From the NCBI RefSeq assembly GCF_023705585.1, contig NZ_BOQE01000001.1, positions 1,005,341 to 1,069,340 of the forward strand: a stretch of DNA of 64,000 nt, in the 5' to 3' direction. Shown here piece after piece: positions 1-64,000 of the stretch (positions are counted from its first letter, which is position 1; each line of letters opens with the position of its first letter). A program made the position numbers and the translations under genes. Under the pieces are notes generated by a model. That model searched no databases and had not been told where the DNA came from. It saw only the letters and a list, made by a program, of their open reading frames with translations. The stretch is from Collibacillus ludicampi (GTDB lineage: Bacteria > Bacillota > Bacilli > Tumebacillales > BOQE01).

Positions 1-340
1 GTTTCCATTTTGGCCGTTAACGGGGTATATGCTTAGCGCGTAATTGCGAATTTGGAGGTCGCCTCGCTTCCTTTAGAACGTTCAAGGTGCAAATGCTTTG
101 CGTGAGAAAGCGACCTTGGAGGTCGTCTCGCAACATTTGATCATTATTCTTTGCGAGACGACCTCCACGGAGCATGAGCGCAAAGCATTTGCCCCATACG
201 ACGACCTCCACGGAGCGCGAACGCAAAGCATATACCCGCTGAGACGACCTCCACGGAGCGCGAACGCAAAGCATATACCCGCTGAGACGACCTCCACGGA
301 GCGCGAACGCAAAGCATACGCCCGCCAAACTACAGATTTT
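1..340. repeat. Repeat copy A: nested palindrome plus 43-bp tandem array
   Basis: This gap downstream of ligA holds no gene. A large hairpin spans 93-188: outer arms ATGCTTTGCG (93-102) and CGCAAAGCAT (179-188), and 16-bp perfect inner arms at 118-133 and 151-166 (GGAGGTCGTCTCGCAA and its complement). The right half of this unit (GACGACCTCCACGGAGC followed by CGCAAAGCAT) is then repeated in tandem with starts at 200, 243 and 286, a 43-bp period. Positions 30-66 carry a further degenerate half-unit. Short ORFs rich in the peptide ALRSRSVEVV arise only from the repeat. Related copies lie near 2.7, 4.5, 20.5 and 30.8 kb. Confidence 0.85.
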
Positions 341-344
341 CAAA

Positions 345-376
345 GAAAATGCCGTTCATCCAGGAACGGCATTTTT
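345..376 (-). terminator. Intrinsic terminator after ligA
   Basis: A GCCGTTC/GAACGGC stem with a 5-base loop is flanked by A-rich sequence on the left and T-rich sequence on the right, so it could work in both directions. It lies about 95 bases past the ligA stop. Confidence 0.7.
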
Positions 377-468
377 GTTCATTCGTTATCTGTTCGCGTA
401 ATGTACACGGCATTGGCTGTTTGCAAACGTGTCGTTTGAAAATCTCCCGAATCGAAAGCGCCCGGTAT

Positions 469-2517
<2,049 letters not shown>

Positions 2518-2663
2518 CTATCCTATCATTGCAAATCCCCTTCATGCCATACCATGAGACATTTTTGCGACGAAACGAAGCACACCTTCATTTTCCGATC
2601 CTTGCGCGAAAGGTACGCCCGCCAAATCAAAAGTACCATCGGAGGATTGAAAACTGCCTTGGA

Positions 2664-2820
2664 CGGGCGTAATGCTTTGCGTGAGTGAGCGACTTTGAAG
2701 GTCGTCTCGCAACATTTGATTACTATTTCATGCGAGACGACCTTCACGGAGCATGAGCGCAAAGCATATACCCGCTGAGACGACCTCCACGGAGCATGAA
2801 CGCAAAGCATACGCCCCACC
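2664..2820. repeat. Repeat copy B, between ligA and ilvA
   Basis: Most of the 436-base gap between ilvA and ligA is this element. Inner arms GAAGGTCGTCTCGCA (2697-2711) and its complement (2731-2745) lie inside outer GCTTTGCG/CGCAAAGC arms, and one extra right half-unit follows, ending at CGCAAAGCATACGCCC. The flank CAGATTTTCAAAGAAAA just to the right is also found next to copy A, so the mobile or duplicated unit is probably longer than the palindrome. No gene is visible in the rest of the gap. Confidence 0.85.
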
Positions 2821-2837
2821 AAACTCCAGATTTTCAA

Positions 2838-2882
2838 AGAAAAAAGAGCCCCTCTCCCAAGAGTCATTGGGAAGAGGAGCCC
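2838..2882 (-). terminator. Intrinsic terminator after ilvA
   Basis: A long stem (GGGCTCCTCTTCCCAA paired with TTGGGAGAGGGGCTC) is followed on the minus strand by TTTTTTC. It lies 36 bases past the ilvA stop and adjoins repeat copy B. Confidence 0.9.
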
Positions 2883-2917
2883 TATAGATAATCACTTTGA
2901 TTCACAAACGAACCTGA

Positions 2918-4180
2918 TCAGATCAGCAAATTAAACAAGTAAGGATCCTTCGTGATCTCGATATATTGGATACCGTTCCGGTTCAATCGATCGATTAACG
3001 GGTGATAATCGTCTTTACATTTCAGCTCGATTCCAACCAAAGCGGGCCCGTTGTCTTTATTGTTCTTTTTGGTGTATTCAAAACGCGTGATGTCGTCATG
3101 CGGACCTAATACTTTATCCACAAACTCGCGCAAAGCACCGGCACGCTGCGGAAAATTGATAATAAAATAATGTTTCAATCCCTCATACAATAAGGACCTT
3201 TCTTTAATTTCCTGCATCCGGTCGATATCATTATTTCCTCCGCTGACAATACAGACGACGTTCTTCCCTGCGATCTCATCACGATAAAAATCGAGTGCGG
3301 CAATCGGCAAGGCTCCTGCAGGCTCTGCGACGATCGCATTTTCGTTATACAATTCGAGGATTGTCGTACAGACCTTTCCTTCCGGTACCAATACGATATC
3401 ATCGAGTATGTCTTTGCAAATCTCCATCGTGAGATGCCCCACCTGTTTCACCGCCGCGCCATCAACAAATTTTTCGATATCCTTGAGGGTAATCACGTCG
3501 TTTTTATCCAAAGATTCTTTCATTCCAGGGGCGCCTGCCGGTTCCACACCGATGATTTTGGTTGAAGGACTGATTCCTTTGATGTACGTACCTACTCCTG
3601 ATGCCAGCCCTCCCCCTCCGATGCTGACAAAAACATAATCAATGTGTTCTTCCATGTCATTCATAATCTCGATACCGACCGTACCTTGACCGGAAATAAT
3701 TCGCGGATCATCGAACGGATGGACGAAGGTCATTTTTTCTTGCTGACAGTATTTCACGGCTTCCGAATAGGAATCGTCAAACGTATCGCCTGTCAGGATG
3801 ACTTCCACGTAGGAACCGCCGAACAATTTTACCTGAGAGACTTTCTGCCTGGGCGTCGGGGTTGGCATAAAAATTTTCCCTTGGATGCCCAATAGCTTAC
3901 AAGAGTAAGCCACACCTTGCGCATGATTTCCCGCGCTCGCACAAACCACACCATTTTTCAATTCTTCTTCCGACAAACTTTGAATGAAGTTGTACGCGCC
4001 TCTGATTTTAAAAGATCTGACCACCTGAAGGTCTTCACGCTTCAAATAGGTATTGCAGTTATATCGGTCGGATAAAAGGATATTTCTTTGCAAGGGAGTC
4101 TTTTGAATCACATCTTTTAGGTGGTGATTCGCAACAATGATATCTTCTAATGTCACTTTACCTAATGTTACTTTCCCCAT
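2918..4180 (-). CDS. ilvA: Threonine dehydratase IlvA (biosynthetic)
   Basis: The enzyme deaminates L-threonine to 2-oxobutanoate, the first step of isoleucine synthesis, with pyridoxal phosphate. The 420-residue product has the PLP lysine in RSFKIRGAYN, the phosphate-binding loop SIGGGGLASG, and one C-terminal ACT-like regulatory domain (FPQRAGALREFVDKVLGPHDD), which is the Bacillus-type short form rather than the two-domain E. coli form. The ATG at 4180 has GGAGGA 9 bases upstream; an upstream TTG would place the Shine-Dalgarno sequence inside the gene. No other ilv/leu gene is near. It interrupts the pcrA-ligA pair known in B. subtilis and is bracketed by repeat copies B and C. Confidence 0.95.
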   Translation of the reverse strand: MGKVTLGKVTLEDIIVANHHLKDVIQKTPLQRNILLSDRYNCNTYLKREDLQVVRSFKIRGAYNFIQSLSEEELKNGVVCASAGNHAQGVAYSCKLLGIQGKIFMPTPTPRQKVSQVKLFGGSYVEVILTGDTFDDSYSEAVKYCQQEKMTFVHPFDDPRIISGQGTVGIEIMNDMEEHIDYVFVSIGGGGLASGVGTYIKGISPSTKIIGVEPAGAPGMKESLDKNDVITLKDIEKFVDGAAVKQVGHLTMEICKDILDDIVLVPEGKVCTTILELYNENAIVAEPAGALPIAALDFYRDEIAGKNVVCIVSGGNNDIDRMQEIKERSLLYEGLKHYFIINFPQRAGALREFVDKVLGPHDDITRFEYTKKNNKDNGPALVGIELKCKDDYHPLIDRLNRNGIQYIEITKDPYLFNLLI

Positions 4181-4280
4181 GTCATTGCTTCCTCCAAACA
4201 AACAATTCGTATCATAATTTTGTTTATTTCATTACTTTATCACTGAACGCCAAATCAGACAAACGTGAATTTTTTTGTCA

Positions 4281-4302
4281 ATCCAAACTGAAACGTTTGG
4301 AT
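4281..4302. promoter_or_regulatory. Palindrome and promoter region upstream of ilvA
   Basis: ATCCAAAC and GTTTGGAT form a perfect 8-bp inverted repeat with a 6-base centre. It lies just upstream of promoter-like sequence on the minus strand (TTGTCT, 17 bases, TAAAGT near 4225-4260), so it could be an operator for ilvA. No T-box leader is visible. The regulator is unknown. Confidence 0.4.
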
Positions 4303-4393
4303 CAAGCGTTTCCCGCCAGTGAAGAAGCAGAAACAGGATCAGAGAATCTACTCGGAAAAACACTCTGAAAATTCTTACTTGTAAATTAGTACT

Positions 4394-4607
4394 TGGGTGG
4401 ATGTATCGCTTTGCGCTTAGGTTCTTTGAGGCATATGCTTTGCGCTCATGCTCCGTGAAGGTCGTCTCGCATAGAATAATAAACAAATGTTGCGAGACGA
4501 CCTTCAAAGTCGCTATTACGCGCAAAGCATATGCCTTCTTAACGGTTTATAGGTAGCGGAACGACCTTCAACTCCCCTCTGCGCTGCAAAGCGATACGAT
4601 CCACCCA
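4394..4607. repeat. Repeat copy C: one palindrome nested inside another
   Basis: This 605-base gap between pcrA and ilvA contains no gene. An outer element begins TGGGTGGATGTATCGCTTTGCGC and ends with the complement GCAAAGCGATACGATCCACCCA. Inserted in its left half is a complete second element with GGCATATGCTTTGCGC/GCGCAAAGCATATGCC arms and inner arms at 4457-4471 and 4491-4505. The uninterrupted version of the outer element is seen at 20406-20525, so C shows one member inserted into another. Confidence 0.85.
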
Positions 4608-4703
4608 AAAGATACTCCGTTTCTCTGTGGCAGCCTCAAACTTCTAATTCTGCACAAGAAACATTTCATTCTCTGATGGCGACGCTTGCAGCATGGGTTA
4701 CTA

Positions 4704-4741
4704 TAAAAAAAAGAGGTCCGAGCACATTTCAGACCTCTCAT
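4704..4741 (-). terminator. Intrinsic terminator after pcrA
   Basis: AGAGGTC and GACCTCT form the stem, followed on the minus strand by eight T residues. It lies 45 bases past the pcrA stop. Confidence 0.9.
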
Positions 4742-4785
4742 GATGGATCATACCGAATGGTAAGGGAGGACAATAGAACGGCGTT

Positions 4786-7023
4786 TCAACACTTCGTGAT
4801 CGGTGCGAATCGCGCCAACAGTTTTCTTTCCCCAATCGGCTCCGGGAAGAGAACGACCAGTTCAAGATCATCTCCGGATCCGGAGCGGCCGACGATTTGA
4901 CCGATCCCCCACTTTTTATGCTGCACTTGTTCACCGATATCCCAAGACAAAGAAAGATCGGCTCCCATTCCTTTGGGAATCTGCAATCTTCCGGGAATGG
5001 CTTGTGCGCGTGCATCCTGCCGTCCATTCTGTCCCTGAATGTTCCATTGACCCAATTGGGCTCTCCGATAGCCGATTTCCTCGATCAAGGACTTGGGAAT
5101 CTCTTGCAAGAAGCGGGATTCCGGGTTATTTTTCGTTTGTCCGAACAACATGCGGGACAACGAAGCTGTAAGAAACAACTTTTCCTCCGCGCGCGTGATC
5201 CCGACATAACACAGACGTCTCTCTTCTTCGATCTCATCTTCGTTGCCGAGCGTTCTCATATGCGGAAACACACCTTCTTCCAATCCGACCAAAAAGACGA
5301 TCGGAAATTCCAGTCCTTTGGCCGCATGCAATGTCATCAGCGTGACCGTATCCGCCTCTTCGTCCACTTCGTCGACATCCGCCACAAGCGCGACATCTGT
5401 CAGAAATTCCAGCAGCTTGCCCCCCGTTGAAGCCGATTGCTTCTTGTCGAACTCCCGGGTGACCGACAGGAACTCGTCAATATTCTCGAGACGCGTTTGC
5501 GCTTCAATCTTCTTCTCGGCTTCCTGTTCCAATTCCCGCCTGTATCCGGTCAACTTTAACATTTCTTCCGTCAGTTCCGTGACCGAGAGAAATTGCGCTT
5601 GTGTCGCCAGGTTGCGGATCAGCAGAACGAATTCTTTAATCTTCTTGTTAAACCGCGCGGACAATCCGACCTGTTCGATTTCCTGCATCGCCGCAAACAA
5701 AGACATTCCGTGCGCTGAGGCATAGGCTTGAATTTTCTCCAAGGTCGAATCTCCAATCCCCCTTTTGGGGACATTGATGATACGCGTTAACGAAATGTCG
5801 TCGCTCATATTGGCGATGAGGCGAAGATATGCGAGAACATCTTTGATCTCTTTGCGTTCATAGAACTTGATGCCGCCGACCAAGGTGTAGGGAATGTTCG
5901 CTTTGATGAAGCTCTCCTCGAGCACGCGGGATTGCGCGTTGGTACGGTACAACACTGCGCAATCCCTGCGCATCCTTCCCTGTTCCACGTAATTCTGGAT
6001 CTGCTGCACGACAAAAAGCGCTTCATCATGTTCGTTCATGGCCCGGTAGAAACTGATCGGTTCCCCCACAGGCTTGTCCGACCAGAGATTCTTCTCCTTG
6101 CGTTGCTTGTTGTTGGCAATCACATGGTTGGCAGCTTCAAGGATCGTTTTTGTTGAACGATAGTTCTGTTCGAGTTTGATCACTGTGGCATCCGGATAGT
6201 CTCTTTCGAAATGAAGAATATTACGGATGTCGGCACCCCGCCATGCGTAAATCGATTGGTCCGAATCACCGACGACGCAGAGATTGCGCCGTTTTTCCGC
6301 CAAAAGCTTGACCAAGCGGTACTGGGCATGATTGGTGTCCTGATATTCGTCCACATGAATATAATGAAACTTGTTTTGATAAAACGAGAGGGTCGACGGA
6401 TCAGACTCGAACAGATCGACCGTTTTGAAAATCAGGTCATCAAAATCGAGGGAATTGTTAGCGCGCAATTTTTTCTGGTAAGCTTCATACACTTGCGCCA
6501 CAACCTGGTCAAACAACGTCTGTGCTTTCTGTGCAAAAGTCCGGTATGATTTCAATTCGTTCTTCGCATGGGAAATCACCGCTTGCACGGCCCTCGGCTC
6601 ATACTTCTTCGGATCCAGGTTCAATTCGGACATACATTGTTTGATCGCCGTCAGCTGATCAGCCGAATCAAGGATCGTGAACGAATGCGTATACCCCAGT
6701 TTGTCGATATCCCTGCGTAAAATGCGCACACACATCGAATGAAATGTGGAAACCCATATGTCATTGGCCATCATCCCGATCAGCCGCTCCACCCGTTCCT
6801 GCATTTCCCGCGCCGCTTTGTTTGTAAACGTGATGGCGAGAATCGACCATGGGGCCACTTTTCTTTCCTGTATCAAATAAGCAATCCGCCGGGTTAATAC
6901 GCTCGTCTTCCCGGAACCTGCTCCCGCAAGAATCAGAAGCGGACCTTCCTGATGGATGACCGCCTCTTTCTGTTGAGGGTTCAATCCCTCAAGAATCGCC
7001 TCCGCTCCACCTACCGTAAACAT
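4786..7023 (-). CDS. pcrA: ATP-dependent DNA helicase PcrA (UvrD/Rep family)
   Basis: This is an SF1A 3'-5' helicase for repair, for removing recombinase filaments and for clearing replication-transcription conflicts. The product (about 745 residues) has Walker A AGAGSGKTSVLTRR, motif II VDEYQDTN, motif III GDSDQSIYAWRGAD, motif IV EQNYRSTKTIL, motifs V/VI (MTLHAAKGLEFP, VGITRAEEKL) and a C-terminal Tudor-like RNA-polymerase-binding module (VQHKKWGIGQIV). The ATG at 7023 matches the family N-terminus but its GAGG is only 3 bases away; a GTG at 7032 is the alternative. In B. subtilis pcrB lies directly upstream; here an HD gene and rseP intervene. Confidence 0.97.
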   Translation of the reverse strand: MFTVGGAEAILEGLNPQQKEAVIHQEGPLLILAGAGSGKTSVLTRRIAYLIQERKVAPWSILAITFTNKAAREMQERVERLIGMMANDIWVSTFHSMCVRILRRDIDKLGYTHSFTILDSADQLTAIKQCMSELNLDPKKYEPRAVQAVISHAKNELKSYRTFAQKAQTLFDQVVAQVYEAYQKKLRANNSLDFDDLIFKTVDLFESDPSTLSFYQNKFHYIHVDEYQDTNHAQYRLVKLLAEKRRNLCVVGDSDQSIYAWRGADIRNILHFERDYPDATVIKLEQNYRSTKTILEAANHVIANNKQRKEKNLWSDKPVGEPISFYRAMNEHDEALFVVQQIQNYVEQGRMRRDCAVLYRTNAQSRVLEESFIKANIPYTLVGGIKFYERKEIKDVLAYLRLIANMSDDISLTRIINVPKRGIGDSTLEKIQAYASAHGMSLFAAMQEIEQVGLSARFNKKIKEFVLLIRNLATQAQFLSVTELTEEMLKLTGYRRELEQEAEKKIEAQTRLENIDEFLSVTREFDKKQSASTGGKLLEFLTDVALVADVDEVDEEADTVTLMTLHAAKGLEFPIVFLVGLEEGVFPHMRTLGNEDEIEEERRLCYVGITRAEEKLFLTASLSRMLFGQTKNNPESRFLQEIPKSLIEEIGYRRAQLGQWNIQGQNGRQDARAQAIPGRLQIPKGMGADLSLSWDIGEQVQHKKWGIGQIVGRSGSGDDLELVVLFPEPIGERKLLARFAPITKC

Positions 7024-7093
7024 GTTCCTCACCCGCCTGTTCTACATTCTACCCAATAGCAACATATGTTCTCATTGTACCATATCGTACGGC

Positions 7094-8185
7094 TCATTTC
7101 CCCCTGTTATCGGCGAGACGCACCATCATCAATTCGGGCGCATACCGTCCCACGCGTTTGTACCAGCGGGACAATTGTTCCGCAGGCACTTCGGAAGTAT
7201 TTCTCGGCATGGTCATATGATATCGTATCAGGCTAGCGACTTCATACGCGAATGCGTTTCCATAGCCAAGACGGAAAAGAATGCGTAAAGCCAAGCGGGC
7301 GCCAATATTTTCATGATCGTAAAAATGACCCACAAGATCTGTCTGGATATACTGTTTTGGTACTCGTATTCCCCTCACCACATACGTATCGCCGGAATCC
7401 GTCCCTTTACGGATCGCTTCCCCGTTTTCGATCAGAACCTGTTCTCCAGCGGAGAACGGCGGGTAAGACTCGCAAAACCGTCCCAAAAACTGCTTGATCC
7501 CCGGGTACCCTTTTCCGATATCGTGCAGCAGCATCGTCCAAACCATTTTCAAATTGCTGCCCGCAACGAAGGATGCAGCCTTTAAAATGTGTTCAAAAAC
7601 TTCATACGAGTGATGAGGATTATGCTGATCAAGACCGATCGTCCCCCGATACTCAGGAATAAAACGAAAGAGCCTGCCGTCCTGCTGCAACTCGCGGATG
7701 ACTGCTACCGGATCTTCGATTAACTCTTTTTCCTTCCCGCGAAAAAAATCTCGTGCCTCTTCGTCTACATCTGCATCCTGCAACATCGCTTCAATATGCG
7801 TGAATCCCTCACTGTATGTAGGAATCTGTAGATGGCGATCCGCCCGTTTCACAAATTCAAAGTTGACCGATTCGTTATCCTTCAAACGCAATAGCGCTTG
7901 GTCTAACGGGACATCCACCAAGATCGCTCTCGTCTTCACATGCAATTTCGACGCAACCGAAAGGAAAGGACGTCGCTGTTTTTCGGTTCTCACGGAACCC
8001 AACAGCCATACATCCTGACCTTTTCGCAAGGTATTCTCGATGTTTCGCAAAAGCGCGGAGAATGACTTTGGGTCATTCTTTTCGGGAATATGTTCGAGCA
8101 ATGCCCCGCTTACTTTTGCGGAGGTTTGTCCCACAACAGTCGCTCCGGAACCGGGGATGCCAATGACGAACGTCAGATTGGGCAA
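7094..8185 (-). CDS. HD-domain protein with degenerate N-terminal P-loop
   Basis: The 363-residue product starts with a P-loop-kinase-like domain whose Walker A reads GIPGSGATVVG: the invariant lysine is alanine, so nucleotide phosphorylation is unlikely. The C-terminal half is an HD phosphohydrolase-like domain of the type attached to CCA-adding enzymes and poly(A) polymerases (HHSYEVFEH, LLHDIGKG, YDHENIGARLALRIL, LIRYH), with the metal-binding His/Asp residues present. I chose the TTG at 8185 because GGGAGGG lies 6 bases upstream; the longer frame to 8308 would run over the rseP promoter. It is divergent from rseP. The substrate is unknown; a nucleotide or tRNA-end hydrolase is possible. 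Confidence 0.8.
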   Translation of the reverse strand: MPNLTFVIGIPGSGATVVGQTSAKVSGALLEHIPEKNDPKSFSALLRNIENTLRKGQDVWLLGSVRTEKQRRPFLSVASKLHVKTRAILVDVPLDQALLRLKDNESVNFEFVKRADRHLQIPTYSEGFTHIEAMLQDADVDEEARDFFRGKEKELIEDPVAVIRELQQDGRLFRFIPEYRGTIGLDQHNPHHSYEVFEHILKAASFVAGSNLKMVWTMLLHDIGKGYPGIKQFLGRFCESYPPFSAGEQVLIENGEAIRKGTDSGDTYVVRGIRVPKQYIQTDLVGHFYDHENIGARLALRILFRLGYGNAFAYEVASLIRYHMTMPRNTSEVPAEQLSRWYKRVGRYAPELMMVRLADNRGK

Positions 8186-8287
8186 AAGAATCCCTCCCTG
8201 CAGGCGCACGATCTTTTTTATATCATACCTGAAACTCGGGATGCTCACACCTTTTCGAAATCTGTCACCTGTCTCCAATTCTATACA

Positions 8288-8298
8288 TGGTATAATAA
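8288..8298 (+). promoter_or_regulatory. Probable rseP promoter (extended -10)
   Basis: TGGTATAAT is an extended -10 element about 70 bases ahead of rseP. No good -35 is visible, which is usual for extended -10 promoters. Confidence 0.5.
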
Positions 8299-8364
8299 AG
8301 TCGTACACGCATAAATTTTGGGTATTCGGGTCAACCTATATAGCGTTAGGAGTGATGAGGACGG

Positions 8365-9393
8365 ATGAATATCGTATTGGCCATTTTGGCCCTCGGTTTT
8401 CTCATATTCATCCACGAATTGGGGCACTTTTGGGCAGCTCGTGCCACAGGAGTTCGTGTGGAAGAATTCGCAGTTGGTTTCGGTCCGCCGATCGTTAAAT
8501 ATAAACGAAAAGGAATCAATTACCGCTTGAACTGGATTCCTCTTGGCGGTTATGTCAAGATGCTCGGGGAAGATAATCCGGAAGCCTCGGATGCGCCCGA
8601 CAGCTTCAACAATCGGCCCATTTGGGCGCGGTTTATCGTATTAATCGCCGGAGTGACGATGAATATCATCGGAGCGATCCTCATCCTTACACTTCTCTAT
8701 AATGTATATGGCGTTCCCACTTACAAATATTATGTAGAGAACGTTATGGAAGGCCCCGCAAAAGCGGCCGGCATGAAACCTGGCGATGTCCTTTATTCGG
8801 TCGATGGCCAGCGAATCACCTCATTCGACGTATTCACAAACGAAGTCAAAGCTCATCAGGGCGGCACCATCACCGTCGACGTGGAACGAAACGGGAAACA
8901 TATCCCTTTATCGATCACACCGATGACGAAAGATGGCAAGACGCAGGTGGGCATCTCGATCGGGATGAAGCAGGAGTTTGTCAAAACGGGAAACTTGCTA
9001 GCGAATACACAAGCCGCCATCACACAAACCAGCAATTTGACATTTCTCATGTTTGACGGCATTCGTCAACTTGTCATTGGCCACGTTCCGCTGCAAGATT
9101 TATCCGGCCCCGTTGAGATGATTCGCATCACAGGGCAGCAGGCTGAGACAGGAATGCCCAATTTCCTCTATATTGTGGCGGCACTCTCCATCAATCTGGC
9201 TGTCTTTAATATCCTCCCACTTCCTGCGTTGGATGGCGGGCGGATCGTCTTTTTGATCATCGAAGCCATCCGCCGAGGCAAACGTGTTTCCCTGGAAAAA
9301 GAAGCATCGATCAATTTCATTGGCATTCTTTTTCTTCTCGGGTTAATGGTGATCGTAACCTTTAAGGATGTATTTAAGCTGTTAAGCGAATAA
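8365..9393 (+). CDS. rseP: Site-2 intramembrane zinc protease RseP/RasP
   Basis: The protein cuts transmembrane anti-sigma factors and other membrane substrates. It has the HELGHF zinc motif in the first membrane segment, a second segment around residues 90-110, one PDZ domain (roughly 120-205, AAGMKPGDVLYSVDGQ), the second metal motif NILPLPALDGG and a final membrane segment; 342 residues is slightly short but normal for single-PDZ Firmicute RasP. The ATG at 8365 follows GGAGTGATGAGGACGG. In most Firmicutes rseP follows dxr and precedes proS; here it is alone between the HD gene and pcrB, with its own promoter and terminator. Confidence 0.96.
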   Translation: MNIVLAILALGFLIFIHELGHFWAARATGVRVEEFAVGFGPPIVKYKRKGINYRLNWIPLGGYVKMLGEDNPEASDAPDSFNNRPIWARFIVLIAGVTMNIIGAILILTLLYNVYGVPTYKYYVENVMEGPAKAAGMKPGDVLYSVDGQRITSFDVFTNEVKAHQGGTITVDVERNGKHIPLSITPMTKDGKTQVGISIGMKQEFVKTGNLLANTQAAITQTSNLTFLMFDGIRQLVIGHVPLQDLSGPVEMIRITGQQAETGMPNFLYIVAALSINLAVFNILPLPALDGGRIVFLIIEAIRRGKRVSLEKEASINFIGILFLLGLMVIVTFKDVFKLLSE

Positions 9394-9403
9394 CAAAGAC
9401 TTG

Positions 9404-9434
9404 AGTCTTGGGCCTCGTGCCCAAGACTTTTTTC
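9404..9434 (+). terminator. Intrinsic terminator after rseP
   Basis: AGTCTTGGGC (9404-9413) pairs with GCCCAAGACT (9419-9428) and is followed by seven T residues. It separates rseP from the candidate small RNA downstream. Confidence 0.95.
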
Positions 9435-9486
9435 TCCGTTGGAGCATCGAATGATAAACCATCCGCTTGCTAAAAAAGAAAAAGGG

Positions 9487-9515
9487 TTGACCCCTATTTA
9501 GAATTTTGGTATAGT
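9487..9515 (+). promoter_or_regulatory. Sigma-A promoter of candidate small RNA
   Basis: TTGACC (9487-9492) and TATAGT (9510-9515) are separated by exactly 17 bases. The promoter faces away from pcrB and lies after the rseP terminator, so it serves neither neighbouring coding gene. Confidence 0.7.
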
Positions 9516-9521
9516 AAAGCA

Positions 9522-9611
9522 TCGAAGAGAACATGACATGATTCGACATCATGTCCCATTACATAACAACGACTTGTGACGCATGAAAGATGCGTTGTGG
9601 GTCGTTTTTTT
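9522..9611 (+). ncRNA. Candidate small RNA, about 90 nt
   Basis: Between the promoter at 9487-9515 and a terminator ending at 9611 there is no open reading frame of useful size. The predicted transcript has a perfect 8-bp hairpin (GACATGAT, loop TCGAC, ATCATGTC; 9535-9555), an unpaired stretch, and a terminator hairpin (ACGAC…ACGCAT, loop, ATGCGT…GTCGT) ending in seven T residues. The T-tract is only on the plus strand, so it is not the pcrB terminator. No known family (6S, SRP, tmRNA, T-box) fits. Its function is unknown; the 3' part is convergent with pcrB. Confidence 0.55.
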
Positions 9612-9622
9612 ATTTTCATTCG

Positions 9623-10315
9623 TTATTTAACCGCACGTACGGTCTCGTAAACCGCTTCAATCCCCCGTTCGTATAAAGCGTTTCCCACGACGATCGTATC
9701 GGCCCACTCGCCCATCTCTGCCCCCTTCTCATACGAGTCGATTCCGCCTCCATAGACTAAGTGAGCGTTTGTCGAACGCCTGATTTCCATAACGGTTTGA
9801 ACATCTCCGTAACTGCCGCTGTACTCGATATAGATCGTGTTCATGCCGAAAAGCCGCTCCCCCGCAACGGCGTATGCGGCCGCCTCCTCCGCGGAAAGAC
9901 CGGTCTTCGCCTCCGTCGCCTTGGCAACAGCCGCATCACCGTTTAAGACCAGATAGCCTTCCACGACAACCTTATGCCACGGAATCAAAGCCCCATACTC
10001 GCAAACGGCTTGCATATGATGACCGATCAACCATTCTGTCGATCCAGCATTCAAGACGACAGGAATCCCATACCCGTCCACTCCCGGAACAATGGCCGTC
10101 CGCTTTGAAACTTCCTGCCATACGGGCAAATGAGGCACAGCTTCTCGAACTAAGGTGTATAATCGATGCGATTTCTCGAATGTAATCCCTTGGGTTCCCC
10201 CTAACAGAATGGCGTCCGTTCCCGTCTGTCCGATCTCCCTCAATAATTCTTTCGTGATCGGGCGATCCGGATCCAACTTTACCGCATGACGCCAAGTTTT
10301 CCATGCGGTTGACAA
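9623..10315 (-). CDS. pcrB: Heptaprenylglyceryl phosphate synthase PcrB
   Basis: PcrB is a TIM-barrel prenyltransferase that joins heptaprenyl diphosphate to sn-glycerol-1-phosphate, making an archaeal-type ether lipid precursor found in Firmicutes. The 230-residue product has the family hallmarks KLDPDRP near the start, the barrel motifs ILLGGTQGIT and EYSGSYGD, and the C-terminal phosphate-binding VYGGGI…VVGNALYE. The start is TTG at 10315 with GGGAGG 9 bases upstream. In B. subtilis yerC-pcrB-pcrA-ligA are clustered, as they are here, but with insertions between pcrB and pcrA. Confidence 0.95.
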   Translation of the reverse strand: MSTAWKTWRHAVKLDPDRPITKELLREIGQTGTDAILLGGTQGITFEKSHRLYTLVREAVPHLPVWQEVSKRTAIVPGVDGYGIPVVLNAGSTEWLIGHHMQAVCEYGALIPWHKVVVEGYLVLNGDAAVAKATEAKTGLSAEEAAAYAVAGERLFGMNTIYIEYSGSYGDVQTVMEIRRSTNAHLVYGGGIDSYEKGAEMGEWADTIVVGNALYERGIEAVYETVRAVK

Positions 10316-10462
10316 AACATTCCGCCTCCCTGAAAATATGCATATTCCCTAGGTGATTCAAGTTGCCTCAAATGGGGCTAACAGGTATGGGTATCGCCCG
10401 CCAATGGATGAAACATTCACCTCCGACGGATCATGCGACATGTGACCTGGCTTCAAGCGGCA

Positions 10463-10753
10463 TTACCTTTGCAAACGGTCCAAAATCAACGAATAACCGT
10501 CCGTACCGTAATTCAAACAACGTTTGACGCGGCTGATCGTGGCCGTGCTTGCGCCCGTTTCCTGCTCGATCTGGTTATACGTGTGCCCTTTGCGCAACAT
10601 CCTCGCCACTTCCAGCCGTTGGGCCATCGACTGCACTTCGTTGACGGTGCAGAGGTCATCAAAAAACTGATAACACTCTTCAAGAGTCTTCAGTTGCAAA
10701 ATCGCCTCAAAAAGCTGGTCAACCGTCTTATCCCGAAGCTTGTCAAGCTGCAT
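10463..10753 (-). CDS. yerC: TrpR-like DNA-binding protein YerC/YecD
   Basis: This is a 96-residue helix-turn-helix protein of the TrpR-related YerC/YecD family, with the central DNA-binding stretch YNQIEQETGASTATISRVKR and the conserved ECYQFFDDLCT segment. The ATG at 10753 has GGAGG 8 bases upstream and gives the family N-terminus MQLDKLRDK; an ATG five codons earlier overlaps the Shine-Dalgarno sequence. Its targets are not established. It lies about 150 bases upstream of pcrB in the same direction, as in B. subtilis. Confidence 0.93.
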   Translation of the reverse strand: MQLDKLRDKTVDQLFEAILQLKTLEECYQFFDDLCTVNEVQSMAQRLEVARMLRKGHTYNQIEQETGASTATISRVKRCLNYGTDGYSLILDRLQR

Positions 10754-10948
10754 TCTGCATTCCTCCATCTTCGCTCAGCTAAAACGTTACCGCATTACTC
10801 TATGAAGTATTCTCTACATCTTTGTTCGAATCCTGCATGGGCACTGAAAGAAAGCGTTCGCATTTTGTGGAATCATCATTGATTGTATTCGTTCCAATAC
10901 GTAAAAAAATGTATAATTGGTTTAGTATTTTCCAATCGGAATGATACT

Positions 10949-11044
10949 ATGTATAAAAAAGACCTCAATGTAAAGCTCATCAAGGAAACACAACCGCGAG
11001 TAATCGAAACTCCTTGGACATCTGAACAGCAGGGTAAGGTGTGA
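10949..11044 (+). CDS. Possible 31-residue small protein
   Basis: A short frame with an ATG start encodes 31 residues beginning MYKKDLNVKLIKE and ending WTSEQQGKV; it is charged, with no membrane segment or signal. A TATAAT box lies about 35 bases upstream (10912-10917), and the membrane-protein gene starts 27 bases after its stop, so the two may be co-transcribed. The ribosome-binding site is weak (CGGA, 9 bases ahead). I recognise no family. It is the only gene-like feature in the 318-base gap between yerC and the next gene. Confidence 0.35.
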   Translation: MYKKDLNVKLIKETQPRVIETPWTSEQQGKV

Positions 11045-11071
11045 GAACAATCAAGAAGGAAGGGAACATCC

Positions 11072-11536
11072 ATGAAAAGCATCAATTGGCGTCATCCAAG
11101 TATTCTGAACTGCGTGCTTATTGGGATTATTGCCGCGATCGTAATCCTCGCTCACTCTCTCGTCTTTGTCATCTTGAGCAAATGGTGGTATTCATTTTGG
11201 CTTTTTCTCTTTTTCATCACTTTTATACCGCTCTGGTTGTTATTATATGGATTTTTTTGGTCAGACCGCTTCAAATGGTATGAAATGATGATTGGCACAC
11301 TATGGGTGACGTTCCTCATGTCTCTAGTATATCTTGAAAGCAACGAAATGATCGATTTCCGTTTCATGTTTTCCGTCTTGGTATGTGCAAGCTCCACTTT
11401 ATCCGTCATGTTCGGTTTTTTGTTAAGAAAAGTATCACAGAGAGCCCGGCGCTTTTTCCAACGCCGTGAAAAAGAAGAACGCAAAGATGAAGGAATGGAG
11501 CAAAGCTCAAATCGAGGCACTTCGATCGGGGGCTAG
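11072..11536 (+). CDS. Small integral membrane protein, unknown
   Basis: A 154-residue protein with about four hydrophobic segments (near 13-35, 38-57, 70-85 and 95-115) and a highly charged C-terminal tail (RRFFQRREKEERKDEG) predicted to be cytoplasmic. A good ribosome-binding site (GAAGGAAGGGAAC) precedes the ATG. It is transcribed away from yerC and toward the convergent HTH-TPR gene. I recognise no domain and assign no function. Confidence 0.7.
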   Translation: MKSINWRHPSILNCVLIGIIAAIVILAHSLVFVILSKWWYSFWLFLFFITFIPLWLLLYGFFWSDRFKWYEMMIGTLWVTFLMSLVYLESNEMIDFRFMFSVLVCASSTLSVMFGFLLRKVSQRARRFFQRREKEERKDEGMEQSSNRGTSIGG

Positions 11537-11542
11537 AGAAAC

Positions 11543-11662
11543 AAAAACTCCCGGCTCATTTTCAGTGATCGTTCAAAAAGGCTTCCGTTTGAAAGACATC
11601 TTGGATGCACATGGGTGAGCGATCGCCTTTTTGAACACACGATGTAAGCCCGAGAGTTTTAT
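11543..11662. repeat. Large nested palindrome between convergent genes
   Basis: Outer arms (AAAACTCCCGGCT and an imperfect complement AGCCCGAGAGTTTT) enclose perfect 12-bp arms GTTCAAAAAGGC (11571-11582) and GCCTTTTTGAAC (11625-11636). The T-rich ends on both sides suggest a bidirectional terminator for the two convergent genes, but the 40-base structured centre is larger than a terminator needs. It may be a repeat element. Confidence 0.5.
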
Positions 11663-11667
11663 ATCTT

Positions 11668-12960
11668 TCAAATCAAAATTTTTCGTTCGCGCAAACTGCC
11701 TTCCATCAAATCTGTCATCTTTTCCAAACATTGTATCGCTTCTTTGTGTTTGTTTCTTTTCTTAAAGATTTCGCTTTGTAGCGCATACAATTTGACTCGT
11801 TCGCTAAGTGGAGCCGTATTTCCCAAAAGATGTTCCGCCTCGTTCAGCCAACGCTCCGCTTCGTCCAAGTCGTCCTGGGCGAGATATATAGATATCAGCA
11901 AGCGATAAACCTCAGCTTTGTTCTCGCCTGTTTCGGCATAAAATTGAAGCGCTTTTTTCGCTTGATCGACCGCTTCTTCATAACGACCGACTTGCAGCAA
12001 AACACGAGCCAGCTCTTCATACAACTGGCCGATGTTTTTCTCAAAACCATATTCCCGGTATCGTTGAATGCTGATATCCAAGAGTGCAGCCGCTTGTTCA
12101 CCGTTCCCTTCTCTTCCCAACAGGATCCCAAAACAGGCGGATGTATCGATCGCCTGACGAATTCCTTGCAAACTCCGGTAAATGGAAGCTGCAATCTGGG
12201 CGTATTCCGCTGCGCGTTCAAAATACCCTTGCTCCCTGCATGTTGCGCTGAGTTCCAGATAGGTATCGCCCATTTTTCGCAGATCCCGAAAATGGATCAT
12301 GGATTCATAAGATTCAGCAAAAAAATGTTTCGCTTTCTCTGTATTCCCCATTCTTGCATAGATCTCACCCAATGTCTGTACGACTTTCGCATACAGTAAC
12401 GGATCCAGGGGGCCTGCTTTTTGCATGTATTCATGCGCCTGCTCAAGATAATGCGCAGCAATCGGAAACTCCTTGCGTTTGTATGCGATCCGTGCCAATT
12501 GATATTGTACATTCGCCGCCAGCATATGGTCTTTTTTGGTCATCGCCGTTTCATACACGTAGTCGAGTAACTCTTCCGCTCTGTCAAACGTCCCTGTCTC
12601 CAAATAACAAATCGCCAATTGGTAGGACACGTCAATGACGGAAACATGGGTGGCATGCGACTCTTTCAAGTGCATTAACAAAGGGATCGCTTGTTCGTAC
12701 TGCTGGTTTCCTATATATGCACATGCCAATTGGTAGGCACTTACATTCTCCATTTGCGTCTGTACATCGGTCAAAAAGTACTCAATCGGCGTTTCTAATC
12801 GCTCGGCGATCGCACACAGCAATTGGTGAGAAGGATTGGCTTTATCCGACTCGATCTGGCTCACCATGCTCGGTGTGACCAGTCCTGCGCTCAAATCCCC
12901 CTGAGTGAGTCCTTTTCGTATGCGAAGTTCTCTGATCTTCTGGCCTAGAGAATAAGACAT
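11668..12960 (-). CDS. XRE-type HTH regulator with C-terminal TPR repeats
   Basis: Residues 1-60 form an XRE helix-turn-helix (KIRELRIRKGLTQGDLSAG, TPSMVSQIESDKANPS); the remaining roughly 365 residues are a tandem of TPR helices (for example YEQAIPLLMHLKESH, FDRAEELLDYVYETA, NTEKAKHFFAESYES). This architecture is shared by peptide-responsive RRNPP regulators such as PlcR and NprR. The ATG at 12960 follows GGGGGGATCG; the longer frame lacks a site. I see no adjacent signal-peptide gene, so the ligand is unknown. The 314-base gap upstream of it contains only the next gene's terminator. Confidence 0.88.
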   Translation of the reverse strand: MSYSLGQKIRELRIRKGLTQGDLSAGLVTPSMVSQIESDKANPSHQLLCAIAERLETPIEYFLTDVQTQMENVSAYQLACAYIGNQQYEQAIPLLMHLKESHATHVSVIDVSYQLAICYLETGTFDRAEELLDYVYETAMTKKDHMLAANVQYQLARIAYKRKEFPIAAHYLEQAHEYMQKAGPLDPLLYAKVVQTLGEIYARMGNTEKAKHFFAESYESMIHFRDLRKMGDTYLELSATCREQGYFERAAEYAQIAASIYRSLQGIRQAIDTSACFGILLGREGNGEQAAALLDISIQRYREYGFEKNIGQLYEELARVLLQVGRYEEAVDQAKKALQFYAETGENKAEVYRLLISIYLAQDDLDEAERWLNEAEHLLGNTAPLSERVKLYALQSEIFKKRNKHKEAIQCLEKMTDLMEGSLRERKILI

Positions 12961-13221
12961 CGTCGATCCCCCCATTCCATACAAAATATTTATAAAAAAT
13001 AAATAATTGTTCATCTATTTATGCGATTATTATCTATTATAGAGAGAATACAACAACTGTCAACAGAGGTAACCTGATGAATTAAGGGTTATTTACTTAT
13101 ACCAGTATTATTCATGAAAATATGTTAATGGTTTTAAGTATTGTTGTAGACCCGTGTACATTGGGAGAGGACAGTTAATGCTTCCTGCCCTCGCAGGACT
13201 CACCCGTACCTTTTCCCCATA

Positions 13222-13257
13222 GATGCAAAAAACCCGGTGCCCATGAGACACCAGGTT
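13222..13257 (-). terminator. Intrinsic terminator after the PrsA-like gene
   Basis: CCTGGTG pairs with CACCGGG and is followed by TTTTTT on the minus strand. The rest of 12961-13274 holds only AT-rich sequence with no recognisable gene. Confidence 0.85.
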
Positions 13258-13274
13258 TCATTTCGAGCCTTCTC

Positions 13275-14234
13275 CTATTGCTTTTGCCCGGAATTCGATG
13301 CTTGTGCGCTATCAGCGCCCGTGGTTCCCTGCGCCGACGCATTCCCGGCATTAAAGAGATCTTTGTACTGGGCCCAAACGATATCGACATTCTCCTCTTT
13401 CCGCAGCTCATCCAGTACTTGTTGCGGCTGCTTCGCTTTCTGTTGCTTTAACGCATCCTCGATCTTTTTCCTTACATCCGGATCATCCAACTTCGCCTCT
13501 TTCGCAGGTTTATGATCCGTCACTTTGATAATATGGTAACCAAACTGCGTCTTCACAGGGTCGCTCACTTCACCGACTTTGAGAGAAAATGCCACTTTCT
13601 CAAATTCCGGAACCATCTTTCCTTTCGGGAAGTATCCTAAATCTCCGCCTTTACTTGCTGAACCTGGATCCTTGGAGACTTCTTTGGCGATTTTCGCAAA
13701 ATCTTCCCCTTTTTTCAGCCTTTGTTCCACTTGATTCGCTTCGTCAAGCGTATCGACGAGAATATGGCTAGCCCTCACTTGCTCGGGTTCATTCAATTGA
13801 TCCTTATTCTGCTCGAAGTATTTCTTGATTTCATCATCGCTGATCTTGACGTCTTTCACTTCCAGCTTGTTCAAGAGCAGATTGATGCGCGCGCGATCTT
13901 TCAGTTCATCCATCGTCACATGGTTCTCGGCGAGAGACTGTTCAAACTGTGCATCCGATGGAAACTGACTTTTCAGCTTCGCGATTTCATCATCGACTTC
14001 CTTATCACTGACCGTTATGTTGTATTTCTGGGCCCCATCTTTGATCAGTTGGTCATTGATCATCTGTCTGAGAACATCTTGACCGCTTGCCCGCTCCATT
14101 TCGTTGAGAAACGCTTCTTTTGTGATCTTTGTGCCGCCGACCTTCGCAACCGTATTGGTTGTTGCGTTCGTAAAAAACCAGATTCCTCCGACCACAAGCG
14201 CGCCGGCTGCGGCACCTATGACTGCCTGTTTCAT
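13275..14234 (-). CDS. PrsA-like extracytoplasmic peptidyl-prolyl isomerase
   Basis: A 319-residue foldase: an N-terminal membrane segment (AVIGAAAGALVVGGIWFF), a SurA/PrsA N-domain with long helices (KVGGTKITKEAFLNEME), one parvulin domain (about 140-235: RASHILVDTLDEANQ, GDLGYFPKGKMVPEFE, VKTQFGYHIIKV) and a Ser/Ala/Gln-rich tail. Unlike classical PrsA it has no lipobox cysteine, so it is probably a membrane-anchored (type II) protein. The ATG at 14234 has GAGAGGGG about 12 bases ahead. It likely folds secreted proteins outside the membrane. Confidence 0.9.
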   Translation of the reverse strand: MKQAVIGAAAGALVVGGIWFFTNATTNTVAKVGGTKITKEAFLNEMERASGQDVLRQMINDQLIKDGAQKYNITVSDKEVDDEIAKLKSQFPSDAQFEQSLAENHVTMDELKDRARINLLLNKLEVKDVKISDDEIKKYFEQNKDQLNEPEQVRASHILVDTLDEANQVEQRLKKGEDFAKIAKEVSKDPGSASKGGDLGYFPKGKMVPEFEKVAFSLKVGEVSDPVKTQFGYHIIKVTDHKPAKEAKLDDPDVRKKIEDALKQQKAKQPQQVLDELRKEENVDIVWAQYKDLFNAGNASAQGTTGADSAQASNSGQKQ

Positions 14235-14336
14235 GTTTTTAAAATGCCCCTCTCTATCTAGCAAACATTTCGTCACGCATTGAGTATATCAGATTGATGA
14301 ACGACAAGCACTCCCATACGAAATGACACATTTTGT

Positions 14337-15494
14337 TCATCCGGTGATCGGATCGTCATGCTTCCCGAAAGATGGATACACGCGGGTGATCACACCGAAA
14401 ATCACATATATTCCAAGTAAACCGGCCAGCAACCAGGGAAAAGCATCGGGTCCCCATACTTGAATCATGAGCGCTCCCACAGAAGGCCCTAAAATGCTTC
14501 CTACCCCGTAATTAGCCGTGTATAACACGTTAGCGGTAGGCAGATGTTCACTTGTAATCGAGTCCCCCACATACGCGAGTCCCAGTGAATACAGAGAGCC
14601 GATGACCCCGCCGGTATAACCGAGGATCCATAGGAACAGCATGCCTGAACTTTCTATAAAAGAAAGCAGTGCAAATCCGAGCGCCCCAAACACGCACGTG
14701 ACCATGAGCGTCTTGCCACGGCTATAACGATCACTGAGAAAACCGAGCGGAATCTGCAGAACCGTGCTCCCGAGTGTGAAAAAAGTGAGCGCCAACGATA
14801 ACTCCTCCGCAGACGCCCCTTTGCGTAACGCATAGATCGGGAAATCGCCTGCCAATCCTCCTTCTATAAATCCGTAAACGAATGACGTGGAAAGGGCAAA
14901 AGGAGCCATCAGGATAATCGCGCGCCAGGAATATCTCTTGTTCCCCTCTACGATCTCAAACGGTTCTTCCGGAACAAACTGAAGCAATATGACGGGAATG
15001 GCAAACAGGATGGCAGACAGGATAAACGGTACCCAGACACCATAAGATAACAAATTGATTCCCTGTGGACCGATCGCCATGCCGATTCCAATCGACAGTC
15101 CGTACATGGCAAAGATTCTCCCGCGTCTTGACGCCTCCACGATCCGATTGATCCATACTTCCGTGGCAACGTAAAGGGCAGACAAGCCAATCCCCATGAG
15201 AAAGCGGAAGAATATCCATGCATACAGATGATCAAACAGCGGAAATGCAAGCACTGAAAGAATGGATAAAACGGCTCCCCCTTGAATCACCCGCTTGGCG
15301 CCATACTTGCGAATGGCCGGCTCGATAAAAGGGGAAGCCGCAAGGACTGCCAAAAACAAGGAAGTTGTCGACAATCCGTTGATCAATTCGTTCACGCCAC
15401 GCCGCTCAAGTAGGAAGGCAAGCAGTGGAATGACCAATCCTTGGCTTAATCCGGCGATCCCGATGCTCAAGATGATCGCGATCAGTCTTTTCAT
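14337..15494 (-). CDS. MFS efflux transporter
   Basis: A 385-residue major facilitator protein with about 12 membrane segments and the YceI/YfkF-like features of drug-efflux MFS proteins: the loop 2-3 region FIEPAIRKYGAKRVI in place of a strict GxxxDRxGRR motif, ASRRGRIFAMYGLSIGIGMAIGP in segment 5 (motif C-like), and LGFLSDRYSRGKTLM between segments 8 and 9. The ATG at 15494 follows GGAGGGCGGTT. The substrate cannot be told from sequence. It is a lone gene, downstream of the tRNA cluster. Confidence 0.9.
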   Translation of the reverse strand: MKRLIAIILSIGIAGLSQGLVIPLLAFLLERRGVNELINGLSTTSLFLAVLAASPFIEPAIRKYGAKRVIQGGAVLSILSVLAFPLFDHLYAWIFFRFLMGIGLSALYVATEVWINRIVEASRRGRIFAMYGLSIGIGMAIGPQGINLLSYGVWVPFILSAILFAIPVILLQFVPEEPFEIVEGNKRYSWRAIILMAPFALSTSFVYGFIEGGLAGDFPIYALRKGASAEELSLALTFFTLGSTVLQIPLGFLSDRYSRGKTLMVTCVFGALGFALLSFIESSGMLFLWILGYTGGVIGSLYSLGLAYVGDSITSEHLPTANVLYTANYGVGSILGPSVGALMIQVWGPDAFPWLLAGLLGIYVIFGVITRVYPSFGKHDDPITG

Positions 15495-15582
15495 AACCGC
15501 CCTCCTATGTACTTGGAACATCTGTCGTATTTGCAAGCATAAAAAATGTATCCCGTTCTCACGAGATGGATGAGCGATCCAA

Positions 15583-15618
15583 CAATAAAAGACCACCTAG
15601 CTGAACTAGATGGTCTTT
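15583..15618 (-). terminator. Terminator of the tRNA operon
   Basis: AAAGACCATCTAG pairs with CTAGGTGGTCTTT across a 4-base loop and is followed by TTATTGTT. It lies six bases past the last tRNA. Confidence 0.85.
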
Positions 15619-15623
15619 TCCTT

Positions 15624-15697
15624 TGGAGCGGGTGATGGGAATCGAACCCACGCTACCAGCTTGGAAGGCTGGAGTTCTACCATTGAACTACACCCGC
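15624..15697 (-). tRNA. tRNA-Gly (anticodon TCC)
   Basis: A 74-nt cloverleaf with acceptor GCGGGTG/CACCCGC, D-arm AGTTCAATGGTAGAAC, anticodon loop CTTCCAA between CCAGC and GCTGG, T-loop GGTTCGATTCC and encoded CCA. It is the last of four tRNAs. Confidence 0.97.
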
Positions 15698-15707
15698 AAG
15701 GAAAATA

Positions 15708-15784
15708 TGGTCGGAGTGCAGAGATTTGAACTCTGGACCTCCTGCTCCCAAGGCAGGCGCGCTACCAAGCTGCGCTACACTCCG
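15708..15784 (-). tRNA. tRNA-Pro (anticodon TGG)
   Basis: A 77-nt cloverleaf with acceptor CGGAGTG/CACTCCG, anticodon loop CTTGGGA between CCTGC and GCAGG, T-arm AGAGTTCAAATCTCT and encoded CCA. Confidence 0.97.
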
Positions 15785-15793
15785 AAACTATTA

Positions 15794-15870
15794 TGGCGTG
15801 CCCGGAGAGATTCGAACTCCCGACCTTTTGATTCGTAGTCAAACGCTCTATCCAGCTGAGCTACGGGCAC
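15794..15870 (-). tRNA. tRNA-Arg (anticodon ACG)
   Basis: A 77-nt cloverleaf with acceptor GTGCCCG/CGGGCAC, anticodon loop CTACGAA between TTTGA and TCAAA (A34 read as inosine in the family), T-loop AGTTCGAATCT and encoded CCA. Confidence 0.97.
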
Positions 15871-15873
15871 ATC

Positions 15874-15951
<78 letters not shown>

Positions 15952-15969
15952 AACGAGAAGACAAGATAT

Positions 15970-15998
15970 ATAATAAACGGTTGCAACTTTAATGTCAA
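15970..15998 (-). promoter_or_regulatory. Promoter of the tRNA operon
   Basis: On the minus strand TTGACA (15993-15998) and TATTAT (15970-15975) are separated by 17 bases, about 15 bases ahead of the first tRNA. This is a strong sigma-A promoter. Confidence 0.85.
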
Positions 15999-16201
15999 TG
16001 GTGTTTTTTTCAATGTGCGCGAGAATCCGTGCGAACGATTCATACTATAACACGCTTCTCGCTTATGATCAAGGGAAACAGCGATCGATTTATATACAAA
16101 AAACAGGAACATGGCAATTATGTACTGCGGTTCTTTCTTTTTGCTCGTAGATGCTCTCGCTTTATACAATCAACTGTAAGGGAAGCCTTGTTACAAGGAA
16201 A

Positions 16202-16231
16202 AATTTTTGGGGCGGTGATCCGCCCCCGTCC
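16202..16231 (-). terminator. Intrinsic terminator after the DMT transporter
   Basis: GGGGCGG and CCGCCCC form a stem with a TGAT-size loop, followed by AAAAATTTTT on the minus strand. The stretch from here to the tRNA promoter (16000-16200) holds no convincing gene. Confidence 0.75.
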
Positions 16232-16238
16232 CTTACGC

Positions 16239-17156
16239 TTAAGGTTTCGCCGCGCTCAGCTTCCGTTTTCCGGGTTGCCATTGGGCGACGATCATTCCGC
16301 CAAGGATCAGCAAGACTCCCATCCATTGAATCAACAAGATCGGTTCGCGCAAGATCAAAAAAGAGGCAACGACACCTACCGGAAGTTCGATCGCACCCAG
16401 CACAGCTGCCAGCGATCCGCCGATTTTTGGAATGCCGATGGTAAAAAGAACGGGAGGGATCACTTGCCCCAAACACCCGATCAGAAACGCCCACACCCAG
16501 AGTCCCTGGGGAAGCGTTCCGTTCCACAAGAAAGCCGGAGGAAAGACGAAATAGATGGTCACGGCAGAAGTAGTGACCAACACGGCAGAATTGACGATCG
16601 CCGGTGCCTTGCTTCGGATGCGGCCATTGACATAAAGAAATAGCGAATAACTCACCGCTGAAAGAATGCCGAGGATCAGCCCCAAGAGGGATACGTTCCC
16701 CCATTCCTCATGCCACAAATTCACCGCCATGACCGTTCCCGCAAGGATCAACGCAAGCGCGATCCAACGGTGGATCGTCGGTTTCTTTCGTGTAACCAGA
16801 AAATCGATCAGCATCGTCACCCACGTGAACTGGAATAAAAGCACGATCGCTAATGATGCCGGTAGCCACACCAGAGACGTGTAATAAAAGAGCGTCGTAC
16901 CCGTCGACAAGACACCGATGATCGCCAAAATCCCCAAATCGCGGCGTGTCAACAGGCGAAACTGCTTGATGCGAAAAAACGCTCCGATCCAGATCACCAA
17001 CATCGCCGCGGTGAATTGGCTGCTTGTCACATCTTCTGCAGAAAACCCTGCGTGGTAGGCGCTTTTGACGAGAGGCGAGAGCAACCCGTAGCTTGCCCCG
17101 CCCAAAAGCACGAGGAAAATCGCCAAAAGGCGGCTGGATGAACTTGATTTTTCCAA
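16239..17156 (-). CDS. DMT-superfamily (EamA) transporter
   Basis: A 305-residue integral membrane protein with ten hydrophobic segments in two EamA halves (roughly 10-140 and 150-295); the second half carries the typical GALELPV-type signature as AVLGAIELPVGVVASFLILREP. EamA proteins are permeases or exporters of metabolites; the substrate is not predictable. The start is TTG at 17156, two bases past the argS stop, with its GGAG inside the argS 3' end, so translation is probably coupled to argS. Confidence 0.9.
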   Translation of the reverse strand: MEKSSSSSRLLAIFLVLLGGASYGLLSPLVKSAYHAGFSAEDVTSSQFTAAMLVIWIGAFFRIKQFRLLTRRDLGILAIIGVLSTGTTLFYYTSLVWLPASLAIVLLFQFTWVTMLIDFLVTRKKPTIHRWIALALILAGTVMAVNLWHEEWGNVSLLGLILGILSAVSYSLFLYVNGRIRSKAPAIVNSAVLVTTSAVTIYFVFPPAFLWNGTLPQGLWVWAFLIGCLGQVIPPVLFTIGIPKIGGSLAAVLGAIELPVGVVASFLILREPILLIQWMGVLLILGGMIVAQWQPGKRKLSAAKP

Positions 17157-17157
17157 A

Positions 17158-18864
17158 TCAAATCATCTCCAACGATTTAAGTCCGAGAAGATGGAGACAC
17201 TTGCCGATCACCGTACGGGTGCATGCCACGAGCGTCAATTTCTGTGCAATCTCTTCCGCTTCCCCCTCGAGAATGCGGGTCGTATTGTAATACCGGTTGA
17301 ATAACTGGCAAATGTCGATCACATATTTAGCGACAAGAGACGGATCATACTGCTCGGACGCGCGATCCAGAACATTTTCAAAGCGGCCTAACCATTTGAC
17401 GAGGGACCATTCGGTATCTCCCGTGACGGCGCTCAGATCTTCCGGCATCCGCGCATGGGACGGATCATAATTCCCCTTCCGCAACAGGGAGGAAAGACGC
17501 GCATACGTGTACTGTACATAAGGACCTGTCTCACCGTCAAAATTGAGCGCTTCTTCCCAGTGAAAATCGATATCGTGCAGACGGTTATTTTTCAAGTCGT
17601 TGAAAATGATCGCACCTACACCGACCGCTTCGGCGACTTGTTCTTTGTCGGGCAAGTTCGGGTTTTTCTCCTCGATGATCTGCCGCGCCAGGTCAACCGC
17701 TTTCGTCAACACTTCTTCAAGCAAAACAACCTGCCCTTTGCGCGTAGACATCTTTTTCCCCTCGAAACGCATCATGCCGAAAGCGATGTGTGTACATTCT
17801 TTCGCCCATTCATAGCCCATCAGTTCGAGGACTTTAAACACTTGTTGGAAATGCAATTTTTGCTCTCCGCCGACGACGTAGAGAAGCTTGTCGGCATGGT
17901 ATTCCCGATGGCGGTAAAGTGCCGCCGCCAGATCGCGCGTCGCATACAATGTCGCTCCGTCCGATTTGCGGATCAGGCAAGGAGGCATATTGTACGCCGA
18001 GAGATCGACAACATCCGCGCCTTGGCTTTTTTCAAGCAGGTGTTTCCGCTCGAGTTCTTCAACGACAGCGTCCATTTTATCATTGTAGAAGCTCTCGCCG
18101 CTGTAAGCGTCAAATTCGACGCCGAGCTTCTTGTAAATCGCTTTGAACTCCGCCAATGAAATCTCAATGAACCGTTTCCAAAGGGCGACTTCTTCCTCTC
18201 GTCCGTCTTCCAACGCTTTAAAGGCGGCACGAGCTTGCTCGTCCAATTCCGGATGTTTCTCCGCTTCTTCATGGAAACGCACGTACAGATCCAGCAGCTT
18301 TTTGATCGGCTCATCCTCCAGATCGAGCTGTTGTCCCCACATCCGGTAAGCGACGATCAACTTGCCGAACTGAGTGCCCCAGTCGCCAAGATGATTGATA
18401 CGCACGACCTTATACCCTTGGCTTTCCAAGATATTGGAAATCGCGTTTCCGATCACTGTCGAACGCAAATGTCCCATGGAAAAAGGTTTCGCGATGTTCG
18501 GAGACGAAAGGTCGATCGCAACCGTCTTTCCTTTGCCCGCTTCCGTATTTCCGTAAGAATCACCTTGTTTCTGAATGGCGGACAAGATATCACGCACGCC
18601 TTCCGACCTTTTTATAAAAAAGTTCAGATAACCGCCAACCGGCACCGCTTTCTCAAAGAGGGGCAACAATTGGCCATTCACTTTTTCCGCTAATTCTTGC
18701 GCGATGACCTGCGGTGCTTTGCGTAACGTTTTTGCTAAGGTAAAACAAGGGAATGCCAGATCTCCGTGTGATTCGTCCTTAGGTACCTCGATCAAACCGT
18801 ATAACTGTTCCGTGTCAAGAGATACCCACGGTTGAAGCTGTTGCACAACTTCCTTTCTATACAT
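17158..18864 (-). CDS. argS: Arginyl-tRNA synthetase
   Basis: This class I synthetase charges tRNA-Arg. The 568-residue protein has an N-terminal tRNA-recognition domain (about 1-110), the signature SSPNIAKPFSMGHLRST (FSMGH in place of HIGH), the KMSTRKG loop in place of KMSKS, and a C-terminal DALR anticodon-binding domain (YTYARLSSLLRKG). ATG at 18864 follows GAGGAGGCGAATGTTGA. Its leader contains a terminator between a sigma-A promoter and the gene. Confidence 0.97.
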   Translation of the reverse strand: MYRKEVVQQLQPWVSLDTEQLYGLIEVPKDESHGDLAFPCFTLAKTLRKAPQVIAQELAEKVNGQLLPLFEKAVPVGGYLNFFIKRSEGVRDILSAIQKQGDSYGNTEAGKGKTVAIDLSSPNIAKPFSMGHLRSTVIGNAISNILESQGYKVVRINHLGDWGTQFGKLIVAYRMWGQQLDLEDEPIKKLLDLYVRFHEEAEKHPELDEQARAAFKALEDGREEEVALWKRFIEISLAEFKAIYKKLGVEFDAYSGESFYNDKMDAVVEELERKHLLEKSQGADVVDLSAYNMPPCLIRKSDGATLYATRDLAAALYRHREYHADKLLYVVGGEQKLHFQQVFKVLELMGYEWAKECTHIAFGMMRFEGKKMSTRKGQVVLLEEVLTKAVDLARQIIEEKNPNLPDKEQVAEAVGVGAIIFNDLKNNRLHDIDFHWEEALNFDGETGPYVQYTYARLSSLLRKGNYDPSHARMPEDLSAVTGDTEWSLVKWLGRFENVLDRASEQYDPSLVAKYVIDICQLFNRYYNTTRILEGEAEEIAQKLTLVACTRTVIGKCLHLLGLKSLEMI

Positions 18865-18882
18865 TCAACATTCGCCTCCTCA

Positions 18883-18922
18883 CGAAAAAGAAACAAAAAG
18901 TACCCTCATCTCCATGAGGGTA
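18883..18922 (-). terminator. Terminator hairpin in the argS leader (possible attenuator)
   Basis: TACCCTCAT (18901-18909) pairs perfectly with ATGAGGGTA (18914-18922) and is followed by TTTTTGTTTCTTTTT on the minus strand, 20-40 bases before the argS start. It could end transcripts from the PilZ gene, but the promoter at 18952-18980 lies upstream of it, so it should also affect argS. Confidence 0.8.
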
Positions 18923-18951
18923 GATCTCATCCAAATTTACTCATAATTTTG

Positions 18952-18980
18952 ATCGTATAATTTCAAGTATGACTTGTCAA
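18952..18980 (-). promoter_or_regulatory. Sigma-A promoter upstream of the argS leader terminator
   Basis: TTGACA (18975-18980) and TACGAT (18952-18957) are separated by 17 bases. Transcription would start near 18945 and run straight into the hairpin at 18901-18922. Confidence 0.7.
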
Positions 18981-19016
18981 GGTTTGAACTACTCATAGAA
19001 CTTCCGAAAATCAGTT

Positions 19017-19751
19017 TTAGGTGGATTCCCGCAAACGCTTCCGGATTTCTAGTTGACGCTGCATACAGTAGCGCAGAACCTGATCGCGTTGTCTTTCTAT
19101 TATATTCGTGAATTCCAAAGAGGTCAGGTAAAAATCCGACTCCGCTTCACGGACGGCTCTGCGTACCTCGGCGCAATAAACGATGCGGGTGGGTTTGTTT
19201 AATGGTAAATCCAGTGTACCGACAACCGTTTGCCCCAATGACAAGACCTTTTTCGGAGATCGGAAAGCAAAGCCCCCTCCACTGAGATCCACCACCACAA
19301 CCTCAACTCCTGTGTCGGCATCACAAGCAGCGAGAATCTCTTCCGGTGTGAAACGTTTGCCATTCCGTTCGAAAGCAGTCGGCTCTATCGGATGTAAAAC
19401 AGATCGCAACATCACGGGAACTCGGAAATATTTCCTGCGTTGAACCTTGCTGATCGCATCTTTTTCCGGTTTCTGCAGTTCAAGCAATGGCACTTGGTCG
19501 GATACGATTTGTGTGACAGTCGTGTCAAACGTATAGAAAGTACCGGAAACCACATAACCGACACGCACTTGATCACCGGGAAGCAAGGATCTGGGAAACC
19601 CTTTTTCATCAAGAGGGATGTCCGTTAGCAATCGATCCTCTTTGATGTCTATCAACCGCACAGAATACCCTTTTTCCAGGTCAAATGGTTCATCTTTTTG
19701 ATCTTGAACATAAAGGGATAGCAATTGAAATTTCTCAGGATACACACCCAA
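19017..19751 (-). CDS. PilZ-domain c-di-GMP receptor, YcgR/YpfA type
   Basis: The 244-residue protein has the two-domain flagellar-brake layout: an N-terminal YcgR-like beta-barrel (about 1-100) and a C-terminal PilZ domain with the c-di-GMP motifs RRKYFRVP (RxxxR) and VVDLSGGGFAF (DxSxxG). Such proteins bind c-di-GMP and slow or stop flagellar rotation. The start is TTG at 19751 (GAGAGG 4 bases ahead); a GTG two codons later is also possible. Together with the EAL enzyme at 33.3 kb and the flagellar genes it suggests c-di-GMP control of motility. Confidence 0.9.
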   Translation of the reverse strand: MGVYPEKFQLLSLYVQDQKDEPFDLEKGYSVRLIDIKEDRLLTDIPLDEKGFPRSLLPGDQVRVGYVVSGTFYTFDTTVTQIVSDQVPLLELQKPEKDAISKVQRRKYFRVPVMLRSVLHPIEPTAFERNGKRFTPEEILAACDADTGVEVVVVDLSGGGFAFRSPKKVLSLGQTVVGTLDLPLNKPTRIVYCAEVRRAVREAESDFYLTSLEFTNIIERQRDQVLRYCMQRQLEIRKRLREST

Positions 19752-19861
19752 CTTTCCTCTCCTTATAATCTTTCTTTCACGATCTATATGTCGTCGTCGC
19801 TCAAAGGCAGAACTTTTCTTCTATTATGCCATAAAAGATGGTATGAACCTATATATTTTTC

Positions 19862-19912
19862 CAAACGTAAGGCCACCTATGGGTTGGGGATCCATCAGGT
19901 GGCCGTTTCCTT
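19862..19912 (-). terminator. Intrinsic terminator after the 119-residue gene
   Basis: AAACGGCCACCT pairs with AGGTGGCCTTACGTTT (with a small bulge) around a 19-base loop, followed by GGAAAAATA. It lies just past the stop at 19917. Confidence 0.7.
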
Positions 19913-19916
19913 TTGT

Positions 19917-20276
19917 TCACTGTCTGCCTGCTTGTCTCATAGCCAACAGATATTCAATGGCGCCTTTTAATTGCTTCTTGGAAAGCACGATGCGGGAACC
20001 TTCTGTTGCTTCAATGGAAACATCGGGGATCACATGATCCGACAAACGAAGCGATACGTTTGAAAACATGATCGTATGCGGAACATAACGATCTCCCCGT
20101 TCGCCGACGATCACTTTCGCGCCGAGCGAAGGCCTTTCCGCTTCCACTCCTTCAAGCATTTGCAAGACCTGATCCACACTTCCTTGCCAAATTTGCGGAG
20201 ACTCCGGAATGAAATATTCATTCTGAAGGGACGAAGGTCCCGTGATCATTTGATCGGAAGGTTCTGTATGTAACAT
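19917..20276 (-). CDS. Conserved-looking hypothetical protein, 119 residues
   Basis: A soluble, acidic 119-residue protein with a good start (AGGAGAGATTTTC before ATG) and its own terminator. It is probably alpha/beta, with helix-like VDQVLQMLEGVEAERP and KKQLKGAIEYLLAMRQAG segments and a beta-rich centre. I recognise no family. It lies alone between repeat region D and the PilZ gene. Confidence 0.75.
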   Translation of the reverse strand: MLHTEPSDQMITGPSSLQNEYFIPESPQIWQGSVDQVLQMLEGVEAERPSLGAKVIVGERGDRYVPHTIMFSNVSLRLSDHVIPDVSIEATEGSRIVLSKKQLKGAIEYLLAMRQAGRQ

Positions 20277-20405
20277 GAAAATCTCTCCTTTTCATTGATT
20301 TGCTTACTTTTTACTATTTCCACAATTCTCTTTTTTAAACATTTCATCAGATTTTATACTTTGAGAATTAGTGCTTGGGTTCGGTGAGATGCAGTAACTA
20401 GTGCT

Positions 20406-20525
20406 TGGGTGGGTGTATCGCTTTGCGCTTGGGTTCGATGAAGGTCGTCCCGCTCGGATTCTCAATAGAAGTTGCGGAACGACCTTCAACTCACCTCTGC
20501 GCCGCAAAGCGATAACACCCACCCA
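20406..20525. repeat. Repeat copy D1: uninterrupted outer-type palindrome
   Basis: Outer arms TGGGTGGGTGTATCGCTTTGCGC and GCAAAGCGATAACACCCACCCA enclose inner arms GAAGGTCGT and ACGACCTTC. It is the intact form of the element seen split at 4394-4607, and its right flank (AAAAGATACTCTGTT) also matches the flank of copy C. The 518-base gap 20277-20794 holds D1, D2 and no gene. Confidence 0.85.
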
Positions 20526-20633
20526 AAAGATACTCTGTTGCTTGTGGTAACCTTAAAGTACTTTTTTCGTATAAGAAACTGTTCATCCTCTGATGGTGCC
20601 GTTTGCAGGTTGGTGGATCTTGAAAATGTGTAG

Positions 20634-20750
20634 TTTGGAGGGCATATGCTTTGCGCTCATGTTTACGTAAAGGTCGTTTCACACGGAATATGATCAATGT
20701 TGCGAGACGACCTTCAAAGTCTCTATGACGCGCAAAGCATTACGCCCACC
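20634..20750. repeat. Repeat copy D2: inner-type palindrome
   Basis: Arms GGGCATATGCTTTGCGC and GCGCAAAGCATTACGCCC flank inner arms AAAGGTCGT and ACGACCTTC. The left flank TTGAAAATGTGTAGTTTGG matches the left flank of copy E at 30.73 kb. Confidence 0.85.
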
Positions 20751-20767
20751 CCAAGACACTCCTTAAA

Positions 20768-20803
20768 TGAAAAAAGCCGGCCAGTTACAACTGGTCAGCT
20801 TTT
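20768..20803 (-). terminator. Terminator of the pur operon
   Basis: GCTGACCAG pairs with CTGGCCGGC across TTGTAA, followed by TTTTTTC on the minus strand. The purD stop codon TGA lies inside the left arm. Confidence 0.8.
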
Positions 20804-22060
20804 GAATGCTTTATCAGCGATGTCGCGGCGATAATGTGCGCCTTGAAAATGGATTTGTTCCACACCGCTGTATGCGGATGCTTTCGCGGAAGCCAGATCT
20901 TTGCCGAAACCGGTCACGCCCAAGACGCGTCCTCCGGAGGTGACGATCTGTCCGTCTTTTTCTGCCGTTCCCGCATGATAGACGAACACATTTTCGTTCA
21001 CTTGGGCAAGTCCATGGATGAGTTCCCCTTTGCGATAAGACCCTGGGTATCCTTCGGCAGCCATGATCACGCAGACGGCCGCATCGCTTTTCCACGATAA
21101 ATCGATCTCATGAAGCCGCCCTTCAACGACGGCGAGCATGACATCCACAAGGTCGGACTGAAGGCGAGGGAGAATCACCTGCGTTTCAGGATCGCCGAAG
21201 CGCGCGTTAAATTCGATGACTTTCGGGCCATCTTTCGTCAGCATCAGCCCGGCGTAGAGGGTGCCTTTGAACGGCGTTCCTTGCTCCCTGAGCGCATCCA
21301 CTACGGGACGGATGATCGACTCCTCTACCTGTTGATACAATTCGGGAGTGGCCAGCGGAACAGGAGAATAGGTCCCCATTCCTCCGGTATTGGGACCTTT
21401 GTCGCCATCGAATACAGGCTTATGATCCTGCGAAGCCTCCATGACGCGAATGGTTTTCCCATCGACAAAAGCCATGACGGTGGCTTCCTGCCCTTCAAGG
21501 TACTCTTCGATCACGACACGCGTTCCCGCTTCCCCAAAAACTTTCTCGCCCATCATGGCTTCAAGCGCATCTTCCGCCTCGGCGAGCGTCATGGCGACGA
21601 CAACCCCTTTCCCGGCCGCCAAGCCGTCCGCTTTGATGACGATCGGTGCCCCTTTCTCGCGTACAAACGATTTCGCTTCCTGCAAATCGGTAAATGTGCG
21701 GTACCATGCGGTAGGCACCCCGTTTGCAAGCATCAGATCTTTGGCGAACGATTTGGAGCCTTCAATCAATGCCGCCGCTTTGCGAGGACCGTAAATTCGT
21801 AACCCCCGCTCCTCAAAGATATCGACGATTCCGGCAAGAAGCGGCGCTTCCGGTCCGACGACAGTAAGATCGATATTTTCTTTTTCCGCAAAATCAGCCA
21901 GTTCCCGGACGGCATCCGCAGGTATATTCACAAGTGCCGCTTCTTGCGCAATGCCCGGATTGCCCGGCGCGCAATAGAGCTTTGGACGATGATGACTTTG
22001 CGCGAGGGCATGAACGATCGCATGTTCACGCCCCCCGCCGCCTACCACAAGGATTTTCAT
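20795..22060 (-). CDS. purD: Phosphoribosylamine-glycine ligase PurD
   Basis: An ATP-grasp enzyme joining glycine to phosphoribosylamine to give GAR, second step of purine synthesis. The 421-residue product has the N-terminal VVGGGGREHAI, the ATP-grasp centre (IVIKADGLAAGKGVVV) and the metal site EFNARFGDPETQ. ATG at 22060 follows GGGGGAAACGAAAG. It is the last gene of the pur operon, 17 bases after purH. Confidence 0.98.
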   Translation of the reverse strand: MKILVVGGGGREHAIVHALAQSHHRPKLYCAPGNPGIAQEAALVNIPADAVRELADFAEKENIDLTVVGPEAPLLAGIVDIFEERGLRIYGPRKAAALIEGSKSFAKDLMLANGVPTAWYRTFTDLQEAKSFVREKGAPIVIKADGLAAGKGVVVAMTLAEAEDALEAMMGEKVFGEAGTRVVIEEYLEGQEATVMAFVDGKTIRVMEASQDHKPVFDGDKGPNTGGMGTYSPVPLATPELYQQVEESIIRPVVDALREQGTPFKGTLYAGLMLTKDGPKVIEFNARFGDPETQVILPRLQSDLVDVMLAVVEGRLHEIDLSWKSDAAVCVIMAAEGYPGSYRKGELIHGLAQVNENVFVYHAGTAEKDGQIVTSGGRVLGVTGFGKDLASAKASAYSGVEQIHFQGAHYRRDIADKAFKS

Positions 22061-22077
22061 CTTTCGTTTCCCCCAAC

Positions 22078-23625
22078 TTAATGTTTGAAGTGGCGTATAC
22101 CCGTAAACACCATGGCGATACCCGCCTCATCGGCCGCTGCGATGGAATCCGCGTCTTTGATCGATCCTCCGGGCTGAATAATCGCCGTGATCCCGGCAGA
22201 TGCTGCCGCCTCCACCGTATCGGACATCGGAAAGAACGCATCGGACGCGAGAACAGCGCCTTTCGCCCGTTCACCCGCTTGCTCGATGGCGATTTTCGCA
22301 GCACCGACGCGATTCATCTGTCCCGCGCCAACACCCACTGTGCAGTTGTCTTTCGCGAGGACAATCGCATTGGATTTCACGTGTTTGACCACCGTCCAAG
22401 CGAACAACAGTTGTTTCATTTCCTCATCGGTCGGTTGGCGTTTGGTTACGACTTTCAGATCGGCTGGCTGTAATGTTTGGGTATCGACATCTTGGATCAA
22501 CAGACCGCCGTTCACTTTTAACAGAGTCTTCGGTTCGCCGAGCGCTGGAATGCCGCCCGAGGGCTCTTGACTCACTTCAAGCAAGCGCAGATTTTTCTTT
22601 TGTGTCAAAATGTCCAACGCATCCGCGTCGAATGACGGGGCGATGATGATTTCGAGGAAGATTTCCGCCATTTTTTGTGCAGTCGCTTTGTCGACCGGGC
22701 GATTGAGTGCGACAATGCCGCCGAAGATGGAAACCGGATCGGCCTCGTACGCTTTCATGTAAGCGTCGAAAATCGTCCCGGCGATCCCCACTCCGCAAGG
22801 ATTGGTGTGTTTGACGGCAACGACAGCCGGTTCCGCAAACTCTTGCACGATCGCAAGGGCCGCATTGGCGTCATTGATGTTATTGTAGGACAGTTCTTTT
22901 CCGTGCAATTGTCTCGCGCCGGCGATCGTGTGTTTGCCTGCAGATGGTTCGCGGTAGAAAGCGGCCGACTGATGCGGATTCTCGCCATAGCGCAAATCTT
23001 GGGCTTTCTCGTATGTCAACGTGATCCGTTCCGGGTATTCCACACCGGTTTGCTTGGTCAAGTATTGGGAAACGAGGGCGTCATATGCGGCCGTATGACG
23101 GAAGACTTTGGCCGCGAATGCCAGACGCTCTTCACGCGTAAATGGTTTTCCCTGCTCCAGGTGCTCGATCACGGCGGGATAATCGGCTGCGTCCACGACG
23201 ACCAGGACGTCCTGATAATTCTTGGCTGCCGCACGGAGCATCGAAGGTCCGCCGATGTCGATGTTTTCGATCGCATCTTCCAAAGTGACGTCTGGTTTCT
23301 CGATCGTCGCTTGGAACGGATAGAGGTTGACGATTACATAGTCGATCGGTTGGATCCCGAGTTCTTGGATCGCCCGCATATGCGATTCGTTGGAACGGAT
23401 CGCCAACAGTCCGCCATGAATGTTGGGGTGAAGGGTTTTGACACGTCCGTCCATGATCTCCGGAAATCCGGTGATATCGGAGATTCCCGTTACAGGTATT
23501 CCATTTTCTTTCAGGAGCTTGGCGGTTCCGCCAGTGGAGACGATTTCGATCTCGTGGCGGACAAGTGCCTGAGCGAGTTCAAGAATACCTGTTTTATCGG
23601 ATACACTGATGAGTGCCCGTTTCAT
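22078..23625 (-). CDS. purH: Bifunctional AICAR transformylase / IMP cyclohydrolase PurH
   Basis: The enzyme carries out the last two steps to IMP. The N-terminal cyclohydrolase domain (MGS-like, residues 1-200: [24 protein letters not shown]) is followed by the transformylase domain with KHTNPCGVG and the 515-residue length typical of the family. It precedes purD and follows purN with a 93-base gap that contains a degenerate repeat half-unit. Confidence 0.98.
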
Positions 23626-23660
23626 GATGTTTTAGAGCTCCTTTCGTGTCTGCTTTTCTA

Positions 23661-23700
23661 TTTTGAAACGATTGGGTTTGGCGGGTGTACCTTTTTGCGC
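23661..23700. repeat. Degenerate left end of the palindromic repeat
   Basis: The stretch TTTTGAAACGATTGGG, then TTTGGCGGGTGTAC and CTTTTTGCGC, resembles the shared left boundary of copies D2 and E (TTTTGAAAAT…TGGTGGGCGTATGCTTTGCGC). No palindrome remains. It lies between purN and purH and may be a decayed copy. Confidence 0.35.
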
Positions 23701-23718
23701 GCTGTTCGGTAGCGCTGC

Positions 23719-24357
23719 CTACTGTAAAGTGGGCTCTTTTGAACCCCTTCGGTTCTCATAAATCACTACCCGCCCATCGACATGGATGCGGCCCTCGACC
23801 CAATCGATGAGAACCTGGGGAAGGAGGCGGTGTTCCACCTCTTGCACGCGTCGGGTCAGTTCTTCCTTCGTTTCATGGTCATGAATCTTCACAGGCTCCT
23901 GAGCGATGATGGGACCTGTATCCATGCCTTCATCGACAAAGTGCACGGTCACTCCGGTGTATTTGACTCCGTACGCGAGCGCTTGTCCGATCGCGTCTTT
24001 ACCTGGAAAAGCGGGGAGCAAGGAAGGATGCAAATTGATGATGCGTCCACCATATGCCTCAAGCAATATTGGTCCACACAAGCGCATATAGCCAGCGAGT
24101 ACGATGAAATCAATTTCCCGCTGCTTCAGTTCCCGCACGATCCGTTCTTCATAAGCCGCTTTATCGGCAAACTCCTTGGGAACAAGAGCAAGGCAGGGAA
24201 CCCCTGCCTGTTTCGCTCTCTCCACCGCTTTTGCCTCCGGTTTGTCAGAAACGACAAGTTCGATCACAGCGCCTCCGAGTTCGTCGTTCTTCGCTTTGTC
24301 CAATAACACTTGCAGATTGGAGCCGCTACCTGACGCAAATACCGCTACACGCTTCAT
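23719..24357 (-). CDS. purN: Phosphoribosylglycinamide formyltransferase PurN
   Basis: It transfers a formyl group from 10-formyl-THF to GAR. The 212-residue product has [13 protein letters not shown] at the N-terminus, the catalytic Asn-His-Asp set in [14 protein letters not shown] and [14 protein letters not shown]. It overlaps the purM stop by four bases (ATGA), so translation is coupled. Confidence 0.98.
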
Positions 24358-25427
24358 GCGATTCCCTCAATTCCTGAAATCTTCACCTGGCGTGCCCCTT
24401 CGACGACCGTACCGATCCGGTACGCTTTTTCACCGCGCGCAGTCACTTCCGCCAAGACCTCGTCGGCTTGTTCTTCCGGCACGATCAGAATCATACCGAT
24501 CCCCATATTAAATGTACGGAACATATCACGTGCGGGGATTCCCCCTTCCCTCTGCAATAGTTGGAAGATCGGGAGAATCGGCCAAGAGCCTCCTTCAATC
24601 TGCACATCCACACCCCCGGGCAGTACGCGCGGAATGTTCTCAAGGAAACCGCCGCCCGTGATATGTGCCATCGCCCGAATGTCGACGCGGCCGAGGAGAG
24701 GCAAGACACTTTTGACGTAAATGCGCGTGGGGGTCAAAAGCTCTTCTCCCAGTGTTCGCTCCAATTCGGGGAAACGGTGATCCAAGGAGTAGCCTTTATC
24801 CGTCAAGAAAACTTTGCGCACCAGAGAATACCCGTTGGAATGAACGCCACTGGAAGCGAGCCCGATCAACACATCCCCAGGTTTCACGCGAGTACCGTCG
24901 ATCACTCGGCTCTTTTCGACGACACCGACCGCAAAGCCGGCGATATCATATTCTCCATCCGCATACATGCCTGGCATCTCCGCTGTTTCACCGCCTACGA
25001 GCGCACAGCCCGCTTGTTCGCATCCGTCGGCGATTCCTTTTACGATCTGCTCCGCCACGCGGGGCACAAGTTTTCCTGTCGCCAGATAATCGAGGAAAAA
25101 AAGCGGCTCCGCTCCCATGACCAGAATATCGTTCACACACATGGCCACCGCATCGATCCCGATCGTGTCGTGCTTATCGAGAGCGAATGCGAGTTTCAGC
25201 TTCGTACCTACACCGTCCGTACCCGAAACGAGAAGAGGCTCTTTGTATTTGGCGACATCAAGAAGAAAGCCTCCGCCAAAACCTCCAAGTGATGTCAACA
25301 CTTCTTTGCGCATGGTGCGGGCCACGTGCGGTTTGATGCGCTCGACCGTTTCATTGCCGGCATCGATATCCACGCCCGCTTCTCTGTAAAAATCTTGTGG
25401 CTTCTTTTCGTTGTTCTGCACGCTCAT
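24354..25427 (-). CDS. purM: Phosphoribosylformylglycinamidine cyclo-ligase PurM
   Basis: AIR synthetase closes the imidazole ring from FGAM with ATP. The 357-residue protein has [14 protein letters not shown], the PurM/PurL glycine-rich [13 protein letters not shown] and [13 protein letters not shown], and [13 protein letters not shown]. It starts 7 bases after the purF stop. Confidence 0.98.
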
Positions 25428-25434
25428 TTCTACC

Positions 25435-26850
25435 TTACCTTTCCAGCGCGAACTTATTCAGGTCTTCATAAATCTCCGTGGGGTATCGACCGGTAAAACA
25501 TGCGTTACAGTAACTATGCGCCTGCAAAGACTCGACGCCGAACGCTTTCATCATGTTTGCTTCCGAGAGATAGGCGAGACTGTCCGCACCGATAAACTCG
25601 CGGATCTCTTCCACCGATTTTTTCGAGGCGATCAATTCTTCTCTCGCTGATGTATCGATCCCGTAAAAACACGGATGGGTCACGGGAGGGGAGGAAATGC
25701 GCACATGCACTTCGATAGCGCCCGCTTCCCGTAACATGCTCACGATCCGTCCGGATGTCGTGCCGCGGACGATTGAATCGTCGATCATCACGACCCTTTT
25801 CCCTTCCACGACACCTCTGACCGCCGAGAGCTTCAATTTGACGCCGAGCGCTCGCAATTCCTGGCTCGGTTGAATGAACGTCCGTCCCACATAGCGGTTC
25901 TTGATCAAGCCGATTTCATAAGGAATGCCCGCTTCTTCCGCATAACCGATGGCCGCTGAAATCGAGGAATCAGGTACACCGATCACCACGTCCGCATCGA
26001 CCGGATGTTCCCTTGCCAACAGACGACCGAATTGTTTTCTCACCGTATGCACGTTGAAACCATCGATATTGGAGTCAGGGCGCGCGAAGTAAATGTATTC
26101 AAATGTACAAAGCGCTTTGCGATTCTGTGCAGCAAACCTTTCCGAACGCAACCCTTCCCTGTCGATGACGATCATTTCACCCGGTTCGATATCGCGAACA
26201 AACTCCGCCCCGATCGCATCAAACGCACAGGTTTCCGAAGCGACTACATACGCATCTCCAAAACGCCCGAGAGCCATCGGCCGCAACCCCATGGGATCGC
26301 GTAACGCCACCAGTTTCTCATCGGTCAAGACGACGAATGCATAAGCACCTTTGACCATCGAAATCGAAGCTCGAATGTTCTCTTCCAATGTCGGATAGCC
26401 GGAACGGGCGATCAGATGCGCGACCACTTCCGTATCGGACGTCGATTGGAAAATCGAGCCGTGCTCTTCCAAAAACGCATGCAGTTGATGCGCATTGATC
26501 AGATTGCCGTTATGGGCCAGCGCCATACTTCCCCGCAAGAATCCGAACGTCAACGGCTGCGCGTTCTGAACCGTGGAAAGGCCCGTGGTGGAATAACGCA
26601 CATGACCGATGGCCGCATGCCCTTTCAAAGTTTTCAAGATATCGTTGGAAAACACTTCCGCCACAAGTCCCATATTTTTGTGATGGTACATCTTCTCCCC
26701 ATCGATCGTGGCGATTCCCGCCGATTCCTGTCCGCGATGCTGCAAAGCATACAGCGCGTAATAGGTCAACTCGGCGGCGTTCTCATGACCGTAGATCCCA
26801 AAGACTCCACATTCTTCATGCCATTTGTCAAAGATCAGGTCATCAAGCAT
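25435..26850 (-). CDS. purF: Amidophosphoribosyltransferase PurF
   Basis: This is the committed step: PRPP plus glutamine to phosphoribosylamine. The product (471 residues) starts with a short propeptide before the catalytic cysteine ([13 protein letters not shown]), so it is the Bacillus type that is cleaved to expose Cys. The Fe-S ligand cysteines are present ([14 protein letters not shown]), and the PRPP loop reads [16 protein letters not shown] at 26850 follows AAAGGAG by 7 bases and overlaps the purL 3' end by 16 bases. Confidence 0.98.
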
Positions 26851-29060
26851 GGAATGGCTCCTTTCCATGTGGAAGCAAGGTTCTTCACCTGATCGGAAAT
26901 CTTCACGTCTCCATTGACGGAAATGATCAATTGATCCCCGCGTACTTGCCCCAGCTTCTCCACAGGTACATCATGTTCTTTTGCCAACGCGAGAAAATCG
27001 TCCACATGCTCAGGCGCAATCTCCACAAGGATGCGAGACGGGCTTTCCGCAAACAATGCCGCATCGCTGCGCAACTCTGTCTGAATCTCGATGACCGCGC
27101 CTTTTTGTCCTGTGATACAACTTTCCGCCAGTGCGACCGCCAGTCCTCCTTCCGCGCAGTCATGTGCCGCACGCACAAGTCCTCTCTGGATAGCGGTGAG
27201 CGTCAAACGTTGCACTTTCTTCTCAAAATCCAGATCGATCACGGGCGCTGTGCCTGCCACCTTGCCGTGAATCGCGTGCAGGTATTCGGAACCGCCCAGA
27301 TCCTTGTTCGTCCTTCCGATCAAATAGATGAAGTCGCCGTCCTGTTTGAATTCCTGCGTGGTGATATGGGCGACATCATGCACGAGGCCGACCATGCCCA
27401 CGACCGGTGTCGGATAGATATCGATTCCGTTCGTTTCGTTGTAAAGCGAGACGTTCCCCGAGATGACGGGAGTTTCCAGCACGCGGCAAGCTTCTGCCAT
27501 CCCGTCAATCGACTTTTCAAATTGATAGAAGATCTCCGGCTTTTCCGGATTCGAATAGTTCAAACAGTCGGTCACCGCAAGCGGTTCCGCCCCGGAACAT
27601 ACGACGTTTCTCGCCGCCTCGGCAACTGCAAGCTTGCCTCCCATCTCCGGATCGAGGTAGACATACTTGCCATTTCCGTCTGTGGACATCGCCAGCGCTT
27701 TTTGCGTACCGCGGATCACGACAACGGCCGCATCCGATCCCGGACGAACGGCTGTCGATGTACGCACCATGTAATCATATTGGTGATACACCCATTCTTT
27801 TGAAGCGATCGTCGGTTGACGAAGGAGAATATGCAGCACGTCTTGCAAATCGGCAGGTTCAGCCACCGATTCGACGTCGAACGTTTCCGTTTCGTCGAGA
27901 TATTGGGGACGGGCAGACGGACGATGATAGACAGGGGCATCATCCACAAGAGTCTTCACCGGAATTTCAGCCGCCACTTGATCGCCTTCGAGAATGCGCA
28001 GCATGCCATCATCGGTCACACGGCCGATGACGGTCGCTTCCAGGCCCCATTTTGCAAAAATCTCTTCCGCGATATGCTCTTTTCCTTTTTTCATGACGAC
28101 CAGCATGCGCTCTTGGGATTCGGAGAGCATGATTTCATAAGGGGTCATGCCTTCTTCGCGACGCGGCACTTTCAACATATCCAGTTCGATTCCGGAACCG
28201 GCGCGTGCAGCCATTTCGGAAGACGAAGAGGTCATCCCTGCGGCACCCATGTCCTGTATCCCGACGACTTCTCCCGTCTCGATCAATTCCAAGCAAGCCT
28301 CAAGAAGCAACTTCTCCATGAACGGATCGCCCACTTGCACCGCGGAGCGTTCCTTTGCATGCGGGTCTTCCGCCGACGCGAACGTTGCACCGTGGATTCC
28401 GTCGCGCCCCGTGCGCGCACCCACGACCATCACCGGGTTGCCGACGCCTTTAGCAGCGCCTTTCGCGATCTTGTCTTGATCGATGATCCCGACACACATG
28501 GCATTGACCAGGGGGTTATGGGTGTATTTTTCATCAAAAACGACTTCTCCACCCACGGTCGGAATACCGATACAGTTCCCGTAACCGGCGATCCCTTCGA
28601 CGACGTGCGCGAACAGATATTTGTTGCGCTCGTTGTTTTCAATCGGTCCGAAACGCAAGGAGTTCAGCAGAGCGACCGGTCGCGCGCCCATCGTAAAGAT
28701 GTCGCGGATGATTCCGCCGACTCCTGTCGCCGCTCCCTGATAGGGCTCGATAGCAGACGGGTGGTTATGCGATTCGATTTTGAACACGACGGCAAGGTTA
28801 TCGCCGATATCGACGATCCCCGCATTTTCCCCAGGACCCTGTAGGACGCGCGGACCTGAAGTGGGGAAGCGTTTCAACACCGGTTTGGAGCTCTTGTACG
28901 AGCAATGTTCGGACCACATCACCGAGTAGATACCTGTTTCCACGTAATTCGGCTGTCGGCCAAGCAGGGTGACGATCCGTTCATACTCCGCATCCGTCAA
29001 TCCCATGGTGCGGTAGATTTTCTCATCGGCAATTTGTTGTGGGGTGGGTTCGTTACGCAC
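26835..29060 (-). CDS. purL: Phosphoribosylformylglycinamidine synthase II PurL
   Basis: The catalytic subunit of the three-part FGAM synthase (PurS-PurQ-PurL). The 741-residue small-type PurL has [41 protein letters not shown] and [15 protein letters not shown] chose GTG at 29060: GGAGGGAG lies about 10 bases upstream; the longer ATG frame to 29141 would run deep into purQ. It overlaps purQ by 8 bases. Confidence 0.97.
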
Positions 29061-29733
29061 CGTGCTTCTCCCTCCATGTCCGTAAAATCGATGTAAACAG
29101 GCGTCTACCGTCATTCGAGCCAAGCCAATCATGTACCGCACGTTCAGGGTGCGGCATCATGCCGAGAACGTTGCCCGCCTCGTTAACAATCCCCGCGATA
29201 TTTTCGACAGAACCGTTCGGGTTGACTCCCGCATAGCGGAAGACGATTTGATTGTTCTCTTTCATCTTCGCTAGCGTTTCTTCATCCACGTAATAGTTGC
29301 CCTCACCGTGTGCGATCGGGATATGAATGATTTCATCCTGTTCGTAGTCGCACGTAAACGGTGTATTCTTGTTCATAACGGTGAGCGGAACGATCTCACA
29401 GCGGAATTTCAATTGTTGGTTGTGGCGAAGGGCCCCCGGCAGAAGACCCGCTTCTGTCAAGACCTGAAACCCGTTGCAGACTCCGATCACCAATTTGCCT
29501 GCTTTCGCTTCTTTTTTCACGGCTTCCATGACCGGAGAGCGTGCCGCCATGGCGCCGCAACGCAAATAGTCGCCATAGGAAAAACCGCCGGGCAAAAAGA
29601 TGCAGTCATACTGAGAGAGATCCGTTTCCTTATGCCATACGTAGTCGACATCTTGGGCAAGCACATCCTCGACCGCTTTGTATGCGTCGATGTCGCAGTT
29701 CGAACCCGGGAAAACGATCACCGCAAATCGCAT
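29053..29733 (-). CDS. purQ: Phosphoribosylformylglycinamidine synthase I PurQ (glutaminase)
   Basis: The class I glutaminase subunit supplying ammonia to PurL. The 226-residue protein has the nucleophile cysteine in [11 protein letters not shown], the opening [12 protein letters not shown] and the His/Glu pair in HGEGNY. ATG at 29733; a TTG codon directly ahead is not needed. It follows purS by three bases. Confidence 0.98.
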
Positions 29734-29736
29734 CAA

Positions 29737-29985
29737 TCACGCCTCCACCAGTTCAATTTCGTATGTTTCGATCACCGTGTTGGCGAGAAGCTTTTCACAC
29801 ATCTCCCGGACGCGCTCTTCTGCCATACGCTTGTCTGTCGTCTTGACTTTCACTTCGAGGTATTTTCCGATGCGCACATCTTCCACTTCATCATATCCGA
29901 GGGCATGAAGGGAGCGGGTCACCGCCGTGCCTTGCGGATCAAGGACCGATTTTTTTAACGTGACATGAATACGAACGAGGATCAT
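29737..29985 (-). CDS. purS: FGAM synthase subunit PurS
   Basis: An 82-residue dimeric accessory subunit that bridges PurQ and PurL. It carries the family pattern [15 protein letters not shown] near the N-terminus and a beta-alpha-beta fold ending in [12 protein letters not shown]. It overlaps purC by four bases. Confidence 0.97.
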
Positions 29986-30707
29986 GAAACGGTACCTCCT
30001 AAACGTCGCAGGATTTCTTGGTAAGCTTCTTCAACCGAGCCCAGATCGCGACGGAAACGGTCTTTGTCCAGTTTCTCTTTCGTTTCCGCATCCCAGAAAC
30101 GGCAGGTATCAGGCGAGATCTCGTCGGCGAGGATGAGATTTCCTTGGGTATCGATACCGAATTCTAATTTAAAATCGACAAGAATGACATTTTTGTCTTT
30201 TAAGTAGTCTTTCATGATTTCGTTAATTTTGCGTCCGTATTGTTCCATGGTCGATACTTGTTCTGCAGTCGCCAGTTCGAGCACATCGATGTGGGAAGGG
30301 TTGACCAGCGGATCGCCGAGGCTATCATCTTTGTAATAGAATTCGACTACGGTTTTCGGCAAAACGGTTCCTTCTTCCAGTCCGAGACGTTTCGCAAGGG
30401 AACCGGCCGCAATGTTGCGGACAACCACTTCGAGGGGTACGATCGTCACTTTTTTCACTAACATTTCGCGTTCGGATAAGCGATCGATGAAGTGGGTAGG
30501 GATTCCCTTCTCTTCAAGCATGCGAAAGAAGATGGTGGAAATTTCGTTATTGAGATGTCCTTTGTCTGCAATTTTGCCTCTTTTTTCTCCGTTAAATGCG
30601 GTGGCATCGTCTTTGAATTCAACGATGTATTGATCGTCGCGGTCTGTCAGAAAGACTTTTTTCGCTTTTCCTTCGTATAGCATTTCGCCTTTTATAACAG
30701 TCATCAT
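29982..30707 (-). CDS. purC: SAICAR synthase PurC
   Basis: It condenses CAIR with aspartate using ATP. The 241-residue protein has [24 protein letters not shown] and the signature [11 protein letters not shown] followed by [14 protein letters not shown]. Two ATG codons in tandem (30707, 30704) follow GAGGACGAATACC; either works. Repeat copy E separates it from purB, with a 256-base gap inside the operon. Confidence 0.97.
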
Positions 30708-30750
30708 GGTATTCGTCCTCTCTTGTTGTACTTTTGAAAATTTGTGGTGT

Positions 30751-30866
30751 GGTGGGCGTATGCTTTGCGCTCATGCTCCGTGGAGGTCGTCTCGCACGGA
30801 TTTATGGTCATATGTTGCGAGGCGACCTCCAAGGTCGCTGTCTCACGCAAAGCATTACGCCCACCA
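30751..30866. repeat. Repeat copy E, inside the pur operon
   Basis: Arms GGTGGGCGTATGCTTTGCG and CGCAAAGCATTACGCCCACC enclose inner arms GGAGGTCGTCTCGCA and TGCGAGGCGACCTCC. On the right side GCGACCTCCAAGGTCGC can form a competing small hairpin. It lies between purB and purC, so it must be transcribed with the operon. Confidence 0.9.
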
Positions 30867-30963
30867 AAAGATACTTTTCTCTCCACGGATGGTGCCGCTC
30901 ACGGCATGAGGGCTACTTTGAAAAACTTGGATTCTTAGGAATAGCTTCTTGAACCGGAAGCCT

Positions 30964-32256
30964 CTATAACCCCAAACGTTCAAAAATGGTATCGACATGC
31001 TTGATATGCCAGCTGGGGTCAAAGCAGTCGTCGAGTTCTTCTTTGCTCAGATGTTCCTTCACGACCGGGTCGTTTTCGATCAGTTCGCGGAAGGAGCGTT
31101 GTTCTTCCCACGCTTGCATCGCGCGCGCTTGCACGGTGTCGTACGCCTGTTCACGCACAAGCCCTTTGTCGATCAAGGCAAGCAAGACGCGTTGGGAGAA
31201 GATAAGACCGAATGTGCGTTCCATGTTCCGCTTCATGTTTTCCGGGAAAACGGTCAGGTTGTCCACGATGCGAATCATGCGGCGCAACATATAGTTGATC
31301 AAAATCGTGCAATCCGGAATGATGACGCGTTCCACCGATGAATGGGAAATATCCCGTTCATGCCACAACGGAACGTTTTCATAGGCGGCCAGCATGTTGC
31401 CGCGCAGGATGCGGGAAAGACCGGAAATTTGCTCGCAGGACACGGGATTGCGTTTATGCGGCATCGCCGAAGAACCTTTTTGCCCTTTGTAAAACGGCTC
31501 TTCCACTTCGCGTACTTCCGTTTTTTGCAGTGCGCGGATCTCCGTCGCGATCTTATCGAGCGTCGTACCGATCAAAGCGATCGTTGCGATATAAGCCGCA
31601 TGACGATCGCGCTGCAACGTTTGCGTCGAGATCGGAGCGGGAGTCAGTCCGAGTTTCTCGCACACATATTTCTCAACAAAAGGGTCGATGTTCGCATACG
31701 TACCGACGGCACCGGAAATTTTTCCGAATTCGATCCCTTTGGCTGCCTGCTCAAATCGCTCCAGATTGCGTTTCATCTCCTCATACCAGAGAGCGACTTT
31801 CAGACCGAAGGTTGTCGGTTCCGCATGCACACCGTGTGTGCGCCCCATCATGATCGTGTATTTGTACTTCTGCGCTTGCTTTTTCAACACATCGATGAAA
31901 TCATGCAGATCCTTGCGGATGATCTGGTTCGCCTGCTTGATCTGTGCAGACAGCGCTGTATCGACCACGTCGGTCGAAGTCAAACCGTAATGGACCCATT
32001 TGCGCTCCGGGCCTAAGCTTTCGGAAACCGCGCGCGTGAAAGCGACGACATCATGGCGGGTTTGTTCTTCGATCTCAAGCACGCGCTCCGTTTTAAAATC
32101 CGCGTGTTTGCGAATCTTCTCCACGTCTTCACGCGGGATCACGCCCAACTCCGCCCATGCTTCGCACGCGAGAATCTCGACCTCCAGCCACATGCGAAAA
32201 CGGTTGTCCAGCGTCCATATCGCCGACATCTCCGGAAGTGAATAACGTTCAATCAC
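30964..32256 (-). CDS. purB: Adenylosuccinate lyase PurB
   Basis: It acts twice in purine synthesis: SAICAR to AICAR, and adenylosuccinate to AMP. The 430-residue protein has the fumarase-superfamily signature [11 protein letters not shown], the catalytic histidine region [14 protein letters not shown] and [10 protein letters not shown]. In B. subtilis purK lies just upstream; here purE does. Confidence 0.98.
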
Positions 32257-32312
32257 AACAATGTCCTCCTCTTAAACGGTCGTGCAAGCGAGTTCTTTTG
32301 AAACACGCCCTC

Positions 32313-32837
32313 TTATCGTTTCAAGACCTCTTTTATATATGCGGATGCTCCGAGATCCTGCAGTTTTGCGTCCTTTTCTTCCACTTTTTTGGCCATTTCT
32401 TCACGATGCGCTTTCAACTTGGCTGCCACTTCCGCATCGGATGTCGCGATGATCTGGGCAGCTAAAAGGCCTGCGTTGTAGGCGCCGTTGATCGCAACGG
32501 TTGCCACCGGAATTCCTTGCGGCATCTGAACGATCGCATAGAGCGCGTCCACCCCTTGGATCGCGCCGCCTTGAATCGGTACCCCGATGACAGGCAATGT
32601 GGTATGTGCCGCGATAACCCCTGGCAAATGGGCGGCCAATCCCGCACCCGCGATAATGACTGCAAACCCGTTCTGCTCCGCTTCACGTGCGAGTTGAGCC
32701 GTCTTATCCGGAACACGATGTGCCGAAGAGATGCGGATCTCAGAGGGAACGCCCATTTTTTCGAGCGCTTTGGCAGCTTCCTGCATGATAGGAAGATCGG
32801 AATCGCTTCCCATGACGATCAGGACTTTTTTATTCAT
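32313..32837 (-). CDS. purE: N5-CAIR mutase PurE (class I)
   Basis: The first gene of the operon, 174 residues, with VMGSDSDLPIMQEA, ISSAHRVPDKT and the class I pattern AGAGLAAHLPGVIAAHT, IVQMPQGIPVATV. ATG at 32837 has AAGGAG 8 bases upstream; a GTG three codons earlier overlaps the Shine-Dalgarno sequence. Class I PurE normally needs PurK to make N5-CAIR, but no purK is present in the operon. Confidence 0.96.
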   Translation of the reverse strand: MNKKVLIVMGSDSDLPIMQEAAKALEKMGVPSEIRISSAHRVPDKTAQLAREAEQNGFAVIIAGAGLAAHLPGVIAAHTTLPVIGVPIQGGAIQGVDALYAIVQMPQGIPVATVAINGAYNAGLLAAQIIATSDAEVAAKLKAHREEMAKKVEEKDAKLQDLGASAYIKEVLKR

Positions 32838-32893
32838 GCAACCCACTCCTTTTCGTTCTTAGAATCACCTATGATGGCAGTTTTATGACGAAG

Positions 32894-32967
32894 TAAAAAC
32901 AAAACCCAGATGGGTAAGTCACTACAGATCCAACCGATCGTCGAGTGAAACCTACCCGCCTGGGTTT
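32894..32967 (-). terminator. Riboswitch-controlled terminator ahead of purE
   Basis: AACCCAGGCGGGTA pairs imperfectly with TACCCATCTGGGTT, followed on the minus strand by TTGTTTTTAC. The left arm overlaps the 3' end of the PRPP-type aptamer, so ligand binding and termination should exclude each other. Confidence 0.85.
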
Positions 32968-33092
32968 TTATCCCTTCGGTGTCATGCGCATAAAGGCATG
33001 CGAAACGCTCGGACCAGCCCTCTCATTAGAAGGAATGAAATACCAAGAGAATGGCGTTTAAACTCCCTCTGGCGGAGGCGGAACCCTAGATT
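32950..33092 (-). promoter_or_regulatory. PRPP-type ykkC riboswitch
   Basis: On the minus strand the conserved ykkC blocks appear in order: CTAGGGTTCCG, GGCTGGTCCGAGCG, and ACACCGAAGGGATAAAAACC with CAGGCGGGTAGG. The ykkC fold senses guanidine, ppGpp or PRPP depending on subtype. Position ahead of the pur operon and directly behind a guanine aptamer points to the PRPP subtype, which is known in such tandems. Subtype is inference from context; the ykkC core is seen directly. Confidence 0.85.
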
Positions 33093-33101
33093 CGCTTTCG
33101 A

Positions 33102-33168
33102 CTCGTAGTCCAGTCATTTACGGTGACCGGGTAGAGACTCTCGGGCCATATTCCCGAGGATATACGAG
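33102..33168 (-). promoter_or_regulatory. Guanine riboswitch aptamer (purine riboswitch)
   Basis: The minus strand shows CTCGTATATCC, the L2 loop GGGAATATGGCCC, the J2/3 core GTCTCTACC, L3 CCGTAAATG, and GACTACGAG closing P1. The specificity base before TACGAG is C, as in guanine aptamers (adenine aptamers have U). It lies about 20 bases after the transcription start and immediately before the ykkC aptamer. Confidence 0.93.
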
Positions 33169-33188
33169 CGGTATGTAATTACACGTTC

Positions 33189-33217
33189 AGTGTAACAATG
33201 GCTAAGGTCCTTGTCAA
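33189..33217 (-). promoter_or_regulatory. Sigma-A promoter of the pur operon
   Basis: TTGACA (33212-33217) and TACACT (33189-33194) are separated by 17 bases on the minus strand, directly upstream of the guanine aptamer. Confidence 0.85.
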
Positions 33218-33307
33218 GCAAAATCCGAACAATTAAGTTATTGGAATAATATTCGTTCGTAAAATAAGGCGAAACATCAAGGGAATACTGAGATTCATCA
33301 GAAACAT

Positions 33308-34039
33308 TTATCCGGCCTGAACGGACAACGGTTTGGGCATTCCTAACAAATAACCTTGTCCAAAAGGTATCCCCGCTTTTTTTAAATACTCCAGATCGCT
33401 GGTCGCTTCGATTCCTTCCGCAACGAGAAACATATCTTCGTTTGATATGGAAACCAATACATCCACGATCTTTTGTTTCAATGACGATTTAGAAATACCG
33501 GAAACGAGGGATCGATCCAGTTTAATGTATTCGGGTTCCAATTCGATAACCGCCGCCAGTGACGAATATCCCTGACCGAGATCATCGATCGCTACCCGAA
33601 TTCCCCGTGTACGCAACAGGTTCACTGCCGTTCGTAACTCCTTTAAATCTCTCACCTGTGTTCGTTCTGTTAACTCAAGAACGAGACGGTGTTTTAAACT
33701 GGAATTTTCGGTGATTTCCAACAATTGTTCCATGGCGTCTTTCCGCATTAAAGTCGATGGTAATACGTTGATAAACAGCAGCCCCTCGATTTTGTTTTCA
33801 GCACCCTGCAAAGCTGTCTGTATCGCTAACAAATCGACCTCGTGAGCGATTTGCATGTCAATCGCATCCTGAAAGAGGGTAAGCGGATGCGCATAGCGGC
33901 TTTCCGCAGGCCCCCTGGCCAGCGATTCATAGGCGTATGCTTGCAAGCTTTCCAATTGGTAAATCGGTTGATATACAGTCTTTAATTTTCGTTCAGCCAA
34001 TATCGTATAGAGTTCATTCTGCATACCGAAAGAATTCAT
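33308..34039 (-). CDS. EAL-domain cyclic-di-GMP phosphodiesterase
   Basis: A stand-alone EAL domain of 243 residues that should hydrolyse c-di-GMP. Catalytic motifs are kept: YESLARG (EAL position), FINVLPS, VLELTERT, AIDDLGQGYSSL (DDFG loop), IKLDRSLV and AEGIE. There is no GGDEF, PAS or membrane segment. ATG at 34039 follows GGAGGCGCGTC; ten upstream codons lack a site. It lies between prfB and the pur leader. With the PilZ protein it may set c-di-GMP tone for motility. Confidence 0.93.
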   Translation of the reverse strand: MNSFGMQNELYTILAERKLKTVYQPIYQLESLQAYAYESLARGPAESRYAHPLTLFQDAIDMQIAHEVDLLAIQTALQGAENKIEGLLFINVLPSTLMRKDAMEQLLEITENSSLKHRLVLELTERTQVRDLKELRTAVNLLRTRGIRVAIDDLGQGYSSLAAVIELEPEYIKLDRSLVSGISKSSLKQKIVDVLVSISNEDMFLVAEGIEATSDLEYLKKAGIPFGQGYLLGMPKPLSVQAG

Positions 34040-34197
34040 GACGCGCCTCCGCTTTAAGAGGTTGTTCAAACGATGAGCTCTGATCGAAGGACTCTTCTTA
34101 TTTTCCCATAGATTTAGTTTGACAAAAGCCCGTCAAATCCCTGCCTTTATCGACAAAAAAATACAAATCTTTCGGAAGGGATGAGGTGTTCCATAAC

Positions 34198-34228
34198 AAA
34201 AAAGAGCACCCGGTCGGGTGCTCCCATC
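34198..34228 (-). terminator. Intrinsic terminator after prfB
   Basis: GAGCACCCG and CGGGTGCTC form a perfect stem, followed by TTTTTTG on the minus strand. Confidence 0.95.
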
Positions 34229-35360
34229 TTAATCATTGTTCTCTTCTTTGGCGGACAGGCGGCTGCGCAGCCAGGCGTCGATAAACGGGTCTAATTCTCC
34301 GTCCATCACCGCGTGTACGTTGCCCACTTCATATCCGGTACGGTGGTCTTTCACGAGCGAATAGGGATGGAAGACGTACGAGCGAATCTGGTTGCCCCAT
34401 GCGATATCTTTGACTTCACCGCGGATTTCGGCCAGTTCCTTCTCTTGTTCTTCCCGTTTCTTTTCATATAACTTGGCCGCCAGGATCTTCATCGCCGCCG
34501 CGCGGTTTTTGATTTGCGAACGTTCGCTCTGACAGGTGACAACGATGCCCGTCGGGATGTGGGTGATGCGCACGGCCGAGTCGGTCGTGTTCACATGCTG
34601 TCCGCCCGCCCCGCTCGAACGATACGTGTCGATTTTTAAGTCTTCTTGGCGAATGTCGATGTCGATATCGTCATCCATCTCCGGCATGACGTCCACCGAA
34701 GAGAAAGAAGTATGGCGGCGTCCGGACGCGTCGAAAGGGGAGATGCGCACCAAACGGTGCACGCCGCGCTCCGCTTTGAGATATCCGAAAGCATTATACC
34801 CTTTGATCAAAAGGGTTACACTCTTGATCCCCGCTTCATCCCCCGGCAGATAATCGAGGGTCTCTACTTTGAACCCCCGACCCTCCGCCCAGCGCGTATA
34901 CATTCGCAAAAGCATGGAAGCCCAATCCTGCGATTCTGTACCGCCGGCACCCGGATGGATCTCCAGAATCGCATTATTTTTGTCGTAGGGTTCCGATAGC
35001 AACAGTTCCAATTCAAAATCGGACAGCTTCTTGGCCAGTTGTGCCGCGCCGCGATCCACTTCATCGAGAAGCGATTCATCGTTCTCTTCTTTGGACAATT
35101 CGAGTAGCACTTCCAGGTCTTCTTGTTCGCGAGTCATCGACTCCAGTTGTTCCACGAGGTTTTTGATCGCATTGTTTTCACTGATCACTTTTTGTGCGGC
35201 TTCTTGATCATCCCAGAAAGAAGGCTCCGCCATCTTGTTTTCTAGTTCTTGCATGCGAGCTTTCTTGCCGGGGAGGTCAAAGAGACCTCCCGATGTCCGC
35301 CAATCGCTTGGCTGTATTGGTTAACTCCTGACGCAATTCCCCGTAAGTTTTCAATGCCAT
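34229..35360 (-). CDS. prfB: Peptide chain release factor 2 (programmed +1 frameshift)
   Basis: RF2 releases peptides at TGA and TAA. The gene is in two frames. The first 27 codons ([20 protein letters not shown]…) run from ATG at 35360 to CTT followed by an in-frame TGA at 35277-35279. The shift site CTTTGAC, with GGGAGG a few bases upstream acting as internal Shine-Dalgarno, lets ribosomes move +1 and read on as [13 protein letters not shown] to the stop at 34229, giving about 376 residues. The body has the GGQ loop ([17 protein letters not shown]) and the RF2-type codon-recognition region. This is the classical autoregulatory prfB frameshift, not a mutation. Confidence 0.97.
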
Positions 35361-35393
35361 CGTTATTCTCCACTCCGTTCTCCTAACACACTC

Positions 35394-37772
35394 TTATACT
35401 TGTACTTGAACAGGTTGAACCTCAATACCAACGTTTGCCTTGAAGACAAGGAGGACGACTTCTTCGCGAATCGAATGGATCATCGCTTCAAACATCTCGT
35501 ATCCTTCAAATTTGTATTCAACAAGCGGATCGCGCTGACCATACGCACGCAAATGGATGCCTTGACGCAGTTGATCCATCGCGTCGATATGATCCATCCA
35601 CTTGCTGTCAACCGCGCGCAACAGAATGACTTTTTCAAAGTCTTTCATGACCGGGCCTAACTGCTCCGCACGGGCTTTATATTCCTCTTGGACAAGTCCC
35701 TGCAAGAATTCGAGCATCTCGGTGCGGTCCGCATACCTAGTGAGCTCTTCCTTCTTCAATTTGCCAGGGGACAACATATGGTGTTCCAGATAATCGATCA
35801 ATCCTTGCAGATCCCAATCTTCCGGAACGATTTCTTCCTGACAATACGTGTCCACAGCGTAAGACAGCAATTCATTTGCCATGTTGATGATCGTATCGGA
35901 AACATCGTCACTTTCCAGAAGCTCGCGCCGTTGTTTGTACATCACTTCGCGCTGCTGATTCATGACATCATCGTATTTCAACACGTGTTTCCGGATATCG
36001 AAGTTATTCCCTTCCACTTTCTTCTGCGCACTTTCGATGGCACGCGTGACCAGACGATTTTCGATCGGCTGATCTTCTTCGAGTCCCAGGCGATCCATCA
36101 TTGCCATGATATTCTCCGAACCAAACAGCCGCATCAGATCGTCCTCAAGCGAGAGGAAAAATTGGCTTGAGCCCGGATCGCCCTGACGTCCCGCCCGCCC
36201 GCGCAATTGGTTGTCGATGCGGCGGCTCTCGTGACGCTCCGTACCGATGATATGCAAGCCCCCCAATTCTGCGACACCTTCGCCGAGAATGATGTCGGTC
36301 CCGCGTCCCGCCATGTTGGTGGCGATCGTCACGGCGCCTTTTTGTCCGGCGAGCGCCACGATCTGCGCTTCACGCTCATGGTGTTTCGCGTTCAAGACTT
36401 GATGGGGAATGCCTTTTTTCTTCAGCAAGGAAGAAAGGTATTCCGACTTTTCGATCGAGGTGGTACCCACAAGCACCGGTTGCCCTTTCGCATGCCGTTT
36501 TTCGATTTCCGCCACCACCGCGTTGAACTTGCCGCGCATGTTTTTGTAAATCACATCGGGCAAATCGATCCGCTGGTTGGGACGGTTCGTCGGAATGACG
36601 ACCACATCCATGCCGTAGATCGAACGGAATTCTTCTTCTTCCGTTTTCGCGGTACCCGTCATGCCGGAAAGCTTCTTGTACATGCGGAAGTAGTTTTGCA
36701 GCGTAATGGTCGCGAGCGTCTTCGATTCGTTCTGAATCCGCACGCCTTCCTTCGCTTCGATCGCCTGATGCAGCCCTTCGCTGTAGCGGCGACCGTGCAT
36801 CAAACGGCCGGTGAACTCGTCGACGATGATAATCTCATCGTTCTGCACCACGTAATCTTTATCCCGATGCATCAACGTATGCGCCTTGAGCGCTTGCGTG
36901 ATATGGTGATGAATCGAGATATGACTCGGTTCAAAGAGGTTTTGGATGCCAAAGAAGCGTTCCGCCTTGCGTACGCCTTGTTCCGTCAGTACGGCAGAGC
37001 GCGCTTTTTCGTCAACGGTGTAGTCTTCTTCGGCACGCAAGCCGGAGACGAAAATATTGGCGCGAATGTACATTTCCGTGGACTCTTCCGCCATGCCCGA
37101 GATGATTAGCGGCGTGCGCGCTTCATCGATCAGGATGGAGTCCACTTCGTCGACAATACAGTAGTGCAATTCCCGCTGTACCATCTGATCCAGCGACATT
37201 GCCATATTGTCGCGCAAATAATCGAACCCGAATTCGTTGTTCGTACCATATGTGATATCGGCCGCGTAAGCCGCTTTTTTCTCATGCGGTTCCATACCGT
37301 TGATGTTTAAGCCTACAGAAAGGCCAAGAAACCGATGGAGCTGCCCCATCTCTTCCGCGTCCCGGCGAGCCAGGTAATCGTTCACCGTAATGACATGAAC
37401 GCCTTTTCCCGACAGCGCATTTAAATAGGAAGGCAGTGTAGCGACAAGGGTTTTTCCTTCCCCTGTACGCATCTCAGCGATCCGCCCTTGATGGAGAACG
37501 ATCCCCCCCATCAATTGCACATCGAAGTGGCGTTTGCCGAGCACTCGTTTACCTGCTTCCCGCACGACGGCAAACGCCTCCGGCAACAGATCGTCGAGTG
37601 ACTCGCCGTTTGCATGGCGTTGTTTAAATTCAATCGTCTTGCCACGCAACTCGTCGTCACTCAACTTCTCCACCATCGGCTCCAAGTTATTGATCCGTTC
37701 TACCACTTTATATAACCTTTTGATTTCACGCTCATTCGAATCTCCAAAAACTTTTTTCAGGAGGCTCAACAT
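35394..37772 (-). CDS. secA: Preprotein translocase ATPase SecA
   Basis: The motor that drives unfolded preproteins through SecYEG. The 792-residue protein has Walker [11 protein letters not shown], the [15 protein letters not shown] helicase motif, the preprotein cross-linking domain and the NBD2 motifs [20 protein letters not shown]. It ends EVQPVQVQV without the cysteine-rich SEC-C zinc tail that binds SecB and lipids in many SecA proteins. ATG at 37772; AGGAG lies 11 bases upstream. It precedes prfB as in B. subtilis. Confidence 0.98.
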
Positions 37773-37883
37773 GTGAGCAATCACTCCTCTCTAATCTGCA
37801 AAAGGAAATCCCTCAAAGCAGAATTGTAACATTCCTTTGCAGGTAGAGACAACCTTTCCACACAAGAGTACAAAAAAATTCCA

Positions 37884-37914
37884 AAAAAGAAAAAGGTGAC
37901 CCCCAGTCACCTTA
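37884..37914 (-). terminator. Intrinsic terminator upstream of secA
   Basis: AAGGTGAC and GTCACCTT pair around TGGGG, followed by TTTTCTTTTTTGG on the minus strand. The stop codon of the preceding small gene lies in the left arm. Confidence 0.9.
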
Positions 37915-38179
37915 GGTGGACTCTCTTGTCCTGCGTCAATTCCTCCTGATCTCCTCGTACCACGCCGATGGCCAATGCCACGATGATGAGCAGCGCCCAA
38001 ATGCTTTCAACCGCATGCAGAACAAGTACGAGAATGATTGCCAGGACGATCTCCACCCATACGGGATGTACATCCGCGTATTTACGGACATTCCAATAGA
38101 GAATCTGACCGATCTTGACCACCAGAAAAAAACAAATAATCTGAACGATTCCCATGAGGAATCCCGTCAGAAAGCCCAT
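37907..38179 (-). CDS. Small membrane protein, unknown
   Basis: A 90-residue protein with three likely membrane segments (LTGFLMGIVQIICFFLVVKI, VWVEIVLAIILVLVLHAV, ALLIIVALAIGVV) and a short charged tail. ATG at 38179 has GGAGG 8 bases upstream; the longer frame has no site. It lies upstream of secA but is cut off from it by a terminator. I recognise no family. Confidence 0.75.
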   Translation of the reverse strand: MGFLTGFLMGIVQIICFFLVVKIGQILYWNVRKYADVHPVWVEIVLAIILVLVLHAVESIWALLIIVALAIGVVRGDQEELTQDKRVHLR

Positions 38180-38384
38180 TTCTGCCACCTCCCATGCTAT
38201 CTTATGCAAGTACGGCATGGGCGAGTGACTACATGGAAGACACTTCACTCATGATTGGCAAAATTTATGTCGCAAGGGGATTCGTAGAGGTGGAGGGGAG
38301 ATTGGAGTATATGTTGGATAGCTACAAGTAACGAGGCAGTTTATGCTTCCTCACTTTACTTTAATATACAATGTGATTTAAAAA

Positions 38385-38410
38385 CTAAAAGGCCATCCGG
38401 CCTCTTTTGT
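38385..38410. terminator. Bidirectional terminator after the SecB-like gene
   Basis: AGGCC/GGCCT stem with ATCC-size loop, flanked by AAAA and TTTT on both sides; on the minus strand it is followed by TTTTAGTTTTT. Confidence 0.75.
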
Positions 38411-38415
38411 ATGAA

Positions 38416-38856
38416 TTATTCCTGTTCAAGTTTTTGTGTTTCATTATTTTTACTATTATCGAGTTCCTCCAATAAGGCAACAATGTTTAATGTAGGGAGT
38501 ATCAAAGGTGCTTCGCTTCCCTTACTCGTAATCTCTGATACTAATCCCCTTAAATAAGGAAATAGTATGGCCAGTGCATTAACTTTGTAATAACTCATAG
38601 CCGTTTCATAATCGTCAATACCATTTAAATGAAAATAACCAGCAATGGAAGCATAAACATATATTGGAGAACTATTTAGAGTCCTATCTCCGATTGAAAA
38701 GTTTAATATGACCCATGCCCCAGACCAATCATCCTGATCAGTTTGTATTTCATAATCGAATTCGGGTACTAGTTCATCTTCACCTTCATAAAACGGATTG
38801 AATTTATATTCGATATTTCTAACTTGGTAATCCCTAAATTGTAGACTAGCATACAT
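38416..38856 (-). CDS. SecB-like chaperone in an accessory cassette
   Basis: The 146-residue protein ends with a segment very like the SecB core helix and loop: ILFPYLRGLVSEITSKG then APLILPTLNIVALLEEL, matching the family pattern LFPYxRxxIsdLvtrGgFpplxLpPvNFdaLy. The N-terminal half is beta-rich as in SecB. Firmicutes normally lack housekeeping SecB, but SecB-like proteins occur with toxin-antitoxin pairs as dedicated chaperones. It overlaps the preceding unknown gene by 11 bases and has AT-rich codon use unlike the flanking housekeeping genes. The assignment rests on motif and length; I could not run a profile search. Confidence 0.7.
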   Translation of the reverse strand: MYASLQFRDYQVRNIEYKFNPFYEGEDELVPEFDYEIQTDQDDWSGAWVILNFSIGDRTLNSSPIYVYASIAGYFHLNGIDDYETAMSYYKVNALAILFPYLRGLVSEITSKGSEAPLILPTLNIVALLEELDNSKNNETQKLEQE

Positions 38857-39139
38857 TTAAAAATGCACCGTCCTTAGTATTGCCGATGGGGAACAAAGGA
38901 ATTCTACTTTTTACTTGGCGAGGTCTTATCAGTTTTACGTTGATATCTTGACATTCCCATGAATTATCAATCATGTACTCTAGCTCTTCATCTGTGTAGA
39001 AAGCTTTTAGCATATCTCTTACGTTTAATTTTTCTAATCCGTTTTCTGTCCTTTGAACAAAACCCTTTACATCACAGTTCTCAGAAACCTTAATTCCTAA
39101 TTCTTTAGCAGTATCTAAAATTTTATTAATGTTTAACAT
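38846..39139 (-). CDS. Unknown middle gene of the SecB-like cassette
   Basis: A 97-residue protein beginning MLNINKILDTAKELGIKV, with FYTDEELEYMIDNSWECQD in the middle and a basic RPRQVKSRIPLFP stretch near the end. ATG at 39139 has GAGAGGA 8 bases upstream and comes one base after the stop of the ART-fold gene; its 3' end overlaps the SecB-like gene. The tight packing suggests a functional trio. By position it could be an antitoxin or client of the chaperone, but it shows no known antitoxin motif. Confidence 0.65.
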   Translation of the reverse strand: MLNINKILDTAKELGIKVSENCDVKGFVQRTENGLEKLNVRDMLKAFYTDEELEYMIDNSWECQDINVKLIRPRQVKSRIPLFPIGNTKDGAFLNVC

Positions 39140-39140
39140 G

Positions 39141-39796
39141 TCATTTATCCTCTCTTTCAATACCTTTAACTAACCTTGGCTTATTACGTTTAAAGTTTCT
39201 TTGTATTTTGGGATTATGAATTTTCACTTCTTCAACATGCACAATATCAGGATCACCACTAATTGCAACTAAATTACGTACACAAATCTGCTGTCCGTGC
39301 AAATATATACCTAACCGCTTAAATATTTCTAACGAATTATATTTAGATTTTGTCGGAAACGTTCTTTGTATAACGTGAAACTCATCAGCTGGTAATAAAG
39401 AGCAAATAAAATGACGAATTTGTTCTTCATTCTTTTCTTCGAATTCCAGGCTGATACCTTCATTTTTTAATTCTTTTTCAACATCAGAAATAAAATTTTT
39501 TAAAACCTCAAGTCCTCTTCTGTTGTCCAGGTTTAGGAAATTTCGTTCATGTACTTTTATTTTTACTTGAAGAACAGCAACTTTTTCCCGTGAAGCTCTG
39601 GTGTTCGCTCAATTTTTGTCTTTCCCCAGATCCTTGCTTGAATATAATCATCCCGAAAAAAATATACTCCAGGCCCTAACCAATGATCGTCTCGTATAAC
39701 TTTGGGGATTTGAAAGCCTGATGAACAGATATTAATTGCTGATTCTTCATCCGTTCCATGAAATGCAGAGATCTCATGTTCAATATCTAAAAACAT
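39141..39796 (-). pseudogene. ART/PARP-fold-like gene with a one-base frameshift
   Basis: The first 73 residues (EISAFHGTDEESAINI, WLGPGVYFFRDDYIQARIWG) look like the first two motifs (His-Gly-Thr and Tyr) of an ADP-ribosyltransferase-like fold. At the run of five A residues (39592-39596 on plus as T) the frame breaks after HGKK. Adding one A restores KVAVLQVKIKVHERNFLNLD and about 140 further residues, including a third motif-like segment HGQQICVRNLVAI, to the stop at 39141. Without repair the gene gives a 77-residue truncated protein. ATG at 39796 has AAGGA 8 bases upstream. Either a real inactivating deletion, a sequencing error, or programmed -1 slippage at AAAAAG is possible. Confidence 0.65.
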
Positions 39797-39808
39797 CTAG
39801 ATCATCCT

Positions 39809-39827
39809 TGCTATTAGCCTATAGCAA
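39809..39827. promoter_or_regulatory. Inverted repeat at the cassette's ribosome-binding site
   Basis: TTGCTAT (39809-39815) and ATAGCAA (39821-39827) form a perfect 7-bp inverted repeat between the promoter and the first start codon, touching the Shine-Dalgarno sequence. Toxin-antitoxin operons often have such operators; here it could also be an RNA hairpin. Confidence 0.45.
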
Positions 39828-39835
39828 CTGCCATG

Positions 39836-39848
39836 AAAATTATACCAA
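39836..39848 (-). promoter_or_regulatory. Extended -10 promoter of the ART/SecB-like cassette
   Basis: On the minus strand TTGGTATAAT gives a perfect TATAAT (39839-39844) with a TGn extension, 43 bases before the first ATG. The -35 region is poor. Confidence 0.6.
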
Positions 39849-39989
39849 TAAAACGGTGCCAAAAAATCCTTTTCTAGTCTCTTAATTATACGGGAACGTT
39901 TCCTTCCGGATCAATTACGAAAAAACTACACTACACAACACAATATGACATGAACCATAATAAAACGGGAAAAACCGAGGTCAGATAAG

Positions 39990-40034
39990 AAAAGGGGCTG
40001 CCCTCAGTTGTTAGACTTTTGGGACAGCCCCTTC
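39990..40034 (-). terminator. Intrinsic terminator after hpf
   Basis: AGGGGCTGTCCC pairs with GGGCAGCCCCT and is followed by TTTTC on the minus strand. The remainder of 39850-39990 has no visible gene. Confidence 0.85.
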
Positions 40035-40049
40035 ATGATATATCCATTT

Positions 40050-40589
40050 TTACGCAAAGGTTGGTTCGATCAATCCGTACTGACCATCTTTGCGTTTATA
40101 GACAACGTTCACTTCATCCGTCTCCGCATTGGAGAAGACAAAGAAATCATGTCCTAGCAAATCCATTTGCATGATCGCTTCTTCAACAGGCATAGGCTTG
40201 ACGGCAAAACGTTTCACGCGAACCACTTCAGGTTCTTTCGTGTCGGCTGGCGCTGTGCCTGTATCTTGAAACAAAGTACGAATGCCTTCTTGACGAAAAC
40301 GTCGATTCAGCTTCGTTTTGTATTTCTCGATTTGTTTCTCAAGCTTCTCTGTGACGAGATCAATGGAAGCGTACATATCGGGAGAATTCTCTTCTGCGCG
40401 AAGGATGAGTCCACCGATAATCATCGTAACCTCGACGGTGTGTATGTCCTTCTCCACAGAAAGTGTAACATTCACTGCAGTTTCCGGCGGCATGTCAAAG
40501 TACTTATCCAACCGTCCGATCTTCTTCTCAGCGTAGTCTCGAAGAGCGTCCGTGATTTCCAGATGATCACCGCGAACTTGAATGTTCAT
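40050..40589 (-). CDS. hpf: Ribosome hibernation promoting factor, long form
   Basis: Long HPF dimerises 70S ribosomes into 100S particles in stationary phase. The 179-residue protein has the N-terminal S30AE domain (MNIQVRGDHLEITDALRDY, DKYFDMPPETAVNVTLS) and the C-terminal dimerisation domain (VRVKRFAVKPMPVEEAI, QMDLLGHDFFVFSNAET). ATG at 40589 follows GGGAGGAATACCTC. Its place between flagellar genes and secA matches yvyD in B. subtilis. Confidence 0.97.
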   Translation of the reverse strand: MNIQVRGDHLEITDALRDYAEKKIGRLDKYFDMPPETAVNVTLSVEKDIHTVEVTMIIGGLILRAEENSPDMYASIDLVTEKLEKQIEKYKTKLNRRFRQEGIRTLFQDTGTAPADTKEPEVVRVKRFAVKPMPVEEAIMQMDLLGHDFFVFSNAETDEVNVVYKRKDGQYGLIEPTFA

Positions 40590-40706
40590 GAGGTATTCCT
40601 CCCTTCCTGATATGATACATATTCCATAAAAATCACAAAAATCCTGCATCCTTTTACAACTTCTCCATCAATCTTTTACAAACATAGTCTTGACCAATCG
40701 GAACGA

Positions 40707-40739
40707 AAAAAGACCTTGAGAATTCTCCCAAGGTCCCTT
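40707..40739 (-). terminator. Intrinsic terminator after the cold-shock gene
   Basis: GGGACCTTGGGA pairs with TCTCAAGGTC (one bulge), followed by TTTTTTC on the minus strand. Confidence 0.85.
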
Positions 40740-40774
40740 GTTACAGAAATCTATAGTCATCAGTCAACCTGATT

Positions 40775-40972
40775 CTACAGTTTTGTAACATTAGCAGCTT
40801 GTGGTCCACGCGTGCCTTCCACGATGTCAAATTCCACCACATCGCCTTCATTTAAACTACGGAATCCTTCGGCATTGATTGCGGAATAATGAACGAATAC
40901 ATCATTCCCATTATCCTGCTCGATAAAGCCATACCCTTTTTCTGCATTGAACCATTTGACTCTTCCTTGCAT
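40775..40972 (-). CDS. Cold-shock protein (CspA/CspB family)
   Basis: A 65-residue OB-fold RNA chaperone with both RNA-binding motifs, KGYGFIEQ (RNP1) and DVFVHYSAI (RNP2), and the usual C-terminal [11 protein letters not shown] strong site (GGAGGATGAATGC) precedes the ATG. It is monocistronic with its own terminator. Family copies cannot be told apart here. Confidence 0.95.
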
Positions 40973-41068
40973 GCATTCATCCTCCTAAAATATGTGACAA
41001 TCGCCCTTTTTTGGGGGCATATTTAGTCTACTCCGGAAAATGAACGCCTATACCTGTTTTCACATACC

Positions 41069-41113
41069 AAAAAAAGCGTTGAACAGAAACGCTTGATTTC
41101 CCGTTCAACGCTT
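41069..41113 (-). terminator. Intrinsic terminator after the amino-acid ABC operon
   Basis: AGCGTTGAAC pairs with GTTCAACGCT and is followed by seven T residues on the minus strand. Confidence 0.9.
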
Positions 41114-41121
41114 GACATGTT

Positions 41122-41840
<719 letters not shown>

Positions 41841-41844
<4 letters not shown>

Positions 41845-42503
41845 GCCGTGCCGAACCTCCTTTCCAAGAAAGCGACCACCCGGGCCAGCAGGAAGGTGAG
41901 AATGTAGTAAAAGACCGCCAATGTGATGTACGGTTCCCAGACGAGCAACGTCGAACCGGCCATCGCCCGCGCGTTATATGTCAGTTCCCCGCCTGCGATC
42001 ACAGCGAGCAAAGATGTGTCTTTCAAGAGAGCGATCGCTTCATTGCCAAGCGGCGGCAACATGCGCCGGAACGCTTGCGGCAAGACGACATAACGCATCA
42101 TTTGGCTTTGCGTCATTCCGAGAGAACGCGCTGCTTCCCATTGACCGCGGTCAATCGATTGGATTCCCGCGCGGAACACCTCAGAGCTGTAAGCGGCATA
42201 GTTCAACGTAACCGCCACGATCCCCGAGATGAAAGCCCCGGGAGATTTTCCCCCAAAGAAAGCGGGGAGCACGGCAAAATGGAACAACAAGATCTGCACG
42301 AGCAGAGGCGTCCCACGGAAAAATGAGACGTACATTTTGACAAAACCTTGGATGAATGGATTCTTCGACAAACGCCCGAGCCCGAGAAACAATCCCAGAA
42401 GGGTCGCAAGAATGATACAAATTACCGTATATTCAATCGTATAGTACGCTCCGCTGATAAAAAACGGCATGTACTCCTGGATAGCATCCCAACGAAAGGT
42501 CAA
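41841..42503 (-). CDS. Polar amino-acid ABC transporter permease
   Basis: A 220-residue HisM/GlnP-type permease with about five membrane segments and the EAA loop [23 protein letters not shown]. The start is TTG at 42503 with AAGGAG 8 bases upstream. The gene lies between the binding protein and the ATPase; one permease gene suggests a homodimeric channel. Confidence 0.95.
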
Positions 42504-42530
42504 GCATATCGCTCCTTTGATTCACCGAAC

Positions 42531-43334
42531 TTATTGCTGGCCAAAGTATTTGTCGTAGATTTTCTTGTAAGTGCCGTCTTCGTTGATCTTCTTAATACCG
42601 TCGTTCAGCTTGTTCAGAAGCTCTGTATTGCCCTTCTTAACAGCCAGTCCATAGTACTCTTTCGGGAATTTCGGATCGATCGCGGTATGGAGGTTGTCGG
42701 CTTTGTTGTTTTTCACATAATCGATGACCACACCGTTATCGCCCACAGCAACATCCACGTCGCCATTTTTCAACGCTTCCAGCGCGAGCGGCATCGAATC
42801 GTAGCGCTTGATTCCTTTGTAATCCTTGCCAAGGAAGTCGGTAACGATCGTATCGCCCGTCGTTCCGTTTTGGACGCCGATTTTCTTGCCTTTCAGATCG
42901 TTCAAAGTCTTCACGCTTCCGTCTTTGGACACAATCATTTGGGTCGCTTCAAAATATTTATCGGAAAAGTCCATCGTCTTCTTACGTTCGTCCGTAATCG
43001 TAATCGCGGATACGAGGAAATCGCGCTCGCCATTGTTCAAAGCCGCGAAAATCCCATCCCATGGGGTATTCACAAACTTCACCTTCATGCCTTCTTTTTC
43101 CGCGATCGCTTTGACCACATCAATGTCAAAACCGACGACCTGTTGTGTCTTGCTGTCCACAGACTCAAAAGGCGCGTAGGAAGCATCCGTACCCACAACA
43201 TATTCTTTCTGATTGCCACTTTGTGCGGAATCTCCCCCCGGTGCCGCCGACTTGGGAGCGCATCCTGCAGCGACGAAAGTAAGACCTGCTGCTAATGTAC
43301 TTGCTAGCATAAGAGACTTCCACGTTTTCAACAC
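42531..43334 (-). CDS. Polar amino-acid binding lipoprotein
   Basis: A 267-residue SBP family 3 protein. The signal ends in the lipobox FVAAGC, and the mature part has the PAAT binding signatures YVVGTDASYAPFESV, GFDIDVVKAIAEKEG and KKIGVQNGTTGDTIV. The start is GTG at 43334 after GGGGGAAGTT. It is the first gene of the operon. The ligand is likely a polar amino acid such as glutamine, arginine or cystine, but cannot be fixed from sequence. Confidence 0.95.
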   Translation of the reverse strand: MLKTWKSLMLASTLAAGLTFVAAGCAPKSAAPGGDSAQSGNQKEYVVGTDASYAPFESVDSKTQQVVGFDIDVVKAIAEKEGMKVKFVNTPWDGIFAALNNGERDFLVSAITITDERKKTMDFSDKYFEATQMIVSKDGSVKTLNDLKGKKIGVQNGTTGDTIVTDFLGKDYKGIKRYDSMPLALEALKNGDVDVAVGDNGVVIDYVKNNKADNLHTAIDPKFPKEYYGLAVKKGNTELLNKLNDGIKKINEDGTYKKIYDKYFGQQ

Positions 43335-43501
43335 AACTTCCCCCTCAAACTTTAAGTTTCTGAATCTTTCTATTTAATTTTACAATAGGCATGCGCTTTC
43401 GTACACATGAAATACTATACATTTAAACGTATATTAATTCAATAGGGGAATGATTGAACTTTTGCTAGATATAGTAGGGATCCCCACATGCTGAACATGT
43501 T

Positions 43502-43571
43502 GTTGATAACTTCGCGGTTTTCGGACACTTATTCACAGTATCCAAGTCATTATCCACAAATTTATCCACAT
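43502..43571 (+). other. DnaA-box cluster in a 490-base gap
   Basis: Three exact matches to TTATNCACA lie in one orientation: TTATTCACA (43530-43538), TTATCCACA (43551-43559) and TTATCCACA (43563-43571). A fourth on the opposite strand (43502-43510, TTATCAACA) has one mismatch. The rest of 43335-43824 is AT-rich with the leader of the ABC operon and the terminator of the sugar cluster; no gene is visible. Confidence 0.65.
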
Positions 43572-43642
43572 GTACACAGGATATCTGAATTTTTAAACCG
43601 GCGAAAGATTATTGCACTGGGGATAAAAGGACACTGGGCGAT

Positions 43643-43679
43643 GGAATAAAAAAGAACCTGATAGCGGTCAGGTTCTATA
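43643..43679 (-). terminator. Intrinsic terminator downstream of the sugar cluster
   Basis: AGAACCTGA pairs perfectly with TCAGGTTCT across CCGCTA and is followed by TTTTTTATT on the minus strand, about 145 bases past the legC stop. Confidence 0.9.
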
Positions 43680-43824
43680 GGCATTATATGCTTGCTCTGG
43701 TTGTTCGTTTTTATATATTTCTTATTTATGTAATATATGTAAAGCAAGAATTAAATCATGACCACTCCTTGATCAATCGATTTGACAATAAGACCATCGG
43801 CTTAAAATTTATTGAATAGATATC

Positions 43825-44940
43825 TCAATCAGCATGATTATTAATACACTCTTTTATCGTCTCAACAACATATAGAGCTTGTTCATCGGAAAGATTATTA
43901 AAAAAAGGTATAGCTAGAGTTGTTTGAGAAACTCTTTCAGTAATAGGAAAATCTCCGGGCTTAAATCCAAATTCTTTTCTATAAAAAGGTTGCAAATGAA
44001 TGGGGGAAAAATATGGACGACATCCAATTCCCTTCTCATGAAGACTTCGCATGATTGAAGCCCTGTCGAACTCTTCTGCAAAGCGAATCACGTAAACAAA
44101 CCAACTCATTTTTACTTCGGGAGAGACGTAAGGGACAATTACGCCATTTACATTTTCAAAGTATTTATTATAGCGCTGCGCTACTGCCTCTCTTTTCGAG
44201 AGTATCTCATCGATCCTGTCCAACTGTGCCACTCCTAACGCGGCACTCAACTCGTCCATGCGATAATTGAATCCTAAGCGCTCATGGGCAAGCCACGCAT
44301 TACCTTCTCCTCTTCCCTGGTTTCTCATGCTCCGGCACAAACGGGCCAGTTCGTCATCATTTGTCACAATGATACCGCCCTCTCCCGTCGTTATTTGTTT
44401 ATTCGGATAGAAAGCAAATACCCCAGCCTTGCCCATGGCCCCAGCTTTTTTCCCTTTATACTCCGCGCCGATGGCCTCGCAAGCATCCTCGATGATAGGA
44501 AGATTATACTTCTCGCTAATTTTTAATATTTCTTCCATGTCTGTCGGTTGACCAAATACATGTACAGGAAGAATCGCTTTCGTTTTTTCTGTAATTTTTT
44601 CCTCGATTTTTTTTACGTCGATATTCATCGTATCTGGATCGATATCTACAAAAACAGGTTTAGCCCTTTCAAAAAGCAGACAATTGCTCGAAGCTACAAA
44701 ACTGAACGGGGTCGTAATAACCTCATCTCCATCGCGAATATCCAATGCACGAACTATCAGATGAAGACCACTTGTTCCGCTATTTACCGCAATCGCATGT
44801 TTGACACCTACATAATCCGCTATTCGTTTCTCAAACTCCAAGACCCATGGTCCAATACTCAAGGTTGACGTCGATAATACGTCCATCACCATCTTGCGTT
44901 CATGGTCGGTAATATCAGGATTTGATAAAGGCACGAACAT
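43825..44940 (-). CDS. legC: DegT/DnrJ/EryC1 aminotransferase (LegC role)
   Basis: A 371-residue PLP sugar aminotransferase that should add the C4 amino group to the 4-keto-6-deoxy sugar nucleotide. It has AVNSGTSGLHLIVRAL, the ASSNCLLF/VFVDIDPDTMN region, DACEAIGAEYKGK and the PLP lysine in FYPNKQITTGEGG. ATG at 44940 follows GGGGGAAACATC. It is the last gene of a six-gene set whose other members fix the pathway. A PglE-like specificity is an alternative wording of the same step. Confidence 0.88.
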   Translation of the reverse strand: MFVPLSNPDITDHERKMVMDVLSTSTLSIGPWVLEFEKRIADYVGVKHAIAVNSGTSGLHLIVRALDIRDGDEVITTPFSFVASSNCLLFERAKPVFVDIDPDTMNIDVKKIEEKITEKTKAILPVHVFGQPTDMEEILKISEKYNLPIIEDACEAIGAEYKGKKAGAMGKAGVFAFYPNKQITTGEGGIIVTNDDELARLCRSMRNQGRGEGNAWLAHERLGFNYRMDELSAALGVAQLDRIDEILSKREAVAQRYNKYFENVNGVIVPYVSPEVKMSWFVYVIRFAEEFDRASIMRSLHEKGIGCRPYFSPIHLQPFYRKEFGFKPGDFPITERVSQTTLAIPFFNNLSDEQALYVVETIKECINNHAD

Positions 44941-44962
44941 GATGTTTCCCCCTTGAACGGAA

Positions 44963-45598
44963 TCAAATAAGAGTTTCAACTATGCGTGCGGGTACACCAT
45001 ACGCTTTCACTTTCGCAGGAAGTGAGCGGACAACTACAGAACCTGCTCCAACTATCGAATCCTCACCAATGTGAATCCCTTGAATCACTGATGTTCCAAT
45101 ACCAATATGGGTTCTCTTTCCAATAAAAACTTGACCTGCGAGGTGAGACCCCGGTGCAATGTGGGCTCCTTCTTCTACCATGCAATCATGATCCACTGTA
45201 GCACCCGTATTCACGATCACTTGTTTACCTATACAAGAATCAGGATTCAACACGGCTCCAGCTGCCACGAGACTACCATCTCCGACCTGAACGGATGAAG
45301 CAACGATGCTTCTCGGATGAATCGCTTTTACAAATGAAAAACCCATACGCTCCATTTTTTCGGCTATTTTCATGCGAATTTGGTTGTTCCCTATTGCGAT
45401 AAACGCTTCCTTCAGGCCGGATCTATACAGTTCTTCTAAAATACTACTCTGTCCAATAACTTGAACTCCTGAAACTGTCTTTCCAAGCATCGATGGATTA
45501 TCATCAACGATACCCACAACTGTATACCCAGATGATTGCAGAATATCAATTGAAACCTTTGCATGGCCTCCGGCTCCGACCACAAAAACTTCCTTCAT
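44963..45598 (-). CDS. legH: NeuD/PglD-family sugar O/N-acetyltransferase (LegH role)
   Basis: The 211-residue protein has an N-terminal Rossmann-like part (VFVVGAGGHAKVSIDIL, GIVDDNPSMLGK) and a C-terminal left-handed beta-helix of hexapeptide repeats (IVNTGATVDHDCMVEEGAHI, FIGKRTHIGIGT) with the acyl-transfer histidine in VDHDC. It likely acetylates the C4 amine. The ATG overlaps the legI stop (ATGA). Confidence 0.85.
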   Translation of the reverse strand: MKEVFVVGAGGHAKVSIDILQSSGYTVVGIVDDNPSMLGKTVSGVQVIGQSSILEELYRSGLKEAFIAIGNNQIRMKIAEKMERMGFSFVKAIHPRSIVASSVQVGDGSLVAAGAVLNPDSCIGKQVIVNTGATVDHDCMVEEGAHIAPGSHLAGQVFIGKRTHIGIGTSVIQGIHIGEDSIVGAGSVVVRSLPAKVKAYGVPARIVETLI

Positions 45599-46635
45599 TC
45601 GTCATCCACATCTTTCCAATCAATCAAGTAATCAGCAGGTAGATCTTCTTTAACCCTTTTTCCTATTAATTGATGAAACGTTTTGGGTGGCAATCCGGTT
45701 CCCGGTCTTTTCACGGTCAACATATCCTCCGTTAGAATCGTTCCTTTTTTTATTGGTCGGCTGGTTACAACACTTTTTCTTGCCAAATTCCTGTTTTTCA
45801 CTTCAGAGGGTGATAACTCTTTCTTGGGTGTACCCAACGCCTTTTCCACTCGACGTATCCCCTGAATCATCAATTTCAGTTCTTCCGGACTTAAAGATGC
45901 GTGATGATCAGGACCTTCTGCCTTCTTATCATACGTAAAGTGTTTTTCTATGATTTGAGCGCCCATGGCGACAGCTGCTAACGGAACTTCGATTCCGAGC
46001 GTATGATCGGAATATCCCGTAATCTTTTGGAAGGTACTTCGTAATGTTTGCATCGCCCGTAAATTGACATCTTCAAACGGGGTGGGATAACTGGTTGTAC
46101 AATGCAATAGGCATACATCGATTTCTCGCAATACGTCTAACGCTTCCTGAATTTCTTCGATCGTAGCCATACCCGTCGAAAGAATAACCGGTTTTTTTGT
46201 GGCAGCAATCCTGTGCAACAAAACCGTATTGGTCAAATCGCCTGAACTGATTTTATACAATGGGACATTCAATTCTTCTAGCCAATTGACACTTTGTACA
46301 TCAAAGGGGGTCGAGAGAAACAAGATTCCGCGCTCTTCTGCGTATGATTTGAGTACTAGATGTTGATCAAAGCCAAGTTCCAGCCTTTTTAACATTTCAA
46401 ATTGAGACTCATTCGTTCCCGTAGTCTCTTTCTGGTATTCCGCTTTCTCGGCAGTCCTTGTAACGATTTTTTCTGCTTTAAAAGTTTGGAATTTGACCGC
46501 GTCAGCCCCTGCCTCAACAGCGATGTCTACCAAGCGCCTGGCGATATTCAGGTCTCCCTGATGATTGACTCCTGCTTCCGCAATGATAAAAACAGGTTGT
46601 CCTTCCCCAATGGTTTTATTCCCGATGCGAATCAT
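45595..46635 (-). CDS. legI: Sialic-acid-type synthase, legionaminic acid synthase (NeuB family)
   Basis: The 346-residue enzyme should condense PEP with a 6-carbon amino sugar to give a nonulosonate. It has the NeuB TIM barrel (FIIAEAGVNHQGDLNIAR, AVKFQTFKAEKIV, TGYSDHTLGIEVPLAAVAMG, EKHFTYDKKAEGPDHHASL) and a C-terminal SAF antifreeze-like domain (IKKGTILTEDMLTVKRPGTG). Neighbours making 2,4-diamino-6-deoxy sugars favour legionaminic over N-acetylneuraminic acid. Confidence 0.9.
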   Translation of the reverse strand: MIRIGNKTIGEGQPVFIIAEAGVNHQGDLNIARRLVDIAVEAGADAVKFQTFKAEKIVTRTAEKAEYQKETTGTNESQFEMLKRLELGFDQHLVLKSYAEERGILFLSTPFDVQSVNWLEELNVPLYKISSGDLTNTVLLHRIAATKKPVILSTGMATIEEIQEALDVLREIDVCLLHCTTSYPTPFEDVNLRAMQTLRSTFQKITGYSDHTLGIEVPLAAVAMGAQIIEKHFTYDKKAEGPDHHASLSPEELKLMIQGIRRVEKALGTPKKELSPSEVKNRNLARKSVVTSRPIKKGTILTEDMLTVKRPGTGLPPKTFHQLIGKRVKEDLPADYLIDWKDVDDE

Positions 46636-46646
46636 TGTAATCCCTC

Positions 46647-47801
46647 TTAGTACGTCATTTGTTTTTGTAAAAGTTTCTTATCCAGTGAGCATTTCTTTAA
46701 TAATTGAACAATTCTTTTTGATGCTTGTCCATCTCCGTATGGATTCACACACGTTTTAAGTTTTTCATGAAACTCTTGATCTTCAAGTGCGAATCGGATT
46801 GCGCTCTCGATTGCATCGGTATCGTAATCAACAAATATAACATTTTCAGCGTGTTCTCTACCGAGGTTACGCGTACCAATATGTATAAATGGCAAGCGGA
46901 AAGACGGGGCTTCAATGATACCCGAACTTGAATTGCCGATGAAGACTTGCGTATGCGTAAGAAGAGACAGATAAAGATCATGATGGATATTGCGAAAGAT
47001 ATGCAACCAGGTTCGATCTCTATATCGCTCAATCACATCCACCATTTGTTCACTTCCCGGATCATTATTGGGATAAACAATCACCGTTTGCATTTTTACC
47101 CTGTCGAGAGCGCGCAAAATCACTTCCATTTGTTCTCCCGCTCGCTCCCTCTCCAAGATCACCGGATGTTGGATACAAAGCAAGATCGGCTCCTCACTCT
47201 GAATGCCCAATGTTTCGCAGATTGTCTCACGATCTATAAACTCTCGATGTAATATCGAATCTAATCCAGGGGCACCCACTTGATAAATCCGCCAATCTTC
47301 TTCCCCCATTTTCTTCAAGCGCTCAGCGCTTTCTTTCGTCGCCACGAAATGTAAGTGTGCAAATTTGCTAATCGCATGTCGAATCGATTCATCAATATGG
47401 CCGCTGTTGATTCTTTCTCCTCCGTGAATATGGGCAACAGGGATGTTTAAAGTTACGGCTGCGAGTACGGCCGCTAATGGCTCTAATCGATCACCAAGCA
47501 CCAAAAGAATGTCCGGCTCCTGCGCCCTTAGCACATCGCCAATTGCCTGAACTCCCTTACTCAAAGCATTATAATACTCCGCTTCTTGCTCGATCCCCGA
47601 ATACATCGATACTCTCGCTTGAATGGGAAAACCTTCCCTTTCAATCTCATGAACCGTTAACCCGTGAGTTTCAAGTAGATGCATTCCTGTAACAATAAGA
47701 CAAAGTTCCAATGCCGGTTCTTGCAAAATGGCACTTATAATTGGGCGAAGAAGTCCAAACTCCGCTCTTGTGCCTGTCAGAACAGCTATTTTCCTTTTCA
47801 T
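46647..47801 (-). CDS. legG: Hydrolysing UDP-sugar 2-epimerase (LegG/NeuC)
   Basis: The 384-residue enzyme releases UDP and inverts C2, giving the mannose-configured substrate of the synthase. Family motifs: VLTGTRAEFGLLRPII, VLGDRLEPLAAVLAA, AHIHGGERINSGHIDESIRH and the C-terminal UDP-binding FIGNSSSGIIEAPS. It follows legF by 10 bases and precedes legI by 11. Confidence 0.92.
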   Translation of the reverse strand: MKRKIAVLTGTRAEFGLLRPIISAILQEPALELCLIVTGMHLLETHGLTVHEIEREGFPIQARVSMYSGIEQEAEYYNALSKGVQAIGDVLRAQEPDILLVLGDRLEPLAAVLAAVTLNIPVAHIHGGERINSGHIDESIRHAISKFAHLHFVATKESAERLKKMGEEDWRIYQVGAPGLDSILHREFIDRETICETLGIQSEEPILLCIQHPVILERERAGEQMEVILRALDRVKMQTVIVYPNNDPGSEQMVDVIERYRDRTWLHIFRNIHHDLYLSLLTHTQVFIGNSSSGIIEAPSFRLPFIHIGTRNLGREHAENVIFVDYDTDAIESAIRFALEDQEFHEKLKTCVNPYGDGQASKRIVQLLKKCSLDKKLLQKQMTY

Positions 47802-47811
47802 AACTCACATC

Positions 47812-48513
47812 CTATCGTCCATGCATGTTGAGCCAAGTCTCAGCTACTTTGAAGTCGAACCAAGTATCTATATCTATGGAACGATCCACATCCATGATCC
47901 AGACTCCTTGCCGGATTTGATCAGTCGGTTTTGGCTGCGTAACTTGCTCTTTTTTATATACATAAACCGCTCCGTTTAAGGCAAAAACATTTGGAAGCTC
48001 TTGTCTACGTGAGACAAAACCATTTGGAAAAAAAGGGGTCGCCCGCTCGTTTTCCACTTTTAACATCCAGTACGGATGATGTTTGACACGACAAACGGAT
48101 GTTACTAAATCCGCGTCTAAACGATATAACACGTTAACAGCCCCATCAATGTCTTCCTTCGTACGGAGAGGGGAAGTCGGTTGCAAAAGTACCACAAGAT
48201 CTGGTTGGAATCCTTCTTTCTTCTTTAATACTTCTAAAGCATGTTGAAGGACAGGCATCGTTGGTGTATCGTCTTTCGCTAACTCCGCAGGACGCAGAAA
48301 CGGCACTTCGGCTCCAAATGACTCTGCCACTTTCGCAATCTCAGGGGAATCTGTCGTCACGAGGACACGCGTGATCGACTTCGCTTCCAATCCAGCCTCA
48401 ATTGAGTAAGCAATTAACGGTTTCCCTGCAAGAGGAAGAATGTTCTTATTAGGAAGCCCTTTCGATCCCCCTCTTGCAGGTATGATCGCGAGAACAGCAG
48501 GTTGATCCGACAC
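47812..48513 (-). CDS. legF: CMP-nonulosonate cytidylyltransferase (LegF/NeuA)
   Basis: The 233-residue enzyme activates the nonulosonic acid with CTP. It shows IIPARGGSKGLPNKN, LVTTDSPEIAKVAE, the VVLLQPTSPLRTKEDID motif and the metal-binding DVDRSIDIDTWFDF. The start is GTG at 48513, one base past the legB stop, with AGGAG inside legB. Confidence 0.93.
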   Translation of the reverse strand: MSDQPAVLAIIPARGGSKGLPNKNILPLAGKPLIAYSIEAGLEAKSITRVLVTTDSPEIAKVAESFGAEVPFLRPAELAKDDTPTMPVLQHALEVLKKKEGFQPDLVVLLQPTSPLRTKEDIDGAVNVLYRLDADLVTSVCRVKHHPYWMLKVENERATPFFPNGFVSRRQELPNVFALNGAVYVYKKEQVTQPKPTDQIRQGVWIMDVDRSIDIDTWFDFKVAETWLNMHGR

Positions 48514-48514
48514 T

Positions 48515-49546
48515 TCAACTCTTCTCCTTTAACAAATCTAATTGTTTCCCTATCTCTGAAGCTATTAAATCTTTCACTTGAGCAGGTGTTAACAAAACCT
48601 CATCGAGAGAGGAATATCGTGTGCGATGAGTCAGTGGAATCCCCTTCTTATTCCAGGTTGTGAGATTCTCAACGGAATCAGGAACGATTACAAACATATC
48701 CTCAAACTCGTATGCACGCTTTGCTTCATCTTCTGTCATTAATTCTTCGTACAATTTTTCACCTGCCCTCAGTCCAATCACTTCAATGGGAACGGGGGTT
48801 TCATTCCTTTCCTCTGCAACCATGAAGCGAATCGCATCCGCAAGATCGGCGATTTTTAAGACAGGCATCTTCAAGATAAAGATTTCTCCACCTTCTGATG
48901 CTTCTGCCGCTCGAAAGACCAAACGCACCGCTTGTGAAATCGACATCATGAAACGAGTCATTTCAAGATCGGTCACAGTCAAAGGCTTTCTTGCCAATGC
49001 CTGTTGGATAAAAAGAGGCACGACCGATCCCCTGGAGCCTAACACATTTCCAAATCGAACACACGAAAAAACCGTTCGTTTTTTGCCTCGATACAAATTC
49101 GCTGCTGTAACTAACTTTTCCATCAACAGTTTGGTCGTTCCCATCGTATTCGCGGGATTAGCTGCCTTATCCGTTGAAATGGCGATTACTTTTTCCACAT
49201 TATGTTCCAGACAGCAGTCAATCAGATTTTGTGTTCCCAAAACGTTCGTTTTAATTGCCTCAAAGGGATTGTATTCACAAGCGGGAACATGTTTTAACCC
49301 GGCAGTATGAAAGACAAAATCAATGTCTTGTAACGCGAAACTCAACCGCTCTCGATCTCGTATATCTCCGATCAGATAACGAATGTTATCGTATTCTGTT
49401 AATTCCTGTTGCATAGAAAATTGTTTTCCTTCATCACGGCTAAAGATACGAATCACGTTCGGGCCCATCGATAATAATTGGCGGACAATTTCTCCACCTA
49501 TTGATCCGGTTCCTCCCGTGATCAATATATTTTTCCCTTTGAACAT
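48515..49546 (-). CDS. legB: UDP-GlcNAc 4,6-dehydratase, short SDR (LegB)
   Basis: The 343-residue short extended-SDR enzyme makes the 4-keto-6-deoxy sugar nucleotide. It has the NAD motif ILITGGTGSIGGEIV, the catalytic region AISTDKAANPANTMGTTKLLMEK (a CapD-like variant with M in place of the usual Tyr) and RFGNVLGSRGSVVPLF. It opens the sugar cluster, 32 bases after fliT. No GlcN-1-P guanylyltransferase (PtmE-like) gene is present, so a UDP-linked route is likely. A PseB-type role is the main alternative. Confidence 0.85.
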   Translation of the reverse strand: MFKGKNILITGGTGSIGGEIVRQLLSMGPNVIRIFSRDEGKQFSMQQELTEYDNIRYLIGDIRDRERLSFALQDIDFVFHTAGLKHVPACEYNPFEAIKTNVLGTQNLIDCCLEHNVEKVIAISTDKAANPANTMGTTKLLMEKLVTAANLYRGKKRTVFSCVRFGNVLGSRGSVVPLFIQQALARKPLTVTDLEMTRFMMSISQAVRLVFRAAEASEGGEIFILKMPVLKIADLADAIRFMVAEERNETPVPIEVIGLRAGEKLYEELMTEDEAKRAYEFEDMFVIVPDSVENLTTWNKKGIPLTHRTRYSSLDEVLLTPAQVKDLIASEIGKQLDLLKEKS

Positions 49547-49578
49547 CTTTTAGACCTTCCTTATTGTCATGATCTTTG

Positions 49579-50037
49579 TTAACCTTGTTGATCATAAAAC
49601 TTTGATTGATCTAACAGTGGAAAATGATGATCCGCTTGTTTGATCATTTTTTTATACATTCCCGATGCTTGTTGTGATTGCTGAATTCCTTGAATCCTTT
49701 CATACAGTTGACGCTTTCTTTCCTGGAGAAGAACATGTAAATAACGGTCACTGGCAATGATTTGATCGATCGCTTCCCTGAAAGCTTCTCTCATCTTTTG
49801 AATCTCCGTATTTACTTCCGGATTTCCAGAGGAAATAAGCACTTGTTCCTCCAAAATAAATTCTTTTTGCAAATGCTCAATGCTATGAAAAAGTTTTTCT
49901 CGTTCTGCAGTCAAGATTGAAATTTGAGAATCCGTTTGGCCAGATAAACAATGCTGCTGACGCTTTGATAGCTCATGTAACTCTCGATAACATACCAACA
50001 ATTGTTCCGCTATTGATCTAATCCTCGTTTTTGTCAT
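49579..50037 (-). CDS. fliT: FliT/FlgN-like flagellar chaperone
   Basis: A 152-residue, almost wholly helical protein with strong coiled-coil periodicity (LTAEREKLFHSIEHLQKEF, YLHVLLQERKRQLYERIQG). Sequence is too divergent for a firm family call, but its position after fliS and maf matches fliT, the FliD chaperone, in B. subtilis. ATG at 50037 has GAGGA about 7 bases upstream; an ATG two codons earlier is too close to it. It overlaps the maf1 3' end by 20 bases. Confidence 0.7.
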   Translation of the reverse strand: MTKTRIRSIAEQLLVCYRELHELSKRQQHCLSGQTDSQISILTAEREKLFHSIEHLQKEFILEEQVLISSGNPEVNTEIQKMREAFREAIDQIIASDRYLHVLLQERKRQLYERIQGIQQSQQASGMYKKMIKQADHHFPLLDQSKFYDQQG

Positions 50038-51373
50038 GAGCATTTCCTCGGTCTCCTGAGCCTAAAATATTGTTAATTCGTTCTGAGATTCCAAAGTTCT
50101 TTGACAATAAACCTTCATGAATCAAATCATTAAGATTCTTCTCTACCGTTCCTGAAATTCTAGCTCCCATCGATGCATTATAAAATTGAACGGAAGAATG
50201 TTCAGAAATGTACCGTTCGACCCATTTTCGAAATATATCCCAACTGACAGATGTCTTTATCAAACCTCCTCCAACCGCTTCCGTATACCTTACACATGTG
50301 GAAGTAAATGAAACACGTTCTCCATCGTAGATCGTCCCAGAAGCGTGAGTTCTTCCTTTTACGTAAGCAAAATCGCAACCAACGAATATGATTGGATTGC
50401 ATCCCATCAAACCAGCGATCGAAAGTGCCGCTGTGGTCACCGAACCACCGCTCGAAACAGTTGTAAACTGAAGTCTTTCGGCTTCCGATTTCAACTCCTC
50501 AATCCCATCGGGAAATGCCCAAATGACAGTTTCGGGATACGTAAGAGTCAGTTCCGGACTAGCGGTCGGAAAGGTAATTAAAGGGGGATAACTTTTGATA
50601 CCTTCAAATTGACGAATGACACGAGCATCTGCCTCAGTGACTACCACAAAATCAGGGTGTACGTTCTGTTGTTGCAAGGCTTGAAGTGCTGTTCCCACGC
50701 AAAAAATGACCGCTTGATCCTTCACGTTTGCAAGTAAGGGCAAAACATCGCTCAGAGATGGGCCTGCTGCCGCGATAATTGCAGGAACCCCATCAAAACA
50801 ACCGGAAAATACACTAACATTTGGATGATCGTACAAATAGGGTCGTACCCTTTCTACATTGCTTAGCAACAGCTTTTGCTGTGCAGTCAGTGAGGAGGCT
50901 TGTACATGATATTCTTCAAGCAAGATTCGGATCTGTTCCATGCCTTCGGGAATGGCTTTCAACGACGGGCCATGGACATAAAAGGAAGCCGTTCCTTCCT
51001 GCACCGCTTGTAAACAGTTTGATAAGTTTTCAGCAAAATCTTGAAGAGAGACTATAGATATCAGTCGAAAGCGGGAATCTTCCAAGAGATCCGTAATGAG
51101 TCCGTATCTGAGAGCCGTATCCAATACCTCCTGACAGCACTCCAGAACGATCAATTGTTGTTGCGGATCCATTCCTTCTTTTAGTGCGCGAAGATGATGA
51201 CCACATCCCAATCCGTAAATAATCAAATCACGATCTTGGGGGACGTTCCATTTTTTTATGAGTTCTTTCGCTTCCCGAATAGGATCATAACGACTATGTA
51301 AATAAATAGTTTTTCCCTTTGCTTGGATCGAAATTGTCGGCTGACCCGTACGTGCTTGGATGAGTCGAATCAT
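50018..51373 (-). CDS. Motility-associated glycosyltransferase Maf (DUF115), copy 1
   Basis: A 451-residue Maf/DUF115 protein. The central domain shows AAAGPSLSDVLPLL, VVTEADARVIRQFEG, SSGGSVTTAALSIAGLMG and IIFVGCDFAYVKGRTHASGT, the MptE-like sugar-nucleotide-binding fold of Maf enzymes that attach nonulosonic acids to flagellin. It is shorter than copy 2. The ATG overlaps the preceding gene's stop (ATGA). The adjacent CMP-legionaminic acid genes give the probable donor. Confidence 0.85.
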   Translation of the reverse strand: MIRLIQARTGQPTISIQAKGKTIYLHSRYDPIREAKELIKKWNVPQDRDLIIYGLGCGHHLRALKEGMDPQQQLIVLECCQEVLDTALRYGLITDLLEDSRFRLISIVSLQDFAENLSNCLQAVQEGTASFYVHGPSLKAIPEGMEQIRILLEEYHVQASSLTAQQKLLLSNVERVRPYLYDHPNVSVFSGCFDGVPAIIAAAGPSLSDVLPLLANVKDQAVIFCVGTALQALQQQNVHPDFVVVTEADARVIRQFEGIKSYPPLITFPTASPELTLTYPETVIWAFPDGIEELKSEAERLQFTTVSSGGSVTTAALSIAGLMGCNPIIFVGCDFAYVKGRTHASGTIYDGERVSFTSTCVRYTEAVGGGLIKTSVSWDIFRKWVERYISEHSSVQFYNASMGARISGTVEKNLNDLIHEGLLSKNFGISERINNILGSGDRGNAHDKNED

Positions 51374-52164
51374 TGGATTTCTTGTCCTTCATATTCTTTG
51401 ATGAAATTCAACCATTCGCTCAACAGTGGAGCAAGCTCATATTCCATCAAATCTGCGACCGTTACGAAGTCTTCGTTTTCCCAAGCTTCCAAGACCTCTT
51501 TGAGCAAAGCCTGATTTCTTTGATGAAATTCAAGAGCCTTGGGCTGGCTAGATAATAGAACTGAACTATTTTGAATCAGTTGAGCGTTCCAATGTAACCC
51601 GTTTTCCGCCTGTAAGAAGAGTTTGATCGCTTCACCATCTGAGCCGCTACGAAAATATTCGGCAATCTGAAAAATAGCATCGATAAGTTTGGGTAAATAT
51701 TCGATCGCAGATTGGTAGGTTTCTTTCAATAACGCTAAAGGACAAATCGTATCGACTTCTATCAGCTCCACTTGTTGATAGGGAATACTTGTACTCTCAT
51801 CGAGTAATTCCCCGTTCACACGCACCTGTTGTATCAGTTTCTTTTGGCTATCAACGGTTGCTCGAATCTTCTCCCACAATTCATCACTGAATGTTCCTGA
51901 CAGTTCCTTGTATTCAACCCCGTCAATTGTAACACGCATTGCTTTCTCCCCCTTATTTCTATCGCAAATATAATACCCGCCACCAGGACCGCGCCTTACC
52001 TGAACAAGCCCCTTTTTTATTAAGGACATCATGCGTTCCCTTACGTAAGCCGGATTTAGTTGTAATCTTTTACCTAATTCCTCAGATGTCACAGGATGCG
52101 CATAATCGGTTCTTTCCATCTGCAGAATTTCCAATATATTTTCCTCTAGTGCAGTCAATGGCAT
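51370..52164 (-). CDS. Winged-helix domain fused to an unknown flagellar-locus domain
   Basis: The 264-residue frame starts with an Rrf2-like winged helix (residues 1-70: TSEELGKRLQLNPAYVRERM, RRGPGGGYYI) and continues with about 189 residues of unknown, acidic, helical sequence starting MRVTIDGVEYKELSG. Codon 76 is ATG at 51939 and is preceded by AAGGGGGAG at 6 bases, a far better ribosome-binding site than that of the first ATG. So a short protein without the DNA-binding domain is probably also made, or is the main product. It lies between fliS and maf1, tightly linked to the latter. Confidence 0.7.
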   Translation of the reverse strand: MPLTALEENILEILQMERTDYAHPVTSEELGKRLQLNPAYVRERMMSLIKKGLVQVRRGPGGGYYICDRNKGEKAMRVTIDGVEYKELSGTFSDELWEKIRATVDSQKKLIQQVRVNGELLDESTSIPYQQVELIEVDTICPLALLKETYQSAIEYLPKLIDAIFQIAEYFRSGSDGEAIKLFLQAENGLHWNAQLIQNSSVLLSSQPKALEFHQRNQALLKEVLEAWENEDFVTVADLMEYELAPLLSEWLNFIKEYEGQEIQ

Positions 52165-52223
52165 CTCTCATCCACTCATCGTTATTTAAGTCAACATATC
52201 CTTACATATTTTTATAAATAAAA

Positions 52224-52607
52224 TTATTTATTGCTTTTTTCCTTTGCAACCTGAATGCTTGCCTGTTGAAACGTATCCCGCAATTCCGTCCCCAATTTGA
52301 TCACGTCATCAATCATCGATGGATCTTTTTTGATATTGGCCTCGACCAAATGCCTGTACATGAAATCATAGAGAGCATAAAGATTCTCACAGAGTTCCGG
52401 GGCCACTTTTCGATTCAACGTAGTCATTAATTCTACAAGGATGTTCTGCGCTTTGACGATCCAATGATTGGCCTGATCCAATCGGTTCTCCTTCATCATC
52501 AGTTGCCCCTGTTTGCAAAACCGTATAAAACCATCAAACAGCATGAGTAATAATTTACTTGGGCTCGTTTGTACCGAGGACTGTTGATAGGCTTGAATGC
52601 CTTTCAT
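52224..52607 (-). CDS. fliS: Flagellin chaperone FliS
   Basis: FliS binds the flagellin C-terminus and blocks early assembly, and in Bacillus also affects FliW. The 127-residue helical protein begins MKGIQAYQQSSVQTSPSKLL with the typical LLLMLFDGFIRFC and ends in a helix used in client binding. ATG at 52607 overlaps the maf2 stop (ATGA). Confidence 0.95.
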   Translation of the reverse strand: MKGIQAYQQSSVQTSPSKLLLMLFDGFIRFCKQGQLMMKENRLDQANHWIVKAQNILVELMTTLNRKVAPELCENLYALYDFMYRHLVEANIKKDPSMIDDVIKLGTELRDTFQQASIQVAKEKSNK

Positions 52608-54490
52608 TGGGCCTTCATCTCCTCCATGTCGCAAAATCTTTCATAATAACGCTTGGAATAAAGTTCAAGCATTTCAATAGAACGTTGACTGACGGTATGG
52701 AGCTGTTTATAGAAATGTAATGATTGACGACACGCAGCTAAATCTTTTTCTCGTGAATCCAATTGAAGTGAAAGATTTTTTTCGAAGTGGATATCCGAAA
52801 AGACTTCTCGGTAAGCGGTCGCATCCATAAACATAAGAGCTAATTTGTATCTTTCGATTCTTTTTTCAAGAGAATTTATTTCATGAACAAGGTTAGATGT
52901 TCTCTCCCGCTCCCCTTCTTCCAAAGCCGTGATAAATTCGTTCATTCGATCACAAATGGTTTGTAAATCACTATTGACTTTTCGTAATTGAGCAATTGTT
53001 TGCCTCATCTTTCTATATCCATAACGAATACGTTGCCAAGATACCTGATTATATGACATTTTTTCCATCATTTCATGAATGGGCAGGACTTCTCTGCAAT
53101 AACGTGCGATTGCTTCTTGCAAAGTCATAATCTTGACACCGTTATATAACGCACCGCCTTCTGTGGCATTGATATATGTCCGTTTCCCAGAATACATACG
53201 CCCTTCAAACCATTTGAGATACACCAGATAATCATGAGTAGTAAATATGTCATTACCGTATATATCCTTTATTGGTATCAATTCTCTTCTCTTTTGTATT
53301 TCGTCAGTGCTGAGATTTTCGAATCTCGTACCTGCCGCATAAGCTTGTCCACCAGGATACGATAAATCCTGGCCTACAAAAATCAAAGGATCACAACCCA
53401 TATACTCAATAACTGAAAACGCGGTAGTAGCTACAGACCCACCTGTTGGCATAGCCAATGCCTTTAAATCGTCACCGAACGCCTCTTCCAGCCAGGGAGT
53501 AAAATCATTTATCGAACAGATAACTGCTTTTGGCCCCTTATGATGTTTAACAATCTCCTCATGAACAGACATTTCCATTACAAGTGGAATATTGGAATAA
53601 TCAACACCTTCAAAGTGCTTGTAATTAAGATGACTGCCATCTACGGTAATAAGAAGATGAGGAACAATCCCTTCTTTCTGCAATGCCCTATACGCCGTAT
53701 CAACACAAACTATAAGAGCACGGTCCCCTATGTCCTTAAGTAAATGAATATTTTTGTTTAGGGAGGGACCAGCAGATACGAGAATAGCCGGTTTATCTTT
53801 GAAACAGTTATGTAAATCCTCCAAACGACCCGCACGCATTATGTCAGGCAAATTAGCTAAAATATTTCGAACCCACTGATCTCCGAACGTTACCCTTGTT
53901 GCTACGTTGGCTAATCCTTGCCGATACGCGTCAACAAGTCGCTTTCTGCACAGATCGTAAAACGATGGATACATTTTGCACTCTACAGGATGTTCAAGGA
54001 TACAAACTTCTGGCAAGTCAAATATATCTCTTTCAACACCCAATCGGAATAAAGAATAAATGATATCCAAATCATCCCCTACATAGATTAACAACCGTTT
54101 CTCGGATAAAACATGTGTCAAATCGCGGTAAGATAGGATAAGCTTAAAAAGTTCCGGATCCGCACCAATTACAATAACATTTACCTTTTCACTTGTGCGT
54201 ACCAGAATTTCTTCTATGTGATAGAAACCTCCGATCCCCAAAACAACTACTGTTTCCGCATTTGGATTCCATTGTTTCTCAACTTGAATGTAAGCCTCGT
54301 TTCGAGGGCTATATTTGCTCGTTAACGTTTGCCATTTATCATTGACTTTCACTTGAACGGAAATATCGCCAGATCTCGTCGTCTCGACGATAAAACGATC
54401 GGAGGCCGAAGTTATCTCCAATAATTTTTTTGCCAGTAGGGGATGATGGATCTCCAATTGTTCTAAATTTCTTCTCAAGATTGGATTCAT
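52604..54490 (-). CDS. Motility-associated glycosyltransferase Maf (DUF115), copy 2
   Basis: A full-length 628-residue Maf protein. N-terminal part about 1-200; the central DUF115 domain has LVSAGPSLNKNIHLL, LITVDGSHLNYKHFEG, MPTGGSVATTAFSVIEYMG and LIFVGQDLSYPGGQAYAAGT, then YINATEGGALYNGVK; the C-terminal 150 residues are helical coiled coil. It lies between fliD and fliS, so it is co-expressed with the filament genes. Likely role: transfer of the nonulosonic acid to flagellin. Confidence 0.88.
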   Translation of the reverse strand: MNPILRRNLEQLEIHHPLLAKKLLEITSASDRFIVETTRSGDISVQVKVNDKWQTLTSKYSPRNEAYIQVEKQWNPNAETVVVLGIGGFYHIEEILVRTSEKVNVIVIGADPELFKLILSYRDLTHVLSEKRLLIYVGDDLDIIYSLFRLGVERDIFDLPEVCILEHPVECKMYPSFYDLCRKRLVDAYRQGLANVATRVTFGDQWVRNILANLPDIMRAGRLEDLHNCFKDKPAILVSAGPSLNKNIHLLKDIGDRALIVCVDTAYRALQKEGIVPHLLITVDGSHLNYKHFEGVDYSNIPLVMEMSVHEEIVKHHKGPKAVICSINDFTPWLEEAFGDDLKALAMPTGGSVATTAFSVIEYMGCDPLIFVGQDLSYPGGQAYAAGTRFENLSTDEIQKRRELIPIKDIYGNDIFTTHDYLVYLKWFEGRMYSGKRTYINATEGGALYNGVKIMTLQEAIARYCREVLPIHEMMEKMSYNQVSWQRIRYGYRKMRQTIAQLRKVNSDLQTICDRMNEFITALEEGERERTSNLVHEINSLEKRIERYKLALMFMDATAYREVFSDIHFEKNLSLQLDSREKDLAACRQSLHFYKQLHTVSQRSIEMLELYSKRYYERFCDMEEMKAQ

Positions 54491-54540
54491 TTTAATTCGG
54501 CCTCCTCATATTTAAAGCAAAACCTTTGACTGTTTTATTT

Positions 54541-56319
54541 TTAGTGGCCTAAAAATCCTAACAAAGCATTTCCTTGCATGTGTGATTGACTTATCGCTTC
54601 ATTCATTGCGGTAAACTGAGCAATGAGAAGTTGTTTTTGCTGATCGGCCATGTCGTTGACCTGTTGAATCTGATCTTGTAAATCTTTGATCATGTTCTGA
54701 TACAGTTGGTCCTGAGAGGTCGAAATACCTGTAAGCTGTGAAACGTTTACAGAAGAACCATTCAAAGTGTTAACCATCCCCGTCATATTGGTTAGCACTT
54801 GATTGAGTTTAAGTGCCATACCCGTAATTAAGTCACGGACCATCGCCGGGTTTTGTTGAAGAGCAGCGGTCAATTTATTGGTGTCCACCGTCAAACTGTT
54901 TGTCGTACCGACTGGTGATCCAATGGCACCCGTTGAGATACCAATCCCCATTAGAGAATTTTGAGGATAATTTGGTAAGGGAACCGTGTTTCCGCTATTA
55001 TCCATTGTTTGTGTAATTGGTCCAGTAACCGCATCACGAATATTTGCTTGGAAGGAGGCAAGCGTCGCATCACCCTGCAGATCTCCGTCTTTACCAATGA
55101 GATTTCCGATCATATTGTAGAGCGAGTTAAATTGTGAAACAAAGTTTTGTACTGCCGTTACCGCTTGCGAAGTGTTTGAACTAATGGTAAGAGTTGTCTG
55201 ACCAGTTTTCAGGAGATTGACCGTGACACCAGGAATCACGTTTGTAACGGCGGAAGAAACACTGGTCATCAGCGTACCGTTCACAGAAAATGTCCAATTC
55301 GAACCCGCGGTGGAAACCGCCCCGCTCGCCGTATCTAACTGAAGTGCATGCATCAAATTCCCTGTCACGTCCTGCACGGTTACGGGTTGCGACGATTTGG
55401 AAGTCAGGATCACTTTATCGTTAATCGGATCGTAAGAAGCTGTAACACCCGCATTGGATGTGTTAATGCGATTCAAAATAACGGACAAGCTATCCTTCGT
55501 TGTATCATAGGTAATATCAATATTATTAATCTTAAAATCACCTGTAGTTGTGCTTGTGACCGCAGTTCCGAAGTTCGCCGCGGCAGAACCTACTGCTTGC
55601 CCTAACTGTACTTGTCCTTGCGCGGTTGTCGTATAAGTATAAGGTCCGCTTCCAGATTGCTGGGCGACATCGAGACCGAGCACATGCGCAAAATTACTCG
55701 TATCACCTGCGGATCCGAATGTCATTTGCTGATTATCGGTCGTTGTTATCACGATCTGCCCGCTGCCGTTGACGGTTCCGGAAACCGTACCGCCAAACGC
55801 CGAGGAGATACGATTCAATACATCTTGAATGGTATCGGTGGAATTGACGGCAATATATTGCGTTTGTCCGCCCTTCGTAACAGCAAAGTTTCCTGTCGTT
55901 ATGGCCGCGCTAAACTTTGTTGCTGTTACCGAATCTGTCCCGCTGATCAGCTGTCCGATTCTCCCTCCGCTCGTCAGCGTTGCATTGCTCCCAATGCCTG
56001 TGACGTTAATCGTATAGGTTCCTGGGGCCGCTCCTGTTCCTGCCGAGGCACTCAGGATCGTCGTATCAGCTGGAGTAGCAGTAAACGAGCCAAAGGTAGT
56101 ACTGGAAGCCAACGTTTGCAACAGATTTTGCAAGGTTAGAGCGCTGTTGTTGACATTTCTCCAATCTGTCTGTTGCTGCTGAATTTTTGACAGTTGGTCA
56201 TTCAAGCCGCCCGGTTGGTAAATCGCCTGCCGGTTGATATAATCCAATTGCTGAATGATCGAGTTGGTGTCAATCCCGCCCATCATCTGGGTCAGCAGTT
56301 GCATGGAATTTATTCCCAT
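54541..56319 (-). CDS. fliD: Flagellar filament cap FliD
   Basis: A 592-residue hook-associated protein 2. It has the FliD N-terminus (QLLTQMMGGIDTNSIIQQLD), Thr/Ser-rich central domains typical of the cap and the C-terminal coil (NMADQQKQLLIAQFTAMNEAI). ATG at 56319 follows AAAGGAGGAAAATA. It follows flaG and precedes maf2. Confidence 0.95.
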   Translation of the reverse strand: MGINSMQLLTQMMGGIDTNSIIQQLDYINRQAIYQPGGLNDQLSKIQQQQTDWRNVNNSALTLQNLLQTLASSTTFGSFTATPADTTILSASAGTGAAPGTYTINVTGIGSNATLTSGGRIGQLISGTDSVTATKFSAAITTGNFAVTKGGQTQYIAVNSTDTIQDVLNRISSAFGGTVSGTVNGSGQIVITTTDNQQMTFGSAGDTSNFAHVLGLDVAQQSGSGPYTYTTTAQGQVQLGQAVGSAAANFGTAVTSTTTGDFKINNIDITYDTTKDSLSVILNRINTSNAGVTASYDPINDKVILTSKSSQPVTVQDVTGNLMHALQLDTASGAVSTAGSNWTFSVNGTLMTSVSSAVTNVIPGVTVNLLKTGQTTLTISSNTSQAVTAVQNFVSQFNSLYNMIGNLIGKDGDLQGDATLASFQANIRDAVTGPITQTMDNSGNTVPLPNYPQNSLMGIGISTGAIGSPVGTTNSLTVDTNKLTAALQQNPAMVRDLITGMALKLNQVLTNMTGMVNTLNGSSVNVSQLTGISTSQDQLYQNMIKDLQDQIQQVNDMADQQKQLLIAQFTAMNEAISQSHMQGNALLGFLGH

Positions 56320-56334
56320 TATTTTCCTCCTTTC

Positions 56335-56676
56335 TTACGCTTGGCAATCTACCCAAACTCCCGCTAAACGTGCTAGATCTCGTAACGTTTTCTCGATACT
56401 TTCCGGCGGAATCTCGCGGATAATTTTCCCCGTTGCTTCATCGATGACTTTCACTCGAATTCGATGGTTTTCTTGATCAATGGAAAACTGCAAGTATTGA
56501 CGATCCGTATCGAGAAGTTGTTTGAGTTTTCTTTCGATCTCCGTTGTCACATGGCTTCCCTTTTGATTCACTTGATTGTTTCTTGGGTTATGTTCAATTG
56601 TATAAAGATCTGTTTCATTAGGTGATGGATTTTTCCGTAGGGTTGAGGCAGAGCCTTCAGGAATCCGCATATCCAT
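56335..56676 (-). CDS. flaG: FlaG-family filament protein
   Basis: A 113-residue FlaG/YvyC protein with the conserved core LQFSIDQENHRIRVKVIDEA and GKIIREIPPESI. FlaG proteins affect filament length. ATG at 56676 has GGTGG about 10 bases upstream. It lies between hag and fliD as in B. subtilis. Confidence 0.92.
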   Translation of the reverse strand: MDMRIPEGSASTLRKNPSPNETDLYTIEHNPRNNQVNQKGSHVTTEIERKLKQLLDTDRQYLQFSIDQENHRIRVKVIDEATGKIIREIPPESIEKTLRDLARLAGVWVDCQA

Positions 56677-56697
56677 TTGGGATCACCCACCTCTGTT

Positions 56698-56736
56698 TAG
56701 CAAAGAACCGGCCATCTTCCATACGGCCGGCTCTAA
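56698..56736 (-). terminator. Hairpin terminator after hag
   Basis: AGAGCCGGCC pairs with GGCCGGTTCT; the T-tract is short (TTTGCT). It may attenuate rather than stop transcription into flaG. Confidence 0.65.
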
Positions 56737-56750
56737 TCTTAATACAGATC

Positions 56751-57575
56751 TTAACGGAGCAATTGAAGAACTGCTTGAGGTGCTTGGTTGGCTTGTGCCA
56801 ACATGGCAGTACCCGCTTGAACAAGAATTTGGTTCTTTGTAAAATTCATCATTTCGGAAGCCATATCTACGTCTTTGATACGAGAATTTGCAGCGGTAAG
56901 GTTTTGAGATGCTGTATTCAAGTTTGTAATGGTGAATTGCAAACGATTTTGTACAGCACCGAAGTTTGCACGGTAACCAGAAACTTTCGAAATGGCAGCA
57001 TCGATTAAAGAAATAGAAGCCTGAGCAGAAGCAGCTTGTGTAATATTAACATTGTTAACATTCAAACCGTTCGCACCTGCTGTAACATTGTACAGGTTAA
57101 CAGTAATCGTTTGATTTTTGTTCGCACCGATTTGGAAATGGAGATTTGCGATAGAACCGTTCGCGATGTTTTTGGTGTTAAACTGTGTTTGCGTTCCGAT
57201 TCGGGTCAATTCGGCCTTCAATTGAGTAATCTCTTTGTTCATTTGCTGCCGATCTGCCGTTGTGTTGGTGTCGTTTGCTGCTTGCACTGCCAATTCACGC
57301 ATGCGTTGCAGGATGTTGTGTACTTGATCCATCGCACCTTCCGCCGTTTGGATCAAGGAGATCGCATCCTGTGCATTGCGCGACGCTTGGTTCAAGCCCC
57401 GGATCTGTCCAGTCATTTTCTCGGAGATTGCCAAACCTGCCGCATCATCTGCAGCACTATTAATGCGGTAACCGGAAGACAGTTTCTGCATAGAGATTTG
57501 CTCATTTTGGTTATTGATGTTGAGGTTGTTGAGAGCAGACAAGCCCATCAGGTTGGTTTGAATCACCATTGCCAT
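56751..57575 (-). CDS. hag: Flagellin Hag
   Basis: A 274-residue flagellin made almost only of the conserved D0/D1 helices: N-terminus MVIQTNLMGLSALNNLNINN and KLSSGYRINSAADDAAG; C-terminus IKDVDMASEMMNFTKNQIL and AMLAQANQAPQAVLQLL. The exposed middle is only about 80 residues (NIANGSIANLHFQIGANKNQ, NVTAGANGLNVNNV), offering few Ser/Thr sites. AAGGAGG precedes the ATG by 8 bases. It has its own sigma-D promoter and a CsrA-type hairpin. It is the probable substrate of the Maf transferases. Confidence 0.98.
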   Translation of the reverse strand: MAMVIQTNLMGLSALNNLNINNQNEQISMQKLSSGYRINSAADDAAGLAISEKMTGQIRGLNQASRNAQDAISLIQTAEGAMDQVHNILQRMRELAVQAANDTNTTADRQQMNKEITQLKAELTRIGTQTQFNTKNIANGSIANLHFQIGANKNQTITVNLYNVTAGANGLNVNNVNITQAASAQASISLIDAAISKVSGYRANFGAVQNRLQFTITNLNTASQNLTAANSRIKDVDMASEMMNFTKNQILVQAGTAMLAQANQAPQAVLQLLR

Positions 57576-57583
57576 GTTCCATT

Positions 57584-57620
57584 CCTCCTTGAATGATTGT
57601 TTCTGTGCACTTCCATGTGC
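57584..57620 (-). promoter_or_regulatory. CsrA-type binding sites in the hag leader
   Basis: On the minus strand GCAC-ATGGAA-GTGC (57607-57620) forms a hairpin with GGA in the loop, and a second GGA lies in the Shine-Dalgarno sequence AAGGAGG (57584-57590). This is the two-site arrangement by which CsrA represses hag in B. subtilis. Confidence 0.7.
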
Positions 57621-57651
57621 TTAGTCGGATTCTGCTGCCGACCTACCCTTT

Positions 57652-57679
57652 CTATCGGCGATTTACCCGCATAAATTTA
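57652..57679 (-). promoter_or_regulatory. Sigma-D promoter of hag
   Basis: TAAA (57676-57679) and GCCGATAG (57652-57659) are separated by 16 bases on the minus strand, matching the sigma-28/sigma-D consensus TAAA-N14-16-GCCGATAA. Confidence 0.75.
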
Positions 57680-57754
57680 AAAGCATTTACAGTCAAAAAA
57701 AGCCCTCTATTACAATTAACAGCAACATTTTTATACTTTTCTCTATTTTAAGCC

Positions 57755-57982
57755 TCATTTCATTTTGTTTAGTATTTTTTTCAGTTCATCGATCCGTAAT
57801 GACTTGGATGCTTGCAAATTTTCCGCCAGTATGGCCGAGTAAATTTCCTTCCGATATACTTTAACGTCCCGTGGAGCTTGGATGGCAATCCGTACTTGTT
57901 CTCCTTTAACTTCGACGATTGTCACTTCAATCTGTTCTCCAAGCATGATCGACTCACCAGGTTTTCTTGTTAATACGAGCAT
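57755..57982 (-). CDS. csrA: Carbon storage regulator CsrA
   Basis: A 75-residue RNA-binding dimer that blocks translation of flagellin. It has [20 protein letters not shown], the RNA-binding end [19 protein letters not shown] and a C-terminal helix extension. ATG at 57982 lies inside the fliW 3' end (13-base overlap), preceded by GGAGG at 10 bases. The FliW-CsrA pair is the known partner switch for hag. Confidence 0.97.
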
Positions 57983-58437
57983 GATCCTTGTACCTCCGTA
58001 CTCTCTTTCAGGCACGTCATCACGAGGGGGTATCTAAACGAGAGATGGTTGAAAGCATGCAGAATGACTTGCTCGCCCGTATTATTTCGCGTATGGATCA
58101 AGATAGGAGCTAATAGATTTAACGTTATAACTCCATTTCTTGCTATTGTTGCAATCACTCGGACGAGTATATGACCCGTTTCAACCGTATCCCATCCTGC
58201 TTCTTTTCTAATCGTGTCCCTGTTAGGGTAATCAGAAACGTATGGATATGGGTCCATGAGAATAAAAGTAAGATCTGGGTCTTCTAAAGATTGCATGAAG
58301 AGAAACGGCTGATACTCCTCCAGTTCGATCATGACATACCGTTTCAAGTCCTCAAAACCAGGCAAGCCTTTAGGAAAGGTAAGTACTTGCTGGTCACCGA
58401 CCTCCAGATTTCCGAAGCGAGTCGTATGGATCAACAT
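57970..58437 (-). CDS. fliW: Flagellar assembly factor FliW
   Basis: FliW binds either flagellin or CsrA, so that secretion of flagellin frees FliW to inhibit CsrA. The 155-residue protein has [39 protein letters not shown] and [23 protein letters not shown] at 58437 has AAGGAG upstream. It overlaps csrA. Confidence 0.97.
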
Positions 58438-58466
58438 TTGCGAATGTCATCTCCTTATCATAAATA

Positions 58467-58490
58467 ACGGGAGCTTCTTCAGCTCCCGAG
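58467..58490 (-). terminator. Hairpin between yviE and fliW
   Basis: CGGGAGCT pairs with AGCTCCCG around GAAGA on the minus strand, followed by TTATTTAT. It may reduce read-through into fliW-csrA or mark an RNA processing site. Confidence 0.5.
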
Positions 58491-58515
58491 TTGTTGAATT
58501 TTTGCAAGATGATGT

Positions 58516-59106
58516 TTATACAGATCGATCAATTCGTTCACCGGATACCTGTATCGTGATCGAGGGATATTGCGCCATTTGAATTTGAACGTTCCCCGGG
58601 ATCACCTGTGCATGAACAGCATGCGCCTGTACTTGCACCTCAGGACGATGCAAGAATACACTCGTTCGCACTACAGCCGGTTGATAGGAAAAGTGCACTG
58701 GGGATCGGGGAATCAATCCTACATTAAAGTCATGTGTTGGCGGACGAGAGTTTTCTACAGCCAAATCTGCAATTACATTTCCATTTTGAATCTCCCGCGC
58801 GAGACGGTCTCCTTCTTCCGCCTTTTTCTTTATGTAATCAAGTACAGCCTGTTGACCATCTTGGGCAAACTGACGCGCAAGCTGCCCACTAGTTGCCAGC
58901 CCCTCCTCTGCGAATGGAGCCGATTGGTCGATGGACAGTTTTCCCCTCTCAGTCTGAATATCGAGTGTCGCTGGTTGTTGCCTGATTTCTAGATCAGCCG
59001 TTTTTTGCTGAACATTCATTCGTGCAAATGATTGCGAAATACGAATAGATCCCCAAGTCTGATGAATGAGTAACGTACTCGACACGTGCACACCTACTTT
59101 TTCCAA
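58516..59106 (-). CDS. yviE: Flagellar-locus protein YviE (DUF6470)
   Basis: A 196-residue protein with the YviE pattern of short beta segments with proline (ADLEIRQQPATLDIQTERGK, LSIDQ) and VNVGLIPRSPVHFSYQPA-like repeats near the C-terminus (VGLIPRSPVHFSYQPAVV). Its function is unknown; in B. subtilis yviE lies at the same place between flgL and fliW. The start is uncertain: TTG at 59106 or a GTG seven codons later. Confidence 0.85.
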   Translation of the reverse strand: MEKVGVHVSSTLLIHQTWGSIRISQSFARMNVQQKTADLEIRQQPATLDIQTERGKLSIDQSAPFAEEGLATSGQLARQFAQDGQQAVLDYIKKKAEEGDRLAREIQNGNVIADLAVENSRPPTHDFNVGLIPRSPVHFSYQPAVVRTSVFLHRPEVQVQAHAVHAQVIPGNVQIQMAQYPSITIQVSGERIDRSV

Positions 59107-59135
59107 TCAAAAAGAAAAGTATACTTCATGTTCCC

Positions 59136-60044
59136 CTATTTTAAAAAGTCAACAAGTGTAGGTACTAAAATACGCGCACCTACAGCCAAAGATGCTTGCT
59201 GTACGTTTTCTGCCGTTTTCAGGTCAGTGATTGTCTTGGCGATATCCGCGTCTTCGACAGAAGACAAGAGCTTTTGATAGTTGGTATTCATATCATTTAA
59301 TCTCTGTTCAATCAGGTTTACCCGATTGCTGCGGGCGCCTATATCCGCACGCGCAGCTAGTACTTTGTCCAGTCTCGTGCTAATGTTATCAAGCGCATTC
59401 TGTATGGTTGATGTATCGTTATTTTGCAATCCGGTGTATAACTGGTTCAGTGCCGTAAACGCATTATCGGCATCTGAATTGGCCCCGAACACGTTGTCCG
59501 CGGTGATATTGACACTGATCGTTACCCCGTCAGAAACCAAATAATCAATGCTTCTGGTATCGAAATTCGCCCATAAATTTGTAGGATCGGTTGGGCTTCC
59601 TGGGTCACTGAACGGCTTTACATCTGTCTTCTGCCCGTTAAAAATATATTTTCCGTTAAACTGTGCATTCCCCAGTTGTACCAGCTGATGGAACAGTTGT
59701 TCCACCTCTTTCGCTATGACCTGCCGATCACCGCTGTTCAATGAATCATTTGCCCCTTGAACGGCAAGCTCCCTTGCACGCTGTAAAACATCTGTGACCT
59801 GTCCGATCGTGGAGTCCGTAAAATCCAAAACGTTTGCAGCAGCGTCCGCATTGGTTTTAAACTGGTTCAAATGATTCAATTGCGCACGATAACGCAACGC
59901 GTAATTCACCCCAACAGGATCATCAGAAGGGGTATTGATCCTTTTTCCACTTGCCAACATATTTTGCAGGTTCATCATACGCTCATTACTATTCGATAAA
60001 TTTTGTAACATCTGCAGATTCATCATGCTTTGCGTCACACGCAT
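59136..60044 (-). CDS. flgL: Hook-filament junction protein FlgL
   Basis: A 302-residue HAP3 protein with flagellin-like ends: MRVTQSMMNLQMLQNLSNSN, KRINTPSDDPVGVNYAL at the N-terminus, and DADIAKTITDLKTAENVQQA at the C-terminus. It follows flgK by 67 bases. Confidence 0.97.
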   Translation of the reverse strand: MRVTQSMMNLQMLQNLSNSNERMMNLQNMLASGKRINTPSDDPVGVNYALRYRAQLNHLNQFKTNADAAANVLDFTDSTIGQVTDVLQRARELAVQGANDSLNSGDRQVIAKEVEQLFHQLVQLGNAQFNGKYIFNGQKTDVKPFSDPGSPTDPTNLWANFDTRSIDYLVSDGVTISVNITADNVFGANSDADNAFTALNQLYTGLQNNDTSTIQNALDNISTRLDKVLAARADIGARSNRVNLIEQRLNDMNTNYQKLLSSVEDADIAKTITDLKTAENVQQASLAVGARILVPTLVDFLK

Positions 60045-60111
60045 GGTTCTTTCTTCCTTTCTATATACCCAAGGAAAGGATTATTTCATTCTATTTTTTC
60101 GATCAAGTCAT

Positions 60112-61572
60112 TTACCGAGTAATCCCCATTCCCGTAACAATCGTATTTAACAGCGAGTCGATCGTCGTTACCATCCGCGCTGCCGCACCGTACGCCTGCT
60201 GATATTTGATCATATTAGCCATTTCTTCATCAAGAGAGACACCGCTGACCGATTGACGCATGGTGTCCATCTGGTTGACCAAGGAATTCTGGTTCTTCTC
60301 CATTTGATCGGCCTCTTGCCCTTGAACTCCCAATTGGCCAACCATCGAGCGAAGAAAATCCTCAAAAGTACCCGCGGAGGAAGTCGCAAATGTTACGCTT
60401 TGGTTATACATATTACCAATGGATAATGCGTTGTTTCCATCTCCGCTTAAAGTACCCGAATCATTTGTATAAATCGAATTTGGCGAAGCAGCAGCTATGA
60501 GGCTTGTGTCCGTTATAGCTACCTGAATACTCGCCGCCGGGTTGCTTGGATTCGCAGTAAAGAAATCTACATTTGTAGGTTGAGAGGAAGACAAGGTATA
60601 CCCTTGTTTATGTTGTGTATTGATCTGGGTGACGAGCGTGTTTGTAAAATCATTTAACTGGTTGATATACGTATCCACGTAGATGTTCTGCGAGTCCACC
60701 AACCCCTTTAGTTCTCCCGATTGGATGTTAAGCGAAGGGGTATCGTAGTCTGAGGACTGTGGATTTGTAATTGCATGATCTACGGTATAAAAAGTACCAC
60801 TGTCATAGACCACGTGCTTCCAAGTGGTCGATCCGTCATCGACCAGGACAGTCTTATCTCCAACCTGAAGCGTGTACGATTGATTATTCTCCGTTACTTT
60901 TACATCAGCAATTTTCGAAAGTTGATCCACAAGGTAATCTCTCTGGTCGCGCAAATCGTTTGCATTCGCCCCAAAGGTCTCAGCGCTCTTGATTTGTACG
61001 TTCAGTTTTTGAATCTGATCAATATAGGAATTTACTTGGGTCACCTGCGTTTGAATGTTTGTCTGCAGATCGTTGTTCAGATCATTTAGTTGTTGGGCTG
61101 TTTCATTCAACAAGTCTGCCAGTTGTTTTCCTCTTTGCAAAACGACTGACCTTGCGGATGGATTGTTCGGGTCTGTACTTAACGTTTGCCACGCATTAAA
61201 AAACTGATTCAGCGCACTTGTTAGTCCGGTATCGGAAGGTTCATTCAAAATCGCCTGTAACTTATTCACTGTATCGCTCTTAACTTCCCATTCGCCCAAC
61301 AACTGGTTTTGATTGCGGTATTGCGTATCCAGAAAGCTTTCACGCATGCGCGTAATCGATTGTACGTCGACCCCCGTTCCGATTTGGCCGACAAGTCCGC
61401 CACTCGTCATGCTCGGGTAGTACATAGGTTGAGAGGCAACCATATTCACCACTTGACGGGAATATCCCGGTGTGTTCGCATTGGAAATGTTTTGACCGAC
61501 CGTATTGAGGGCGGTTTGTTGCGCGAACAGGGCGCGTTTCATCATTTCAAGACCAAAAAAGGTCGAGCTCAT
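60112..61572 (-). CDS. flgK: Hook-filament junction protein FlgK
   Basis: A 486-residue HAP1 with the flagellar rod/hook N-motif ALNTVGQNISNANTPGYSRQ and the C-terminal SGVSLDEEMANMIKYQQAYG. It is shorter than FlgK of B. subtilis by about 20 residues but complete. Confidence 0.97.
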   Translation of the reverse strand: MSSTFFGLEMMKRALFAQQTALNTVGQNISNANTPGYSRQVVNMVASQPMYYPSMTSGGLVGQIGTGVDVQSITRMRESFLDTQYRNQNQLLGEWEVKSDTVNKLQAILNEPSDTGLTSALNQFFNAWQTLSTDPNNPSARSVVLQRGKQLADLLNETAQQLNDLNNDLQTNIQTQVTQVNSYIDQIQKLNVQIKSAETFGANANDLRDQRDYLVDQLSKIADVKVTENNQSYTLQVGDKTVLVDDGSTTWKHVVYDSGTFYTVDHAITNPQSSDYDTPSLNIQSGELKGLVDSQNIYVDTYINQLNDFTNTLVTQINTQHKQGYTLSSSQPTNVDFFTANPSNPAASIQVAITDTSLIAAASPNSIYTNDSGTLSGDGNNALSIGNMYNQSVTFATSSAGTFEDFLRSMVGQLGVQGQEADQMEKNQNSLVNQMDTMRQSVSGVSLDEEMANMIKYQQAYGAAARMVTTIDSLLNTIVTGMGITR

Positions 61573-61602
61573 GCAAAAGTCCTCCTATCGCAATATCCTG
61601 CT

Positions 61603-62097
61603 TCATACCTTGGCGTCAAAAAAGCTTCTTCGCGGAGCCGACGCCGTCGTCCCCCGTTCGTGATACTGAATAGAGTTCGGGATATCAGTGAGCAAATCGA
61701 GTGTCATTTGCACGAACGCGAGCGACTGGCGCAAAAGCTGCGCATTGAGCTCATTGGCCTTCTTCAGTTCGTCCAGCACCGATGTGAGCCGTTCGATCAT
61801 CCCCTTCATGCGAGCGGAGAGGAACGGATCTCCGAGCAGCGAAGGCAATTGACGGGCGGTCAGAGATTCTTCCGCCATCCCCTTTTTCCGCGCGAACGCA
61901 GCGACATGAGACATACGTTCTTTCTCCAACGATTCGATCCGCTGAATCCATCTCCATTCTTGTCCCGTTAAGGCGGAGAGCTTGTCCAACTCCCCTTTTA
62001 TCAGAATGTCCTTTTTTTCATGGGCCAGAGACAATAACGCTTCATGCGCTTGAAGCAACTCATCGAAAATGGCGAACAACTGTTTTTCGTCTGTCAC
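61603..62097 (-). CDS. flgN: FlgN-family chaperone for FlgK/FlgL
   Basis: A 164-residue helical protein with FlgN features (LFAIFDELLQAHEALLSLA, ALTGQEWRWIQRIESLEKER). It should keep FlgK and FlgL unfolded for export. The start is GTG at 62097; GAGG lies 10 bases upstream. It lies between flgM and flgK, as yvyG in B. subtilis. Confidence 0.92.
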   Translation of the reverse strand: MTDEKQLFAIFDELLQAHEALLSLAHEKKDILIKGELDKLSALTGQEWRWIQRIESLEKERMSHVAAFARKKGMAEESLTARQLPSLLGDPFLSARMKGMIERLTSVLDELKKANELNAQLLRQSLAFVQMTLDLLTDIPNSIQYHERGTTASAPRRSFFDAKV

Positions 62098-62109
62098 ACG
62101 ATCACCGCC

Positions 62110-62412
62110 TCATCGTTTGCCATGCCAGAAATCCACGATTTTCTCCGCCACTTGCCTTGAGTCCACACGGTAGGTTCCCGCCTTGATCGCCTGACGAATG
62201 GTCTCAATACGCTCAGTGTTTGCTGAGGGAACATTCGAAGTGTCTTGTACGGTTGTGCCGCTCGCCGATTCTTCCGCCAAACGCTTCGCTTCGTTTGAAA
62301 TCTCGATCTGGTCTTGGCGATTGCCGCGGCGCCGTTCTTCACGCGGGACTTGCGCACCGATCTTCTGATACGCTTGTATCGGCGCTGTCCGCTGAATGTC
62401 ATTGATTTTCAT
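62110..62412 (-). CDS. flgM: Anti-sigma-D factor FlgM
   Basis: A 100-residue FlgM: MKINDIQRTAPIQAYQK at the start, a disordered basic middle and the sigma-binding C-terminal helices (TERIETIRQAIKAGTYRVDS, RQVAEKIVDFW). ATG at 62412 follows AAGGGG by 8 bases. A terminator hairpin sits directly ahead of its ribosome-binding site. Confidence 0.95.
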   Translation of the reverse strand: MKINDIQRTAPIQAYQKIGAQVPREERRRGNRQDQIEISNEAKRLAEESASGTTVQDTSNVPSANTERIETIRQAIKAGTYRVDSRQVAEKIVDFWHGKR

Positions 62413-62429
62413 TCCATACACCCCTTCCG

Positions 62430-62475
62430 AAAAAAAGAGCCGAAACATGTCTTTCTCCATGTATCGGCTCTTTTT
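62430..62475 (-). terminator. Terminator hairpin between yvyF and flgM
   Basis: AAAAAGAGCCGA pairs with TCGGCTCTTTTT around a 20-base loop that can itself pair (ACATG/CATGT), and seven T residues follow. It ends 18 bases before the flgM start, so it likely lowers yvyF read-through into flgM. Confidence 0.8.
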
Positions 62476-62615
62476 GCACTTTTGCAAAGAGATGAGAATC
62501 CGTGTATTCTTTCGTGACGGTCAATCATTGCACGTTATCGGCGAGAATCACCTTCAGATCCGCTTTTTTATACAGGATGGAGATTCCGCTCGATACGGTT
62601 TCCATCCTCCAATGA

Positions 62616-62999
62616 CTAATTTTTGAAATAATACTTACCGGATTTCTTTTCCATAGAAGACTTCTCTTTTTTAACACTTTCGAATCCTTTTTGTAATTCG
62701 GCTGTACATTTGGAACAAAAACGCCCTTTGGAAATCAAATCGTTGCACCTTTCGCACGGATAAGTAAGATTGGGTGTATTGACCACTGTGAGGCGTCCTT
62801 CTCGAATAAACCGGATGATTACGTCAATCGGAACGCCTGTTTCTTCACTGACTTCATAGGTCGAAGCATAGCGATTTTCTTTCAGGTAGTTTCTTACATC
62901 CAAGAATTGTTGCTCTTCTTCGCGAATGCAAATGGGGCATATATCACGCGCCACCTTATTGAATAAGCGGCCGCAGTTCCGACAATTGGCCAATCCCAT
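62616..62999 (-). CDS. yvyF: Flagellar-locus zinc-ribbon protein YvyF
   Basis: A 127-residue protein with two cysteine pairs at each end (CRNCGRLF…CPICIREEE and CERCNDLI…CSKCTAEL), a central winged-helix-like part (TYEVSEETGVPIDVIIRFIR) and a basic tail. It fits the TIGR03826/YvyF family. ATG at 62999 has AAGGAG 9 bases upstream. It starts the late flagellar block. Confidence 0.9.
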   Translation of the reverse strand: MGLANCRNCGRLFNKVARDICPICIREEEQQFLDVRNYLKENRYASTYEVSEETGVPIDVIIRFIREGRLTVVNTPNLTYPCERCNDLISKGRFCSKCTAELQKGFESVKKEKSSMEKKSGKYYFKN

Positions 63000-63319
63000 T
63001 CCGATCCACTCCTTCACCGACATTATACGGCAGGAGCAAGAAAATGTCGCTAGTTTTGGGAGAATTCTTTCATTGCTAAGCGAACATTGAAGTCCTGTGA
63101 AAAAGTCATAGATCAATAGGTAAATGCATCGTGAATGTCGAAGAGATAAGAAAACATAGAAAGAAATGAGCGATTACGATGAAATCGAAAGCATCAAGGC
63201 AATCATAATCCATCTTGTGGATTCGTGTATCACTGCCGGCTTAATGAAATCTGACGTTTACGTGGGAGTTTACGGGACTCACGTACGTGCCCAAGTGTCC
63301 GTTCATATCCTGAGGAAAT

Positions 63320-63616
63320 CACGCTGCCCCCGTTCAAACGCATACAATCGGAAGGCAAATACCGACAAATCCAGAATAGGCGTATTCGTTGTGTGAACAT
63401 GCCTTTGCAGAAGCGAAAACGGTATATGGACTGGATCGAACGCGAAGTAGGGGTCTGGAATGTGTGCAGAAACAAGCGCTGCTCGCCATAATTGTTAAAA
63501 CTCTGAAATGCCGGTTTAAGAAAAAACGACCTAAAACCGGGATTTTAGACTGCCAAAATCCGTCTTTCACCGGACTTTTAGACGTTTTAGACCAATCGAT
63601 TGGAAATACTAAATAA
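63320..63616 (+). pseudogene. C-terminal remnant of an IS1182-like DDE transposase
   Basis: One frame reads PFKRIQSEGKYRQIQNRRIR, and after a shift near 63393 another reads CEHAFAEAKTVYGLDRTRSR and GLECVQKQALLAIIVKTLK, the usual C-terminal block (Glu plus the YRxRGLxxVQxQALL-type helix) of IS1182-family transposases. No terminal repeats or N-terminal DDE part remain. It is the only recognisable item in the 650-base gap 63000-63649. Confidence 0.7.
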
Positions 63617-63649
63617 TAAGGATATGTTCAAGATCGGAGTCGATGGTTC

Positions 63650-63862
63650 ATGAGAAAATATACGTTATTGAGTATTGAAGAACGAATAAAAAAATCGAGA
63701 GGATTGCAAAACATGATTCAAAGCCGAAGAGAGCAACGGCCAAATGATAACAAACCTCGAACAGAGGAAGAAAAATTAATATTGATGGAAAGTTCCTATA
63801 GAAACTGGGAGAGAGATATGGTGAAAGTGGGAAAGAGGAAGTGGAAATATGTTGGAAAATAA
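63650..63862 (+). CDS. Possible 70-residue hypothetical protein
   Basis: A highly charged short protein (MRKYTLLSIEERIKKSRG, RNWERDMVKVGKRKWKYVG) with GGAG 11 bases upstream. It lies between the transposase remnant and a convergent gene end, and has no recognisable domain. It may be real or a chance frame. Confidence 0.35.
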   Translation: MRKYTLLSIEERIKKSRGLQNMIQSRREQRPNDNKPRTEEEKLILMESSYRNWERDMVKVGKRKWKYVGK

Positions 63863-63904
63863 GGAGAAGTATCTCGCGTAGACAACCGCCATGCTGGGCG
63901 CTCA

Positions 63905-63938
63905 CAAAAAATAAACCAGCCGTCACTGACTGGATAAT
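63905..63938 (-). terminator. Intrinsic terminator at the right edge
   Basis: CCAGTCAGTGACGGCTGG forms a stem followed by TTTATTTTTTG on the minus strand, ending the gene that enters from the right. Confidence 0.8.
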
Positions 63939-64000
63939 TGCTGCTTGTTCATTTCCTTCATCACATTCACGTCCAACCATAGATCCGAATATTGTTTGTG
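63923..64000 (-). CDS. C-terminal end of a gene cut by the window
   Basis: The last 25 codons of a minus-strand gene (HKQYSDLWLDVNVMKEMN, KQQLSSQ) end in TGA at 63923-63925, inside the terminator stem. Too little is left to name it; by synteny a com or flagellar gene would be expected, but the tail does not look like ComFC. Confidence 0.5.
   Translation of the reverse strand, partial: HKQYSDLWLDVNVMKEMNKQQLSSQ

Follow-up and report, generated by a model that had tools for sequence, protein, structure and literature searches.

A probable CmdTAC-type toxin-antitoxin-chaperone locus with a broken toxin reading frame in Collibacillus ludicampi

Introduction

What does a member of the Bacilli do with a SecB-like protein encoded at the end of a compact, AT-rich gene trio, and can the trio still work? 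The question arises from a stretch of 64,000 nucleotides of Collibacillus ludicampi, here called the window, where a toxin gene, a 97-aa middle ORF and a 146-aa SecB-like ORF follow one another on the minus strand and, with their flanking elements, span positions 39847 to 38387. The original prediction had read this trio as a candidate toxin-antitoxin-chaperone system in a combination that it did not recognise. Our analysis agrees with that reading, and we conclude that the trio is very probably a locus of the CmdTAC (PD-T4-9) type with a mechanism of that kind. The claim of an unrecognised combination did not survive, as PMC9519451 and PMC11618068 already describe it as CmdTAC/PD-T4-9. In addition, the toxin gene lies in two frames in the given sequence, where a working CmdTAC would have it in one, and the copy is probably an inactivated member of the known system.

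Layout and insertion site of the trio

The features of the locus are as follows.

39839..39847, minus strand: extended -10 like element, TGG-TATAAT, upstream of the toxin gene (read from the sequence)
39563..39796, minus strand: first frame of the CmdT-like toxin, 77 aa, with H13 and Y45 (profile matches and a relative)
39581..39589, minus strand: frame junction at a short A run, where homology changes frame (aligned to the relative, the first piece stops at residue 75 and the second starts at 77)
39141..39584, start approximate, minus strand: continuation of the toxin in the other frame, 147 aa and a stop, with the Q in QQICVRN (homology to the relative)
38846..39139, stop included, minus strand: middle protein, putative CmdA-like antitoxin, 97 aa, C-terminus NVC (position, order, weak N-terminal similarity, tail rule, weak fold model)
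38416..38856, minus strand: SecB-like, CmdC-like chaperone, 146 aa (PADLOC, Pfam and PHROG matches)
38387..38406, minus strand: terminator-like hairpin directly 3' of the chaperone gene (3 sites against 1.0 expected in shuffles, sd 1.0)

The predicted trio is real: the ORFs of the 97-residue middle protein and the 146-residue SecB-like protein were confirmed, and in all four ORF pieces stand for three ancestral genes. The toxin stop codon (39143-39141) and the start of the middle gene (39139) are 1 base apart, while the middle and chaperone genes overlap by 11 bases, spacings that probably allow coupled translation. The extended -10 promoter proposed to serve all three genes was only partly borne out; the element is present, but promoter-like matches in the region are no commoner than chance (7 found against 7.3 expected). 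No Rfam family reached its gathering score between 37700 and 40700.

The trio is an AT-rich insertion. As anticipated, its GC content is low: windows of 400 bases give 0.31-0.35 in the trio and 0.40-0.58 in the flanks shown. The trio sits between two genes that are 1.8 kb apart, one that we take from its sequence to be hpf and one for a small membrane protein. A gene-order search found hpf in the source genome and in 12 of 13 others. The site is empty in four of these 12 hpf-bearing relatives, all of one genus, in which hpf and the membrane gene adjoin (at roughly 20-110 bases, extrapolated from the matches) and the next gene is presumably secA, named in the same way. The membrane-gene match lies more than 1 kb further on in two others (L075, L081), and the remaining six have no such match in the DNA stretch covered.

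A SecB-like chaperone distinct from the export SecB

The assignment of the 146-residue protein to SecB was upheld by profile searches, with matches to Pfam SecB (PF02556; 6.2e-8, 33.1 bits against a cut-off of 26), PADLOC PD-T4-9_C (2.3e-18), phrog_21664 (9.5e-15) and, among solved structures, SecB (1.6e-6). It is the single PF02556 match in the source genome. Although it shares a Pfam family with the export SecB, it falls far under the equivalog level, the best of six NCBIfam SecB equivalog models scoring 30.9 bits against a cut-off of 143. Also unlike the export setting, the resident SecA has no cysteine in its last 30 residues, in line with the predicted absence of a zinc tail.

The toxin gene is split between two frames

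The first gene had been described as an ART-like gene with HGT and GVYF motifs. Both motifs are present, in the 77-aa ORF, but this ORF is not the whole gene: the remainder of the toxin is encoded between about 39584 and 39141 in a different frame, and this frameshift had been overlooked. The first piece aligns to the intact toxin of Bacillus methanolicus PB1 (L002, the same as L010) with 52% identity over 64 columns, up to residue 75, and the second aligns to the same toxin with 33% identity over 111 columns, starting at residue 77; no residues are missing between them relative to that toxin. Both pieces match the A4 toxin profile (9.6e-18 and 1.5e-16) and phrog_14664 (3e-11 for the first; 7.2e-5 for the second, at 39560-39144). 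The first piece also matches Pfam PARP at 1.2e-4, below cut-off, and PADLOC PD-T4-9_A weakly at 0.0024; toxins of four relatives matched the latter model at 0.023 to 8.6e-9.

We judged the fold on the intact relative, L010, whose toxin was modelled with AlphaFold2 using 37 of the toxins (pLDDT 89, pTM 0.84). A sequence search of solved structures found nothing for the intact toxin up to E 1, and Foldseek returned no PDB match to the model at E <= 0.001; in its top ten rows, unrelated proteins are interspersed with the NatRT toxin-antitoxin complex, PARP12 and tankyrase 2. When the Foldseek candidates were aligned with VIA-align, a tool that itself warns that middling Z values are common, PARP1, PARP2, tankyrases, SAIP and MbcT aligned with Z of 8.8-9.4 over 125-143 residues. 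By their titles, the 50 rows shown all belong to the ART family, counting SAIP and MbcT, which we take to be members. The model thus supports an ART/PARP-like fold for the toxin family, as predicted, with Z of about 9 to PARP1 and tankyrase.

The expected H-Y-[E/Q] residues are likewise found, but not in one chain. The catalytic H and Y lie in the first piece and the Q in the second, and the triad would stand on one polypeptide only if the frame shifts. A truncated toxin, deprived of the third residue and most of its fold, would be dead, and the locus would then give no defence now. The toxin gene has probably decayed, with the reading frames of antitoxin and chaperone left open.

Could the break lie in the assembly rather than in the genome? 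An error in the short A run would leave the living strain with an intact toxin and an ordinary, working CmdTAC; the break is located within a run of A, the two pieces are otherwise uninterrupted, and they join seamlessly against the relative. The run is only five bases long, however, none of the window's other long genes seemed broken when the ORF list was read by eye, and broken toxins are also present in some relatives. We regard such an error as rather unlikely but still as a serious rival for the break, and on its account we call the inactivity of the toxin in the living strain no more than likely.

The trio recurs in other genomes and on a plasmid

Scanning genome contigs with a four-toxin alignment gave 96 stretches matching the pattern, and 56 loci were kept; these include two rows of the query alignment (L010 and L013, its rows L002 and L003) and in two cases several loci come from one genome (L017/L054; L019/L020/L022). 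The order toxin, middle ORF, SecB-like gene, with the SecB-like ORF on the same strand and within 900 bases, recurs in 39 of the 56, which confirms the linkage that the original prediction had proposed to look for. This conserved order exceeds chance. A middle ORF, defined as the longest ORF in the gap between toxin and chaperone, is present in all 39 SecB-linked loci. The histidine of the triad is found in 56/56 loci, as is the tyrosine, which is built into the search pattern, and the third residue is Q in 40, E in 2, H in 1 and F in 1, with a gap in 12.

The SecB partner is not universal, since 17 of the 56 toxin loci show none. Three of these 17 end within 414 bases of the toxin. The SecB-like profile matched no downstream ORF in the other 14, of which 13 have an ORF of at least 60 aa downstream of the toxin and one (L053) has none.

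With the chaperone as query, nine of 200 genomes matched, including the source genome, and all nine carry an adjacent match to the toxin profile; four of the nine had been used to build that profile, and four are fresh (L005, L006, L007, L009). Matches also occur in nine plasmid records, whose hosts are Enterococcus, Pediococcus, Lactiplantibacillus and Secundilactobacillus. The Enterococcus faecalis plasmid pNY13412 (L115, 1538-2887) encodes a 218-aa toxin, an 89-aa protein ending VAA and a SecB-like protein, in the same order as in the window, but plasmid-borne and with the toxin in one frame. Genes for a recombinase, an IS30 transposase and an AbiGii toxin are found in the neighbourhood of this plasmid trio. 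In the second of the two plasmid regions read, from Pediococcus, an HTH protein precedes the SecB-like gene. No phage record matched the chaperone at E 1e-5, and the four stretches of viral contigs that matched a pattern were not confirmed.

A variable middle protein with a conserved small-residue tail

With E values up to 1 allowed, the middle protein found no profile in Pfam, NCBIfam or PADLOC and, weakly, two in PHROGs (0.043 and 0.092). Pairwise comparison found N-terminal similarity (E 0.001-0.002), and the middle proteins as a group align poorly, with a mean column identity of 20%. Its model is poor (pLDDT 62, with residues 61-97 under 50), and the pair of N-terminal helices published for CmdA is not clearly visible in this low-confidence model.

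What these proteins share is their end. A tail of the form [ACVGSLI][ACS], with A, C or S as the last residue, closes 39/39 chaperone-linked middle proteins, a rule framed after 18 rows (the window and 17 loci that are among the 39), leaving 22 fresh loci, many of them close relatives with the tail AIAC. The same tail is found in 1/39 toxins and 0/39 chaperones from the same loci, and in 2 of 36 long ORFs that were picked by hand from the minus strand of the window. The window protein, ending NVC, fits the rule, though its letters differ from the LAA of CmdA. The shared tail extends the published remark on LAA and lends support, short of proof, to the idea that Clp-type proteolysis is the common switch. 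That small residues are kept at the end of proteins with next to no shared sequence points to tail-triggered proteolysis as the conserved core of this switch.

Relatives that have no chaperone and shorter antitoxins offer a natural comparison. In Streptococcus sp. 121, two loci (L017, 5538-6007; L054, 5537-5746) have CmdT-like toxins, no SecB-like match, and downstream ORFs of 69 aa, two of them in tandem in L017. These match the N-terminal part of antitoxins from chaperone-linked loci (L017 to L013 at 9e-11, L054 to L010 at 1e-5) and terminate earlier, ending GD and EA, which suggests that the chaperone-dependent tail was lost.

Other loci with a CmdT-like toxin and no SecB-like match look different again. 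L019 of Companilactobacillus hulinensis (5547-6169) has three short, similar-looking ORFs after the toxin. In L029, L041 and L043 the toxin is followed by ORFs of 108, 112 and 100 aa, respectively, all ending KA, possibly a different class of antitoxin.

Relation to CmdTAC and a proposed mechanism

PD-T4-9 was described in E. coli and later renamed CmdTAC (PMC9519451, PMC11618068; a correction to this literature is PMC11445053). According to PMC11618068, CmdT is an ADP-ribosyltransferase that modifies GA dinucleotides in mRNA, CmdA folds and neutralises CmdT, and CmdC protects CmdA, which ends LAA; once the T4 capsid protein has drawn off CmdC, CmdA is lost through ClpP. Homologues were counted in PMC9519451 by a CmdT homologue, any second ORF and a SecB-like third gene, a second ORF of any sequence being accepted because the antitoxin varies. 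The trio in the window has all three: a CmdT homologue first, a second ORF, and a SecB-like gene third. Family support comes from PD-T4-9_C for the chaperone and phrog_14664 for both toxin pieces, that from PD-T4-9_A being weak.

The locus resembles the CmdTAC of E. coli ECOR22 in its gene order, its SecB-like chaperone, its ART toxin with the residues of an H-Y-[EDQ] triad, here spread over two frames, and its small, variable antitoxin with a small-residue tail. It differs in that the similarity is weak and was compared at profile level only; its host is in the class of Bacillus (the source genome shares this class with Bacillus methanolicus, G091, the genome that contains the contig of L010), and its toxin frame is broken. 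Could the trio instead be a different toxin-antitoxin-chaperone system, with a new toxin chemistry and no kinship to CmdTAC? Weak PD-T4-9_A scores and an antitoxin family that cannot be aligned would fit such a system, but gene order, triad, chaperone family and tail type are those of CmdTAC, and the homologue rule of 2022 allows any second ORF; we consider this very unlikely. The mycobacterial TAC (Rv1955-Rv1957) and MqsRAC also have an antitoxin that depends on a SecB-like chaperone, and MqsR is a ribonuclease. In contrast to the ART-like toxin considered here, the toxins of these systems are ribonucleases (PMC9098466, PMC11618068).

We read the locus as a CmdTAC-type system that probably arrived by horizontal transfer and has a broken toxin reading frame. 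By analogy with E. coli, an intact CmdT would ADP-ribosylate mRNA, CmdA would serve both to fold CmdT and to neutralise it, and the SecB-like CmdC would shield CmdA, whose tail invites degradation. A phage protein, the presumed trigger, would divert the chaperone, after which a Clp protease would destroy CmdA and free CmdT. CmdTAC in Gram-positive bacteria is not new. The present locus places the system in another Bacilli lineage and would illustrate how a toxin gene can decay while the frames of its antitoxin and chaperone stay open.

Toxin integrity among relatives

Toxin integrity was scored with a 37-row toxin profile, a toxin being counted as spanned when its match reached position 170 or beyond of 195. 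In 51 of the 56 loci from genome contigs the toxin is covered by a single ORF. Among the others, L038 (Lachnospiraceae MAG, 2652-3579) has its toxin in two frames, split near profile position 110 against 65 here; L032 (Blautia sp., 4983-5363) and L050 (Lachnospiraceae MAG, 2415-2783) have toxins that stop early while the DNA continues; and L022 and L044 have theirs at a contig end or close to one. A class-wide search found a toxin match in 26 of 398 genomes, with a stop inside it in four (the source genome, G090, G171 and G190), although in G090 and G190 the match may only overrun its own end. Damaged toxins are thus occasional and broken at differing places, which speaks for lesions and against a conserved recoding site. 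Since the toxin is spanned by one ORF in 51/56 relatives, the break in the window most likely reflects either a lesion of recent date or an error of assembly, and not conserved recoding.

Programmed -1 ribosomal frameshifting at the A run, yielding a low level of toxin, is compatible with the direction of the shift and, by the general rule for slippery motifs, with the A-AAG tetramer at the junction, but it is extremely improbable: it finds no support in the relatives, where one ORF covers the toxin in all but a few and the sole split one (L038) is broken elsewhere, nor in the folding downstream of the junction, which shows no notable structure (z 0.57), and the codon preceding the run does not seem to suit a canonical slippery heptamer. 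We give hardly any credence, then, to a regulated recoding site from which active CmdT would arise only upon ribosome slippage; were it true, it would add a translational gate to the control by antitoxin and chaperone. Apart from the lesion or assembly error that we favour for the window, another decayed toxin possibly lies in L098 (G171), where a CmdT-like match has an open frame of 80 aa and two stops inside.
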